This document shows, in pieces, positions 1 to 64,000 of a DNA stretch of 64,000 nt. Location of the stretch: NCBI RefSeq assembly GCF_900108065.1, contig NZ_FNVQ01000006.1, positions 124,001 to 188,000 of the forward strand. Reading direction: 5' to 3'. Position 1 is the stretch's first letter. Each line of letters opens with the position of its first letter. Source of the DNA: Marinobacterium lutimaris (GTDB lineage: Bacteria; Pseudomonadota; Gammaproteobacteria; Pseudomonadales; Balneatricaceae). The translations under genes and the position numbers were made by a program. The notes under the pieces were generated by a model, which saw only the letters and a program-made list of their open reading frames with translations, did not search any database and had not been told where the DNA came from.

Positions 1-1414
1 CTGCCTGCTGGCGTTACTGCCGGCGGCAGGTTTCTCTGTTTATGCCGCCGATGAAAATCCAACGCTGAGCGGCGGCGACACCACCTTTACCGGTGCCAAT
101 CACCACTCACCCTTTTCCCAGCCCGCTGCCAACCTGAGCCTGGAACGGCGCATGGACTTTGTTCTGGGCGAGGCGATCTTTGAAAAGATCTGGGTACCCT
201 CTCCCTCATCCACCACCGCCAGTGACGGCCTAGGGCCTCTGCATAACGCCCGCTCCTGCAGCCAGTGCCATATCAACGATGGCCGCGGCCACCCACTGAA
301 TGGCGAGAACGATCGCCTGGCCTCTCTGCTGCGGCTCAGCGTGCCGGCCAATACGCCGGAGCGTATGCGCGAAGCCGAAATAAACGGCCTTGCCGGTGAC
401 CCGGTCTATGGCGGCCAACTTCAGCCCTTCGCCGTGGCAAGTATTCCTCCCGAGGGCCGCGTCGATCTGAGCTACGAAACCCATAGTGTCGAGCTTGCCG
501 ACGGCACCGAGTTTGAACTCCGAAAGCCCGTGGTAAGGGTTATCCAGCCCGGTTACGGCGAGTTCGATCCGGCGCTGCGCAGTTCGTTTCGCATCGCCCC
601 ACCGATGATCGGCCTCGGGCTGCTGGAGCAGATTCCCGCCGAGCGGCTGGAGTCGCTGGCCGACCCCGATGACCAGGATGGCGATGGTATTTCCGGCCGT
701 ATCAACCGGGTTTATGACCGCAGCAGCGATTCGATAGAGATCGGCCGCTTTGGCTGGAAGGCGGGGCAACCGACACTGGCACAGCAGAACGCCAGCGCAC
801 TGAACAACGATATCGGCATCGGCAACCCGATCTATCCCGCCGCGAGCGGAGGCTGTACCGAGCGCCAGCCGGAGTGCCTGAACCAGCTGCACGGCAATAC
901 CGAACAGCAGGGCGGCTTTGAAGCCTCTCCGGAGATGGTGCGAGTACTGGAGTTTTATACCGCCATGCTGGCGGTACCGGCAGCGCGGGAGCAGTCGCAT
1001 CCGGAGGTACAAAAGGGGCGTGAGCTGTTCAAGCAGATCGGCTGCGCCAGCTGCCATACACCCTCGCACCGCACCGCCGACACTGCTGATCGCAACACTG
1101 AGTTCCCTGAGCTTGCGGGGCAGACGATCTTTCCCTACACCGATCTTCTGCTGCACGATATGGGGCCTGGACTTGCCGACGAGCACAGTGAGTTCAGTGC
1201 CTCTGGCCCAGAGTGGCGCACTCCGCCACTCTGGGGTCTTGGCCTCACCCAAGCCGTGGGTGGCGCCAGCTTTTATCTGCATGATGGACGTGCACGCTCC
1301 CTGCCTGAAGCGATTCTCTGGCATGGCGGCGAAGCCGAGCGTACAAAACAACAATTCAGCCAACTTGATAAAGTCGACCGGAGCGCTTTGATCCGGTTCC
1401 TGGAGTCACTATGA
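1..1414 (+). CDS. DUF1111 di-haem c-type cytochrome (thiol oxidoreductase-like), 5' end missing
   Basis: Periplasmic di-haem protein of the DUF1111 family, distantly related to cytochrome c peroxidases. The frame is open from base 2 and the first visible residues are the hydrophobic tail of a signal peptide (LLALLPAAGFSVYAA), so the start codon lies upstream of the window. An internal ATG at 152 falls inside the mature domain and is not the start. Two CxxCH haem-binding sites are visible: CSQCH at 257-271 and CASCH at 1043-1057. The stop overlaps the next start (ATGA at 1411), so it is cotranslated with the imelysin-family gene. DUF1111, imelysin and DUF1513 genes are commonly found together in iron-regulated clusters; an iron role here is inference because the promoter is outside the window. 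Confidence 0.88.
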   Translation, partial: CLLALLPAAGFSVYAADENPTLSGGDTTFTGANHHSPFSQPAANLSLERRMDFVLGEAIFEKIWVPSPSSTTASDGLGPLHNARSCSQCHINDGRGHPLNGENDRLASLLRLSVPANTPERMREAEINGLAGDPVYGGQLQPFAVASIPPEGRVDLSYETHSVELADGTEFELRKPVVRVIQPGYGEFDPALRSSFRIAPPMIGLGLLEQIPAERLESLADPDDQDGDGISGRINRVYDRSSDSIEIGRFGWKAGQPTLAQQNASALNNDIGIGNPIYPAASGGCTERQPECLNQLHGNTEQQGGFEASPEMVRVLEFYTAMLAVPAAREQSHPEVQKGRELFKQIGCASCHTPSHRTADTADRNTEFPELAGQTIFPYTDLLLHDMGPGLADEHSEFSASGPEWRTPPLWGLGLTQAVGGASFYLHDGRARSLPEAILWHGGEAERTKQQFSQLDKVDRSALIRFLESL

Positions 1415-2523
1415 ACCGATCAAAACAGACAGGCCTGATACCTGTGATTACCGGCGCGGGCGCCATGTTCCTTCTCTCCGGCGTGCTGCACAGCCAGATC
1501 GCCACCGCCAATGATGTGGACTGGTCCTCCTACAACCGCGAAACCATCGAACAGGATATCCTGCCGGCCTACGCTCGTTTTGCAGAGCAGACAGAAGCTC
1601 TGCAAAGCACCACAGCCGCGTTATGCAGTGCCGCCGACGCCGAACACCTGCAGCAGGCGCAGGACGCCTTTATCGCCGCCCAGAACGCCTGGCAGGGGAT
1701 CTCCGCCGTCCAGTTCGGGCCGGTGCAGTTCCTGATGCGCAACTACAGCATTCAGTACTGGCCAGATCGCAAGAGCATCGGCCGTCGCCAGTTGCAGAGC
1801 ACCCTGCAGATGCCCGCCGATACCCAGTTCGACCAGGAGTTTTTCCACCAGGCCAGCGTATCGATCAAGGGTTTTCCGGCACTGGAGCAGTTGCTGTTTA
1901 GTGAAGATGCACTGGATAAGCTCAACCGCGAGGGCGTCGATTGCCGCCTGACCGCCGCTATCGCGACTAACGTCAACGAGATGGCGCAGGGGATCTACAG
2001 CGACTGGCAGAGTTCCAGTGAAGAGATGCTCAGCCAGGAAAGCAGCAGCGATGACGACGAGGAGAGCAGCAGCGATGTGCCCGAACTCAGCGTCAACCTG
2101 ATGAAGTCGCTGGTGGAGCCGATCGAGCTGATCCGCGACACCAAACTACTGGCGGTGCTTGGCCGCGGCGCCGAAGCCACCTACCCGCATCGCGCCGAGA
2201 GCTGGCTGAGCGAGCAGTCACTGGCCAACATCCGCACCAACCTGGATGCCGCCCATGCGCTGTACACGGGTGAATCCGCTGGCCTCGACCAGATGCTGCG
2301 CGCTCAGGGGCATGGCGAGATTGCTGACCAGATCGAAGCCGATTTTGCCCAGCTGAACAAAGAGCTCGAGCCTTTGGGTGACTCCCTCGTCGCTGCGCTG
2401 GAGACCCACTACGACGAGCTCAAGACGCTCACCGCATCGCTGCGCAAACTGGACGAGTCTCTCAATAGCGCCATGCAGGTGCTGGGTGTACAGCTGGGGT
2501 TCAATAGCCGTGATGGAGACTAA
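1411..2523 (+). CDS. imelysin-family (IrpA-like) periplasmic protein
   Basis: Imelysin-like protein of 370 residues with an N-terminal signal or anchor segment (residues about 10-32, ending ATA). Imelysins are helical periplasmic or outer-membrane proteins tied to iron uptake; the founding members were described as peptidases. The family GxHxxE site reads G154-F-P-A-L-E159, so the histidine is replaced by proline, as in many non-peptidase IrpA-type members. An acidic, serine-rich stretch at residues 203-222 looks like a flexible linker inserted in the fold. The start ATG overlaps the upstream stop by 4 bases and the stop overlaps the DUF1513 gene, so the three form a tight operon. Molecular function is not known. 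Confidence 0.85.
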   Translation: MNRSKQTGLIPVITGAGAMFLLSGVLHSQIATANDVDWSSYNRETIEQDILPAYARFAEQTEALQSTTAALCSAADAEHLQQAQDAFIAAQNAWQGISAVQFGPVQFLMRNYSIQYWPDRKSIGRRQLQSTLQMPADTQFDQEFFHQASVSIKGFPALEQLLFSEDALDKLNREGVDCRLTAAIATNVNEMAQGIYSDWQSSSEEMLSQESSSDDDEESSSDVPELSVNLMKSLVEPIELIRDTKLLAVLGRGAEATYPHRAESWLSEQSLANIRTNLDAAHALYTGESAGLDQMLRAQGHGEIADQIEADFAQLNKELEPLGDSLVAALETHYDELKTLTASLRKLDESLNSAMQVLGVQLGFNSRDGD

Positions 2524-3640
2524 TCGCCGCAAACTGCTGCAGCTGTTAGCCGGCGCGCCGCTGCTGGCTGCCCTGCCGACCCCTGCCTTTGCCACCAGCA
2601 GCACCGGTGATCAACTGCTGATCGCCAGCGCTGCCGATGATGCCCAGGGCAACCACTGGCTGATCGCCATGAATGAGATGGGTGAAGAGAGGCTGCGTCA
2701 TCCGCTGCCGGATCGCGCCCACCACGTAGCGGCACACCCAAACCGCCCACTGTTGGCCGTGGTGGCGCGCCGCCCCGGCTACTATATCGACCTGGTCGCT
2801 TCCGACACCGGTGAACTGGTTCGCCGGATCGAGCCACAAGAGGGGCGTCACTTTTACGGTCACGCGATCTTCACCCCGGATGGTCAGGGCCTTCTCGCTA
2901 CCGAAATGGACGTGGCCAGCGGCCAGGGCCGGGTAACCCTCAGGTCACTCGACCAGGCCGGCGCCCCGTCAAAGGATATGAGTAGTGGCGGTATCGGCCC
3001 CCATGAGCTGCTGCTGGCGCCGGATCAGCGTACTCTCATCGTCGCCAACGGCGGCATTCTTACCGACGGCCGCGACAAGCTGAATATTGAGACCATGCAG
3101 CCGTCGCTGGCCTATATCGATCTGGAGTCGGGGGAGATCACGGAACAGCGTTTCCTGGCGGAGCAGGACCATCAGCTCAGCATCCGGCATATGGACGTAA
3201 ACGCCCTGGGCGAGGTGATTATCGCGTTGCAGTACCAGGGCGACCTGGACGATGACAAGGCGCTGGTTGCGCTGCACCGTCGCGGACAGCAGATCAAACT
3301 GCTGCGTGCGCCCGATGCGGTCAACCGGGAGATGACCCAGTACTGCGGCAGCGCCCGCTTCGACAATAGCGGCCGCATCGCCGCCGTCAGTGCTCCACGT
3401 GGCAATCTGATCACCTTCTGGGATATGGAAACGGACAGTTTTCTGACCAGTATGCGTGCTACCGATGGCTGCGGGTTAGCGGCCACTTCGGAAGACGCCA
3501 GCTTTATCGCCAGCACCGGACGTGGCAACTGCTACGCGCTCTACCCGCTGGAGGATTATCGCGAGGCGATGATGCTGCCACCTGGACTGAGCAGCCTCGC
3601 CTGGGACAACCATATGGCGATCAAGGCGCTGACCAGTTAA
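2513..3640 (+). CDS. DUF1513 beta-propeller protein with Tat-like signal
   Basis: Protein of 375 residues resembling DUF1513 (YncE/WD40-like seven-bladed propeller) proteins. The N-terminus has a twin-arginine-like motif (TNRRKLLQLL) followed by a hydrophobic stretch ending PAFA, so export by Tat is likely. Start chosen at ATG 2513; a GTG at 2510 is possible and longer extensions would have no signal peptide. Start overlaps the end of the imelysin-family gene (stop 2521-2523). Repeated blade-like segments (HPNRPLLAVV, FTPDGQGLLA, APDQRTLIVA) support the propeller fold. It is the last gene of the putative iron operon and converges with the Lon-type protease gene. Ligand unknown. Confidence 0.82.
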   Translation: METNRRKLLQLLAGAPLLAALPTPAFATSSTGDQLLIASAADDAQGNHWLIAMNEMGEERLRHPLPDRAHHVAAHPNRPLLAVVARRPGYYIDLVASDTGELVRRIEPQEGRHFYGHAIFTPDGQGLLATEMDVASGQGRVTLRSLDQAGAPSKDMSSGGIGPHELLLAPDQRTLIVANGGILTDGRDKLNIETMQPSLAYIDLESGEITEQRFLAEQDHQLSIRHMDVNALGEVIIALQYQGDLDDDKALVALHRRGQQIKLLRAPDAVNREMTQYCGSARFDNSGRIAAVSAPRGNLITFWDMETDSFLTSMRATDGCGLAATSEDASFIASTGRGNCYALYPLEDYREAMMLPPGLSSLAWDNHMAIKALTS

Positions 3641-3711
3641 CTCAACTCTTAACTGAGCTGCTAACCGGTCAGCCCGGGTTTAAGCCTGGTTCAAAACAGC
3701 CAGGGCGAAGG

Positions 3712-6081
3712 TCAGGCCTTCGCCTTGGCGATCTCTCTCAAACGTTTGACGATCTCCGCCCCCATACTGCGCTGGGTAAACTGACCATCCGCTTTCACCC
3801 GTCCCGCCGGTCTGCCGGTGAGGATCTCCAGGCACTCATCCACGGTCGCTACCGAATAGACGTGGAACTCGCCATCCTTCACCGCCTGCACCACCTCGCT
3901 TTTCAGCATCAGGTTGCGCACGTTGGCTTTGGGAATGATCACTCCCTGTTTTCCGGTCAGGCCACGGGTTTTGCAGAGTCGGAAGTAACCCTCGATCTTC
4001 TCGTTTACGCCGCCGATCGCCTGCACCTCGCCATACTGGTTGATAGAACCGGTAAGGGCGTACTGCTGACGAATCGGGATATGGGTCAACGCCGAGATCA
4101 GCGTGCAGATCTCCGCCAGTGAGGCGCTGTCACCATCGATATAGCCGTAGGACTGTTCCATCGCGATGCTGGCGGACAGGGTGAGCGGGAAGTCCCGTGC
4201 GTATTTATGGCCCAGGTAACCCTGCAGAATCAGCACCCCCTTGGAGTGGATCGGCTGCCCGAGAGTCACTTCGCGCTCGATATCGACAATACCGCGGTTG
4301 CCCGGGTTAACGGTGGCGGTGATACGCGCCGGCGTACCGAAGGAGACATCGCCCACCTGCAACACGGTCAGGCCGTTGGATTTACCCACCGCCTCGCCAT
4401 CGGTATCGATCAGCACGGTTTCATTCATGATGCCGTCGAGGATCTTCTGCGCCAGGCGTCCGGTGCGTCGTTCCTTGGAGGCAAGGGCATGTTCCACGTG
4501 GAGCGATCCTATCAGATCGTCGCCTTTCTCCTTGCGGCGGTAATCTGCCTCGCAGAGCAGGTCCACCAGTTCACCGATATGCGCCGACAGCAGTTCCTGA
4601 TCTTCCGCCAACCTTGAGCTGTGCTCCACCAGCCGCGCCACGCCCTCCCGGGTCAGGTGCGCCAGGCGCTCCTCGCTGGCCAGGGTTTTCATCAAACGGG
4701 CATATTGACGAATTGATTTTGGATTACGAGCCACGTCCTCGTCGAAGTCCACGACGACACGGAACATCTTCTCAAAGTCGTGATCCAGCTCCTGCAGCAG
4801 GTAGTAGGTATCGCGACCGCCGATCAGCACGATCTTAACACCCAGCGGCACCGGCTCAGGGTTCAGTGTGATGGTGTTCACGCCGGTGTATTCGCTGACC
4901 GGGTTTTCGATACGGATCTCGTGGGACTTGAGCGCCCGCTTCAGTGCGCCATAAACGAACGGCTGCTCCAGCAGCTTCTCCGCCTCAATCACCAGGTAAC
5001 CACCGTTGGCGCGGTGCAGGGCACCGGGGCGGATCAACTGGTAGTTGGTCACCATGGCACCCATTTCACTGGTGTATTCGATACGGCCAAACAGGTTGTC
5101 GTAGCTCGGGTGTGCTTCGAACACCACCGGCGCGCCCTTGGTCTTCTCGTTGTCGACCAGCAGGTTGACGCCGTAGTTCTCTTCCAGCCAGGCACGGCGC
5201 GTGGCATCGGTGCGCAGTTCCACCGGGCTTTCCGCCACCAGCTCGGCGCCGTTCTTGATCAGATCCTTCTCCACATGCACCAGGTACTCGGGCACACCGG
5301 AAAGGTTGGTGTAATGCTCCTTAAGCGCCTGGATCGGGCCGGAAACGGCCTGGCGTGAGGTATCGTGCTCAAGCTCACGAATCTGTTCCGCCACCTCACG
5401 GCGCCATTTCGGCAGCTCCGTCAGGTTGTCATTCAGCAGATCTTCCAGCTCGGAGATGTTGCGCTGAAACGCTTCGCGCTCCTCCTCCGGCAGGGCGGAG
5501 AACTGCGCCTCATCCATCGCCTGGCCGTTGGCCACCGGCGTGAAACCGACCTGGCCCGCCTCACGGTAGACGGCGATGCTGTATTCCCGGCCCTGGCGCT
5601 CCACCTGTTCCACGGCGGTGTCATAGCGGCGGTTAAAATCGCGCTCGATGCGGCTTTTCAGACGCTGGTAGGCCGGGCTTTCGAAAGCGGCGGGCAGTTC
5701 ACTGAGAATATTGTCGAACAGCCGGTCCATATCACGACGAAAACGAGCCGCCTTACCAGCGGGCAGTTTCAGAATCGTCGGGTAGCGGTTGTCGCTGAGA
5801 TTATTGAGATAGCACCAGTCCTGTGGCTTGCGCTGCTTCTTCGCCACATTGCGAAGGCTGACGGTGGCAAAGGAGAAACGACCGGTGTGCGGGTTGCCCA
5901 TCACGAAGAGGTTATAGCCTGGGCGCTGCATACCCACACCGAACTCCATCGCCTCAATGGCGCGCTCCTGACCGAAGAAACCGCTGAAAGGCTCCAGCGT
6001 TTCAGTGGTCTTGAACGGCAGAAGATCGGTGTCGCAGGTACGGTAAAGAGCCTCGGGCGAAAGCGGAGAGTGCTTGTCCAT
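3712..6081 (-). CDS. Lon-like ATP-dependent protease (LonB/YcbZ family)
   Basis: AAA+ serine protease of 789 residues. The N-terminal half carries a nucleotide-binding fold; the Walker A region reads G62-NPHT-G67-R68, with arginine in place of the usual lysine, which I recall as common in this YcbZ/LonP branch. The C-terminal domain is a Lon protease domain with the Ser652-Lys695 dyad in GDSAS and GGVNEKI; the 43-residue spacing equals that of E. coli Lon Ser679/Lys722. Likely a cytoplasmic quality-control protease; substrates are unknown. It is the last gene of a minus-strand set (tsaC, hemF, aroE), 75 bp after aroE. Its 3' end sits in an 8-bp inverted repeat at 3704-3724. Confidence 0.93.
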   Translation of the reverse strand: MDKHSPLSPEALYRTCDTDLLPFKTTETLEPFSGFFGQERAIEAMEFGVGMQRPGYNLFVMGNPHTGRFSFATVSLRNVAKKQRKPQDWCYLNNLSDNRYPTILKLPAGKAARFRRDMDRLFDNILSELPAAFESPAYQRLKSRIERDFNRRYDTAVEQVERQGREYSIAVYREAGQVGFTPVANGQAMDEAQFSALPEEEREAFQRNISELEDLLNDNLTELPKWRREVAEQIRELEHDTSRQAVSGPIQALKEHYTNLSGVPEYLVHVEKDLIKNGAELVAESPVELRTDATRRAWLEENYGVNLLVDNEKTKGAPVVFEAHPSYDNLFGRIEYTSEMGAMVTNYQLIRPGALHRANGGYLVIEAEKLLEQPFVYGALKRALKSHEIRIENPVSEYTGVNTITLNPEPVPLGVKIVLIGGRDTYYLLQELDHDFEKMFRVVVDFDEDVARNPKSIRQYARLMKTLASEERLAHLTREGVARLVEHSSRLAEDQELLSAHIGELVDLLCEADYRRKEKGDDLIGSLHVEHALASKERRTGRLAQKILDGIMNETVLIDTDGEAVGKSNGLTVLQVGDVSFGTPARITATVNPGNRGIVDIEREVTLGQPIHSKGVLILQGYLGHKYARDFPLTLSASIAMEQSYGYIDGDSASLAEICTLISALTHIPIRQQYALTGSINQYGEVQAIGGVNEKIEGYFRLCKTRGLTGKQGVIIPKANVRNLMLKSEVVQAVKDGEFHVYSVATVDECLEILTGRPAGRVKADGQFTQRSMGAEIVKRLREIAKAKA
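4490..4505. other. degenerate parS-like 16-mer inside the Lon-type protease gene
   Basis: TGTTCCACGTGGAGCG matches the symmetrical parS variant TGTTCCACGTGGAACA at 14 of 16 positions. It lies in coding sequence (His-Val-Glu-His codons), about 20 kb from the main parS cluster. It may be chance; ParB sites inside genes do occur. Confidence 0.3.
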
Positions 6082-6155
6082 AGGGCGACCCCTGAGCAGA
6101 GAGTTTCACCCCGTTATACCGCCCAAGACTTTGATTATGCAAGGGTCTTAGCTGG

Positions 6156-6983
6156 TCAATTAGCACTCAATTGTCGCCGAATGACCTCGATCACCTCTGC
6201 GGTCTGCGGCTTCACGCCGCGCCAGATACGGAAGGATTCCGCCGCCTGCTCCACCAGCATACCCAGACCATCCATCACTTTGCCGGAGCCCGCGGCCGCT
6301 GACCAGGCGCAGAACGGCGTCTGTTTGGCGCCGTACATCATGTCGTAGCAGGTGGTGCGTCGCGCCACCACATCCACAGGGATCGGCGGCAGATCGCCCT
6401 GCAGGCTGGCGGAGGTGCCGTTAAGCACCAGGTCAAAGGGCGCCGGGTCGATCTCTTTGAAACCGCAGCCGGAAACCACGCCCAGATCACCGAACGCCTG
6501 CGCCAGCTCATGGGCCTTGGATGCAGTGCGGTTAGCGATGACGATCTGCGCGGCGCCCGCCGAGAGGAACGGCTCAAGCACACCGCGCACCGCACCGCCA
6601 GCACCGAGAATCAGGACGCGGGCACCCTGCAACCGTGTGCGGTGATTTTCCAGGTCACAGACCAGGCCGATGCCGTCGGTGTTGTCGCCGCAGAGCTGCC
6701 CCTGCTCGTTCATGTAAAGCGTGTTCACGGCTCCTGCGCGTTCCGCGGCCGGTGAGCGCCACTGCGCCATAGTCCAGGCGCGCTGTTTAAACGGCACGGT
6801 GATATTCAGCCCCTTGCCGCCTTCGCGAAAAAACGCTTCGACGCTGGCCTCGAACTGATCTTCATCGATGCATTGAGCGCTGTATTCCACCGCTTCGCCG
6901 GTCTGCACGGCAAAAGCGGCGTGAATCTGCGGTGACTTGCTGTGGTTGATCGGATTACCGAATACCGCGTAGCGATCGCTCAT
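6156..6983 (-). CDS. aroE: shikimate dehydrogenase (NADP+)
   Basis: Shikimate dehydrogenase, 275 residues, reducing 3-dehydroshikimate to shikimate with NADPH in the aromatic amino acid pathway. Substrate-site motifs are NHSKSP near the N-terminus and NITVPFK; the nucleotide-binding glycine loop is GAGGAVRGV, followed by NRT, typical of NADP-dependent AroE. Start chosen at ATG 6983 because GGAGG sits 7 bases upstream; the in-frame ATG at 6989 overlaps the hemF stop but leaves almost no spacing to that ribosome site. It follows hemF directly on the minus strand, the same order as in Pseudomonas. Confidence 0.96.
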   Translation of the reverse strand: MSDRYAVFGNPINHSKSPQIHAAFAVQTGEAVEYSAQCIDEDQFEASVEAFFREGGKGLNITVPFKQRAWTMAQWRSPAAERAGAVNTLYMNEQGQLCGDNTDGIGLVCDLENHRTRLQGARVLILGAGGAVRGVLEPFLSAGAAQIVIANRTASKAHELAQAFGDLGVVSGCGFKEIDPAPFDLVLNGTSASLQGDLPPIPVDVVARRTTCYDMMYGAKQTPFCAWSAAAGSGKVMDGLGMLVEQAAESFRIWRGVKPQTAEVIEVIRRQLSAN

Positions 6984-6985
6984 AC

Positions 6986-7924
<939 letters not shown>

Positions 7925-8482
7925 TTACGATCTAACCACTTTATTATCAGATATATCTCTGATTGTTGTGGGCTTGGTTTGTGATCCCAGCGCGCCATCA
8001 ACTATGTAATCAACATCAGAACCGAAGTAAGTCCTTACTTTCAGTTTTGATTTCGCTGGAGGCGCCGCACTAACATTGGCCGACGTGGAAACGATGGGGC
8101 CACCGTAGGCACGGCAAAGTGCCTGTACTACCGGGTGTGCGCTGACCCGAACGGCAACACCGGAATGGTTGCCCTTGATCCAGCGAGGGATCAGTTGCGT
8201 AGGATCGGGAAGCAACCAGGTATTCGGACCTGGCCAGGTGCTGCTCAGCAACTCCCGCTGCTCGTCATTCAACGGCGCCAGCAGGCCACTGACCTGGAAC
8301 TCGCTGGCCGCAGCCAGAATCAAACCTTTATGCTCGGGCCTGCGCTTTATTTCGAGAAGACGCGCCACAGCGTCTGGATTAAAAGGATCGCACCCCAGCC
8401 CCCAGACAGCTTCTGTCGGGTAGGCGATGATACCCCCCTGGCGCAGAACCCTGACGGCTTGATCTATATGCCAGTCGTTCAC
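7925..8482 (-). CDS. tsaC: L-threonylcarbamoyladenylate synthase (YrdC/RimN family)
   Basis: TsaC makes threonylcarbamoyl-AMP from threonine, bicarbonate and ATP, the first step of the t6A37 modification of ANN-decoding tRNAs. The YrdC core is present: GGIIAYPTEAVWGLGCDP near the N-terminus, the KRRPEHKGLI motif, and a later STSAN signature. I place the start at GTG 8482 (185 residues), where alignment to the family begins; the frame is open to ATG 8545 but the extra 21 residues look non-coding. A weak GGAAA lies 8 bases before the GTG. First gene of the minus-strand set tsaC-hemF-aroE and divergent from opgG. Confidence 0.92.
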   Translation of the reverse strand: MNDWHIDQAVRVLRQGGIIAYPTEAVWGLGCDPFNPDAVARLLEIKRRPEHKGLILAAASEFQVSGLLAPLNDEQRELLSSTWPGPNTWLLPDPTQLIPRWIKGNHSGVAVRVSAHPVVQALCRAYGGPIVSTSANVSAAPPAKSKLKVRTYFGSDVDYIVDGALGSQTKPTTIRDISDNKVVRS

Positions 8483-8610
8483 AGCGTGTTTCCGTTTAAA
8501 AGGCGTGAAATTAGCGACTTGCCGGGGGCTTTGCAACCGCCACACCGATGCTCTTTGGAACTTATCACCGCGTCAGCAAGTCTCGGTACGTATATCTTAA
8601 AGGGAAATGT

Positions 8611-10167
8611 ATGATGAATGGATCCTCTGGCAACGCTTCTCTATCACCAAATCGTCAACGCATAATTGCGCTGCTTCTCTGTCTGCTACCGATGACAGCC
8701 CTGGCCGACGCCCGGTTTGCAAAAACCGGCGACTTCACCCGTGACCAGGTGACAAAGATGGCGCGAGAGCTGGCGGAGTCTTCGTTTGAGCCTTTGCCGG
8801 AAGCCCCCGAATATCTGCGAGAGCTGGATTACGACGAATACCGGGCGATCCGCTTTCGCCCCGACAAGGCACTCTGGGCCGACAGTAATCGCCCCTACCG
8901 CATGCAGCTGTTCCATCCGGGAGTCTATTTCAATAACCCGGTGGAGATTGCCGTGGTCGAAGGCAACAAGGCCACGCATCTGAGCTACTCGCCAGACCTG
9001 TTTACCGTCGAGCCTCCCGCCACCATCCAGCTGCCCCAGGAAGATATAGGTTTTGCCGGCCTGCGCCTGCATACACCACTCAACAAGCCCGATATCTGGG
9101 ACGAGCTGGTGGTATTCCAGGGCGCCAGCTACTTCCGCTCCATCGGCCGCCACCAGAACTACGGCCTGTCGGCACGGGGCCTCGCCGTAAAAACCGGCGC
9201 CCCCGAGGGTGAAGAGTTTCCCGTGTTCCGCGCATTCTGGGTTGAAAAGCCCAGCGACAAGGCCAACTCGGTAGTCGTCCACGCCCTGCTCGACAGTGAG
9301 AGCCTGACCGGCGCCTACCGCTTTACCATCCGCCCCGGCGACCAGACGATGATGGACGTAGAAGCCACTCTGTTCCCCCGCGTAGAGCTCGACAATATCG
9401 GCCTCGCACCGGGCACCAGCATGTATTACTTCTCCCAGTCCAACCGCCAGGGCATCGATGATTTCCGTCCCCAGGTGCATGACTCCGATGGCCTGCTGAT
9501 GGTCAACGGACGTGGTGAACGCATCTGGCGCCCGCTGGCCAACCCCAGCGAGCTGCAGATCAGCGCTTTTATGGATACCTCGCCCATCGGCTTTGGCCTG
9601 ATGCAGCGCGATCGCGACTTTGCCCATTACCAGGATCTGGAAGCCCAGTACGAAACACGCCCAAGCCTGTGGGTTGAGCCGGTCGGCGACTGGGGCGAAG
9701 GCGAGGTGGTGCTCACCGAAATCCCCACCAACGCGGAGATACACGACAACATCGTCGCCTTCTGGAAGCCTGCGACACCGCTGGAGCCGCAACAGCCGTT
9801 CAGCTTCGCCTACCGCCTCAGCTGGGGCAACGGGCCTCAGGCCTCACCGGACACCCTCAAGGTGTTATCTACCCGTCAGGGCCGGGCCAACATCGCCGAA
9901 CCTGGCCCAGAGCGGCTCTTCGTGATCGATTATGCACCGGTGAATGAATCGGCAGCCCTGCCTGAGGCGCTGCCTGAAGCCACCCTGAATGCCTCTGCGG
10001 GCCGCACCAGTAACCTGGTGGTGCGCAAGAACCCGAAGACCAACGGCTACCGCGTCTCTTTCCAGCTCGACCCTCAGGACGCGGATCTATCCGAGCTGAG
10101 CCTGAGTCTGAAGCTGCCTGACCAACGCCAGGCGGAAGCCTGGGTTTATCGCTGGACCGCAGAATGA
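8611..10167 (+). CDS. opgG: periplasmic glucan biosynthesis protein OpgG/MdoG
   Basis: OpgG, 518 residues, a periplasmic protein needed to shape and branch osmoregulated periplasmic glucans. Signal peptide: charged N-terminus, then LLLCLLPMTALADA with cleavage near residue 31. Family features such as the RPYRMQLFHPGVYF, ASYFRSIGRHQNYGLSARG and FYFSQ-like (MYYFSQSNRQG) segments are readable. Start chosen at ATG 8611, with AAGGGA 6 bases upstream; ATG 8614 is the alternative, and an earlier in-frame ATG at 8548 would spoil the signal peptide. The stop overlaps opgH (ATGA), giving the standard opgGH operon. Confidence 0.95.
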   Translation: MMNGSSGNASLSPNRQRIIALLLCLLPMTALADARFAKTGDFTRDQVTKMARELAESSFEPLPEAPEYLRELDYDEYRAIRFRPDKALWADSNRPYRMQLFHPGVYFNNPVEIAVVEGNKATHLSYSPDLFTVEPPATIQLPQEDIGFAGLRLHTPLNKPDIWDELVVFQGASYFRSIGRHQNYGLSARGLAVKTGAPEGEEFPVFRAFWVEKPSDKANSVVVHALLDSESLTGAYRFTIRPGDQTMMDVEATLFPRVELDNIGLAPGTSMYYFSQSNRQGIDDFRPQVHDSDGLLMVNGRGERIWRPLANPSELQISAFMDTSPIGFGLMQRDRDFAHYQDLEAQYETRPSLWVEPVGDWGEGEVVLTEIPTNAEIHDNIVAFWKPATPLEPQQPFSFAYRLSWGNGPQASPDTLKVLSTRQGRANIAEPGPERLFVIDYAPVNESAALPEALPEATLNASAGRTSNLVVRKNPKTNGYRVSFQLDPQDADLSELSLSLKLPDQRQAEAWVYRWTAE

Positions 10168-12296
10168 GCCCTGAGCAGGCCAACAAACCGGGCATGCCGC
10201 CGATAAGAGCGGCCGAGATGCAGACTCAGGATCTGCGTCGCCCGCTGGGCCCAAAAGCCACTCCTGACCGCGCCCCCGGCGCACGCTATGCGGTGTTCGG
10301 CGCCAGTGCCCTGCTGCTGGGCTTCGGCGGCTACGAGATGTATGGCGTGCTTTCGCTGGGGGGCACCACACCGCTGGAATGGGCGATGCTCGGCCTGTTC
10401 CTGATCACCTTTGCCTGGATAGCCCTCGCCGCCGTCAGCTCCGTCGCCGGATTTATCATCCTGCGCAAACGGGATCGCGCTAACAGCAGTAAGGGCCCGC
10501 TTAGGCTCGAAGCCAAGGGCCGCACCGCTGTTCTGGTGCCCTGTTACAACGAAAACCCCGCGTCGGTGGCCACCGCCATCGAAGCGATGGTGCGTGAGCT
10601 GGAGCAGCATGGCGCCAACTCAGGCTTCGACTGGTGCCTGCTGAGCGACACCCGGGACCCGCAAACCGCACTACAGGAAGAGGAGGCGGTCAGCCTGCTG
10701 CGCCAGCGTCTGGGGAACAGCAGCCGGATCTATTACCGCAGACGACTGGTCAATACCGACCGTAAATCCGGCAATGTGGCGGAGTTCTGCCGCAACTGGG
10801 GCAGTCACTACGACTACCTGCTGGTGCTCGATGCGGACAGCCTGCTCAGCGCCGAGGTGATCATCGAGCTGGCCAACAGAATCGACCGGGATCCCAACGC
10901 GGGCCTGATCCAGACGGTACCGCGTCTTGTCGGTGGCACCAGCCTGATCGCCCGCCTGCAGCAGTTTGCCAACGCGGTCTACGGACCGATTATCGCCACG
11001 GGCCTGGCACGCTGGGCCGGGTCGGAAGGTAATTTCTGGGGCCACAACGCAATCATCCGCCGCCAGGCGTTTATGGAATGCTGCGGCTTGCCGCACTTGA
11101 AGGGACGGGCCCCCTTTGGCGGCACAATTCTCAGCCATGACTTTGTCGAGGCCGCGCTGCTGAGGCGCTGCGGCTGGAAGGTGATCATCGCCGATGATCT
11201 GGAGGGTTCCTACGAGGAAAGCCCACCCTCCATCGTCGACCTGGCCGTGCGTGACCGGCGCTGGTGTCAAGGCAATCTTCAGCACTCCAAGGTGATCGGC
11301 AGCCGCGGCTTTCACTGGGTTAACCGCTTCCACTTGCTGACAGGCATCTTCTCTTATCTCTGCAGTCCGCTCTGGTTCGCGCTGATAGTGGTCGGCGTCA
11401 TGCTGGCATTACAGGCGCAGTACATTCGCCCCGAATATTTCGACAGCACCCTGTCCCTGTTTCCCTCCTGGCCGCGCCAGGACGCGCCCCGGGCGGTCAG
11501 GCTATTCCTGCTGACCATGCTGGTGCTACTGGTGCCGAAAATTCTCGGTATCGCCAGGGTACTGATGGACCCTGCGCAACGTCGTAGCCTGGGCGGCAGC
11601 GCCCGCACCCTGACCAGCATGTTGGCGGAGATCCTGCTGTCGGCAGCCATAGCGCCGATCATGATGTGTGTGCACTGTGGCGCGGTGTTTTCAACCCTGA
11701 TGGGCGGAGACAGCGGCTGGAACCCGCAACGCCGCGACGATGGCAGCCTGCCGTGGAAGCAACTGTTCTACCGCCACCGCTGGCATACCGTCATCGGCAT
11801 ACTGTTGACGCTGATCGCCTGGAACAACTCACCGGCGCTGCTGGCCTGGCTTTCGCCGGCGATCTTCGGGCTGCTGCTGGCTGCGCCTCTGTCGGCGCTG
11901 ACCTCATCTCTGTCGATTGGTCGCTGGTTTAAGGGCCGACAGATACTCGCCACCACGGAAGAGCTCAACGAGCCATCGATACTGCGTACCTACCGCAGCC
12001 TGGAACCGACAATCGAAGCCAAGCTTGCCTGCATCGCCCCCCTGGCCACACATTTCAGTGATCCCGCCCTGGTGCGTCGTCACGAGGCGCTGACACCCAC
12101 CTATGAAGGAACCCCGTTTAGCGCCGAAGAGGCCCTGGCGCGGGTGAAGATCATGGATGCGTCGAATCATCGCCAGGCGCTGGAATGGCTGAGCCAGAAG
12201 GAGCTGGATAAGGTACTGCTGACCCCCTATCTGTACCGGATGATGGTCTCGCTGGCACAGAACCCACGGACGCAGCTTGAGGCCAGAACCGGCTAA
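10164..12296 (+). CDS. opgH: glucan glucosyltransferase OpgH/MdoH
   Basis: OpgH, 710 residues, an inner-membrane processive family-2 glycosyltransferase that builds the beta-glucan backbone from UDP-glucose and sends it to the periplasm. Two N-terminal membrane segments (about residues 40-60 and 72-97) precede the cytosolic catalytic domain. Visible are the nucleotide-binding start (TAVLVPCYNENP), the DAD metal site in LVLDADSLLS and the acceptor-site motif DRRWCQGN. Several membrane spans follow (TGIFSYLCSPLWFALIVVG and later). OpgH is also a size-control factor via FtsZ in E. coli; this is not testable here. The last 4 bases overlap convergent dprA. Confidence 0.95.
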   Translation: MSPEQANKPGMPPIRAAEMQTQDLRRPLGPKATPDRAPGARYAVFGASALLLGFGGYEMYGVLSLGGTTPLEWAMLGLFLITFAWIALAAVSSVAGFIILRKRDRANSSKGPLRLEAKGRTAVLVPCYNENPASVATAIEAMVRELEQHGANSGFDWCLLSDTRDPQTALQEEEAVSLLRQRLGNSSRIYYRRRLVNTDRKSGNVAEFCRNWGSHYDYLLVLDADSLLSAEVIIELANRIDRDPNAGLIQTVPRLVGGTSLIARLQQFANAVYGPIIATGLARWAGSEGNFWGHNAIIRRQAFMECCGLPHLKGRAPFGGTILSHDFVEAALLRRCGWKVIIADDLEGSYEESPPSIVDLAVRDRRWCQGNLQHSKVIGSRGFHWVNRFHLLTGIFSYLCSPLWFALIVVGVMLALQAQYIRPEYFDSTLSLFPSWPRQDAPRAVRLFLLTMLVLLVPKILGIARVLMDPAQRRSLGGSARTLTSMLAEILLSAAIAPIMMCVHCGAVFSTLMGGDSGWNPQRRDDGSLPWKQLFYRHRWHTVIGILLTLIAWNNSPALLAWLSPAIFGLLLAAPLSALTSSLSIGRWFKGRQILATTEELNEPSILRTYRSLEPTIEAKLACIAPLATHFSDPALVRRHEALTPTYEGTPFSAEEALARVKIMDASNHRQALEWLSQKELDKVLLTPYLYRMMVSLAQNPRTQLEARTG

Positions 12297-13390
12297 CCGA
12301 TACGGGTAATCAGGCTTCCACGTAGTTCAATGTAACCCTCCAGCTCCAGCCGCATCAGTTGCTGCTGAAGTTGCGAGGGCTGCAGCGACAGCCGCTGCGC
12401 AAGGTCATCGAAGCTGATCGGGGCGAAGGGCACTGCGCTCAGTACCGGGTCATCCGTGGAGGGTTCGCCGGTCGCTTCCTCAGCCACCGCCTGCGGCAGC
12501 AGACTGCCCAGCAGAGGCGCCAGCTCCTCAATGATATGCGCGCTGGTCTCCACCAGCGTGGCTCCCTCACGGATCAGCGCGTGACAGCCTCTGCTGAGCG
12601 GGTTGTGAATTGAGCCGGGCAGGGCAAACACCTCACGTCCCTGTTCCAGGGCCTGCCGCGCCGTAATCAGCGACCCACTGCGCGGCGCCGCCTCCACGAC
12701 CAGAGTGCCTACACTGAGTCCGCTGATAATACGGTTACGGCGCGGAAAGTTCTGCGCCAGCGGCCTCGTTCCCGGTGGGTATTCCGAAACCAGCGCACCG
12801 CCGCCATCACGGATCTGTTGCGCCAGCTTCAAATTGACCGCCGGATAACAACGGTCCAGACCGGTACCGATAATTGCCAGGGTTTTACCGCCCGCATCCA
12901 GTGCTCCACGGTGCGCTGCAGTGTCTATGCCCCGCGCCAGACCGCTGTTTATCACCAAACCACCCGCAGCCAGATCGGTGGCGAAACGCGAAGCCTGGTT
13001 GATGCCGTCAGCACTGGCATGACGACTGCCCACTACCGCCAGCTGCGGCAGGCACAGGAGATCCGGATCACCATCAACCCAGAGCAGGATAGGCGGGTCA
13101 TGGATCTGTTTCAGCAGGTCAGGGTAAGCGGGAGAATCAAGGTTCAGGAGAGTCCAGCCACGCGCTTTGGCAAGCTCTGCCAGCTCGCTCGCGCGCTGGT
13201 AAAGATCGCCACCAGTACGGTAGCTGGCAATGGCATCCCGCACCTGGGGTTTGAGCCCCAGGGCAGCAGCCAGAGATTGATTGGAGAAAAGGTCGGGAGG
13301 CGCTACTCCTTCCACCCTGAGTCGTGCCAGCCTGGCGGGACCTATACCGGGTAGAAGACTTGCAGCGATCCATTCCCTTGGATCGCTCAT
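12293..13390 (-). CDS. dprA: DNA processing protein DprA (Smf)
   Basis: DprA, 365 residues, loads RecA on incoming single-stranded DNA during natural transformation. The extended Rossmann fold is clear: VVGSRHAS, the SGLARGIDTAAH motif, GTGLDRCYPAVN, and FPRRNRIISGLS, then LVVEAAPRSGSLITAR. An N-terminal SAM-like region and a C-terminal winged-helix (DprA_WH) domain complete it. Presence does not prove competence; most gammaproteobacteria keep this gene. It follows the LysM gene on the minus strand and ends 4 bases inside opgH. Confidence 0.94.
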   Translation of the reverse strand: MSDPREWIAASLLPGIGPARLARLRVEGVAPPDLFSNQSLAAALGLKPQVRDAIASYRTGGDLYQRASELAELAKARGWTLLNLDSPAYPDLLKQIHDPPILLWVDGDPDLLCLPQLAVVGSRHASADGINQASRFATDLAAGGLVINSGLARGIDTAAHRGALDAGGKTLAIIGTGLDRCYPAVNLKLAQQIRDGGGALVSEYPPGTRPLAQNFPRRNRIISGLSVGTLVVEAAPRSGSLITARQALEQGREVFALPGSIHNPLSRGCHALIREGATLVETSAHIIEELAPLLGSLLPQAVAEEATGEPSTDDPVLSAVPFAPISFDDLAQRLSLQPSQLQQQLMRLELEGYIELRGSLITRIG

Positions 13391-13423
13391 CGGGAAGATT
13401 CCTAAGTTTCGAGAAGCCCCTGA

Positions 13424-14467
13424 TCAGGGGGTTCTCAATTCGTCACCGACCTTGATCACGTTGGTGGCGCGCATCACCAAGCCATAGCTGACCTTGTCGA
13501 AGGCGCGGAATACCATCAGCTCGCCGGCACGCTCGGAGGGCAGCATCACCGTGTCGTTGGTGACCGGATCCTTGACCACTTCGCCTTTGTTGAAGACCGC
13601 AAACACGTTGCCGGTTTCAACCCCTTCGCGTTCGCCCACGTTGAGTGCAACCACATCGAACTGGCCGATCTGTTCGATGCCGCTGAGCACTTCCATGATC
13701 ACCGCGTTATCGAGATCCGGGCCAGCAGAGGGGTAGAACACAGAGTCGACACGCTGCTCGTCATTCGGAATAACCCGGTCACGGACGCGAACCTCTTTCT
13801 CGAAGGAGTCATAGAGGTCCATGGTCAGCACCTGGGTATCGTCATCGCGGGCAGTGATACGACCGTCAGCCACCTTGTCGAGCTCGTAACCGAGCAGCTC
13901 GTTGGTCATCGGATCATGGTAAGCGCGGGCCGGACGGTAAACACCCTGCTGGGAAACATCCTCAACCGGCACACCGCGGGCGTATACGCGGTCGCCTGCG
14001 CCGGCAACGATACGCTCGTTCTTGCCGCCGATGACGTAAGGAGCACGTTCCAGAATATCCTCATCAACCACCAGGTTCTGGTTGAGGAAAGCAGAGATAT
14101 CCTTCAGCGGAATCGCCGGGATAGCACGATCCAGCGGGGAGACGCGCGCTGTCGGGCTGAGCTTTTTGACGCCACGCTGCAGGCCGAGTCGCGGCTGACC
14201 ATCGACCCAGGTCAGATAAATAATATCGCCAGGGTAGATAAGGTGAGGGTTGTCGATCTGGGGATTTACATACCAGACGTCTGGCCATTTCCAGGGGGAT
14301 TTCAGGAAGTGTCCCGAAATATCCCAGAGCGTATCGCCTTTGACGACGACATACTCTGTCGGGTGACCTTCAGCGAGCTGGATCCGGTCTTCGCGGACCT
14401 CTGCCTGTGCCGGGCTGCCAAGCAGCAGAAATGCCGCTGTCAGCGACGCGCAAAGCATTCGGTTCAT
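13424..14467 (-). CDS. LysM-domain protein upstream of dprA
   Basis: Exported protein of 347 residues. A cleavable signal peptide (residues 1-22, ending AQA) is followed by a single LysM domain (about 37-87: EYVVVKGDTLWDISGHFLKS through NPHLIYPGDIIYL), which binds peptidoglycan glycan strands. The rest, about 230 residues, has no motif I recognise but repeats beta-rich segments. The same gene sits next to dprA and divergent from def in Pseudomonas (PA0020-type). Probably an envelope protein; activity unknown. Its 3' end holds a palindrome CCCCTGATCAGGGG at 13417-13430 that may end transcription. Confidence 0.88.
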   Translation of the reverse strand: MNRMLCASLTAAFLLLGSPAQAEVREDRIQLAEGHPTEYVVVKGDTLWDISGHFLKSPWKWPDVWYVNPQIDNPHLIYPGDIIYLTWVDGQPRLGLQRGVKKLSPTARVSPLDRAIPAIPLKDISAFLNQNLVVDEDILERAPYVIGGKNERIVAGAGDRVYARGVPVEDVSQQGVYRPARAYHDPMTNELLGYELDKVADGRITARDDDTQVLTMDLYDSFEKEVRVRDRVIPNDEQRVDSVFYPSAGPDLDNAVIMEVLSGIEQIGQFDVVALNVGEREGVETGNVFAVFNKGEVVKDPVTNDTVMLPSERAGELMVFRAFDKVSYGLVMRATNVIKVGDELRTP

Positions 14468-14560
14468 TCTTCAGTTCCCTTGTAATGCCAACGTCCTTCC
14501 GGTTGCGCCGGAATGGCGGATACCCGAGGCGTCTGAGCATGCATTAGACAACATTATCAG

Positions 14561-14566
14561 TATAAT
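14561..14566 (+). promoter_or_regulatory. candidate -10 element of the def operon
   Basis: TATAAT lies 61 bases before the def start in the LysM-def divergent gap. No good -35 hexamer is found at 16-18 bp; TTAGAC upstream is only 11 bp away. Supported only by the -10 match. Confidence 0.3.
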
Positions 14567-14626
14567 AGGCTGCATCTTACAATTCTCCATCCGACATGCC
14601 CGTCGAACAGCGTTTAAGCAGATACT

Positions 14627-15139
14627 ATGTCCAAACTCAAGATTCTTGAATTTCCTGATCCTCGACTACGCACTATCGCCGAACCCGTCGACGTTGTCGA
14701 TGACAGCATCAAGCTGCTGGTCGACGATATGTTCGAAACCATGTACGACGCACCGGGCATCGGCCTCGCGGCCACCCAGATCAACGTGCATAAGCGTATT
14801 GTCGTCATCGACCTGTCGGAAGACCAGTCTGAACCTCTGACCTTGATCAATCCCGAATATACGGTACTGGATCAAACTCTTGAAGAGATGCAGGAAGGTT
14901 GCCTGTCGGTGCCCGGCTTTTTCGACAACGTGGTGCGCCCACACAAAATACAGGTCACCTCGCTGAACCGCGATGGCGAAGAGCAGAACTTTGTCGCCGA
15001 CGGTCTGCTGGCGGTATGTATCCAGCATGAGCTCGACCACCTCAACGGTAAGCTGTTTGTAGATTACCTGTCGGGGCTGAAGCGTAACCGCATCCGCTCC
15101 AAGCTGGAAAAGAAACACCGCGCCGAAGCAGCCGGCTGA
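14627..15139 (+). CDS. def: peptide deformylase
   Basis: Peptide deformylase, 170 residues, removes the formyl group from nascent N-terminal fMet using a bound Fe2+. All three signature boxes are intact: GIGLAATQI (motif I), EGCLSVP (motif II with the metal-ligand cysteine) and HELDHLNG (motif III, HExxH-type metal ligands). Start ATG 14627 has no strong ribosome site in view. It precedes fmt, whose product adds the formyl group; the two are separated by a hairpin terminator at 15167-15194, so coupling may be only partial. Confidence 0.98.
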
Positions 15140-15166
15140 TTCCGGCCTGGCAAGCACCACTTTCAG

Positions 15167-15194
15167 ACAGGTTTGCTTCGGCAAGCCTGTTTTT
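15167..15194 (+). terminator. intrinsic terminator between def and fmt
   Basis: Stem ACAGGTTTGC / GCAAGCCTGT (one G-U pair) with a TTCG tetraloop, followed by a run of five T. It lies between the def stop and the fmt start, so fmt may rely on read-through or its own promoter. Confidence 0.75.
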
Positions 15195-15217
15195 CTATGC
15201 CCGAGACGAAACCGACC

Positions 15218-16168
15218 ATGACCCGCACGCCACTTCGAATCATCTTTGCCGGTACACCCGACTTCGCCGCCTCCAGCCTGGACGCCGTGCTGAAAACCGG
15301 GCACGAGGTGATCGCCGTCTACACCCAGCCGGACCGTCGCGCCGGTCGCGGTAAAAAGCTCACTCCCAGCCCGGTCAAGGCCCTGGCGCTGGAGAACGGT
15401 CTGCCGGTCTATCAGCCCCTGAGTCTGCGTGACGAGGAAGCTCAGGCCGAGCTGGCGGCCCTGAACGCAGACCTGATGATCGTGGTGGCCTACGGCCTGA
15501 TCCTGCCCCAGGCGGTGCTGGATACCCCGCGTCTTGGCTGTATCAATGTGCACGCCTCGCTGCTGCCGCGCTGGCGTGGCGCCGCGCCCATCGAGCGCGC
15601 CCTGCTGGCCGGCGATACGGAAACCGGTATTACCATCATGCAGATGGATGCGGGCCTGGATACCGGCGATATGCTCAGCATCTCACGCTGCCCGATCAAC
15701 CCCGAGGATACCGGTGGCGTCCTGCATGACCGACTGGCCCTGCTTGGCGCCGAAACGCTGGTGAATGCTCTCGATCCGTTGGCCGCTGGTGAGCTTACCC
15801 CTGAGCCCCAGGACGACGCCGGCGCCTGCTACGCCAGCAAGCTGGACAAAACCGAGGCTGAGCTGGAGTGGAGCAAAAGCGCCGCCGAGCTCGCCCTGCA
15901 GGTTCGCGGACTCAACCCGCGGCTGGTGGCCTACACTGAATCTGAAGAGCAGAAGCTCAAGGTCTGGAAGGCCAGCGCTGAAGACCAGGCTGCAGATGCA
16001 GAGCCCGGCACTATCCTCGAGCAGCGCCGCAACGCTCTGCTGGTGGCGACGGGGCAGGGCTGCCTGGCTCTGGAGGAACTGCAGTTGCCGGGCGGAAAGC
16101 CGCAGCCGGTATCTGCTCTGCTGAATGCGCACAGGGAGCGCTTTGCCGTCGGCAAGCGCCTGGGTTAA
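15218..16168 (+). CDS. fmt: methionyl-tRNA formyltransferase
   Basis: Fmt, 316 residues, formylates initiator Met-tRNA with 10-formyl-THF. N-terminal catalytic domain begins [12 protein letters not shown]; the loop [12 protein letters not shown] and the catalytic segment [17 protein letters not shown] are as in E. coli Fmt. The C-terminal OB-fold domain follows residue about 210. Start chosen at ATG 15218 by alignment to the family; ATG 15197 (7 residues longer) sits immediately after a terminator T-run and is less likely. Followed 6 bp later by rsmB. Confidence 0.96.
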
Positions 16169-16174
16169 GACAGA

Positions 16175-17494
16175 ATGAATATACGGGTTAGGGCGGCGAC
16201 ACTGATCGCCTCACTGCTGCAACAACGTGGCTCACTGAAATCCCTTCTGCCGGAAGCACTGGACGGTTGCGAACCCCGCGACCGTCCGCTGCTGCGCCAG
16301 CTCTGCTATGGCACCCTGCGCGACCTTTACCGGCTCGACAGCATCGCCGGCAAACTGCTCAAGCGACCATTTCGCGAACAGGACCAGGATCTGCGCGCTC
16401 TGCTGCTGATAGGCCTGTACCAGTTACGCTCCCTGCGCATTCCCGCCCACGCCGCCGTCAGCGAAACAGTCGATGGCGCCGAGCTGCTGAGCAAGGAGTG
16501 GGCCGGTAAGCTGATCAACGCCGTGCTGCGCCGCTACCAGCGCGAGCAGGATAAGATCGAGTCCGGTCTCGCTAATGACGAAGCCTTTCGCTGGAACCAT
16601 CCGGACTGGCTGATCGAAAAGCTCAAGCACAACTGGCCAGATCATTGGCAAGCGATCCTCGCTGCCAACGATAACCAGGCTCCGCTGACTCTCAGAGTTA
16701 ATAAACGCTTACTAACCCGAGAAGAAGCGCTGCAACAGCTTAGCGATGCCGGCATTGCGGCCACGCCCGGTGAGTTTTCAGCCGAGGCGATCACGCTGGC
16801 CGAAGCCCGGGATACCAGCGAGATACCCGGATTTGCCGAAGGCCGGTTCAGTGTTCAGGATGAAGCCGCCCAGCTTGCCAACCTGCTGCTCAACGCCGAG
16901 AAAGGCGATCGGGTGCTCGACGCCTGTGCCGCGCCAGGGGGCAAGCTCTGCCACCTGCTTGAGGCAAACCCAAGCCTGGGCGAAGTGGTCGCCGTGGAGA
17001 TGGAGCCCGTCAGGGTAGAGCGCACCCGCGATAACCTGGAGCGCCTGAAGCTGTCACACGAGTGCGTATTGCACCTGGGCGATGCCAGCGCCGGTGACTG
17101 GTGGGACGGCAAGCCGTTCGACCGCATCCTGGTCGACGCGCCCTGCAGCGGTACGGGAGTTATTCGTCGCAATCCCGATATCAAGCTGCTGCGTCGTAAC
17201 GAAGAGATTCTTGCGCTGGCCAACCTGCAGTTGAGCATCCTCAGCAACCTCTGGCGCATGCTCAAGCCCGGTGGCAGGCTGGTCTACGCGACCTGCTCGG
17301 TATTCCCACAGGAAAATGAGCGGATTATGCAACGCTTTGTTAAACTCCACGCCGATGCCCAGGCCGAGCCCGTACCGCTCGCATGCGGTATCGAACGCCC
17401 CTTCGGTCGTCAGCTGTTTCCGGTCGATGGCGGGCATGACGGTTTCTTCTACGCGATTCTGACAAAACAGCCCGACGCGGGCACAGACAAGTAA
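16175..17494 (+). CDS. rsmB: 16S rRNA (cytosine967-C5)-methyltransferase
   Basis: RsmB (Sun/Fmu), 439 residues, methylates C967 of 16S rRNA with SAM. N-terminal NusB-like RNA-binding domain (residues 1-140) precedes the methyltransferase. The SAM loop is DACAAPGGK; the catalytic cysteines lie in VDAPCSGTGVIRRNPD and in YATCSVFPQENE. Follows fmt by 6 bp and precedes trkA by 12 bp in one transcript, as in Pseudomonas and E. coli. Confidence 0.97.
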   Translation: MNIRVRAATLIASLLQQRGSLKSLLPEALDGCEPRDRPLLRQLCYGTLRDLYRLDSIAGKLLKRPFREQDQDLRALLLIGLYQLRSLRIPAHAAVSETVDGAELLSKEWAGKLINAVLRRYQREQDKIESGLANDEAFRWNHPDWLIEKLKHNWPDHWQAILAANDNQAPLTLRVNKRLLTREEALQQLSDAGIAATPGEFSAEAITLAEARDTSEIPGFAEGRFSVQDEAAQLANLLLNAEKGDRVLDACAAPGGKLCHLLEANPSLGEVVAVEMEPVRVERTRDNLERLKLSHECVLHLGDASAGDWWDGKPFDRILVDAPCSGTGVIRRNPDIKLLRRNEEILALANLQLSILSNLWRMLKPGGRLVYATCSVFPQENERIMQRFVKLHADAQAEPVPLACGIERPFGRQLFPVDGGHDGFFYAILTKQPDAGTDK

Positions 17495-17506
17495 CCGAGG
17501 CTCTGA

Positions 17507-18883
17507 GTGAAGATCATTATTCTGGGTGCCGGACAGGTCGGCGGCTCGCTCGCCGATCACCTTGCCAACGAAGCCAACGACATCACCGTAGTGGATACGG
17601 ACACCGGTCGTCTGCGCGAACTCCAGGACCGCCTGGACATACGTACCATCGAGGGCAAGGCCTCCTATCCCAGCGTACTTGATCAGGCCGGCGCCCAGGA
17701 CGCCGATATGCTGATCGCGGTGACCAACAGCGATGAGGTCAACATGATCGCCTGCCAGGTCGCGCAGACGCTGTTCAACGTACCGACCAAGATCGCCCGT
17801 GTCCGCGAGCATGACTACCTGCAGCGCAACAAGGCGATCTTTGACGCCAAGGCGATCCCCATCGACGTTTTGATCAGCCCGGAAGAGCTGGTCACCATGC
17901 ATATCAAGCGCATGATTCAGCACCCCGGTGCTCTGCAGGTGCTCGACTTTGCCGAGGGCCAGGCCCAGCTGGTGGCGGTCAAGGCGTATTACGGCGGTCC
18001 GCTGGTGGGTCGCGAGATCGCCTACCTGCGCGCGCACATGCCCAATATCGATACCCGCGTTGCTGCCATCTTCCGTCAGGACCGGCCGATCATCCCCACC
18101 GGGGATACGGTGATCGAGGCCGATGACGAGGTGTTCTTTATCGCCGCGCGCAACGACATTCGCGCCGTCATGAGCGAGCTGCGCCGCCTGGATAATCCGT
18201 ATAAGCGAGTGATTATCGCCGGTGGCGGTAACATCGGTGCACGCCTGGCCAGCACCATCGAAAACCAGATGCAGGTGAAGATCATCGAGCGCGATATCGG
18301 CCGCTGCAACCTGCTGGCACGACAGCTCGACAAGACCATCGTGCTGCATGGCAGCGCCTCCGACCGTGACCTGCTGCTGGAGGAGAACATTGAAGACACC
18401 GATGTGTTCTGCGCCCTGACCAATGATGACGAAGCCAACATCATGGCTTCCATGCTGGCCAAGCGTCTTGGTGTGCGCACCGTAATGACACTGATCAACA
18501 ACCCGGCCTACGTGGACCTGGTTCAGGGTGGGGCGATCGATATCGCGATCTCACCGCAGCAGACCACCATCGGCGCCCTGCTGACCCACGTTCGCCGCGG
18601 TGACGTGGCAGCGGTGCACTCTCTACGTCGTGGTGCTGCCGAAGCGCTGGAAGCGGTCGCACACGGAGATCCCCGGTCATCCAAGGTGGTTGGCCGCACC
18701 ATCGAAGAGATCGCGCTGCCGCCGGGCACCACCATCGGCGCCATTATCCGCAAGGACAAGGTGCTGATCGCTCACGACGATGTAGTGGTGGAAAACGGTG
18801 ATCACGTCATCCTGTTCCTGGTCGATAACCGCCGCATCAATGATGTGGAGCGGCTGTTCCAGGTCGGACTGACTTTCTTCTAA
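17507..18883 (+). CDS. trkA: Trk potassium uptake regulatory subunit TrkA
   Basis: TrkA, 458 residues, the cytosolic NAD(H)-binding gating subunit of the Trk K+ uptake system. It contains two RCK units: the first starts with [10 protein letters not shown] (residue 6 on), the second with [10 protein letters not shown] near residue 239, each followed by a TrkA-C domain. Start is GTG 17507, preceded at 6 bases by GAGG. The partner membrane subunit trkH follows 43 bp downstream, unlike E. coli where the two are apart. Confidence 0.97.
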
Positions 18884-18926
18884 GCAAAAGCTTACTCACA
18901 CGGATCAACCACAGCGAGCCTGGTAC

Positions 18927-20375
18927 ATGCATTTCAAAGTGATACTGCGCATCCTGGGTATCCTGCTGATGATCTTCAGCATTACCCAGCTTCCGCCCAT
19001 GGCGGTCTCGCTGTACTTCAATGATGGCGCGGTCCATGCCTTTGCCATCGCGTTCTTCATCACGCTGCTGACCGGCTTTTTGATCTGGATTCCGGTGCAC
19101 CAGGTGCGTCAGGACCTGCGCACCCGCGACGGCTTCCTGATCACGGTGCTGTTCTGGAGCGTGCTGGCCGCCGCTGGTAGCCTGCCGCTGCAGCTCTCCG
19201 AATCACCGCACCTGAGCTTTACCGATGCGATATTCGAGTCGCTTTCGGGGCTCACCACCACCGGTGCCACGGTGATGACCGGCCTGGATATGCTGCCGGA
19301 ATCGCTGCTCTATTACCGCCAGCAGCTGCAGTGGCTTGGCGGTATGGGGATTATCGTGCTGGCGGTAGCGATACTGCCGATGCTCGGCATCGGGGGTATG
19401 CAGCTTTACCGCGCCGAGACGCCGGGCCCGGTTAAGGACTCCAAGCTGACACCGCGTATCACCGAGACCGCCAAGGCGCTCTGGTATATCTACCTGTCAC
19501 TGACCATCGCCTGCGCGCTGGGCTACTGGGCTGCCGGCATGTCGCTGTTCGACGCCATCGGCCACAGCTTCTCTACCGTGGCCATCGGCGGTTTCTCCAC
19601 CCATGACGCCAGTATCGCCTACTTCAACAGCCCGGTGATCGAGGCGATCTGCGTGGTGTTCATGATCGTCTCCGGGGTCAACTTCGGTCTGCATTTCTTC
19701 GCCTGGCGCCAGAAAAGCCTGCTGCATTACTTCAAGGATCCCGAGTTCAAGTTCTACCTGACGCTGCTCGGTGTGATTACGCTGATCACCTTTGTCGCCT
19801 TGATCCTCAATGCGGTCTACGAGCCGCTGGAAGGGGTCCGCAGGGCCGTTTTCATGGTGGTATCGATCGCCACCACCACCGGCTTCAGCACCGCTGATTT
19901 CGCCCACTGGCCGGCAATGCTGCCGTTCATGCTGTTTGTGGCCGCGTTCGCCGGCGGCTGTGCTGGCTCGACCGGCGGCGGCATGAAGGTGATCCGTATA
20001 CTGCTGATCATCAAGCAGGGGCATCGCGAGCTGCTGCGCCTGATCCACCCCAGTGCGGTGATTCCGGTCAAGCTGGGGCGTCGCCCGATCAGTGACAATG
20101 TGCTGGAAGCGGTATGGGGATTTTTCTCGGTTTACCTGCTGGTGTTCGTGATCATGCTGATCGGTCTGCTGGCAACCGGACTGGACCAGGTGACGGCCTG
20201 GTCCGCGGTAGGAGCAACGCTGAACAACCTGGGGCCAGGTCTTGGCGGAGTGTCGCTGCACTATGGTGATCTGAACGACACCGCCAAGTGGATTCTCTGC
20301 CTGGCGATGCTGCTGGGCCGCCTCGAAGTATTTACCTTCCTGGTACTGCTGTCACCGGCCTTCTGGCGCCGCTAA
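18927..20375 (+). CDS. trkH: Trk potassium uptake channel subunit TrkH
   Basis: TrkH, 482 residues, the K+-translocating membrane subunit. About ten hydrophobic helices form four M1-P-M2 units; filter-loop glycines are visible in SLSGLTTTGAT, STVAIGGFSTHD, ATTTGFSTADF and the last repeat TLNNLGPGLGG. The GGCAGSTGGGMK stretch matches the conserved intramembrane loop. Works with TrkA encoded just upstream. The gene converges with the acyltransferase gene, with 7 bases between the stops. Confidence 0.96.
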   Translation: MHFKVILRILGILLMIFSITQLPPMAVSLYFNDGAVHAFAIAFFITLLTGFLIWIPVHQVRQDLRTRDGFLITVLFWSVLAAAGSLPLQLSESPHLSFTDAIFESLSGLTTTGATVMTGLDMLPESLLYYRQQLQWLGGMGIIVLAVAILPMLGIGGMQLYRAETPGPVKDSKLTPRITETAKALWYIYLSLTIACALGYWAAGMSLFDAIGHSFSTVAIGGFSTHDASIAYFNSPVIEAICVVFMIVSGVNFGLHFFAWRQKSLLHYFKDPEFKFYLTLLGVITLITFVALILNAVYEPLEGVRRAVFMVVSIATTTGFSTADFAHWPAMLPFMLFVAAFAGGCAGSTGGGMKVIRILLIIKQGHRELLRLIHPSAVIPVKLGRRPISDNVLEAVWGFFSVYLLVFVIMLIGLLATGLDQVTAWSAVGATLNNLGPGLGGVSLHYGDLNDTAKWILCLAMLLGRLEVFTFLVLLSPAFWRR

Positions 20376-20382
20376 CAGGGCT

Positions 20383-21291
20383 TTAGCGGCGGGGCAGACG
20401 GTAGGGGTTATCCGAACCATCTTCACGACTGTGGAAGCGTTTGTACTCCCACTGGTACTGTGCCGGGCACTCATGGACACAGCGCTCGATACTGCGGTTC
20501 ATCGCCGCTGCCGCCTCGTTCACATCCTTGCTGTTAACCCCCGCCTCAGCCCGGGAAAAGCGCAGCTCAAAGCCTTCGCCGTTATCCAATCGCTGCGCAT
20601 AGCCACAGATCACGGCAACGCCGGTCTGTGCAGCCAGTTGGGGGAACAGCTTCATGGTCAGCGCCGGCTGGCCAAAGAAGGGTACAAAGACTCCCGCATC
20701 GCGATCCGGCTCTTGGTCCGGCAGCACACCGACAATCTCGCCGCCGCGTAGCGCCTTGATCAGCATCCGCACGCCACGGGTATCCGCCGGCGCCATCTTT
20801 GAACCCAGGCGGGCGCGGCGTTTCAGAATCAGCTCGTCGAACTTTTTCTGCCGTGGCGGCTTGTACATGGCGGTGACCGGGTAGCGGCGGGAGAGGTAGA
20901 GGTTCATCACCTCCCAGTTACCCAGGTGCGGGGCTATCAGCAGGATGCCGCGGCCGTTGTTGAGCTCATCGGCGATCAACTCTTCGCCCACGACAGACTT
21001 CACCTTTTTCAGCACCCGTTCCGGTGACCAGATCCAGGACACCCCCATCTCGGCCAGCGAACAGCCGGTATTTTCCAGGCTCTTCTTCGCCAGTTTGTCG
21101 CGCTCGGCCTCCGGCATTTCGGGGAAACAAAGTTCCAGGTTGATCCGCGTGTTGGCGTACAGCCGCTGGCTGTCACCCTGACGGTAGATCCAGCGCCCCA
21201 TAAACCGGCCTAGCCACTGCGCCACACCCAGCGGCAGCAACGCTATCAGGCGCATGCAGAAGATCCCCAGAACTGCTTTAAACTCTTTCAA
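20383..21291 (-). CDS. LpxL/HtrB-type lysophospholipid/lipid A acyltransferase
   Basis: Inner-membrane acyltransferase of 302 residues, related to lauroyl/myristoyl transferases of lipid A biosynthesis. The HX4E active site reads H122-LGNW-E127. A hydrophobic N-terminal segment (about residues 5-30) anchors it. In Pseudomonas an HtrB-type gene holds the same position beside glyQ. Acyl chain and acceptor cannot be told from sequence, so no symbol is given. Divergent from glyQ. Confidence 0.9.
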   Translation of the reverse strand: MKEFKAVLGIFCMRLIALLPLGVAQWLGRFMGRWIYRQGDSQRLYANTRINLELCFPEMPEAERDKLAKKSLENTGCSLAEMGVSWIWSPERVLKKVKSVVGEELIADELNNGRGILLIAPHLGNWEVMNLYLSRRYPVTAMYKPPRQKKFDELILKRRARLGSKMAPADTRGVRMLIKALRGGEIVGVLPDQEPDRDAGVFVPFFGQPALTMKLFPQLAAQTGVAVICGYAQRLDNGEGFELRFSRAEAGVNSKDVNEAAAAMNRSIERCVHECPAQYQWEYKRFHSREDGSDNPYRLPRR

Positions 21292-21448
21292 ATCAGGCCT
21301 TCCCGTTGTTGATCCTTAGCCGCATTATAGCGGCCCGCGTTTATGATCCAATGATAAAGCCGGCGCCGTTGTGGCCATCTCGCCCCCAGGCCAGCAATTT
21401 AGCGCCTTCTCTTGCCATACCGGCTCCGCAATAAGCGGTCCAATCATG

Positions 21449-21454
21449 TATAAT
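21449..21454 (+). promoter_or_regulatory. candidate -10 element for glyQS
   Basis: TATAAT lies 31 bp before the glyQ ATG, directly preceded by TG. No recognisable -35 is present at 16-18 bp. Position and match make it a fair candidate promoter for glyQ-glyS. Confidence 0.4.
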
Positions 21455-21484
21455 TCGCGTCTTATTTTGTCCACTTCGAATTCA

Positions 21485-22459
21485 ATGGTGATTTCCGTGA
21501 CTGACAAGGTTAAACCAGACGTTAGCACTTTCCAGGGACTGATCCTGGCCCTGCAGCAGTTTTGGGCCGAGCAGGGCTGCGTCGTGATGCAGCCGCTGGA
21601 TCTCGAGGTTGGCGCCGGCACCTTTCATCCCGCGACCTTTTTGCGCTCCATAGGTCCCGAACGCTGGCGTTCAGCCTATGTCCAACCGAGCCGCCGCCCC
21701 ACCGACGGTCGCTATGGCGAAAACCCGAACCGTCTGCAGCATTACTACCAGTTCCAGGTGGTTCTCAAGCCGAACCCCGACAATATCCAGGAACTCTTTC
21801 TGCAGTCTCTTGAGCATATCGGCGTAGACCCGCTGGTTCACGACGTTCGCTTCGTCGAAGACAACTGGGAATCGCCCACGCTGGGCGCCTGGGGCCTTGG
21901 CTGGGAGATCTGGCTCAACGGTATGGAAGTCACTCAGTTCACCTACTTCCAGCAGGCTGGCGGTCTGGAATGCTACCCGGTCACCGGCGAGCTGACTTAC
22001 GGTCTTGAGCGTATCGCCATGTACCTGCAGAAAGTGGACAGCGTTTACGACCTGATCTGGTCCCGCGCTCCTGATGGCAGTGTTATCACCTATGGCGACG
22101 TCTACCACCAGAACGAAGTAGAGCAGTCCACCTACAACTTCGAACACGCCGACGTAGACACCCTGTTCAACAGCTTTGACTACCACGAGCGCGAGTGCAA
22201 CAAGCTGCTGGCACTGGAAACCCCGCTGCCGCTGCCGGCTTATGAGCACGTCCTGAAGGCCTCTCATACCTTCAACCTGCTCGACGCTCGCCACGCGATC
22301 TCCGTTACTGAACGTCAGCGTTATATCCTCCGCGTTCGTACGCTGGCCCGCGAGGTTGCTCACGCTTACTTCAACTCCCGCAAGGCACTCGGTTTCCCGC
22401 TCGCTGATCCGGAGATTCGAGACGAAGTCATGGCCGCTAGCCAAGAGGAGAACCACTGA
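21485..22459 (+). CDS. glyQ: glycyl-tRNA synthetase alpha subunit
   Basis: Catalytic alpha subunit of the bacterial-type heterotetrameric glycyl-tRNA synthetase, 324 residues from this start. Near-identical to the family over [47 protein letters not shown] and [15 protein letters not shown]. Start: ATG 21485 used; GTG 21497 (320 residues) has a better ribosome-site spacing (GGTGA 5-6 bases upstream) and is a real alternative. Its stop overlaps the glyS start by one base (TGATG), coupling the subunits. Confidence 0.96.
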
Positions 22460-24531
22460 TGTCGGCAAAAGATTTTCTGTTTGAACTTGGCACCGAAGAG
22501 CTCCCGCCGAAAGCGTTGAAGTCCCTTTCCAGCGCGCTGGAAAGCGGTATCCGCAGCGGCCTGGAAAACCTGCTCGGCAAAGAGCAGCTGTCCGGCACCA
22601 CATTCAAGGCGTACGGCGCTCCGCGTCGCCTGGCCGTTCTGGCTACTGATCTGCCCACCGAAGTTCCTGAAAGCCGCATCACTGTTCAGGGCCCGCCGGA
22701 AAAGATCGCCTTCGACGCCGATGGCAATCCTTCCAAGGCGCTGCAGGGCTTCGCACGTAAATGCGGTACCGAAGTGGACCAGCTCAGCGTTATCGGCGGC
22801 AAGTACAGCTTCGAGAAAGTCACACCCGCACAGCCGGTAGCACCGCTGCTGAGCGAAGTAATCACCCAGGCACTGGATAACCTGCCGATTCCGAAACGCA
22901 TGCGCTGGGGTTCATCCCGGGCGGAATTCGTGCGTCCAGTGAAGTGGGTTGTTCTGCTGTTCGGCGATGAAGTCGTTCCCTGCGAGATCATGAGCCACAC
23001 CGCCGGCCGCCATACCCGTGGTCACCGCTTCCATTACAACGAGCCGATCGAACTGTTCGACGGCCGTCAGTACGCCGAAACCCTGAAGCAGAAGGGCAAG
23101 GTACTGGCTGACTTCGAAGAGCGCCAGGAACTGATCCGCGGTCAGCTGCTGGCCGAGGCCGAAAAGGTTGGCGGTAACGTGGTTATCGACGAAGGCCTGC
23201 TCGAAGAGGTTTGCGCCCTTAACGAATGGCCGGTGGCACTGACCGGACGCTTCGAGGCACGCTTCCTGGAAGTGCCGTCTCAGGCGCTGATCTCCTCCAT
23301 GGCGGACCACCAGAAGTATTTCCACCTGCTGGATAACAACGGCAAGCTGATGCCGTACTTCATTACCGTGGCCAACATCGAATCCCGTGATCCCCAGCTG
23401 GTGATCGAAGGTAACGAGAAGGTGATCCGTCCGCGTCTGTCTGATGCGGCATTCTTCTTCGAGACCGACAAGAAGCAGACTCTGGAATCACGCACCGAAG
23501 CGCTGAAGAAGATCGTGTTCCAGAACGAGCTGGGCACTGTCTACGAAAAGAGCACCCGTATCAGCGGGCTGGCTGGCCTGATCGCCGACCAGATCGGTGG
23601 CGACGGCGTCCATGCATCCCGCGCCGGCCTGCTGTGCAAGGCGGACCTGGTGTCTGAGATGGTATTGGAGTTCCCCGAGCTTCAGGGCCTGATGGGTTAC
23701 CACTACGCACTGAACGACGGCGAGCCGGAAGAAGTGGCACTAGCTCAGAACGAGCACTACATGCCGCGCTTCCACGGCGACGAACTGCCGCAGACCAAGA
23801 CCGGTATCGCTGTAGCCATCGCTGACCGCCTCGACACACTTGTTGGCCTGTTCGGTATCAACCAGCCTCCTACCGGTTCCAAGGATCCGTTTGCGCTGCG
23901 TCGTGCCACCCTGGGCACACTGCGCATTATCGTTGAGAACGATCTGGCTCTGGACCTGCGCACACTGCTTCAGGCTGCGGCAGACCAGTACGGTCAGCTG
24001 CCGGCACAAAACACTGTAGTTGAGCAGGTACTCGAGTTCATGCTCGAGCGCTTCCGCGCCTGGTACGAAGAGCGTGGTATCAGCGTCGATAACTACATCG
24101 CCGTTCACACCCTGCGCCCGACCAAGCCGCTGGATTTCGACCGCCGCGTACGTGCAGTATCTCACTTCCGTACACTGCCGGAATCAGCATCCCTGGCGGC
24201 CGCTAACAAGCGCGTCAGCAACATCCTCAGCAAGCAGGAAGGCGAAGTCGCAGACAACGTCGATAGCTCATTGCTGACCGATGCAGCGGAAGTAGAGCTG
24301 GCCAAGCAGGTCACTGCACTGGAAGCGGAGCTTGCTCCATTCTTCGAGAAGGGCGACTACCAGAACGCGCTTGAAGCCCTGGCTAAACTCCAGGCACCGG
24401 TGGACCGTTTCTTTGAAGAGGTCATGGTCATGGCGGACGACGAGAAGGTTCGCGGCAACCGTCTCGCGCTGCTCACCAAGCTCCGCAACCTGTTCCTTGG
24501 CGTTGCTGATATCTCTCTGATCGCTGGCTGA
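22459..24531 (+). CDS. glyS: glycyl-tRNA synthetase beta subunit
   Basis: Beta subunit of glycyl-tRNA synthetase, 690 residues, full length for the family; carries tRNA recognition and a C-terminal anticodon-binding domain. Begins with the conserved FLFELGTEELPPKAL; later KRMRWG, FVRPVKW and the DKLDTLVG-like (ADRLDTLVGLFGI) region are clear. Translationally coupled to glyQ. Followed by a strong terminator whose T-run touches the first parS site. Confidence 0.97.
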   Translation: MSAKDFLFELGTEELPPKALKSLSSALESGIRSGLENLLGKEQLSGTTFKAYGAPRRLAVLATDLPTEVPESRITVQGPPEKIAFDADGNPSKALQGFARKCGTEVDQLSVIGGKYSFEKVTPAQPVAPLLSEVITQALDNLPIPKRMRWGSSRAEFVRPVKWVVLLFGDEVVPCEIMSHTAGRHTRGHRFHYNEPIELFDGRQYAETLKQKGKVLADFEERQELIRGQLLAEAEKVGGNVVIDEGLLEEVCALNEWPVALTGRFEARFLEVPSQALISSMADHQKYFHLLDNNGKLMPYFITVANIESRDPQLVIEGNEKVIRPRLSDAAFFFETDKKQTLESRTEALKKIVFQNELGTVYEKSTRISGLAGLIADQIGGDGVHASRAGLLCKADLVSEMVLEFPELQGLMGYHYALNDGEPEEVALAQNEHYMPRFHGDELPQTKTGIAVAIADRLDTLVGLFGINQPPTGSKDPFALRRATLGTLRIIVENDLALDLRTLLQAAADQYGQLPAQNTVVEQVLEFMLERFRAWYEERGISVDNYIAVHTLRPTKPLDFDRRVRAVSHFRTLPESASLAAANKRVSNILSKQEGEVADNVDSSLLTDAAEVELAKQVTALEAELAPFFEKGDYQNALEALAKLQAPVDRFFEEVMVMADDEKVRGNRLALLTKLRNLFLGVADISLIAG

Positions 24532-24552
24532 CAAAGTCACGCATCGATCATC

Positions 24553-24579
24553 AAAGGCCCCGAAAGGGGCCTTTTTTTT
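24553..24579 (+). terminator. intrinsic terminator of glyQS
   Basis: AAAGGCCCC-GAAA-GGGGCC followed by a T-run. The tetraloop hairpin lies 21 bp after the glyS stop. The last T is also the first base of a parS palindrome. Confidence 0.9.
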
Positions 24580-24594
24580 GTTCCACGTGGAACA
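24579..24594. other. parS: parS site 1 (ParB binding)
   Basis: TGTTCCACGTGGAACA, a perfect 16-bp palindrome. It matches the consensus TGTTTCACGTGAAACA except for the symmetrical T-to-C and A-to-G pair. Confidence 0.85.
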
Positions 24595-24655
24595 GCAATT
24601 TGGTACCGATTCCAATCTGACATCCGATGCAGTTACCTGTCGCCTTTTCAGGGAG

Positions 24656-24671
24656 CGTTTCACGTGAAACA
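24656..24671. other. parS: parS site 2 (ParB binding)
   Basis: CGTTTCACGTGAAACA, 15 of 16 matches to the parS consensus, with the full GTTTCACGTGAAAC core. It lies 61 bp after site 1. Confidence 0.9.
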
Positions 24672-26154
24672 CCCTAACCAACAAACGTTGATTCGTATGT
24701 GCTCCATTTCGTCCCATCAATAAACGCTCGTGAAATTACCAGAAGATTCAGGTTGCAAGCCGAGCTGGACCCGCCGCTTTCCGAACCCGATCTATACGCT
24801 CACTGCAAGGATGAGAACGGTTTCAAGCTCGCAGACTGAGCTCACAATCAAGTTAAGAAAACGATCGAATCTTCGAAAGGATATGGCCGATCGAGACGGC
24901 CCCGGATAACCACGCCTAAACTATTGGGCCGATGCTATATGCGAGACGCTTCTATATATGCAAGTAACAGCTGCACTTAGCAGGCGTTTTAAGGCAGAAC
25001 TGAAGACCCCTGAATTGACACCTGATACTGAACTAAGAGCGGGGCAGACAGGGCATATCCCGACTTAGACGGCCACGCTAGCCGGCTAATAGACCAGCAC
25101 AGCGTTGAACCTGGACGGATCATTACCACTGCGGCAAGGACGTCTCAGCATCTTTAGAGCAGTCAACTGTGCCTCCCTAACAGGGGACTCGACCTTTGCT
25201 GAAACCCTAATTGCGTCCCACGTAAAAACGCCAAACGTAGATTAGAGACAACCTCCTTACTTCAGTTATCTCGCGCTTGCAGAGATAGGCTATCGATTCT
25301 CCTTTCTCAACCCGTCACATTCCACTCCGGTATTGAGACGGCATACCGCATTAACAACGCGTCAGACTCAAAAGCAAAACTAATAAATTTCGCGCCAGCG
25401 TGAGATGAGCAGCCTGACCGCAAGCGGTCTACCAACGCGAAGCGCCGTCAGTTAACCTCCACGTTAATAAACCTCACACAACAATAATCAGAGGACGTAC
25501 ACACGCCAATTAGCGATGTGCAGGTTCATGGCGCATTGCCACTAAGGCTAGAAGAGCGCCCGCGCGCAGTGCACCTGAAACACCCACCGCAAGGTTGTTT
25601 GTCAGATACCTGGGTGACACCAACGTTAAGACGATCTCAGCGCAGCAACGCTGGTAGACCGCCGCAACTACCCGTGCGGGAAGAAAACTGATCCGGCACC
25701 CGTCTAAACTAAACATGCAAGACAAAGCACAGCTGCGCTGATCTTCAGTCGCCCCTAAAGCTCCTATATCGGTATAAGTTACCTTTGGGCATTCTTAGCG
25801 CTGCCGGCCATCGTTATTACTCGTGCATCCGTACAGGCAAAAGAGCCGTAGTAGAACGTCTTTACGGCGGAGCGCATATCGCTTTCCACCCTTAAGCAAA
25901 GCCCGATTCGAATGGATTAAACGTAAGATCGGACAGCCACTCGACCACATCAACTGAATTTCATTCGGCGTTAACTACAACCCTGATCCCATCGAACCGC
26001 TCCACTGGCCTTCGGCCTTCTTCCTTCGAATACAATCAGAGCGTCGGGCAGCAGACGCGGGTAAGTGGTAGTCGGTTACGTTACGGGCCGGCTTTTATTT
26101 CGGTGACTCGTTACCGGCTGAGTCTGGAGGCGTCAGCGCCCATGGGAGCCTGAC

Positions 26155-26325
26155 ATGAAATATATGCTGATAAGAGAAGAGCCCAAACACTGTTCCATAG
26201 CAGGTTTTAAGGTGGCCGACTGACTCCTACACGGTCATTCTGAGGGTCGCATCTACGAGCAGATCGGTAGAGATGATTATCGGTCTATGGATGTTAAGAA
26301 GATCTATGCGAAGGCATCCGCTTGA
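26155..26325 (+). pseudogene. small decayed ORF with an in-frame TGA
   Basis: From ATG 26155 (GGGAG 6 bases upstream) a frame runs 22 codons to TGA 26221-26223, then 33 more codons to TGA 26323-26325. The residues on both sides look protein-like: REEPKHCSIAGFKVAD before the stop and HGHSEGRIYEQIGRDDY after it. The simplest reading is a roughly 56-residue small gene broken by a nonsense change such as TGG to TGA. I do not recognise the family, and chance cannot be excluded. Confidence 0.4.
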
Positions 26326-26514
26326 TGCTCACTCAATGGCTTCGATCGATGACGCGAATGCCTCAGCAGATATCCAATTTAATGCGTTGATCATCACCCT
26401 CTGAGTTTCAGCGCAGCTCAGGATAGTAGTCCAGGGTCGGTCAAATATGAATTTATCTCCCGCAATCACCTTTGGTTTAACAGATCAATCAACCACGCAT
26501 TTTGAACCCGGACA

Positions 26515-26530
26515 TGTTCCACGTGAAACC
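26515..26530. other. parS: parS site 3 (ParB binding)
   Basis: TGTTCCACGTGAAACC, 14 of 16 matches to TGTTTCACGTGAAACA with the central CACGTG intact. Confidence 0.8.
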
Positions 26531-26760
26531 TTGCGGCGTTCTCGCAGAGAGCTTGGTCTCACCTGACCAAGATCACTACCTGACACGGATAGTCCCGAGC
26601 GCTCACGATGAACTTATCACTGTTCACCGAGATAAATTGACCGCTAAGCCTAACCACTTTCTCAGTAAGCTATGTCTGACCGTAGATTCGAAACCGACTT
26701 TATTAAACAAGTAACTAAGCAGCCGCTCTGAGACTGAACACAATCGTCAGCGACTATTCT

Positions 26761-26776
26761 TGTTCCACGTGAAACA
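26761..26776. other. parS: parS site 4 (ParB binding)
   Basis: TGTTCCACGTGAAACA, 15 of 16 matches to the consensus. It lies 119 bp upstream of the sigma-54-like element and also fits the NifA spacing TGT-N10-ACA; parS is the likelier identity given the three sister sites. Confidence 0.88.
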
Positions 26777-26894
26777 TCCTTTCGTCGGCTTTGCGACGAA
26801 ACTCCTCAGCCAATTCTAACGAAACTCTCCTGGCTGGAATCCAGAACGAGCACCGGCCGCGTGTCCCCGCATATTCCGAAGAATATCCTTAAGC

Positions 26895-26910
26895 TGGTAC
26901 CCGTTTTGCA
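26895..26910 (+). promoter_or_regulatory. sigma-54-like (-24/-12) promoter
   Basis: TGGTACCCGTTTTGCA has the invariant GG and GC dinucleotides 10 bases apart, as in the sigma-54 consensus TGGCACG-N4-TTGCA, with two or three other mismatches. The predicted start is near 26920, 30 bp before the hemerythrin ATG. Inference: an RpoN-dependent activator, for example NifA or NtrC, may switch on the CO module. Confidence 0.5.
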
Positions 26911-26949
26911 AAACCTTGAAGTTGACCACCAACGGAAGAGGACAGGGCA

Positions 26950-27354
26950 ATGTTGTCAGCCGCCGAAATGCTTTCCCAGTTTGAAAACTGCTACCAACTG
27001 GGTGACGCCAGCATGGACAAAACACACCAGGAATCCCTGCGCCACTGCCACGAGACAGCAGCCTCCAGCGGCCCTCAATTTGCTATCGCATTTCAAAGAC
27101 TGTTGGATCACACGCAAGCGCACTTTGATGAGGAGGAGCAGAGAATGCTGGCGACGCGACACGGTTCGTACAAGGAGCACCGTGCAGACCATCAACGCAT
27201 CCTCGGAGATATGACGCGTTTCAACGAACGAGTGCAAGCAGGGCGCGGAATGATGGCCAAGGCCTGGCTGACTGACAGCCTCCTGGCCTGGTTCGACATC
27301 CATGCCAAAACGATGGACAGTGCGCTTGCGTCCGATCTGAAGGCGGATGCTTGA
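26950..27354 (+). CDS. bacteriohemerythrin-like diiron protein
   Basis: Hemerythrin-domain protein of 134 residues, a four-helix bundle that binds a diiron centre and small gases such as O2 or NO. All seven usual iron ligands can be placed: H26 (DKTHQE), H58 and E62 (AHFDEEE), H77 and H81 (EHRADH), H118 and D123 (IHAKTMD). It stands alone, without transmembrane or signalling domains, so it is cytosolic. Start ATG 26950; ATG 26968 is an alternative. Its stop overlaps the start of the CooA-like gene by one base (TGATG), so the two are cotranslated. Role in CO, NO or O2 handling for nitrogenase protection is inferred from the neighbours. Confidence 0.85.
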   Translation: MLSAAEMLSQFENCYQLGDASMDKTHQESLRHCHETAASSGPQFAIAFQRLLDHTQAHFDEEEQRMLATRHGSYKEHRADHQRILGDMTRFNERVQAGRGMMAKAWLTDSLLAWFDIHAKTMDSALASDLKADA

Positions 27355-27962
27355 TGAATACCTGGACCGGAAATCTGCAGCAGGGAAGGCGGGATCGCTT
27401 CGATACAGGCGCTCTCATCAGCGCACCGCACAACACGAACAATCGTGTATTTGTCATCGAACAGGGGCGTGCCCGAGTCTGCCTTGTTGGCGGAGCAAAG
27501 GAGCAGACCCTGCGTTACCTTAAGGTTGGCAGTCTGTTTGTCACTCACACGCCGACCTGGATTGAAGCGGTCGAGCCATCAACGATCCTGAGCTGGCCCA
27601 TGAGTGAGCTGCGTGACCTGATTATCCGCCAGCCTGATATGGCCATTGTCGCCCTACGCGAGATCGGCGGCATCGTCAGCACCTGCCTCGAGGTGATCGA
27701 AGACCTGGCGTTTCGGTCCGTGGAGAGTCGGCTAGCTCGCTATCTACTCACCAAGCATCGAGAGTCCGGCGCTGTACCTTTTACCCTGTGCGACAGCACC
27801 GAACGCCTGGCAACGTTGCTGGGTACCTCACGTCAAACCCTTTCCACCATCATCAACCGTATGGAGCGGGAGAACCTGATTCAACGAACCGGCCGACGCA
27901 GTTACCAGGTTCTCGATAGCGAGACGCTGACACTGACCACAGACGACCTGTCAGCTGGCTGA
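27354..27962 (+). CDS. CooA-like CO-sensing Crp/Fnr-family regulator
   Basis: Crp/Fnr-fold activator of 202 residues. From memory it aligns with Rhodospirillum CooA along its length: NRVFVIEQGRARVCLVG, then the haem loop LFVTHTPTWIEA, where H65 matches the CooA ferrous-haem ligand His77 and V63 replaces the ferric ligand Cys75; a dimerisation C-helix at 107-132; and recognition helix GTSRQTLSTIINRM (157-170), with SRQT as in CooA. It is shorter at the N-terminus, so the opposite ligand (Pro2 in CooA) cannot be assigned. Start ATG 27354, coupled to the hemerythrin gene; a TTG one codon earlier is dismissed. CooA activates CO genes on CO binding. A different Crp/Fnr haem sensor remains possible. 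Confidence 0.75.
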   Translation: MNTWTGNLQQGRRDRFDTGALISAPHNTNNRVFVIEQGRARVCLVGGAKEQTLRYLKVGSLFVTHTPTWIEAVEPSTILSWPMSELRDLIIRQPDMAIVALREIGGIVSTCLEVIEDLAFRSVESRLARYLLTKHRESGAVPFTLCDSTERLATLLGTSRQTLSTIINRMERENLIQRTGRRSYQVLDSETLTLTTDDLSAG

Positions 27963-27965
27963 CAG
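27948..27965. promoter_or_regulatory. CooA/Crp-type operator upstream of cowN
   Basis: CTGTCAGCTGGCTGACAG is a perfect 18-bp palindrome with TGTCA-N6-TGACA spacing, the half-site pattern of CooA operators (TGTCR/YGACA). It spans the stop codon of the CooA-like gene. Centred at 27956.5, it would lie at -41.5 (class II) for a transcript starting at about 27998; a CATAAG -10-like hexamer lies at 27984-27989. Confidence 0.6.
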
Positions 27966-27993
27966 ACAGCCGGATGATGGCGACATAAGCTGA

Positions 27994-28021
27994 CCTCCTG
28001 ACCAATCATCAGGAAAGGAGG
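27994..28021 (+). promoter_or_regulatory. cowN: possible ribosome-site hairpin before cowN
   Basis: CCTCCT (27994-27999) can pair with the strong AGGAGG ribosome site (28016-28021), while the alternative stem TCCTGA/TCAGGA (27996-28001 with 28009-28014, 7-base loop) leaves it free. The two folds are mutually exclusive. Whether this regulates translation is speculation. Confidence 0.3.
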
Positions 28022-28029
28022 GCAAGAAT

Positions 28030-28320
28030 ATGAATGATCTTTCGGTCAAAAAAGACAGGTATGTGAGCTTCTGCGGACTGGACTGTGACCAGCGTGCCAC
28101 CGATTTTATGCTGCGTATAAATCAGCACCTGGAGACTAAAAATGGCGCAACACCCTGGATCGATTACTTCACCCACAAGCTGAACGAGAAAGCCAAGATG
28201 GGCGTGGATGATCTGTTCTTTATCGGTGCGCAGATGAACACGCTGAACGAATACCTGGAGCAGATCGAAGATGAAGAGGGGCTCGAGTTACTTTGGTACC
28301 TGGAGCAGGAATGCTGCTGA
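28030..28320 (+). CDS. cowN: CowN, protects nitrogenase from carbon monoxide
   Basis: Small cytosolic protein of 96 residues that I recognise as CowN: DRYVSFCGLDCDQRA near the N-terminus, the DDLFFIGAQMNTLNEYLE segment, and a C-terminal acidic tail ending LEQECC. CowN allows N2-dependent growth in the presence of CO; in Rhodospirillum it is under CO-sensor control. A very strong AAAGGAGGG ribosome site (28014-28022) precedes the ATG. It lies directly behind a CooA-like regulator and its probable operator. No nif genes are in the window, so nitrogen fixation by the host is predicted, not shown. Confidence 0.88.
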   Translation: MNDLSVKKDRYVSFCGLDCDQRATDFMLRINQHLETKNGATPWIDYFTHKLNEKAKMGVDDLFFIGAQMNTLNEYLEQIEDEEGLELLWYLEQECC

Positions 28321-28327
28321 CCGATGC

Positions 28328-28360
28328 AGGCAGGAGACTTAAACGCCATCCTGCCTCTTT
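28328..28360 (+). terminator. candidate terminator after cowN
   Basis: AGGCAGGA (28328-28335) pairs with TCCTGCCT (28349-28356), followed by CTTT. The loop is 13 bases and the T-run is short, so it is moderate evidence. It would separate cowN from the convergent TetR-family gene. Confidence 0.5.
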
Positions 28361-28364
28361 CGAC

Positions 28365-28916
28365 CTAAAGAGCTGCATCCCACAACAGGCGTCCCGCCTG
28401 TTTAGCGTTACTCACAAGAGCCTCGCTGCAGCCCTGAACCTGACTCGTAACGATAAGACCTTCCCCCAGCAGGAAAAGCGCGTCAGCCACAGGAGCGGGC
28501 TCTCTGGCGCCTGCAGCACTACATAAACCCAGCAGCAGCGCCTTGATCTCCTCCTTGTGCTGATCCGCCAGCCGGTGCGGAACCTGCTCCCTGGCGGCAA
28601 ATTCCGCTGCGGCGTTGATAAACGCGCAACCGCAGAACTCAGTCTCAGCCACCCAGTCCCCGATAAAATCGAGGTAGGCCAGCGGCCTTGCCTCAGCCTC
28701 TACAGCCAGCACATGCTGTTTAACCCTGCCGATAAACTGCTCATGCCGCAGTAGAAGTGCCGACTCAATCAGGTCGTCTTTACTGGGAAAATATTTGTAA
28801 AGAGTGCGCTTGGTTACGCCCGCTTCCGCGCTCAACAGATCAACCCCTGAGGCGTGAAAGCCGTTTCGATAAAACAGCGCAAGCGCAGCTGTAACTATTC
28901 TGTTTGCGGTCGGCAT
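28365..28916 (-). CDS. TetR-family transcriptional regulator
   Basis: TetR/AcrR-type repressor of 183 residues. The N-terminal helix-turn-helix is complete (residues about 4-50): ALALFYRNGFHASGVDLL, then AGVTKRTLYKYFPSKDDL. The C-terminal ligand domain contains an FCGCAFINAAAEF segment, typical of the YcdC/AefR-like group. Divergently transcribed from an HPP-family membrane protein gene; a palindrome in the 99-bp gap (28955-28972) is the probable operator, so autoregulation and control of the neighbour are likely. Ligand unknown. Confidence 0.9.
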   Translation of the reverse strand: MPTANRIVTAALALFYRNGFHASGVDLLSAEAGVTKRTLYKYFPSKDDLIESALLLRHEQFIGRVKQHVLAVEAEARPLAYLDFIGDWVAETEFCGCAFINAAAEFAAREQVPHRLADQHKEEIKALLLGLCSAAGAREPAPVADALFLLGEGLIVTSQVQGCSEALVSNAKQAGRLLWDAAL

Positions 28917-28954
28917 TGTTGCTCTCTCTGGAATATACCGTTCTGTTTACCTTT

Positions 28955-28972
28955 GTACACCGATCGGTATAC
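28955..28972. promoter_or_regulatory. probable TetR operator palindrome
   Basis: GTACACCGATCGGTATAC, an 18-bp near-perfect palindrome (one mismatched pair) centred on CGATCG, in the divergent gap. A related half-site ATACCG is at 28935-28940. TetR family dimers bind such sites. Confidence 0.55.
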
Positions 28973-29015
28973 TTACGCAACAAATCAGCAGCAATTAGAA
29001 GGCAGGAGCCTCAGT

Positions 29016-29516
29016 ATGCGTTTCCCCTCAGTGTTAAAGTCCGGCGCGCCGGCCGCTCCCTCTCTCAGGTTTATCTTCCTATCGTCCCTGGGCGCTGGCC
29101 TGGCGATCGCAATGACCGGCTGGCTCAGTGTCGTATCGGGAACCCCCTGGCTGATGGCGCCCTTTGGTGCCAGCTGCGTACTGGCCTTTGGCGTACCGGA
29201 CTCACCGCTGGCCCAGCCGCGCGCCATTATCGGTGGCCATCTGATCGCAACACTGATCGGGATTATTACCGCACAACTGCTTGGTGATTCGTGGATCGGC
29301 ATGGCACTGGCCGTAGCCCTGGCGCTGGCAGCGATGCAAATTACCCGTACCGTGCATGCGCCTGCCGGCGCCGACCCCATCGTAGTGATCATGGCGCATG
29401 CGCCATTCAGCTATCTGGTGTCACCTGTCCTGGCCGGATCCCTGGTTATCGTGGCATTCGCCTGGGCGATCAACCATCTGCAACGGCCTGGAACCTATCC
29501 TCGCTACTGGCTGTAA
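29016..29516 (+). CDS. HPP-family integral membrane protein
   Basis: Small inner-membrane protein of 166 residues with four to five hydrophobic helices. It matches the HPP family by the APFGASCVLAFGVPDSPLAQPRAI region and GGHLIAT; the namesake HPP motif reads HAPAGADP here. Plant HPP proteins have been linked to nitrite transport; bacterial members are uncharacterised. Start chosen at ATG 29016, with GGAG 7 bases before it; a longer open frame upstream runs through the divergent promoter region and is not coding. Probably controlled by the adjacent TetR-type repressor. Confidence 0.82.
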   Translation: MRFPSVLKSGAPAAPSLRFIFLSSLGAGLAIAMTGWLSVVSGTPWLMAPFGASCVLAFGVPDSPLAQPRAIIGGHLIATLIGIITAQLLGDSWIGMALAVALALAAMQITRTVHAPAGADPIVVIMAHAPFSYLVSPVLAGSLVIVAFAWAINHLQRPGTYPRYWL

Positions 29517-29556
29517 ATCCAGCCCTAAGCGATGTTTGAACCCAAACGCCAGACAC

Positions 29557-29583
29557 AAAAAAAGCAGCCGAAGCTGCTTTTTT
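29557..29583. terminator. bidirectional terminator between the HPP gene and gyrB
   Basis: A-run, AAAGCAGC-CGAA-GCTGCTTT, T-run; works in either direction between convergent genes. Stem 29561-29568 with 29573-29580. Confidence 0.9.
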
Positions 29584-29598
29584 ATTACCCGAAACCGA

Positions 29599-33127
<3,529 letters not shown>

Positions 33128-33145
33128 AAAAGAGGATCAAAGGAG

Positions 33146-33183
33146 AAGTAAGCGCTCACATTTATGTAAGTGAGCGCTTACTT
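33146..33183. repeat. perfect 14-bp inverted repeat between dnaN and recF
   Basis: AAGTAAGCGCTCAC (33146-33159) and its exact complement GTGAGCGCTTACTT (33170-33183), 10-base loop. On the minus transcript it has no full T-run after it, so it is either a weak terminator/attenuator or an RNA-processing hairpin setting recF and gyrB levels. The second arm overlaps the end of dnaN only at its last codons' flank. Confidence 0.75.
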
Positions 33184-33188
33184 CAAGA

Positions 33189-34292
33189 TCACATGCGCAT
33201 CGGCATGACGACGTAAGTGGCATCCGGCTCTTCAAAGCCTTCGATCAACGCGCTGCTGTTCGAATCAAACAGCGTAAAGCGCACCACGTCGGAATTCAGG
33301 ATGGAAAGCACATCCAGCAGGTAGTTCACGTTGAAGCCGATCTCAAGGGTGCTGCCCTCGTAGTCAACCGCTACGGTCTCTTCCGCTTCTTCCTGCTCCG
33401 GGTTGTTCGCCATCACCTGCAGCATGCCGTCAGACAGCGACAGACGCACGCCACGGTATTTCTCATTGGAGAGGATGGCGATACGGCTGAATACCTGGCG
33501 CAGTTCCAGGCGATCACCCAGCATCACCTTGTCGCCGTTACGCGGGATAACGCGCTGGTAATCCGGGAACTTGCCATCCACCAGCTTGGAGGTGAAGGTA
33601 AAGTCGCCCACGTTGGCGCGGATGTGGTTGGCGCCGATCACGAGGCTTACCGGGTTGTCCCCACCCTGCAGCAAACGGGCCAGTTCCAGGATACCCTTGC
33701 GCGGCACGATGATCTGGTGCTGCAGCTCCTTGTCCATCTCCACATCGCTGATAGCGGTGGCAAGACGGTGGCCATCGGTGGACACGGCGCGCAGAGTGCC
33801 ATCCTTCACCTCGAGCAGCATACCGTTAAGGTAATAACGCACATCCTGCTGCGCCATGGAGAAGCCGGTCTGGTCGATCAGGTGACGCAGTGCAGACTGT
33901 GGCAGCGTCAGCTGCATCGCCTGCGGGCTGTCTTCCACGTTCGGGAACTCGCTGGCAGGCAGCGTGGAGAGCGAGAAGCGGCTACGGCCGGCCTTGATGA
34001 TCATCTTCTGACCGGACAGCTCAAGCTCGATGCGGGCATCGTCCGACAGGGATTTACAGATGTCCATCAGCTTACGCGCCGGAACCGTCACGGAGCCAGC
34101 GTCGGCGGGCTCATCCAGTTCGACACGACCGATCAACTCGACCTCCAGATCCGTACCGGTCAGGGAGAGCTGGTTGCCCTCAGCGACAAGCAGGATATTG
34201 GAAAGCACCGGCAACGTCTGACGACGCTCCACTACGCCGGCTACCAGCTGCAGCGGCTTGATAAGTGCTTCACGGGAAATTACGAATCTCAT
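33189..34292 (-). CDS. dnaN: DNA polymerase III sliding clamp (beta subunit)
   Basis: Beta clamp, 367 residues, three repeated clamp domains. Start MRFVISREALIKPLQLVAGVVERRQTLPVL and C-terminal ATYVVMPMRM are family hallmarks; the peptide-binding pocket lies between domains 2 and 3. It encircles DNA and tethers polymerase III. 28 bases separate it from dnaA on the minus strand. Confidence 0.98.
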   Translation of the reverse strand: MRFVISREALIKPLQLVAGVVERRQTLPVLSNILLVAEGNQLSLTGTDLEVELIGRVELDEPADAGSVTVPARKLMDICKSLSDDARIELELSGQKMIIKAGRSRFSLSTLPASEFPNVEDSPQAMQLTLPQSALRHLIDQTGFSMAQQDVRYYLNGMLLEVKDGTLRAVSTDGHRLATAISDVEMDKELQHQIIVPRKGILELARLLQGGDNPVSLVIGANHIRANVGDFTFTSKLVDGKFPDYQRVIPRNGDKVMLGDRLELRQVFSRIAILSNEKYRGVRLSLSDGMLQVMANNPEQEEAEETVAVDYEGSTLEIGFNVNYLLDVLSILNSDVVRFTLFDSNSSALIEGFEEPDATYVVMPMRM

Positions 34293-34320
34293 GGCTGTCT
34301 ACCTTGTCAGGATCCGAGTA

Positions 34321-35898
34321 CTACGCCGTCAGATGACGCAGCAGGTTTTTGTAATCTTCGGCGATGTCCGTATCACTCTCGCGCAATTCTTTGATCTTGC
34401 GACAGGCATGGAGCACCGTGGTGTGATCGCGACCACCAAAAGCGTTGCCGATCTCCGGCAGGCTGTGGTTGGTCAGTTCTTTCGCCAGGCTCATCGCCAC
34501 CTGACGCGGACGTGCCACCGACCGGCTACGCCGCTTGGATAGCAGGTCGGACACTTTAATCTTGTAGTAATCCGCAACAACACGCTGAATGTTGTCAATA
34601 CTAACCTGTTTGTCCTGCAATGCCAGCAGGTCCTTAAGTGATTCTTTTATAAAGGGAGTATTGATGGCATTGCCGGTGAAATGGGCGTTGGCGATAACCC
34701 GCTTCAGCGCACCTTCCAGCTCACGGACATTGGAGCGGATTTTCTGCGCCAGGAAGAAAGCGGAATCGTCCGGCAGATCGACCTTCGCTTCCTGCGCTTT
34801 CTTCATCAGGATCGCTACGCGGGTTTCCAGCTCTGGCGGCTCGATCGCCACCGTCAGGCCCCAGCCAAAGCGGGATTTGAGTCGCTCCTCAACGCCGCTG
34901 ATCTCTTTCGGATAGCGGTCGGAGGTCAGAATCATCTGCTGGCCGCCTTCAAGCAACGCGTTGAAGGTGTGGAAAAACTCCTCCTGGGAGCGCTCCTTGC
35001 CGGCAAAGAACTGGATATCATCGATCAGCAGCGCATCAACGGAGCGGTAGTAGCGCTTGAAGTCGTTGATGGCATTCAGCTGCAGCGCCTTGACCATATC
35101 GGCCACGAAGCGCTCGGAGTGCAGGTAGACGATGCGCGCATTTGGGTTGCGCTTAAGCATCTCGGTACCTACGGCATGCATCAAGTGGGTTTTACCGAGA
35201 CCAACGCCGCCATATATAAACAGCGGGTTGTAGGCGCCACCCGGGTTATCCGCCACCTGCTGTGCCGCCGCCAGCGCAAGCTGGTTGGATTTACCCTGTA
35301 CGAACGACTGGAAGGTAAACGACGGGTTCAGGTTCGACTGATGGCGCACGCTGCCTTCGACTTCGACACGACGCTCGCTGCGCATCGGCATGCGATCATC
35401 GCTGGGCAGCATATCAAGCTCAAGCTGAGGCTCTATGCTGTAGCCCTCATCCACCGGCTGAGTAGACGCAGGCATCGTCTGAGTCGGCGCAGCGGGCGCT
35501 GACGCTGTCATGCTGGGAGCAGCGGGCGCAGGCTCGGGAGCCAGATCCGCCGAGGGTGCCATCTCGTTCATGGCGCTGGTCTGGGGACGCTTGCGGATCG
35601 GAGCTGTACGACGGCGCGCGGCCATAGAGCTGGCCGCGCCACTGCTTTGGCCAGCCTTACCGGCAATATCCAGGCGCACCTCAGTGCTGATATCACCGGT
35701 GACATCGGCCACCACCTGGCGAATACGGGACAGAAACTTGTCGGCAACCCAGTCGCGGACAAAGCGGTTCGGCGCCAGCAATACCAGTGCAGTATCGGCG
35801 TCATCGGCCCGCAACGGACGAATCCAGGTATTGAACTGCTGGGCAGGAAATTCCTGCTGCAGGCTCTTCAGGCACTGCTCCCAAAGTTCGACCGACAT
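34321..35898 (-). CDS. dnaA: chromosomal replication initiator DnaA
   Basis: DnaA, 525 residues. Domain I at the N-terminus ([25 protein letters not shown]); a long proline/alanine-rich linker (domain II, about residues 85-190); the AAA+ domain with Walker [14 protein letters not shown] (K236) and Walker [10 protein letters not shown]; domain IV with the DNA-binding signature [14 protein letters not shown]. Longer than E. coli DnaA (467) because of the linker. Heads the dnaA-dnaN-recF-gyrB operon. A perfect DnaA box at 36011-36019 lies about 115 bp upstream, consistent with autoregulation. Confidence 0.98.
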
Positions 35899-36010
35899 TC
35901 CTTGACCCCTGAAAATGCACTAAAACGAACGCCAGGAGGTTACCGCTCAGAAGGGTGACCCGCCCGGTCTTGTTATCGATGGTCCGCTATTCTAACCACT
36001 CGAACCAAAC

Positions 36011-36019
36011 TTATACACA
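36011..36019 (+). promoter_or_regulatory. DnaA box upstream of dnaA
   Basis: TTATACACA, exact match to TTATNCACA. Confidence 0.7.
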
Positions 36020-36361
36020 GCTGTGAGCAAACTTTTTTAGATTAGCTGTAATCGCTTTCTGCAGCGGGATAAACGGCTTCACAAACCCTGCTTATCCACC
36101 TTTTGACGATCAGCCACAGTTTGAAAACAGCCTTTCAAAAGACTTACAAACACCTTATCTGTTTATTTTTTAAAAGGTCTTTTAAGTTACGAACAGAAAT
36201 TCACATAATACTTGTGAAGAACTTTGTGCCATCGCTGATACGATAACGCTGCCCACCTATATAAAGAAGAAACAGGAGACCATCCTGGCTGGTGAGCTGG
36301 ATAGGGAATCGATAGATAATGTCAGACCTGGCGAAAAACGTTCAAAAAGCATACAAAAGGT

Positions 36362-36390
36362 TTGCATCCCCCCTGGGGATTCACTAGAAT
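36362..36390 (+). promoter_or_regulatory. sigma-70 promoter of rpmH
   Basis: TTGCAT (36362-36367), 17-bp spacer, TAGAAT (36385-36390); start expected near 36397, giving a leader of about 65 bases before rpmH. Confidence 0.65.
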
Positions 36391-36462
36391 CTCGCGTCTT
36401 AATTTTTTTGACCTATACGTGGATCAGCACCTCACGTACAGAACGTAAGTAGGACTGAGGCA

Positions 36463-36597
36463 ATGAAAAGAACATTCCAACCGAGCGTACTTAAGCGCAA
36501 ACGCAACCACGGTTTCCGTGCCCGCATGGCAACCAAGAACGGCCGTCAGGTTCTGAACCGTCGCCGTGCTAAAGGCCGTAAACGCCTTTCTGCTTGA
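36463..36597 (+). CDS. rpmH: 50S ribosomal protein L34
   Basis: L34, 44 residues: [18 protein letters not shown], then [19 protein letters not shown] and RKRLSA. Tiny, very basic ribosomal protein of the large subunit, essentially identical to other gammaproteobacterial L34. Start ATG 36463 preceded by an AGGACTGAGG purine-rich stretch. First gene of the rpmH-rnpA-yidC-mnmE set, divergent from dnaA. Confidence 0.99.
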
Positions 36598-36623
36598 TTC
36601 AGCCAGCAGGGTTAAACGACTGC

Positions 36624-36998
36624 ATGGCCGATTTCGATTATCCCCGCCAGTTACGCTTGTTGACTGGCAGGGATTTCAAGCGTGTATTCGACAATGCAGC
36701 CTTCAAGGTCTCCGAGCAGCCGCTGCTCATACTTTCCTCGCCCAATGACCTTGGACACCCGAGAATCGGGTTCGTCATTTCCAAAAAAAACATCCGTCGG
36801 GCTGTCAAACGCAACCGCGTTCGGCGTATCATTCGCGAGTCTTTTCGCCTGCATCAGCACGAACTCCCTGCCGTGGATATCGTCATTCTCGCCCGTCGTG
36901 GCCTGGATACGCTCGATAACCCCGAGTTACACCGGATGATTGAACGCTGCTGGTCCAGATTGATCAAGAAAGCCCAAAAAGCTCACAAAAAAGGTTGA
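36624..36998 (+). CDS. rnpA: ribonuclease P protein component
   Basis: RnpA, 124 residues, the basic protein subunit of RNase P that helps the RNA subunit cut 5' leaders from pre-tRNAs. The RNR motif is in KNIRRAVKRNRVRRIIRES; start region LLTGRDFKRVF and DIVILARRGL are typical. Start chosen at ATG 36624 by family alignment; an in-frame TTG at 36594 overlapping the rpmH stop is possible. Only 13 bases separate its stop from yidC, leaving no room for yidD. Confidence 0.96.
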   Translation: MADFDYPRQLRLLTGRDFKRVFDNAAFKVSEQPLLILSSPNDLGHPRIGFVISKKNIRRAVKRNRVRRIIRESFRLHQHELPAVDIVILARRGLDTLDNPELHRMIERCWSRLIKKAQKAHKKG

Positions 36999-37011
36999 TG
37001 GTTTCTTCGCC

Positions 37012-38703
37012 ATGGATGTACAGCGAGTCATACTGATTGCCGCCCTGGCATTAATTTCCTACATGCTGGTTTTGCAGTGGAACGACGATTACGGTCCCGC
37101 TCAGCAACAGACTGCCAGCGCGCAGCCGGCTGAAACCGTATCGGCCTATGCCAACAGTGGCGAAGCCGAACTGCCCGTCGTTGGCGCAGCTTCCGATGCC
37201 GGCGCGGATGTGCCCGAGGCCGCCAATGCTGACGCACAGACCGCTGTTGCAGAGACTCAGGTCAGCGAAGAGCTGATCAATGTCTCCACCGACGTCCTGC
37301 AGGTCGTTATCGACCCCCGCGGCGGCGACATCATCAAAGTAGCCCTGCCTAAACACGAAGATGTGCTGAACTCCGGCAACCCGTTCGTGCTGCTGGAACA
37401 GAACAGCAACCGCACCTACGTCGCTCAGAGCGGCCTGGTCGGTCGTGATGGTCCTGATGCGCAGAAAGGCGGTCGCCCGCTGTACAGTGCAGCCAGCACC
37501 GAATACAGCCTGGATGACAACGACAGCCTTAATGTAGACCTGACCCTGACCCAGGAAAACGGCGTTGCCGTGACCAAGCGCTTCACCTTCAACAAGGGTG
37601 AATACCGTGTCGGTCTCGACTACATCGTCGACAACCAGAGCCAGGAATCCTGGAACGGCGTGCTGTTCGGTCAGATCAAACGCGATGGCAGCGCCGACCC
37701 GTCTCAGCAGACCTCCATGGGCATGAAGTCCTACCTCGGTGCGGTGTTCTCTACCGAAGAGAACAACTACCAGAAGGTCAACTTCGGCGATATGGATGAA
37801 GAGCGCTTCAAGCAGAACAGCCCGGACGGCTGGGTAGCTATGGTGCAGCACTACTTCGTCAGCGCATGGATTCCTGCGCCTGGCGCCGAGTACACCTACC
37901 AGTCGCGCAAGCTGAACGGCAACTATATCGTTGGCTTCCTGTCGCCATCATTTGATGTAGCGCCGGGTGAAAGCCAGAGCGTCAGCGCTACCCTCTACGC
38001 CGGTCCGAAAGACCAGGAGCAGATGGAAGCTACTGCGCCGAATCTGAAGCTGACCGTGGACTACGGCATCCTCTGGTGGATCGCATCACCGCTGCACACC
38101 ATCCTGACCTGGATCCACTCCGTCGTGGGTAACTGGGGTCTGTCGATCATCGGCATCACCCTGCTGGTCAAGATCGCCCTGTTCCAGCTGAACGCCAAAG
38201 CGTTCAAATCCATGGCCAAGATGCGCAAGTTCGGCCCTGAGATGACTCGCCTGAAAGAGCAGTATGGCGACGACCGTCAGAAGATGTCCCAGGAGATGAT
38301 GAAGCTCTACCAGAAGGAGAAGATCAATCCTCTGGGTGGCTGTCTGCCGATCCTGGTACAGATGCCGGTATTCATCGCACTGTACTGGGTACTGATGGAA
38401 TCGATCGAGCTGCGTCACGCGCCGTTCTTCGGTTACATCCAGGATCTGTCGCAGATGGACCCGTACTTCATCCTGCCGATCCTGATGGGCGGTACCATGT
38501 TCATTCAGCAGATGCTGAACCCGACACCGCCAGACCCGATGCAGGCGAAGATCATGAAGCTGCTACCGATCATCTTCACCTTCTTTTTCCTCTGGTTCCC
38601 GGCTGGTCTGGTACTGTACTGGCTGTGCAACAACGTACTGTCGATCGCCCAGCAGTGGCTCATCAACCGCCAGATCGAGGCGGGAGACGACAAGAAGGCG
38701 TGA
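37012..38703 (+). CDS. yidC: membrane protein insertase YidC
   Basis: YidC/OxaI, 563 residues, inner-membrane insertase. N-terminal membrane anchor (residues 3-22), an alanine-rich spacer, the large periplasmic P1 domain, and five C-terminal helices from about residue 365 with NPLGGCLPILVQMPVFIALYW and the Gly/Arg-lined groove region. Full length for gammaproteobacteria. Follows rnpA directly instead of yidD. A terminator follows the stop. Confidence 0.98.
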   Translation: MDVQRVILIAALALISYMLVLQWNDDYGPAQQQTASAQPAETVSAYANSGEAELPVVGAASDAGADVPEAANADAQTAVAETQVSEELINVSTDVLQVVIDPRGGDIIKVALPKHEDVLNSGNPFVLLEQNSNRTYVAQSGLVGRDGPDAQKGGRPLYSAASTEYSLDDNDSLNVDLTLTQENGVAVTKRFTFNKGEYRVGLDYIVDNQSQESWNGVLFGQIKRDGSADPSQQTSMGMKSYLGAVFSTEENNYQKVNFGDMDEERFKQNSPDGWVAMVQHYFVSAWIPAPGAEYTYQSRKLNGNYIVGFLSPSFDVAPGESQSVSATLYAGPKDQEQMEATAPNLKLTVDYGILWWIASPLHTILTWIHSVVGNWGLSIIGITLLVKIALFQLNAKAFKSMAKMRKFGPEMTRLKEQYGDDRQKMSQEMMKLYQKEKINPLGGCLPILVQMPVFIALYWVLMESIELRHAPFFGYIQDLSQMDPYFILPILMGGTMFIQQMLNPTPPDPMQAKIMKLLPIIFTFFFLWFPAGLVLYWLCNNVLSIAQQWLINRQIEAGDDKKA

Positions 38704-38715
38704 TCGCCTAAGCTT

Positions 38716-38741
38716 AAAAGGCTCCCTCGGGAGCCTTTTTT
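38716..38741 (+). terminator. intrinsic terminator after yidC
   Basis: AAAAGGCTCC-CTCG-GGAGCC then a T-run; starts 13 bp after the yidC stop. Confidence 0.92.
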
Positions 38742-38817
38742 GTATCCGGGAAAAGCTCTCCGGTACGCTGTAGCCAAACAATCAACGCGCTCCATCAAGC
38801 AACGAGAACAGAACGCT

Positions 38818-40182
38818 ATGCAGATCGCACAGGACACCATCGTCGCCCAGGCCACGGCTCCCGGACGTGGCGGCGTCGGCATTATTCGTCTCTCCGGCCC
38901 CCAGGCGCTGGAACTGGGCAAGCGTATACTGCGCTTCGAACCCCTGCCCCGACACGCGCATTACTGCGGCTTTTACGCCCAGCAGGGCGACGAGATCGAT
39001 CAGGGCATCGCGATCTATTTTCCCGGCCCGAACTCCTTTACCGGCGAGGATGTGCTTGAACTTCAGGGCCACGGCGGGCCCGTGATCCTCGATCTGCTGC
39101 TGCAGGAGCTGATCGCTCTGGGCGCTAGGCCTGCACGTCCCGGTGAATTCTCCGAGCGCGCCTTCCTCAACGACAAGCTCGATCTGGCCCAGGCGGAAGC
39201 GATCGCGGACCTGATCGACAGCTCCTCGGAACAAGCCGCCCGCAGCGCACTGCGTTCACTCCAAGGGGTGTTCTCGAAACGGGTGCATGCTCTGGTGGAA
39301 GCACTGATTCAGCTGCGCATCTATGTGGAAGCGGCCATCGACTTCCCTGAAGAGGAGATCGACTTCCTCGCCGACGGCAAGGTGCTTAACGATCTCAAAG
39401 AGATCATCGCCCAACTGGCCGAGGTACGTCAGGAAGCCCGCCAGGGAAGCCTGCTGCGCGAAGGGATGACCGTGGTCATCGCCGGCCGCCCCAATGCCGG
39501 CAAATCCAGCTTGCTCAACGCCCTGGCCGGACGCGAGACCGCTATCGTCACCGATATCGAGGGCACCACCCGCGACGTGCTGCGCGAGCATATCCATCTC
39601 GACGGCATGCCACTGCATATCATCGATACCGCAGGCCTTCGCGATGCACCCGATGCGGTGGAACAGATCGGCATAGAGCGCGCCTGGGCGGAGATTCGCA
39701 AGGCGGACCGCATCCTGATGATGGTCGACAGTACCCGTTCTGCCACCACCGACCCGCTTAATCTCTGGCCAGAGCTCGGCGATCACCTGGATAACCTCAA
39801 CCATGTCACTCTGATACGTAACAAGGCGGATCTGAGCGGAGAACCCACCCGTATCGAACAGGCGGGTGAACACACCCTGATCGCACTCTCCGCGAAGGAA
39901 GGTGGCGGCGTGGAACTGCTGCGTGAGCATCTGAAATCCGTAATGGGGTTCAGCGCCACCACCGAAGGCGGATTTATGGCACGCCGCCGTCATATCGATG
40001 CGCTGGAAAGGGCGGATGAACTGCTGCATACCGGCCTGGTGCAACTCCAGACCGATAGCGCCGGCGAGCTACTCGCCGAAGATCTGCGCCTGGCACAACA
40101 AACGCTGGGGGAAATTACCGGTGAATTTACCCCCGATGACCTGCTGGGACGAATTTTCAGCTCGTTCTGTATCGGCAAGTAA
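38818..40182 (+). CDS. mnmE: tRNA modification GTPase MnmE
   Basis: MnmE (TrmE), 454 residues, works with MnmG to put cmnm5 groups on wobble uridine of tRNAs. N-terminal THF-binding domain ([16 protein letters not shown]), helical domain, and a G domain with G1 at 223-231 (GRPNAGKSS) and the [15 protein letters not shown] elements; C-terminal CIGK with the conserved cysteine is present. Start ATG 38818 by family alignment; an earlier in-frame ATG lies in the terminator. Partner mnmG is 1.8 kb downstream, beyond an AlkB-like gene and oriC. Confidence 0.97.
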
Positions 40183-40223
40183 AAGGGGCAAGTAACAGGG
40201 GCGAAAAACCGCCCAGAAACAAA

Positions 40224-40270
40224 CCAGGACACTGTGCAGATACACTGGAAGTACGCCTACAGTGTCCTGG
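40224..40270. repeat. 12-bp perfect inverted repeat (mnmE 3' hairpin)
   Basis: CCAGGACACTGT and ACAGTGTCCTGG with a 23-base loop, 41 bp after mnmE. No proper T-run follows (GGGCTTTTC), so terminator function is uncertain. Confidence 0.6.
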
Positions 40271-40474
40271 GCTTTTCAGCGAGCAGCGCCCCAGCTTGGG
40301 CATTGCGTCGCGTTTTCGCTGAAGCATCTCAGACTGCCCCCCGACCAAGTTCGGCACCTGCTCTATGCCTGCCAGCTCTAGCTGGAGCCGCCGTCATGCA
40401 AGAGCATCAACACCAAACGCACTGAACTGGCCATCCCCAAGCGATAGAACGCCTATTCGGGCACAGAGGTCTGC

Positions 40475-40516
40475 AGGTTAAAGTCAGTCTGAATTGATAC
40501 CTGCCGACTTTAACCT
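40475..40516. repeat. 11-bp perfect inverted repeat (alkB-like 3' hairpin)
   Basis: AGGTTAAAGTC and GACTTTAACCT, 20-base loop, just beyond the stop of the minus-strand AlkB-like gene. Possibly a transcription end or RNA-stability hairpin. Confidence 0.5.
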
Positions 40517-40529
40517 TACCCCATCCATC

Positions 40530-41186
40530 TTACTGGTGTGCATCACCGCCCGCCCGACGGAATGTCAGGTTCAGCCGCAACGCTCCCAGCTCTGGATGCT
40601 CTCCCTGTGCCAGCGGCGCTACACCGTGGTAGACCATTCTCGACGCACCTCCCCAAACCAGCATATCGCCGTGTTCCAGCGGGAAACGCTTCACCGGATC
40701 CTTGCGGTTTAAACCACCGAACATAAAGGTCACAGGCAAGCCGAACGAGAGCGAGACGATCGGAGCACTCCTGTCCTGTTCATCTTTATCCTGGTGCAGC
40801 CCCATTTTAGCCCCCGGTCGATAGCAGTTGATCAAGCAGCTGTCCGGGATAAACCCAGGGTAGTCGGCGGCGGCGGCTCCGGTAGACACCAGATCCAGCA
40901 ACGCAGCCGGTATCTCAGGCCAGGGTCTTCCGGTCATCGGATCGATATCGCTGTATCTATAGCCGGAAAGATCACTGATCCAGCCCAGGGATCCACAGCT
41001 ACTGGTTCTCACCGACATGCGATGCCCACCGGGAACCTGCATCTGCCGTAGCGGTGAATAACGTAGAACTTCACGCAAAGCGGGCAGTATCCAGGTAGTG
41101 GATTGAGCCACATAACCCTTGAATAACCAGCTGCCCTGTTCAATAAACAGCCTATCAGGGGTGCTGAAGAGATCATTATTGATCAT
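40530..41186 (-). CDS. AlkB-like 2-oxoglutarate/Fe(II) dioxygenase
   Basis: Dioxygenase of 218 residues resembling E. coli AlkB, which directly reverses N-methyl damage in DNA and RNA. The iron-binding HxD is in MGLHQDKDE, the distal histidine in VYHGVAPL, and the 2-oxoglutarate arginines in LRLNLTFRRA. The substrate-lid segment GYRYSDIDPMTGRPWPEIP is AlkB-like. It reads toward mnmE, and its 5' end faces the oriC candidate; in many relatives mnmE and mnmG/oriC are adjacent without it. Symbol withheld because AlkB homologues differ in substrate. Confidence 0.88.
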   Translation of the reverse strand: MINNDLFSTPDRLFIEQGSWLFKGYVAQSTTWILPALREVLRYSPLRQMQVPGGHRMSVRTSSCGSLGWISDLSGYRYSDIDPMTGRPWPEIPAALLDLVSTGAAAADYPGFIPDSCLINCYRPGAKMGLHQDKDEQDRSAPIVSLSFGLPVTFMFGGLNRKDPVKRFPLEHGDMLVWGGASRMVYHGVAPLAQGEHPELGALRLNLTFRRAGGDAHQ

Positions 41187-41206
41187 ATGGGGGAAAAATC
41201 GTCACC

Positions 41207-41215
41207 TGTGGATAA
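41207..41215 (-). promoter_or_regulatory. DnaA box, oriC
   Basis: TGTGGATAA, the exact complement of TTATCCACA. Confidence 0.85.
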
Positions 41216-41345
41216 AAAAATTGAAAAACTTACTCACACATTGTCTGCTTTCTGACCAAATGTTTATCCACTTCTCTTTGGCGGAAGCCCATGTTGATAA
41301 CTTTCAGAGGAGGAAACCGGTCACTTGAAATCAGTTACTTACAGT

Positions 41346-41354
41346 TTATCCACA
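41346..41354 (+). promoter_or_regulatory. DnaA box, oriC
   Basis: TTATCCACA, exact strong-box sequence. Confidence 0.87.
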
Positions 41355-41432
41355 AAAAACAATGGATAAATACTCTCGTAGGCATTTGACTTATAAGAAT
41401 TAAATTATAAAACCAGGTTTTCCACTCTATTT

Positions 41433-41441
41433 TTATTCACA
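41433..41441 (+). promoter_or_regulatory. DnaA box, oriC
   Basis: TTATTCACA, exact match to TTATNCACA. Confidence 0.8.
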
Positions 41442-41593
41442 ACCAGAATAGGATGGTAAAACGTTGTGAGTAATTTCAATACCCACTGCTAATCCACAGG
41501 CTAGCATAGAAGCTCACGAAGCTGACACAGGGATACACACAGGATCCCCAAAATTTGTGCTACATCTCGTCAACAAGCCCAATTACGCCTGTG

Positions 41594-41602
41594 TTATTCA
41601 CA
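41594..41602 (+). promoter_or_regulatory. DnaA box, oriC
   Basis: TTATTCACA, exact match to TTATNCACA. Confidence 0.8.
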
Positions 41603-41617
41603 AATATCTGTGTGTAA

Positions 41618-41626
41618 TGTGTATAA
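41618..41626 (-). promoter_or_regulatory. DnaA box, oriC
   Basis: TGTGTATAA, complement of TTATACACA, 15 bp after the 41594 box and facing it. Confidence 0.8.
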
Positions 41627-41820
41627 GAATAGCGGACTAACAGGTGGACGGTGTGTTGACAGAAAACACCTGTGTAAAACTCCCCTTTTTATCAACAAAG
41701 AGTCCAGAGACTGTATCCAGCATGACTGCAGGTGTTTTACAGTACGGCGCACAGGGTTAAGCTATTGATATAAAGGATTTTTAGACGCTTATTCAGGGAA
41801 AATTGGCTGCTTAATAGATA

Positions 41821-41880
41821 CAACCACAACAATCTTTCTTTATTTAAAAAGATATATTCTTCTTTATCTCTATACAGAAA
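41821..41880. other. candidate DNA unwinding element
   Basis: A 60-bp A+T-dominated tract between the DnaA boxes and mnmG, the arrangement seen at E. coli-type origins. It could also be part of the mnmG promoter. Confidence 0.5.
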
Positions 41881-42007
41881 AGCGGAAAAACAGAGCTGTA
41901 CAAACTTTGATCATTCCTTCCGTAGGGCTAAGAAGCTATAATCTGTTCCCCTTTTTCAGCGGCTCACTTCTCGAGCCGTGTAACTCCAAATCCTATGAGG
42001 TGCTGAA

Positions 42008-43894
42008 GTGGACTATCCCGACCACTTTGACGTGATCGTTATTGGCGGCGGACATGCCGGTACAGAAGCCGCATTGGCCTCTGCTCGCATGGGTGCAAAA
42101 ACCCTGCTGCTGACTCATAACATCGAAACGCTGGGGCAGATGTCCTGTAATCCGGCGATCGGTGGTATCGGGAAAAGTCATCTGGTCAAAGAGATCGATG
42201 CCCTCGATGGCGCCATGGCCAGAGCTACCGACCGTGGTGGTATCCAGTTCCGTGTGCTTAATGCCCGTAAAGGACCTGCCGTCAGAGCCACACGTGCTCA
42301 GGCAGACCGTATCCTCTACAAAGCGGCTATCCGCGATATTCTGGAGAACCAGCCCAATCTGCAGATTTTCCAGCAGGCTGCTGACGATCTGATGATCGAG
42401 GGTGAACGGGTCGTTGGCGTGGTAACCCAGAGCGGTATCCGTTTCCGTGCTCAGAAAGTGATTCTCACCGCAGGTACCTTCCTCGGTGGAGTGATCCACA
42501 TCGGCCTGGAGCAACACTCGGGCGGTCGCGCTGGTGATCCTCCTGCACTGCGTTTGGCACAGCGATTACGGGAGTTACCCTTACGCGTTGAACGCCTGAA
42601 AACCGGAACCCCTCCGCGTATCGATGCACGCAGTGTCGATTTCTCGGTCATGCAGGTTCAGCCTGGTGATACGCCTACGCCGGTGATGTCTTTCATGGGC
42701 AGCCGTGATGAACACCCGCAGCAGATCAACTGCTACATCACGCACACCAATGCTCAGACCCACGACATCATCCGCAGCGGCCTGGATCGCTCACCGATGT
42801 TTACCGGAGTGATCGGCGGTGTCGGTCCACGCTACTGCCCGTCAATCGAGGACAAGATCCATCGCTTTGCCGATAAGGATCAGCATCAGATATTTGTTGA
42901 GCCTGAAGGCCTGACCACTCATGAGCTCTACCCCAACGGCATCTCAACCAGTCTGCCGTTCGATATTCAGCTGGCGCTGGTACGCTCGATGCGTGGTTTT
43001 GAAAACGCCCATATCACTCGTCCGGGCTACGCCATCGAGTACGATTACTTCAATCCTCAGGATCTGAAGCACACGCTGGAAACGAAATCGATCAGTGGTC
43101 TCTTCTTTGCCGGTCAGATCAACGGCACCACCGGTTACGAAGAAGCCGGCGCCCAGGGATTGCTGGCCGGTATCAATGCGGCTGCTCAGGCACTGGGTCG
43201 TGATAGCTGGTATCCGCGTCGTGATGAGGCGTACATCGGGGTAATGATCGATGACCTGATCACCCTGGGTACCTCTGAGCCATACCGCATGTTTACCAGC
43301 CGCGCCGAATACCGCCTGCTGCTGCGGGAAGACAACGCCGATCTGCGTCTTACCGAGCAGGGGCGTAAATTAGGCATCGTGGGTGACGAGCGCTGGGCCG
43401 CATTCTGCGCCAAGCGTGAAGCGATTGAACTCGAAGCCCAGCGTCTGAAAGAGACCTGGATCCAGCCGGGCAGTGAAGAAGAGGCCAAAATCGCCGCCAA
43501 GCTGACTTCGCCGATGACCCGCGAGTACAGCCTTGCGGATCTGATCAAGCGCCCGGAGCTGGGGTACACCGACGTGGCGAATCTGAAAGGTGAGCCGGTC
43601 GATCACGAGCAGGCTGCTGAGCAGGTCGAGATTCAGCTGAAGTATTCCGGTTATATTGATCGCCAGAAGGATGAAATTGCGCAGATGCAGCGCCAGGAAA
43701 ACACCGCGCTGCCGGCGGATTTCGACTATGACTCGGTGGGCGGTCTGTCCAACGAGCTCAAGTCCAAGCTGAAGGAACATCAGCCGGAAACCCTGGCACA
43801 GGCATCACGCATCCAGGGCATGACTCCGGCGGCGATCTCTCTACTGCTGGTCTATCTGAAAAAACGTCAGCTGCAGCAGAAGGTGGCCGGTTAA
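42008..43894 (+). CDS. mnmG: tRNA uridine 5-carboxymethylaminomethyl modification enzyme MnmG
   Basis: MnmG (GidA), 628 residues, FAD-dependent partner of MnmE in wobble-uridine modification. FAD loop [19 protein letters not shown] at the N-terminus, then [23 protein letters not shown] and [11 protein letters not shown]. Start is GTG 42008, with GAGG 7 bases upstream. First gene after oriC, followed by rsmG overlapping by one base. Transcription from here runs away from the origin, as in E. coli. Confidence 0.97.
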
Positions 43895-44565
43895 TGCAGG
43901 AGTACAAAGCAACTCTGCAATCCCAATTGGCAGCGATCGATGTTGAGGTATCTGAGACCCAGCTTGATCGCCTGCTGCAATACCTGGCCCTGCTGGTGAA
44001 GTGGAACAAGGCATACAACCTCACCGCGGTGCGTGATCCGCAGGAGATGATTACCCGTCACCTGGTCGACAGCCTCAGCATCCTGCCCTGGATCGGTAAA
44101 GGACGCCTGATCGATGTAGGCAGCGGTCCGGGTCTGCCCGGTATCCCGCTGGCGATCATGCTCCCCGAGCTCGATGTCACCACGCTCGACAGCAACGGCA
44201 AGAAAACGCGCTTCCAGAACCAGGTAAAGATGGAGCTGGGGCTGAAAAACCTCAAGGTGATCCACGGTCGTGTCGAACAGTGCGAGGGGGGCCCCTACGA
44301 TCAGATCGTCTCAAGGGCGTTCGCATCACTCAACGATATGCTGAAATGGACGGCGCATCTCTGTTCCGAGCAGGGTGTTTTTCTTGCCATGAAAGGACTG
44401 TATCCTGAAGCGGAAGTAGAGCAGCTGCCGCCGGGTTTCCAGTTGCGGGCCAGCCACAGGCTCAACCTGCCGGCTACGGACGGTGAGCGGCACCTGCTGA
44501 TCCTTGGGGGCATTCCCGAATCCTCGGCCAACGCCACTGCCCCTGATGAATTAGGGAGAGCCTGA
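43894..44565 (+). CDS. rsmG: 16S rRNA (guanine527-N7)-methyltransferase
   Basis: RsmG (GidB), 223 residues, adds m7G527 to 16S rRNA with SAM; loss gives low-level streptomycin resistance. Motifs: WNKAYNLTAVRDPQEMITRHLVDS, SAM loop LIDVGSGPGLPGIPLAI, and VSRAFASL. Start overlaps the mnmG stop (TAATG), and parA follows after 2 bases. Confidence 0.97.
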   Translation: MQEYKATLQSQLAAIDVEVSETQLDRLLQYLALLVKWNKAYNLTAVRDPQEMITRHLVDSLSILPWIGKGRLIDVGSGPGLPGIPLAIMLPELDVTTLDSNGKKTRFQNQVKMELGLKNLKVIHGRVEQCEGGPYDQIVSRAFASLNDMLKWTAHLCSEQGVFLAMKGLYPEAEVEQLPPGFQLRASHRLNLPATDGERHLLILGGIPESSANATAPDELGRA

Positions 44566-44567
44566 GC

Positions 44568-45374
44568 GTGGCGAAAATCCTCACGATCACCAACCAGAAA
44601 GGCGGTGTCGGCAAGACGACGACTGCGGTAAACCTGGCCGCGTCACTGGCGGCCACCCGCAAACGCGTGCTGATGATCGATCTCGATCCCCAGGGCAATG
44701 CGACCATGGGCAGCGGAGCCGACAAGCATCAGCTGGAAACCTCGGTTTACGAGTTGCTGACCGATCAGGCCAGCGCCGAAGAGGCGATCCTCAGTGATCT
44801 GTCGGTGAAATACGACCTGATCGGCGCCAATGGGGATCTGACCGCGGCCGAGGTGGAGCTGCTGCAGCTGCCGCGCCGCGAATTTCGCCTGAAAATGGCG
44901 CTGCTGCCAGTGATGGATCGTTACGATTTTATTCTTATCGATAACCCGCCGTCGCTGAACCTGCTGACGGTGAACGCCCTGTCGGCCTCCCATGGCGTGA
45001 TCATTCCGATGCAGTGCGAGTATTACGCGCTGGAGGGGATCAGCGCCCTGGTCGGCACCATCGACAAGATCAACCAGCGTCTCAATCCCAAGCTGAAGAT
45101 CGAGGGCATACTGCGCACCATGTTCGACCCGCGCATGAGCCTGACCAAGGATGTTTCCGATCACCTGGTCGAGTACTTTGGCGACAAGGTCTACCGTACC
45201 GTGATTCCTCGTAACGTGCGCCTGGCAGAAGCGCCCAGCCACGGTATGCCGGCGTTGCAGTACGACAAGAATTCACGCGGAGCCCTGGCTTACCTGGCAC
45301 TGGCCGGTGAGCTGATCCGCCGTACCGAGCAGGAGCTGGCCAGCGAAGACCTGGCCACTGAACAGGAAGACTGA
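44568..45374 (+). CDS. parA: chromosome partitioning ATPase ParA (Soj)
   Basis: ParA, 268 residues, deviant Walker A ATPase (K11-GGVGKTTT) that moves ParB-parS complexes away from the cell centre after replication. The Walker A' DLDPQGNATMGSG segment and DFILIDNPPSLNLLTVNAL Walker B are clear. Start is GTG 44568, two bases after the rsmG stop. Forms an operon with parB; the parS sites are 18-20 kb away across oriC. Confidence 0.97.
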   Translation: MAKILTITNQKGGVGKTTTAVNLAASLAATRKRVLMIDLDPQGNATMGSGADKHQLETSVYELLTDQASAEEAILSDLSVKYDLIGANGDLTAAEVELLQLPRREFRLKMALLPVMDRYDFILIDNPPSLNLLTVNALSASHGVIIPMQCEYYALEGISALVGTIDKINQRLNPKLKIEGILRTMFDPRMSLTKDVSDHLVEYFGDKVYRTVIPRNVRLAEAPSHGMPALQYDKNSRGALAYLALAGELIRRTEQELASEDLATEQED

Positions 45375-45376
45375 AC

Positions 45377-46285
45377 ATGGCTGTCAAAAAGCGTGGACTG
45401 GGGCGTGGTCTGGATGCCTTGCTATCGAGCGTGAGCCCGGAAGCGGAAGAGGTTTCCATCGAGCCTGCGGTTGAAGCCGCGGCCGGGACTGAAGAGCGCA
45501 AGCCGGTCGATGGCGACCTGATGATGATGGCGGTGGGCCGCATTCAGCGTGGTCGCTACCAGCCGCGTCGCGATCTGGAACCCCAGGCGCTTGAGGACCT
45601 GGCCGCTTCGATCAAGCTGCAGGGCGTGATGCAGCCGATCGTTATCCGTCCCGTGGATGACGAGATGTACGAGATTATCGCCGGTGAGCGCCGCTGGCGC
45701 GCCGCCCAGATGGCGGGGCTCGATGCGCTGCCGGTGATTATTCGCGATGTCCCCGATGAAGCTGCCATAGCGATGGCGCTGATCGAAAATATCCAGCGCG
45801 AGAACCTCAACCCGATGGAAGAGGCGATCGCTCTGCATCGTCTGCAGACCGAGTTTGAACTGACCCAGCAGCAGGTCGCCGATGCGGTGGGTAAATCCCG
45901 CTCCACCATCACCAACTTGCTGCGCCTGATGAACCTCACCGATGAGGTCAAAACCCTGCTCGAACATGGCGATCTGGAGATGGGCCACGCCCGTGCATTG
46001 CTGCCGCTGAATCCGGAGCTGCAGATCGAAGCGGGTAGAGAGGTGGTTGGCAAAGGTCTGTCTGTACGCCAGACCGAGGCACTGGTGCGCAAGATCTCAG
46101 AAGGCCGGAACCAGCCCAAGCCGAAACCCGAGCCCAGTGAGCGCTGTAAATCACTGTCGAGCGAGCTGAGCCGCCGTTTCTCGGTGCCGGTTCAGGTGAA
46201 AGCCAACGACAAGGGCAAGGGCAGCATCAGCCTGAACTTCAAGTCAGAAGAGGAACTGGAAGCAATTCTGGACCTGCTGCGCTAA
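45377..46285 (+). CDS. parB: chromosome partitioning protein ParB (Spo0J)
   Basis: ParB, 302 residues, a CTP-dependent DNA clamp that loads at parS. N-terminal KRGLGRGLDALL (ParA-interaction), CTPase box with GERRWRAAQMAG at 103-114, and the parS-binding helix-turn-helix LTQQQVADAVGKSRSTITNLLRL (about 158-182). The C-terminal dimerisation domain ends EELEAILDLLR. Starts two bases after parA and ends in a terminator. Confidence 0.97.
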   Translation: MAVKKRGLGRGLDALLSSVSPEAEEVSIEPAVEAAAGTEERKPVDGDLMMMAVGRIQRGRYQPRRDLEPQALEDLAASIKLQGVMQPIVIRPVDDEMYEIIAGERRWRAAQMAGLDALPVIIRDVPDEAAIAMALIENIQRENLNPMEEAIALHRLQTEFELTQQQVADAVGKSRSTITNLLRLMNLTDEVKTLLEHGDLEMGHARALLPLNPELQIEAGREVVGKGLSVRQTEALVRKISEGRNQPKPKPEPSERCKSLSSELSRRFSVPVQVKANDKGKGSISLNFKSEEELEAILDLLR

Positions 46286-46309
46286 ATTTTCGCGTAGAAA
46301 AACAGCGAG

Positions 46310-46333
46310 AGGAGCCGTTCTGGCTCCTTTTTT
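46310..46333 (+). terminator. intrinsic terminator after parB
   Basis: AGGAGCC-GTTCT-GGCTCCT with a T-run; 25 bp after the parB stop. Confidence 0.9.
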
Positions 46334-46508
46334 GTGGCTGATCGGTACAGATCCAGTGAGCGCCTGCTGGCAAAAAGTTGAATTGCAGGTAAATTTTTTT
46401 CAGCAGCCCTCCCCACCCTAAGCACTGCCGCAGCGGCCCCGGGGCCTGATTGACGCCCTGCTTTAGTGCTCACCGGTAAGACCTTAGTGCAAAAACTACA
46501 ACCTTTTA

Positions 46509-46537
46509 TTGAGTGCAGCCCCCTTAGACCCTATAAT
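46509..46537 (+). promoter_or_regulatory. sigma-70 promoter of the atp operon
   Basis: TTGAGT (46509-46514), 17-bp spacer, perfect TATAAT (46532-46537). Start expected near 46544. It decides the atpI start, since a TTG at 46509 would lie outside the transcript. Confidence 0.8.
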
Positions 46538-46583
46538 CTTGCCGCTATTTGAAGGGGACTTTGCGTCCGAAATAGGGTGCCTT

Positions 46584-47868
<1,285 letters not shown>

Positions 47869-47932
47869 GCGTAGTGACGGATAGATAAAAACCGAGTTCG
47901 TTTTAAAACTTTAACTTCAACTTAAACCTTGA

Positions 47933-48178
<246 letters not shown>

Positions 48179-48248
48179 TAAGTAGAAATGGCGTTTTACC
48201 CAATGTCGGGTACCAACTACTTAATCAACAACCGCGAGAGGTAATGGC

Positions 48249-48719
48249 GTGAATATCAATCTCACCATCATTGGTCAGGCCATTGCATTCTTCCTCTTCG
48301 TCGTATTTTGCATGAAATACGTCTGGCCGCCGATCACCGGTGCGCTGGCTGAGCGTAAGAAGAAGATTGCCGAAGGTCTTGATGCGGCCGACCGTGCAGA
48401 GCGCGACCTGCGACTGGCTCAAGAAAAAGCCGCCGCAGACATGCGTAAAAGCAAGGAAGAGGCAGCCGCCATCATTGAACAGGCCAACAAGCGGGCTAAC
48501 CAGATCGTCGATGAAGCCAAGGACAAAGCGCGCGAAGAAGCTGATCGCGTAAAAGCTTCTGCCCAGGCTGAAATCGAGCAGGAAGTTAACCGGGCGAAGG
48601 AAGCACTCCGCGCTCAGGTGGCTACGCTGGCAATTGCCGGTGCTGAAAAGATCCTGGAAGCCTCTGTTGACGAGAAAGCGCACGCACAGCTGGTTGAGAA
48701 ACTGGCCGCGGAGCTTTAA
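48249..48719 (+). CDS. atpF: ATP synthase F0 subunit b
   Basis: Subunit b, 156 residues: one N-terminal membrane helix ([22 protein letters not shown]) followed by a long charged coiled coil forming the peripheral stalk. Start is GTG 48249 with GAGAGGTAA just upstream; the nearby ATG 48244 is out of frame. Confidence 0.97.
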
Positions 48720-48731
48720 GCGAGGTTAACG

Positions 48732-49268
48732 ATGGCTGAACTCAATACAGTCGCTCGGCCCTACACCAAAGCCGCGTTCGAGTACGCGCGCGATAAGGGT
48801 AGCCTCGATCAGTGGTCTACGATGCTGTCCACCGCCGCTCTGGTGGTTAAGGACAGCACCATGGCCCAGGTGCTGAACAACCCGGCCCTGACATCCGGTC
48901 AGAAAGCCGAGGTGCTGATTTCTGTCTGCGAAGAGCAGATGGATGATGCCGGCAAGAACTTTGCGTTCCTGCTGGCGGAAAAACAGCGTCTCGCGCTGCT
49001 TCCGGAGATTTCTCTGCAGTTCGATCAGCTCAAGGCAGCACAGGAAAAGTCGGTTGATATCGACCTGACCACCGCCTTCGAACTGGACGATGCCCAGCAG
49101 CAGAAACTGGCTCAGGCGCTCAGCACCAAGTTGGGTCGCGATGTGAAGATCTCCTCCCAGGTGGACAAGTCCATCCTTGGCGGTGTCGTCATTCGCTCCA
49201 ATGACCTTGTGATCGACGGTTCTGTTCGTGCACGACTGGCGAAACTGGCCGAAGCGATGAATTCCTGA
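48732..49268 (+). CDS. atpH: ATP synthase F1 subunit delta
   Basis: Subunit delta, 178 residues, links F1 to the b stalk (OSCP-like). N-terminal YTKAAFEYARDKGSLDQW and C-terminal domain with LGRDVKISSQVDKSILGGVVIRSNDLVIDGSVRARL, which carries the family signature GG-I-R-D/N. 12 bp after atpF. Confidence 0.97.
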   Translation: MAELNTVARPYTKAAFEYARDKGSLDQWSTMLSTAALVVKDSTMAQVLNNPALTSGQKAEVLISVCEEQMDDAGKNFAFLLAEKQRLALLPEISLQFDQLKAAQEKSVDIDLTTAFELDDAQQQKLAQALSTKLGRDVKISSQVDKSILGGVVIRSNDLVIDGSVRARLAKLAEAMNS

Positions 49269-49283
49269 GTGTGAGGAATAACA

Positions 49284-50828
49284 ATGCAGCAACTGAATCC
49301 ATCTGAGATCAGCGAGATTCTCAAGAAGCGCATCGAGAAGCTCGATGTGACTTCTGAAGCCCGTAACGAGGGCACTATCGTCAGCGTTTCCGACGGTATC
49401 ATCCTGATCCACGGTCTCGCCGACGTAATGTACGGCGAAATGATCGAATTCCCGGGCGGTGTCTACGGTATGGCACTGAACCTGGAGCGTGACTCTGTCG
49501 GCGCCGTAGTACTGGGCGACTACCAGACTCTGGTCGAAGGTATGACCGCCAAGTGTACTGGTCGTATCCTTGAAGTACCGGTTGGTCCGGAACTGCTCGG
49601 TCGCGTTGTAGACGCACTGGGTAACCCGATCGACGGTAAAGGTCCGGTCGAAACCAAACTGACCGACGCCGTAGAAAAAGTAGCACCGGGCGTTATCGCC
49701 CGTCAGTCGGTTGATCAGCCGGTTCAGATCGGTCTGAAAGCGATCGACGCCATGGTCCCGGTTGGCCGTGGTCAGCGTGAGCTGATCATCGGTGACCGTC
49801 AGATCGGTAAGACCGCTATCGCGATCGACGCGATCATCAACCAGAAAGACACTGGCATCAAATGTATCTACGTTGCCATCGGTCAGAAGCAGTCCACTAT
49901 CGCCAACGTCGTGCGTAAGCTCGAAGAACACGGCGCTATGGACCACACCATCGTGATCGCAGCTGGCGCGGCCGATCCTGCAGCAATGCAGTACCTGGCT
50001 CCGTACGCGGGCGCGACCATGGGTGAATACTTCCGTGACCGCGGTGAAGATGCTCTGATCATCTATGATGACCTGACCAAGCAGGCGTGGGCGTATCGTC
50101 AGATCTCCCTGCTGCTGCGTCGTCCGCCGGGCCGTGAAGCTTACCCGGGTGACGTCTTCTACTTGCACTCCCGTCTGCTCGAGCGTGCTGCGCGCGTTAA
50201 CGCCGACTACGTAGAAGAGTTCACCAAGGGCGAAGTGAAAGGCAAAACCGGTTCTCTGACCGCGCTGCCGATCATCGAAACCCAGGGTGGCGACGTTTCC
50301 GCGTTCGTTCCGACCAACGTAATCTCCATTACCGACGGTCAGATCTTCCTGGAAACCAGCCTGTTCAACTCCGGTGTACGTCCGGCGATCAACGCGGGTC
50401 TTTCCGTATCCCGAGTTGGTGGTTCCGCCCAGACCAAGATCATCAAGAAGCTTGGTGGTGGTGTACGTCTGGCACTGGCACAGTACCGTGAGCTGGCGGC
50501 ATTCGCTCAGTTCGCTTCTGACCTCGATGAAGCTACCCGTGCTCAGCTCGAGCATGGTCAGGCTGTTACCGAGCTGATGAAGCAGAAGCAGTACTCGCCG
50601 ATGTCCGTCGCTGAGATGGGCCTGAGCCTGTACGCGGCGAACGAAGGTTTCCTGAAAGGCGTGGAACTGGACAAAATCGGTGCTTTCGAAGCGGCTCTGA
50701 TCTCCTACTTCAACAGCGAACACGCTGATCTGATGGCGAAGGTCAACGAGAAGGGCGATTACAACGACGAAATCGCTGCGTCCTTCAAAGCCGGCATCGA
50801 GAAGTTCAAGTCTACCCAAACTTGGTAA
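49284..50828 (+). CDS. atpA: ATP synthase F1 subunit alpha
   Basis: Subunit alpha, 514 residues, non-catalytic nucleotide-binding subunit. P-loop G170-DRQIG-K176-T; starts [20 protein letters not shown]. Rich in preferred codons, as expected for a highly expressed gene. A long open frame antisense to it is a codon-bias shadow. Confidence 0.99.
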
Positions 50829-50909
50829 GTGCTCTGACAGAACCTTATGTCAGAGTCGGGGGCCGGTCCCTGACCGGCCTGTACTGAGACAAGTTTAATA
50901 GGCGGAACT

Positions 50910-51773
50910 ATGGCAGTCGGAAAAGAGATTAAGACGCAAATCGCGAGCATCGGCAGCACGCGCAAGATCACCAGCGCCATGGAAATGGTTGCTGCGTCGA
51001 AAATGCGCAAGGCCCAGGATCGCATGCAGTCTTCACGTCCGTACGCCCAAAGCATCCGTGGTGTGGTTCAGCATCTGGCGAAAGCCAATCCTGAATACCG
51101 TCACCTCTACATGCAGGAGCGTGAGGTCAAGCGCGTCGGTTTCATTATCGTCGCTTCTGACCGCGGCCTCTGTGGCGGCCTGAACGTCAACATGTTCAAG
51201 GCAGCCATTGCCAAGATGAAGGAGTTCAAAGAGCAGAACGTCGAGATCGACATCTGTGCACTGGGCTCCAAGGCGATCAGCTTCTTCCGGAACTACGGCG
51301 GCAACGTCGTGGCAGCGAAAGGCGGCCTGGGTGATGCACCCGAGCTAGGCCAGCTGCTGGGCTCCGTGAAGGTGATGCTGGACAGCTTTGACGAAGGCAA
51401 ACTGGATAAGTTGTACGTCGTGTCCAACGATTTTGTGAACACGATGACCCAGAAGCCCGCTGTTCAACAGCTGTTGCCGCTTCAGGCAGGTGAAGACGAA
51501 GAGAAGCTCAGCCACCACTGGGACTATCTGTATGAACCGGACGCGAAAGAGCTGCTGAATGGCCTGCTCAAACGTTATATCGAGTCTCTGGTTTACCAGG
51601 CAGTGGTTGAGAATAACGCCTGTGAACAGGCAGCACGTATGCTGGCGATGAAGAACGCAACAGACAACGCCGGCAACCTGATCGATGAGCTGCAATTGGT
51701 TTACAACAAAGCCCGTCAGGCGGCGATCACTCAGGAAATCTCCGAGATCGTCGGTGGTGCTGCTGCTGTTTGA
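50910..51773 (+). CDS. atpG: ATP synthase F1 subunit gamma
   Basis: Subunit gamma, 287 residues, the central rotary shaft. N-terminal [32 protein letters not shown] and C-terminal NASDNAGN-like [37 protein letters not shown] are the two coiled-coil helices. The DRGLCGGLN motif is present. Confidence 0.98.
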
Positions 51774-51798
51774 TGCAGTGAACAGGTTTAAATGTTAA

Positions 51799-53208
<1,410 letters not shown>

Positions 53209-53242
53209 GCGGTTCCGTAGAAACCTTTAAGAGGTAACCAAG

Positions 53243-53668
53243 ATGGCTATGACTGTTCATTGCGATATCGTGAGTGCCGAAGAAGAGATCTTCTCAGGCC
53301 TGATCGAATTCGTCTCCGCAACAGGTAGCCTGGGTGACCTGGGTATTTTCCCGGGTCACGCTCCGCTTCTGACGGAACTGAAACCAGGCCCTGTCGAGCT
53401 GCGCAAGCAGGGCGGTGAGGAAGACGTGTTCTACGTGTCCGGTGGTTTCCTTGAAGTACAGCCGCACAAGATTACGGTACTGGCAGATACTGCTGCCCAC
53501 GCCGCTGATCTGAGTGAGGCCGCTGCTATCGAGGCCAAGAAACACGCAGAGCATGCAATGGCTGACAAGTCTGGCGAGTTTGAATACTCCCGGGCCGCCG
53601 CTCAGCTGGCGGAAGCTGCCGCGCAGCTCCGCACACTGCAGCAGATTCGTCGCAAATCGGGCAAATAA
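53243..53668 (+). CDS. atpC: ATP synthase F1 subunit epsilon
   Basis: Subunit epsilon, 141 residues: beta-sandwich ([50 protein letters not shown]) and two C-terminal helices that inhibit ATP hydrolysis. Last gene of the operon, followed by a terminator. Confidence 0.98.
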
Positions 53669-53687
53669 GCTCGTTGCAGCGATCAGG

Positions 53688-53712
53688 AAAGGCAGCTTCG
53701 GCTGCCTTTTTT
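53688..53712 (+). terminator. intrinsic terminator of the atp operon
   Basis: AAAGGCAGC-TTCG-GCTGCCTTTTTT, 20 bp after atpC. Confidence 0.92.
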
Positions 53713-53820
53713 ATTTTTCCCTTCCGTTAAACTTTCCCCAGCACATGAAAGGGATTACCCAGTTGAGGTAATCTGCACCTGAGGCTCCTCCGTTCGTTAC
53801 CGGGTCAGGGAATTGTCGCC

Positions 53821-54918
53821 GTGCCAGCAAAAGGGAAACTGCTCAAATTACTCACCTATGCCGTTATCGCCGTCGTTGCGCTGGTGTGGGTGCTTCGCTT
53901 CGATATCAAAGCCGCGCGGGACGATGCCCCGCCTCAGCCCGAGACTGAAGCCGCCAGTCTGATCTCCGTGCAGTTCAGCGAAAGTCGCGCGCTACCCTAC
54001 ACCAAAACCCTGGAGATACAGGGCCAGGTTGAACCTAACTACTCGGTTGATCTGCGTGCCGAAGTGGCAGCGCGCGTGCTGTCGCTGCCGGTAAGCAAGG
54101 GTGACCAGGTTGCCGAGGGGGACCTGCTGTTGCAGCTGGATCAGGATGCACGCAAGGCCCAGTTGGCTCAGGCCGAAGCGGACCTGCACTACAAACAGCA
54201 GGACCTGAGCGCCAATCAGCGTCTGGTGGATGCCGGTGGCAGTACGCGCAGTGATGTGCTGCGCCTGGCCAGCGAAGTAGCCGATGCAAAGCTGGTGCTG
54301 GAGGAGGCTCGTCTGGGGCTCTCCCGTACCCGTCCCGTTGCGCCGTTCAGCGGTGTTGTCGACCGCCTCGATGTGGACCCCGGCGATTACCTGAGTATCG
54401 GTGACAGCTGGGGACGCCTGGTGGACATCAGTACTCTGAAGGTTCGCGCCTGGGTGGCGCAGCAGGATGTGGCCGAACTGGCACTGGGCCAGAAGGTGAG
54501 GGTGCGTCTACTCGATGGCAGCCTTCTTGAGGGCGAGCTGAACTTTATCGCTTTCAGCGCCGACGAAGAGACTCGCAGCTACCAGATCGAAGCGATCGTA
54601 CAGAACCCGGATGCCCGCCGTATCGCCGGTGCGAGTGCGTCGATGACTATCGATACCGGTGAGGTACAGGCACACCGGTTATCGGCGGCACTGCTGACGC
54701 TGGATGACCATAACCAGGTTGGCGTGAGAGTACTGGACGCCGACAACCGTGTTCATTTCCGCCCGGTGAAACTGCTCAGTGGCGAGATGACTCAGGCCTG
54801 GGTATCCGGGCTTGAGGAAGAGGAACGCCTGATTACCCTGGGTGCCGGTTTTGCCGAAGAGGGCCAGCAGGTCAATCCGGTCCCGCTTGAAGAGAGCGTG
54901 GAGCAGGGAAGCCGCTGA
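53821..54918 (+). CDS. RND efflux periplasmic adaptor (membrane fusion protein)
   Basis: HlyD/AcrA-type adaptor, 365 residues, linking an inner-membrane RND pump to an outer-membrane channel. N-terminal membrane segment (residues 10-26), lipoyl halves (LRAEVAARVLSLPVSKGDQVAEGDLLLQLD and APFSGVVDRLDVDPGDYLSIG) around an alpha-helical hairpin, then beta-barrel and membrane-proximal domains. Start is GTG 53821 with no strong ribosome site. Its stop overlaps the pump start by one base. No outer-membrane factor gene is adjacent. Confidence 0.9.
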   Translation: MPAKGKLLKLLTYAVIAVVALVWVLRFDIKAARDDAPPQPETEAASLISVQFSESRALPYTKTLEIQGQVEPNYSVDLRAEVAARVLSLPVSKGDQVAEGDLLLQLDQDARKAQLAQAEADLHYKQQDLSANQRLVDAGGSTRSDVLRLASEVADAKLVLEEARLGLSRTRPVAPFSGVVDRLDVDPGDYLSIGDSWGRLVDISTLKVRAWVAQQDVAELALGQKVRVRLLDGSLLEGELNFIAFSADEETRSYQIEAIVQNPDARRIAGASASMTIDTGEVQAHRLSAALLTLDDHNQVGVRVLDADNRVHFRPVKLLSGEMTQAWVSGLEEEERLITLGAGFAEEGQQVNPVPLEESVEQGSR

Positions 54919-57900
54919 TGAAAGCCCTGATCGAAGCCGCAATCGCCCGGGCCCGGGCGTCGGTACTGCTGCTGGTGCTGATTATCGCTGGCGGTCTGGT
55001 TGCCTTTCAGACCCTGCCGCGTGAGGCCAACCCCGATGTCACCATCCCCTATATCTATGTCTCGGTAACCCTGGATGGCGTCAGCCCCGAGGATGCCGAG
55101 CGTCTGCTGGTGCGGCCGCTGGAGCAGGAGCTGCGCTCGCTGGAGGGGATCAAGGAGATGACCTCCTTCGCCGCCGAGGGCCACGCCTCGGTGCTGCTGG
55201 AGTTCGATGCCGGCTTCGATCCGGACCTGGCGCTGCAGGATGTGCGCGACAAGGTGGACACGGTGAAAAGCGATCTGCCCTCGGAAGCGGACGAGCCCAG
55301 TGTCGATGAGATCAACATTTCCGAATTTCCTGTGCTGACTCTGGGGTTGTCGGGACCGATCGCGCCGGAGCAGATGGTCTATATCGCCCGGCAGCTACGC
55401 GACCATATCGAGGCGATTCCTGAGGTGCTCGAGGTCGATATCGGCGGTGATCGCGAGGATCTCCTGGAGATCACCGTGGATCCGCAGGTGCTGGCCGGCT
55501 ACGGCGTCGATTACTCGAGCCTCTATTCGCTGGTCAGCAATAACAACCGCCTGGTGGCGGCTGGCAGCATCGACACCGGCTCCGGGCGACTGACGCTGAA
55601 GGTCCCCGGCGTGATCAGTGATCTTGAAGACCTGATGAGCATGCCGGTGAAGGTGGATGGCGATTCGGTGGTGACCTTTAACGAGGTGGCCAGCGTGCGC
55701 CGCACCTTCAAGGATCCCACCGGTTTCGCCCGCCTTAACGGCCAGCCGGCGCTGGTGCTTGAGGTATCAAAACGGGCAGGCGCCAATATTGTCGAGACCA
55801 TCGATCAGGTAAAAGCCCTGCTGGCCGAGGCCGAGCCGTCGCTGCCGCAGGCGCTGAAGATCACCACGATCACCGATCAGTCCACCGAGGTGCAGGATCT
55901 GCTCACCGACCTGCTTAACAACGTGCTGACGGCGGTGATCCTGGTGCTGCTGGTGATGCTGGTGGCGATGGGCCCAAGGCCTGCGCTGCTGGTGGGGCTG
56001 ACGATCCCGGGAGCCTTCCTGGCCGGGCTGCTGATGATCCAGCTGCTCGGTTTCACGCTGAACATTATCGTGCTGTTCTCGTTGATCCTGGTGGCGGGGA
56101 TGCTGGTGGATGGCGCTATCGTCGTCTCTGAACTGGCGGATCGTAATCGGGAGCAGGGGCTCAATCCCAGCGCTGCCTGGAGCCAGGCGGCTATCCGCAT
56201 GTCCTGGCCGGTGATCGCCTCTACGGCCACCACCCTGATGGTGTTCCTGCCGCTGCTGTTCTGGCCGGGTATCGTCGGTGAGTTTATGAAATACCTGCCG
56301 GCCACGGTGATCGTCTGCCTGCTGGCTTCGCTGGCGATGGCGCTGGTGTTTCTGCCGGTGCTGGGGAGTCTCGCCGGCGGCAAGGGCGCGGCGAAGCCAC
56401 CGCAGCAGAACAGTCTGTCGCGTCGCTACCGCGCCTTTCTCGCCGCTCTGCTAAAGCGTCCTGCGCTGGCACTGGCGGCCAGCCTGGTTGTGATGCTGCT
56501 GGTGTACCTCACCTATGTCCGTTTCAATCACGGCGTGGAGTTCTTCCCGGAAACCGAGCCGGAATCCGCCCAGGTGCTGGTGCATGCCCGTGGGGATCTG
56601 TCGGTTTATGAGCGCGATGAACTGGTGCAGCGCGTGGAGCAGCGTCTGATGGGGATGCCGGAGATCGAGGCGCTTTACGCTCGCTCCCAGGTCAGCGCCG
56701 ACAGCCAGCAGCAGGAGGATGTGATCGGAGTGTTGCAGTTCCAGTTTATCGACTGGGAGCAGCGCCGCCCGGCCACCCTGATTCTGCAGGATATGCAGCA
56801 GAGAACCGCGGATATGGCCGGTCTCAGTCTGGAGTTTCGCAAACAGGAGGATGGCCCCACCGAGGGCAAGCCGGTGCAGCTGCATTTTGTATCCAACGAC
56901 AGCGAAGCCAGCTCCCGCGCCGTGGACCAGGTGCGCTTGCAGATGCAGCAGCTGGGCGGCTTTATCGATATCGAGGATGACCGCACCCTGCCGGGCATCG
57001 AATGGCGCCTGAACGTGGACCGCGAGGCGGCGGCGCGTTTCGGTGCCGACGTGGCCAGTATCGGCAACGCCATCCAGCTGGTGACCCAGGGACTGCTGCT
57101 GACCACCTACCGGCCGGCGGATGCCGATGACGAGGTGGATATCCGCGTGCGCCTGCCGCGGGACAAGCGCACCCTGGATCAACTGCGGCAGCTGACGCTG
57201 AACACCAGCCGAGGCCAGGTGCCCCTGTCGCTGTTTGTCACCCTGGAAACGGCGCAGAAAACCGGCGTCATCAATCATCGCGATGGCTCCCGTACGCTGA
57301 CCCTGGAAGCCGATCTGGCCGAAGGCTACCGCCTGGATGAGCGCCTGGCGGCGCTGTCAGCGGCGGTAGATGATCTGCCGGAAGGTGTTGAGCTGGAGGT
57401 AGCCGGTGAGCAGGAGGATCAGCAGGAGGCGGCCACTTTCCTTGTTGGCGCTTTCCTGGTGGCGCTGCTTCTGATGACGCTGATCCTGGTGGTGCAGTTC
57501 AACAGCTTTTACCAGACGCTGCTGGTGCTGTCGGCGATCGTGTTCTCCACCGCCGGCGTGCTGATCGGGCTGCTGGTGAACCAGCAGTCGTTCGGCATCG
57601 TCATGGTGGGTATGGGCGTCATCGCCCTGGCGGGGATCGTGGTGAACAACAACATCGTCCTGATCGATACCTACAACCAGCATATCAACGACGGTTATTC
57701 ACCCTTTGATGCGGCGCTGGAGACCGGCTGCCTGCGCCTGAGGCCAGTGCTGCTGACCGCACTGACCACGGTGCTCGGTTTGATGCCGATGGTACTGGGC
57801 ATCAACGTGAACCTGCTGGAGCCCAGCCTGGGGCTGGGCGCTCCGTCGACGCAGTGGTGGACCCAGCTTTCCAGCGCTATCGCCGGTGGTCTCGCCTTTG

Positions 57901-57989
57901 CGACCTTCCTGACGCTGCTGCTGACTCCCTGCATGCTGGTGCTGGAGTCCAACCTGCGCCAGTGGCTGCGCCGTCGCCTGGCGGGTTAG
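54918..57989 (+). CDS. RND-family efflux transporter, inner-membrane pump
   Basis: AcrB-family pump, 1023 residues, 12 membrane helices with two large periplasmic loops. Opening RASVLLLVLIIAGGLVAFQTLPREANPDV is the usual TM1. In TM4 the proton-relay pair D407-D408 of AcrB (VDDAIVV) reads VDGAIVV, keeping the first aspartate only, as in some heavy-metal and lipid-type subfamilies. Substrate unknown. The pair lies between atpC and glmU, which are neighbours in Pseudomonas, so it is an insertion in this lineage. Confidence 0.92.
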   Translation: MKALIEAAIARARASVLLLVLIIAGGLVAFQTLPREANPDVTIPYIYVSVTLDGVSPEDAERLLVRPLEQELRSLEGIKEMTSFAAEGHASVLLEFDAGFDPDLALQDVRDKVDTVKSDLPSEADEPSVDEINISEFPVLTLGLSGPIAPEQMVYIARQLRDHIEAIPEVLEVDIGGDREDLLEITVDPQVLAGYGVDYSSLYSLVSNNNRLVAAGSIDTGSGRLTLKVPGVISDLEDLMSMPVKVDGDSVVTFNEVASVRRTFKDPTGFARLNGQPALVLEVSKRAGANIVETIDQVKALLAEAEPSLPQALKITTITDQSTEVQDLLTDLLNNVLTAVILVLLVMLVAMGPRPALLVGLTIPGAFLAGLLMIQLLGFTLNIIVLFSLILVAGMLVDGAIVVSELADRNREQGLNPSAAWSQAAIRMSWPVIASTATTLMVFLPLLFWPGIVGEFMKYLPATVIVCLLASLAMALVFLPVLGSLAGGKGAAKPPQQNSLSRRYRAFLAALLKRPALALAASLVVMLLVYLTYVRFNHGVEFFPETEPESAQVLVHARGDLSVYERDELVQRVEQRLMGMPEIEALYARSQVSADSQQQEDVIGVLQFQFIDWEQRRPATLILQDMQQRTADMAGLSLEFRKQEDGPTEGKPVQLHFVSNDSEASSRAVDQVRLQMQQLGGFIDIEDDRTLPGIEWRLNVDREAAARFGADVASIGNAIQLVTQGLLLTTYRPADADDEVDIRVRLPRDKRTLDQLRQLTLNTSRGQVPLSLFVTLETAQKTGVINHRDGSRTLTLEADLAEGYRLDERLAALSAAVDDLPEGVELEVAGEQEDQQEAATFLVGAFLVALLLMTLILVVQFNSFYQTLLVLSAIVFSTAGVLIGLLVNQQSFGIVMVGMGVIALAGIVVNNNIVLIDTYNQHINDGYSPFDAALETGCLRLRPVLLTALTTVLGLMPMVLGINVNLLEPSLGLGAPSTQWWTQLSSAIAGGLAFATFLTLLLTPCMLVLESNLRQWLRRRLAG

Positions 57990-58001
57990 TAAAACCAGCT
58001 A

Positions 58002-58613
58002 TCAGTAGCCAACGGTAAAGCGAGACTTCAGATTAGCCGGTTTTTCCAGCTCATCGACCAGGGCGATGGCGAAGTCCTCGAAGGAGATGCTGGAGCCGTT
58101 CTCGTTGACCAGCAGCTCGTCTTTGCCGAGGCGGAAGCTGCCGGTGCGCTCACCGGGCACGAACATCGCTGACGGCGACAGGAAGGTCCACTCCAGATCG
58201 TCCACCTGCTTCAACTGATCGAAGAAGACCGCGCCGGCACTGGCTTCGGGTTTGTATTCTTCCGGGAAGTCCGGCTGATCGATAACGCGTTCGCCGTTGG
58301 GCACCAGCAGGGAACCTGCACCGCCGACCACCAGGTAGCGCTTCACGCCGGATCCGCGCACCGCTGCGACCAGGGTGTCAAAGTCGGCATCGAGAAAACG
58401 TACGGCGCTGATCACCGCATCATGGTCGCGCAGAATATCTGCCAGGGCGGCGCTGTCATTGAGGTCAGCGGCAACGCTGCTGACGCCCTCAAGCGCCGGG
58501 ATTTTGTCGATATGGCGGGCAATGGCAGTGACCTTATGGTGACGGTCGCTGAGTTCTTTCAGGAGGCGGCTGCCGACATTGCCGGAGGCGCCGATAAGAG
58601 CAACATTAGGCAT
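58002..58613 (-). CDS. NAD(P)-binding oxidoreductase (atypical SDR, NmrA/YwnB-like)
   Basis: Rossmann-fold protein of 203 residues. The NAD(P) loop is GASGNVGSRLL at residues 8-18; SAVRFLDADFDTL and KRYLVVGGAGSL follow as in atypical short-chain dehydrogenases that lack the usual YxxxK pair. Start chosen at ATG 58613 with GGAG 7 bases upstream; the frame extends 5 residues further. Divergent from an HxlR regulator; such pairs often respond to redox or electrophile stress. Substrate unknown. Confidence 0.85.
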   Translation of the reverse strand: MPNVALIGASGNVGSRLLKELSDRHHKVTAIARHIDKIPALEGVSSVAADLNDSAALADILRDHDAVISAVRFLDADFDTLVAAVRGSGVKRYLVVGGAGSLLVPNGERVIDQPDFPEEYKPEASAGAVFFDQLKQVDDLEWTFLSPSAMFVPGERTGSFRLGKDELLVNENGSSISFEDFAIALVDELEKPANLKSRFTVGY

Positions 58614-58647
58614 GGTATTTCTCCACAAAGGGCTAGGTTTTTTGGTA

Positions 58648-58662
58648 GTCTATTTTGTAGAC
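58648..58662. promoter_or_regulatory. candidate HxlR operator
   Basis: GTCTA-TTTTG-TAGAC, perfect inverted repeat in the divergent gap between the SDR and HxlR genes, 35 bp before the SDR start. HxlR-type dimers bind such short repeats. Confidence 0.4.
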
Positions 58663-58818
58663 CTATGGCTAACCTTAGGCCTGTAGAGATCAGCAAACAA
58701 GAAGTCACCCGAGCCTGACCAGGTCACTGCGCGCTGACCTGCTGTGTTGCTGGGATAAACCGCAATCGCGCGCAGGCCAGAGTAAGCCGTCAATAAATCT
58801 TTCTGAGGAGGTAGACGC

Positions 58819-59205
58819 ATGCCCCTTTCCAAGAGCCTGAACTTTGAGCAGCCCTGCCCGATACGCGATGTACTCGACCGTATCGGCGATCAATGGAGCC
58901 TGCTGGTGCTGCACTCGCTGCAGGGGGAGCCGCGCCGCTTTAACGAGTTGCTGCGCGAGATCGGTGATATCTCCAAGCAGATGCTGTCGAAAACACTGAA
59001 ACGTCTGGAGCAGGATGGTTTTGTCACCCGCACACTCTATGCCGAGGTGCCGCCCAGGGTGGAATACGCGCTGACCGAGCTGGGCAGTTCTTTTCTGGTG
59101 CCTATGCAGCAGTTGGTGGACTGGGCGAAAGCGAACCATGGCGGCATCGTTGAGGCGCGCCAGACCTACACGCCCGCCGACAACAGCTGGCAGCAGCCGC
59201 GCTGA
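58819..59205 (+). CDS. HxlR-family transcriptional regulator
   Basis: Winged-helix regulator of 128 residues. Family hallmarks: CPIRDVLDRIGDQWSLLVLHSLQGEPRRFNELLREIGDISKQMLSKTLKRLEQDGFVTR. The cysteine in QPCPIRDV is the usual redox-sensitive position of HypR/QorR/YodB-like members. Strong GAGGAGGT ribosome site 7 bases before the ATG. Likely controls the divergent SDR gene. Confidence 0.92.
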   Translation: MPLSKSLNFEQPCPIRDVLDRIGDQWSLLVLHSLQGEPRRFNELLREIGDISKQMLSKTLKRLEQDGFVTRTLYAEVPPRVEYALTELGSSFLVPMQQLVDWAKANHGGIVEARQTYTPADNSWQQPR

Positions 59206-59223
59206 GACAGTCGCTGCGAAGTG

Positions 59224-59964
59224 CTAGAGCAGGCGCCAGAGAGTATCGAAGACGATCTGCTGCGCGGCGGCCACCTCCCGGGAGTCGATCACCACGGCGG
59301 TGGGGTAGTTGTCCGAGGCCAGCGAGATGATCGCGCAGCGGGGCGGGTAGATTGCGATATAGGCGGCATCCACCGGCCCCTCGGTGCGGATCCATTTACG
59401 CTCCGACAGTTCGGCACTTTCACCGCCATCGCCGATGGCGATAACGCGAACCCGGATATTGCGGGCGATCCGCTGGGCGGTAAAGGTGGGAAAGGGGCGG
59501 TAGAGGTGCGGCCGGATCGGCTTTGACGAGAATACCGAGTAGACCGGATTCTCTTCTGCGCTGACACGATTGAGGATATCGCGCAGTACCTGCTCGATAC
59601 CGGCGTCGCCCTCGAAAAACTGTACGTTGGCGGCGCTGAAGTCGGGTTTGAGGTGATGCAGATCGGGAATGATCCGGTTTTTCAGCTGTCCCATCGCCAG
59701 CTCGAGCCGCTTCTGCTTCTCTTCGGCCAGCTGCAGCAGCACCTCCGGTTCGCGGGCGCTGAAGTAACGTCGTCGTCCTTTCGGCAGATAAGTGACAACG
59801 CCCTGTTGCTGCATCGCTTTCAGGCACTCGTAAGTGGTGCCGCGATTGACGCCGGCGCGTTCGGCTATAGTACGTATGGCGCTTGGCCCGAGGGCCAGCA
59901 GAGCACGGTAGATGGCGACGGAGCGCGCGTCGAGGCCAAGCTGGGAGAATATCTCCTGATCCAT
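59224..59964 (-). CDS. TrmB-like HTH regulator
   Basis: Regulator of 246 residues with an N-terminal TrmB-type winged helix (DQEIFSQLGLDARSVAIYRALLALGPSAIRTIAERAGVNRGTTYECLKAM). The rest resembles a TrmB/PadR-like effector domain with no catalytic motif. It is divergent from glmU; in Pseudomonas the GlmR regulator lies between glmU and glmS, which is missing here, so this could be the local regulator of amino-sugar synthesis (inference). A perfect palindrome overlaps its start codon. Confidence 0.75.
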   Translation of the reverse strand: MDQEIFSQLGLDARSVAIYRALLALGPSAIRTIAERAGVNRGTTYECLKAMQQQGVVTYLPKGRRRYFSAREPEVLLQLAEEKQKRLELAMGQLKNRIIPDLHHLKPDFSAANVQFFEGDAGIEQVLRDILNRVSAEENPVYSVFSSKPIRPHLYRPFPTFTAQRIARNIRVRVIAIGDGGESAELSERKWIRTEGPVDAAYIAIYPPRCAIISLASDNYPTAVVIDSREVAAAQQIVFDTLWRLL

Positions 59965-59988
59965 TTTGTCAATTTTCCTATGACAAAA
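59964..59988. promoter_or_regulatory. palindrome over the TrmB-like start codon
   Basis: TTTTGTCA (59964-59971) and TGACAAAA (59981-59988), perfect 8-bp arms 9 bp apart. It touches the first base of the regulator's ATG, consistent with autorepression, and lies 113 bp before glmU. Confidence 0.5.
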
Positions 59989-60100
59989 GCTATTGGAACG
60001 ATTCTGCGCATTCTGTAAATTGCGGTCAAATTGAGAATACCGGATCGATGTCCAGATTCAGGAGCGAATCTGTATATCGATCCACCACACGGGAAAACCG

Positions 60101-61468
60101 ATGAAGATTGATGTTGTGATTCTGGCGGCGGGCCAGGGCAGTCGAATGAAATCCTCCCTGCCGAAGGTGATGCACCCGGTCGGCGGCAAGCCGATGGTGC
60201 AGCACGTGATCGATGCCGCCCGCGCACTGGAAGGCGATGTACACCATCATGTGGTCGTCGGTCATGGCGCTGACCGGGTGCGCGAAGCCCTGGCGAGTCA
60301 GCCGCTTCACTTTGCTCTGCAGGCGGAACAGCTCGGTACCGGCCATGCGGTGGCCCAGGCGATGCCTGAGATCGATGAAGAGAGCCAGGTACTGGTGCTG
60401 TACGGCGATGTGCCGCTGATCGCCGCTGAAACCCTGGATGCGCTGGCGCATATCTCCGCCCGCGGACACCTGGGGCTGCTCACCGTCACCCTGGACGACC
60501 CCACCGGCTATGGCCGCATCCTGCGCAACGATGTGGGCGAGGTCACCGCCATTGTCGAGCATAAGGATGCCAGCGAAGCGCAGCGCGCGGTGCGCGAGGT
60601 GAATACCGGTATCCTGTCGCTGCCGGCGCGCTACCTGCATGAATGGCTGCCGCTGCTCTCCTCCGATAACGCCCAGGGCGAGTATTACCTCACCGACGTG
60701 ATTGCCATGGCGGCGGAAAGCGGCGTGCGCATCGAGGCGATCCAGCCGCAGCATGAGCAGGAGGTGCAGGGCGTCAACAACCGTTCACAGCTGGCGGCTC
60801 TGGAGCGCTGGTATCAGCGTAACCTGGCGGAACAGCTGATGGCCGATGGCGCGACCCTGGCCGATCCCGCCCGTGTCGATATCCGTGGCTCAGTGACAGT
60901 GGGGCCGGACTGTTTTATCGATATCAATACCCTGTTCCAGGGCAAGGTCGAGCTGGCCGAGAACGTTCATATCGGCCCCAACTGCGTGATCATCGACAGC
61001 CGCATCGGCCCGGGCACCCGGATCGAGGCGAACTCCATTGTTGAGGGCACCGTTGTCAGTGCCGAGGCGAGCGTAGGGCCCTTTGCCCGCCTGCGTCCAG
61101 GCACAGAGCTGGCCGAGCGTACCAAGGTCGGCAACTTCGTCGAAACCAAGAAGGCGGTGATCGGCGAGGGCAGCAAGATCAACCACCTCAGCTATGTCGG
61201 CGATGCCAGGGTCGGCAGGGACGTTAACGTGGGTGCGGGCACCATTACCTGCAACTACGATGGCGTCAATAAATCCCTGACAGAGATCGGCGATGGTGCC
61301 TTTATAGGCTCCAACACCGCGTTGGTGGCGCCGGTCAGCGTCGGCAAAGGTGCCACCGTGGGCGCTGGTTCAACGGTCACCAGGCCGGTGGATGATGAGG
61401 AGCTGGCCGTGGCCCGTGGCAAACAGAAGAACATTCAGGGCTGGAAACGGCCGCAGAAGCGCAGCTAA
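60101..61468 (+). CDS. glmU: bifunctional GlcNAc-1-P uridyltransferase / GlcN-1-P acetyltransferase
   Basis: GlmU, 455 residues, makes UDP-GlcNAc for peptidoglycan and lipopolysaccharide. N-terminal uridyltransferase: LAAGQGSRMKSSLPKVMHPVGGKPM, YGDVPLI; C-terminal left-handed beta-helix of hexapeptide repeats with the acetyltransferase region NHLSYVGDARVG. Upstream of glmS by 12 bp, so both enzymes of the pathway are co-expressed. Confidence 0.98.
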   Translation: MKIDVVILAAGQGSRMKSSLPKVMHPVGGKPMVQHVIDAARALEGDVHHHVVVGHGADRVREALASQPLHFALQAEQLGTGHAVAQAMPEIDEESQVLVLYGDVPLIAAETLDALAHISARGHLGLLTVTLDDPTGYGRILRNDVGEVTAIVEHKDASEAQRAVREVNTGILSLPARYLHEWLPLLSSDNAQGEYYLTDVIAMAAESGVRIEAIQPQHEQEVQGVNNRSQLAALERWYQRNLAEQLMADGATLADPARVDIRGSVTVGPDCFIDINTLFQGKVELAENVHIGPNCVIIDSRIGPGTRIEANSIVEGTVVSAEASVGPFARLRPGTELAERTKVGNFVETKKAVIGEGSKINHLSYVGDARVGRDVNVGAGTITCNYDGVNKSLTEIGDGAFIGSNTALVAPVSVGKGATVGAGSTVTRPVDDEELAVARGKQKNIQGWKRPQKRS

Positions 61469-61480
61469 GGAGCAGATCAG

Positions 61481-63307
<1,827 letters not shown>

Positions 63308-63326
63308 TCCAGCGCGCAGCTCTTCT

Positions 63327-63354
63327 GAACACTGCCTTGAAAGGCAGGTTGTTC
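63327..63354. terminator. hairpin between glmS and the LysR gene
   Basis: CTGCCT-TGAA-AGGCAG inside GAACA...TGTTC arms, 24 bp after glmS. No T-run, so weak; it may serve both convergent genes. Confidence 0.4.
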
Positions 63355-64000
63355 AGGAGGGCTGTGTAGCTTCCTGTGTAGTTTCTTGTGTAGTTTCTGG
63401 CCGGATTCTCAGGCTGGCCTCCAGGTGAGTGATCAGCGCCTGCACTTTCACCGAATGTTCCCGGTTTTTCTGCCAGACGATATGCAGCGGCAATCCCTCA
63501 ATGGCCAGCTGCGGCATTATCGGTACCAGGCTGCCGCTGCTGATCTGCGGCTCCACCAGCCAGGTGGCCAGTTGCGCAACTCCCATACCCGCCTCGACGG
63601 CCGCCACCTGCGCCTCGGCCTCGCCGACGATTAAACGCCCTTCCACCTGTTGCCGCGATACCCGCGAATGCTCACCCCTGATCCGCCAGGGACCGACGCT
63701 GCCATCGCCCCTGGCGTAAAGCACGGCGTCGAGCTCAAGCAGCTGCTCGAGAGTCTCGGGCGTGCCATTGCGCGCAAGAAAGCCGGGCGATGCGCAGAAG
63801 ATCAGCTCCTCATGGCCGAGATAGCTGTGTCCGACGGAGCTGGGCCAGGAGTCGCTGCCGCCTATTCTTACCGCCAGGTCCAGGCCATCCTCGGCCAAGT
63901 CGACAAAACGATCGGTAAAGGAGATCTGCGGCCTGACCTGGGGGAGCTGTTTGGCGAACTCCAGCAGTGCCGGCAGTGCCTGCAGCCGGCCGAAGGTGGA
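63353..64000 (-). CDS. LysR-family transcriptional regulator, 5' end beyond the window
   Basis: The visible 215 residues are the substrate-binding half of a LysR regulator. The frame is open to the window edge, reading ...TFGRLQALPALLEFAKQL, then ISFTDRFVDLAEDGLDLAVRIG, the typical LysR effector-domain core. The helix-turn-helix and start lie outside. An apparent TTG start at 63898 is internal. The C-terminus ends in a short repeat, TTQETTQEATQ, encoded by near-identical 12-bp units. Convergent with glmS. Target unknown. Confidence 0.85.
   Translation of the reverse strand, partial: STFGRLQALPALLEFAKQLPQVRPQISFTDRFVDLAEDGLDLAVRIGGSDSWPSSVGHSYLGHEELIFCASPGFLARNGTPETLEQLLELDAVLYARGDGSVGPWRIRGEHSRVSRQQVEGRLIVGEAEAQVAAVEAGMGVAQLATWLVEPQISSGSLVPIMPQLAIEGLPLHIVWQKNREHSVKVQALITHLEASLRIRPETTQETTQEATQPS

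Follow-up and report, generated by a model that had tools for sequence, protein, structure and literature searches.

A hemerythrin gene joined to cooA and cowN in Marinobacterium: a probable two-input operon for nitrogenase protection

Introduction

The closest described system to the locus reported here is the algH-cooA-cowN cluster of Gluconacetobacter diazotrophicus, in which cooA is likewise clustered with cowN, and a CooA-type site that overlaps a NifA site lies 60 bp upstream of cowN (PMC8047169). The available part of that paper reports induction of cowN under nitrogen-fixing conditions, with additional induction by CO; it also cites Hoffmann 2014 for the control of R. capsulatus cowN by CooA. 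The adjacency of cooA and cowN, and a likely control by CooA, are already known. A 2026 survey (PMC12903952, in the excerpt available) also counts cooA and cowN among the nitrogenase protection genes.

By what means aerobic diazotrophs keep several gases at once from harming nitrogenase is an old question, and the operon described here offers a compact test case in named strains of Marinobacterium. It lies in a stretch of 64,000 nucleotides of Marinobacterium lutimaris (contig NZ_FNVQ01000006.1, positions 124,001 to 188,000), referred to below as the window. G. diazotrophicus has algH where the window has a hemerythrin gene, and the window's operator spans the 3' end of cooA. A first-pass annotation of this DNA had singled out the translational coupling of a hemerythrin to a CooA-type sensor as an arrangement not known to have been described. 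As regards this coupling that seems to be so (in open-licence full text we recognised no paper that joins a hemerythrin to CooA and CowN, subscription papers being outside the scope); the adjacency of cooA and cowN had already been published, as the consulted part of PMC8047169 makes clear. New here are the nif-type hemerythrin subfamily, the sigma54 motif, the operator/-10 geometry, and a CooA clade with Val in place of Cys75. We consider it probable that the locus is a two-input operon protecting nitrogenase from gases.

Results

Organization of the locus and its host genome

The trio consists of three plus-strand open reading frames between glyS and gyrB (ORF calls in the window; Table 1). 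The TGATG coupling of the first two genes, as initially described, is exact, with the hemerythrin TGA (27352-27354) overlapping the regulator ATG (27354-27356). The hemerythrin start is at 26950 rather than 26895, which is where a sigma54-type -24/-12 motif begins.

Table 1. Features of the hemerythrin-cooA-cowN locus, in window positions
Feature	Position	Strand	Remarks
parS-type ParB site TGTTCCACGTGAAACA	26761..26776	.	also fits NifA TGT-N10-ACA; begins 134 bp ahead of the sigma54 motif
sigma54-type -24/-12 motif TGGTACCCGTTTTGC	26895..26909	+	likely operon promoter; 5/5 Marinobacterium
Hemerythrin	26950..27354	+	134 aa; bacteriohemerythrin of the nif-cluster subfamily
CooA-clade Crp/Fnr regulator	27354..27962	+	202 aa from ATG; H65 as haem His; Val63 at the Cys75 position; short N-terminus
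CooA-type operator TGTCAGCTGGCTGACA	27949..27964	.	contains the cooA stop codon; also fits NifA site TGT-N10-ACA
-10-like element TAAGCT, putative cowN promoter	27986..27991	+	21 bp after the operator, class II spacing
Possible hairpin, CCTCCT pairing with the AGGAGG ribosome site of cowN	27994..28021	+	weak; 3/4 Marinobacterium
cowN, N2-fixation sustaining protein	28030..28320	+	96 aa

The host genome (5.57 Mb in 21 contigs) carries nitrogenase genes. Profile searches gave nifH at 476 bits (cut-off 394) and nifA at 702 bits (cut-off 529), with nifD (872 bits), nifK (907) and nifN (587) near nifH and all above cut-off, so that the nifHDK and nifA genes to be looked for on the first-pass proposal were all found. 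They are not neighbours of the trio: nifHDK is on contig C18 and the trio's hemerythrin on contig C15, and within the window the nifH model gave one weak match (30 bits, near 44595), in line, as far as nifH goes, with the earlier remark that no nif gene is nearby. The cooS search that had also been proposed found no CooS-type CO dehydrogenase in this genome, which fits CO protection rather than CO metabolism.

The identification of CowN held. The protein scored 113 bits with the curated equivalog model NF033689 (cut-off 48), a wide margin, and 116 bits with PF20543 (cut-off 27). The nitrogenase genes are present in the same genome, and CowN would relieve CO inhibition of nitrogenase in this host.

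Conservation of the trio in Marinobacterium and beyond

The gene-neighbourhood survey found the trio intact in 4/8 Marinobacterium genomes (G000, G001, G003 and G007), always between glyS and gyrB; its place was confirmed in M. mangrovicola. This conservation of order and place indicates that the arrangement is not a chance one. The regulator relatives of M. mangrovicola, a Marinobacterium MAG and M. litorale are 93, 59 and 57% identical to the window's. The hemerythrin and cooA genes overlap in three of the four trio genomes and are separated by 3 bp in the fourth.

The remaining genomes showed other states. G005 has kept the hemerythrin, in the same place, and the sigma54-type motif, while its cooA is reduced to a scar and its cowN is broken by an in-frame stop; the cooA-cowN part can thus be lost while nif and the hemerythrin remain. 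G002 and G006 have other, unrelated genes beside gyrB (in fetched stretches without glyS) and gave no cowN match, and in G004 (assembly 87% complete) the contig stops near gyrB. nifH was above cut-off in 7/8 genomes of the genus, including all four with the intact trio, G004 being the exception. Of the seven nifH-positive genomes, G002 and G006 are thus without a cowN match and G005 carries a broken copy, so the module is dispensable, which counts against the two-input operon. nifA was above cut-off in all 13 genomes tried, all of them of the genus or cowN-bearing.

Three wider searches (12/116, 4/369 and 5/398 genomes, the window's genome in each) gave 19 cowN-bearing genomes. A member of the CooA clade was a neighbour of cowN in six and a nif-type hemerythrin in five, all five in Marinobacterium; the window proteins were the queries for these counts, and more distant kinds may escape them. 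A search of 398 genomes of the phylum found the regulator clade in two, the window's genome and G511 (362 and 328 bits, the next match being 62), and in both the regulator adjoins cowN. The cooA-cowN pairs of G419, G511 and Rhodobacter sp. CZR27 have no neighbouring hemerythrin; G419 has a hemerythrin of the subfamily about 72 kb away. A scan of 84,980 named genomes returned three loci, all in Marinobacterium, with peptide patterns taken from a narrow alignment, so that absence elsewhere is not to be read from it. In a plasmid collection, the hemerythrin gave no match at 1e-5 and CowN matched one record, that of Rhodobacter sp. CZR27; the regulator matched 37 records including CZR27, the other 36 being without a CowN match.

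A sigma54-type motif precedes the hemerythrin in Marinobacterium

The motif TGGYAY-N5-TTGC was present upstream of the hemerythrin in 5/5 Marinobacterium genomes, G005 included, the start codon lying 55, 54, 80, 144 and 64 bp beyond the beginning of the motif. In seven Marinobacterium stretches (271,228 strand-bases) there were six such motifs. Five of them are those upstream of the hemerythrin; the sixth is in M. litorale, within cooA and on its minus strand. The motif is the sole match in the window, yet at least one occurred in 42/100 shuffles. As the pattern was picked on the window, the test lies in the four remaining genomes, among them the closely related G003. Outside the genus, the strict motif was found upstream of the hemerythrin or sir2-like starts, on the right strand, in 0/11 loci (four had a motif on the other strand, and one motif was at the gene start itself), which argues against NifA/sigma54 control by this motif as a general feature of the subfamily.

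The window has four parS-type sites within one mismatch, against none in 100 shuffles. One of these is the sole TGT-N10-ACA upstream of the window's sigma54 motif, and it fits because parS happens to match that pattern; a dedicated NifA site was not found there. Use of the parS-type site by NifA would be a matter of conjecture.

The hemerythrin belongs to a nif-linked subfamily

The hemerythrin identity was borne out by PF01814 (32.8 bits, cut-off 25.3) and TIGR02481 (56 bits, cut-off 51.75). The narrower models NF002522 (76 bits, cut-off 162) and NF033749 (51 bits, cut-off 84) were below their cut-offs. Seven residues, five His, one Glu and one Asp, make up the hemerythrin diiron ligand set, and on alignment to 4xpw these correspond to H26, H58, E62, H77, H81, H118 and D123, invariant in 7/7 aligned members. 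The predicted model is a helical bundle (pLDDT 93.9). Hemerythrins ranked first against it (TM 0.74-0.79 for the top 8, with weak E-values of 0.01-0.03), the nearest by rank and TM-score being 4xpw/4xpy and DcrH.

A class-wide profile search matched 124/369 genomes. Beyond the window's own, nine matches scored at least 129 bits and the next 109; the profile (A2) already contained two nif-linked members. Five of the nine loci (G220, G181, G319, G485 and G274) have nifH and nifD in the fetched stretch. The G261 locus has nifB (653 bits, above cut-off), draG and a sir2-like gene, and G298, on a short contig, has the sir2-like gene and adjoining small genes. The G419 and G438 stretches showed no nif/dra linkage (the G438 contig being 5.6 kb). 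Two genomes of the window's family, G057 and G069, have the homologue by nifU, nifS and FeMo-cofactor genes. Linkage to a nif or draG cluster was therefore seen in 9/11 examined close relatives outside Marinobacterium, in G298 through the sir2-like gene alone, where the eleven are the nine top class-wide matches plus G057 and G069 and the weaker matches of the family search stay outside the count. With equal flanks of 1.5 kb, linkage was seen in 6/9 top matches as against 0/20 lower-scoring loci (L126-L145, among 30 returned, with many more weak matches existing). In our loci, draG and the sir2-like gene flank the hemerythrin beside nifHDK. The names nifB, nifS and draG in these loci were confirmed by model matches, as were nifD, nifK and nifN. 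The gene beside draG we take to be draT from its position, two such proteins having matched no families.

In a tree of 36 rows, the Marinobacterium hemerythrins were nested in a clade of 17 rows (98/96) that also holds the nine nif-linked members, G419, G438 and one long-branch row. The window's genome gave a single hemerythrin match, physically apart from the nif/dra genes (C15 and C18), and there the sir2-like gene still stands beside nifH without a hemerythrin. We infer that the hemerythrin gene moved out of the nif cluster. The protein reads as a nif accessory protein, and its placement in this subfamily appears to be new. Its ligand is most likely O2 or NO, whose level around nitrogenase it would lower. 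Methanotroph hemerythrins are described, in the available part of PMC12810054, as O2 carriers and sensors.

The first-pass annotation had proposed that CO sensing, together with a diiron gas-binding protein, shields nitrogenase. The CooA-clade regulator, CowN and the nif genes agree with this proposal; the service of the hemerythrin in the CO response is not supported. One version of that role would make the hemerythrin a working part of the CO sensor, its O2 binding keeping the haem of CooA in the reduced state and open to CO. This would explain the tight coupling of the hemerythrin and cooA genes, and a single sigma54-type motif lies upstream of both. However, cooA and cowN were absent from the fetched stretches around the nif/draG-linked relatives, G005 has retained the hemerythrin and the motif after the loss of cooA, and three cooA-cowN pairs have no adjacent hemerythrin (the one in G419 being far off). 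We regard this explanation as unlikely, and favour the two-input operon, with the hemerythrin acting on O2 or NO.

The regulator groups with CooA but differs at the haem ligands

The regulator matched HTH_Crp_2 at 50.9 bits (cut-off 27), and cNMP_binding was below cut-off (23.8, cut-off 27.5). Among solved structures, its three closest relatives are all full-length chains of CooA (E from 2e-27 to 1e-22). The top single-protein match was 2fmy (2.2e-27); the profile search also gave CooA first (4.1e-40), followed by an unnamed Crp/Fnr chain (8.4e-16) and NtcA (5.1e-13). A 48-row tree placed the seven regulators linked to cowN in one clade (100/99), which joined the CooA proteins of R. rubrum and C. 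hydrogenoformans (96/90 for the 9-row set); this join is likely rather than certain, both CooA rows being long branches. H65 aligns to the haem-ligand His77 of R. rubrum, and this His is present in 9/9 CooA rows and 0/39 other Crp/Fnr rows. The first-pass call of a CooA-like sensor is upheld by these results; its refuting case was a regulator grouping with non-haem Crp/Fnr proteins in a genome lacking nitrogenase, and what we found is a CooA grouping with the His kept, in a genome with nifH, nifD, nifK and nifA.

Two other features of classic CooA are changed. Cys75 is a ligand of the oxidised haem of R. rubrum CooA, and Pro2 or Ala2 is the N-terminal haem ligand. The Cys75 position holds Val in 7/7 members of the clade. 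In the alignment the window's regulator begins, with its residue 1, at residue 13 of R. rubrum CooA and so has nothing opposite Pro2; no in-frame ATG, GTG or TTG was found upstream beyond TTG 27351. The N-terminal ligand region is missing in five of the seven members, the window's included, all of the same length up to the His. The G419 and CZR27 regulators are 6 and 7 residues longer, that of CZR27 starting Met-Pro, and an N-terminal ligand is possible in these two. A Cys75 ligand is not universal among CooA proteins, since the haem ligands in C. hydrogenoformans are Ala2 and His82 (PMC6955866, in the part available). The AlphaFold model of the regulator was modest (pLDDT 72.4, pTM 0.45, TM about 0.4 even to the best matches); its top Foldseek matches were the CooA proteins of R. 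rubrum and C. hydrogenoformans, and given its quality we drew no conclusion from it on the haem pocket.

These changes bear on a further alternative, that the regulator senses NO, O2 or the redox state and not CO, as the Val in every clade member and the missing N-terminal region would permit. Against this, the clade is tied to cowN in 7/7 members found, with CooA-type operators; moreover, the Val is shared by the CZR27 member, and CooA is reported to control cowN in R. capsulatus (as cited in the consulted part of PMC8047169). We find this alternative improbable, and retain CO as the presumed signal of the regulator in the two-input operon.

A palindrome at the cooA stop codon has a fixed spacing to a -10-like element

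A palindrome TGTCA-N6-TGACA (TGTCG-N6-TGACA in Rhodobacter) covers the cooA stop in 7/7 cooA-cowN loci (four Marinobacterium, G511, G419 and Rhodobacter sp. CZR27), and the candidate CooA site TGTC-N8-GACA, predicted from sequence, is present in all seven. In the window alone the palindrome is weak, with at least one in 8/100 shuffles. TANNNT starts exactly 21 bp after the palindrome in 6/7 loci and 22 bp after it in the seventh; within offsets of 10-35 it recurs only once more (G419, offset 35). In class II geometry, as for CRP, an operator centred at -41.5 puts the hexamer at -12. Since the -10 and sigma54 patterns were chosen after the window had been seen, the argument rests on their recurrence. 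The palindrome at the cooA stop with its fixed -10 spacing seems to be new here.

The palindrome close to cowN fits NifA as well as CooA, an observation that goes against the two-input model. If it were a NifA site, cowN would answer to nitrogen status only, and TGTCAGCTGGCTGACA does fit TGT-N10-ACA. However, the window has no sigma54 -24/-12 motif, strict or loose, in the stretch from the palindrome to cowN, the -10-like element stands at class II spacing in six of the seven loci, and the inner TGTC/GACA bases match CooA. Control of cowN by nitrogen status only, through a NifA site at this position, is highly doubtful, and we prefer the CooA operator of the two-input model.

The hairpin over the cowN ribosome site is present in three of four Marinobacterium species and missing in the fourth. 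Read-through control, in which the upstream transcript would hide the ribosome site and a CooA-started one free it, was considered and set aside as a weak side note, the folding being inconsistent: between the two transcripts the unpaired probability of the site rose in three species (0.28 to 0.39, 0.27 to 0.44 and 0.12 to 0.49) and went from 0.68 to 0.66 in the fourth, and the cowN start codon was less open in three of the four.

That the three genes are chance neighbours sharing an origin-proximal landing site is scarcely credible, for the slot beside gyrB is indeed variable, with the unrelated genes of G002 and G006, but the four trio genomes share gene order and strand, touching genes and the recurring sigma54 motif, have CooA proteins 56-93% identical to the window's, and all carry nifH.

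Discussion

In the two-input operon that we propose, NifA and sigma54 would transcribe the hemerythrin and cooA together under nitrogen-fixing conditions. The diiron hemerythrin, of the nif-cluster type, would bind O2 (or NO) and lower its level around nitrogenase, and CooA would stand poised as a haem sensor of CO. When loaded with CO, CooA would bind the palindrome at the cooA stop, acting as a class II activator of the promoter just upstream of cowN, and CowN would then let nitrogenase work on in CO. Such a logic, with a nitrogen signal leading to hemerythrin and CooA, and CO leading to CowN, is consistent with the published induction of cowN (PMC8047169, in the part available).

A broader reading is possible, which we put forward tentatively: a multi-gas shield of nitrogenase, in which a nif hemerythrin that removes O2 or NO in gammaproteobacterial nif regulons was recruited to head the operon of a variant CooA, whose Fe(II) haem might be five-coordinate or otherwise ligated and whose response might differ from that of classic CooA. 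The variant meant here is the clade without Cys75, its Marinobacterium members also being without the N-terminal haem ligand.

The locus matters in several respects. It presents a diiron gas-binding protein tied to nitrogen fixation by its neighbourhood in other diazotrophs and by phylogeny, and within Marinobacterium the recurring sigma54 motif adds to this tie. It offers a natural candidate cooA-cowN promoter of conserved geometry that is directly testable. The CooA clade, whose members lack one or both haem-ligand features of the classic protein, also bears on how CooA singles out CO.

Among known systems, the nif regulon of Ca. Tectiglobus is drawn with a hemerythrin 'hr', given without a stated function in the available part of the paper (PMC11208148); it may be of the window's subfamily. 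Unlike nif-cluster hemerythrins, the Marinobacterium protein is encoded away from the nif cluster, as the first gene of an operon with cooA and cowN. With the CooA proteins of R. rubrum and C. hydrogenoformans, the window's regulator shares a clade, the His77/His82 position, the Gly117 position and the SRQT/TRQT recognition helix; it differs from them in the Val for Cys75, in the linkage to cowN and in a genome where no cooS was found, and their N-terminal ligand region is missing in most of the cowN-linked clade, as described above. The plasmid of Rhodobacter sp. CZR27 (NZ_CP023549) differs from the window in that no hemerythrin is annotated in the 6-kb stretch, and in the longer, Met-Pro N-terminus of its regulator. 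It has the same adjacent cooA-cowN pair, with a regulator that is 45% identical and carries the same Val-Thr-His motif, and an operator at the cooA stop with the -10 spacing of the window.

Results and Discussion

Near glyS, we observed four parS-type ParB sites at a threshold of at most one mismatch, while 0 of 100 shuffles contained any. Since the parS consensus also fits the NifA pattern TGT-N10-ACA, a parS-type chromosome-partition site could in principle also serve as a NifA enhancer of the hemerythrin-cooA-cowN operon.

Features of the window and of related stretches
Feature	Stretch	Position	Strand	Remark
parS-type ParB site	window	24579-24594		≤1 mismatch
parS-type ParB site	window	24656-24671		≤1 mismatch
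parS-type ParB site	window	26515-26530		≤1 mismatch
parS-type ParB site	window	26761-26776		≤1 mismatch
Inverted repeat	window	27994-28021		found in 3/4 Marinobacterium
TetR-family regulator	window	28365-28916	-	downstream of cowN
HPP-family membrane protein	window	28854-29516	+	downstream of cowN
cooA scar	L073 (G005)	5714-5900		N-terminal remnant alone, ahead of cowN remnant
Patatin, E2-ThiF, JAB genes	L108 (G002)	3599-8166		adjoining gyrB
sir2-like gene	L001 (window's genome)	2733-3602		adjoining nifH

The inverted repeat could mask the cowN ribosome site within long transcripts. The TetR-family and HPP-family genes are both found downstream of cowN in M. mangrovicola as well. In Marinobacterium genome G005, where cooA is reduced to a scar, a CooA-type operator was looked for in stretch L073 and was not found.

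We also examined the companions of the nif-type hemerythrins. A sir2-like gene recurs adjoining them (loci L117, L119, L120, L122, L123 and L125), accompanied in 5/6 of these loci by a cysteine-containing small protein of ~75 aa, whose L122 copy gave no Pfam match. The sir2-like assignment to PF13289 was tested on the L001 copy.

The slot beside gyrB seems to be a receiver of variable cargo. In Marinobacterium genome G002, the patatin, E2-ThiF and JAB genes located there resemble components of the defence systems known as type II CBASS.
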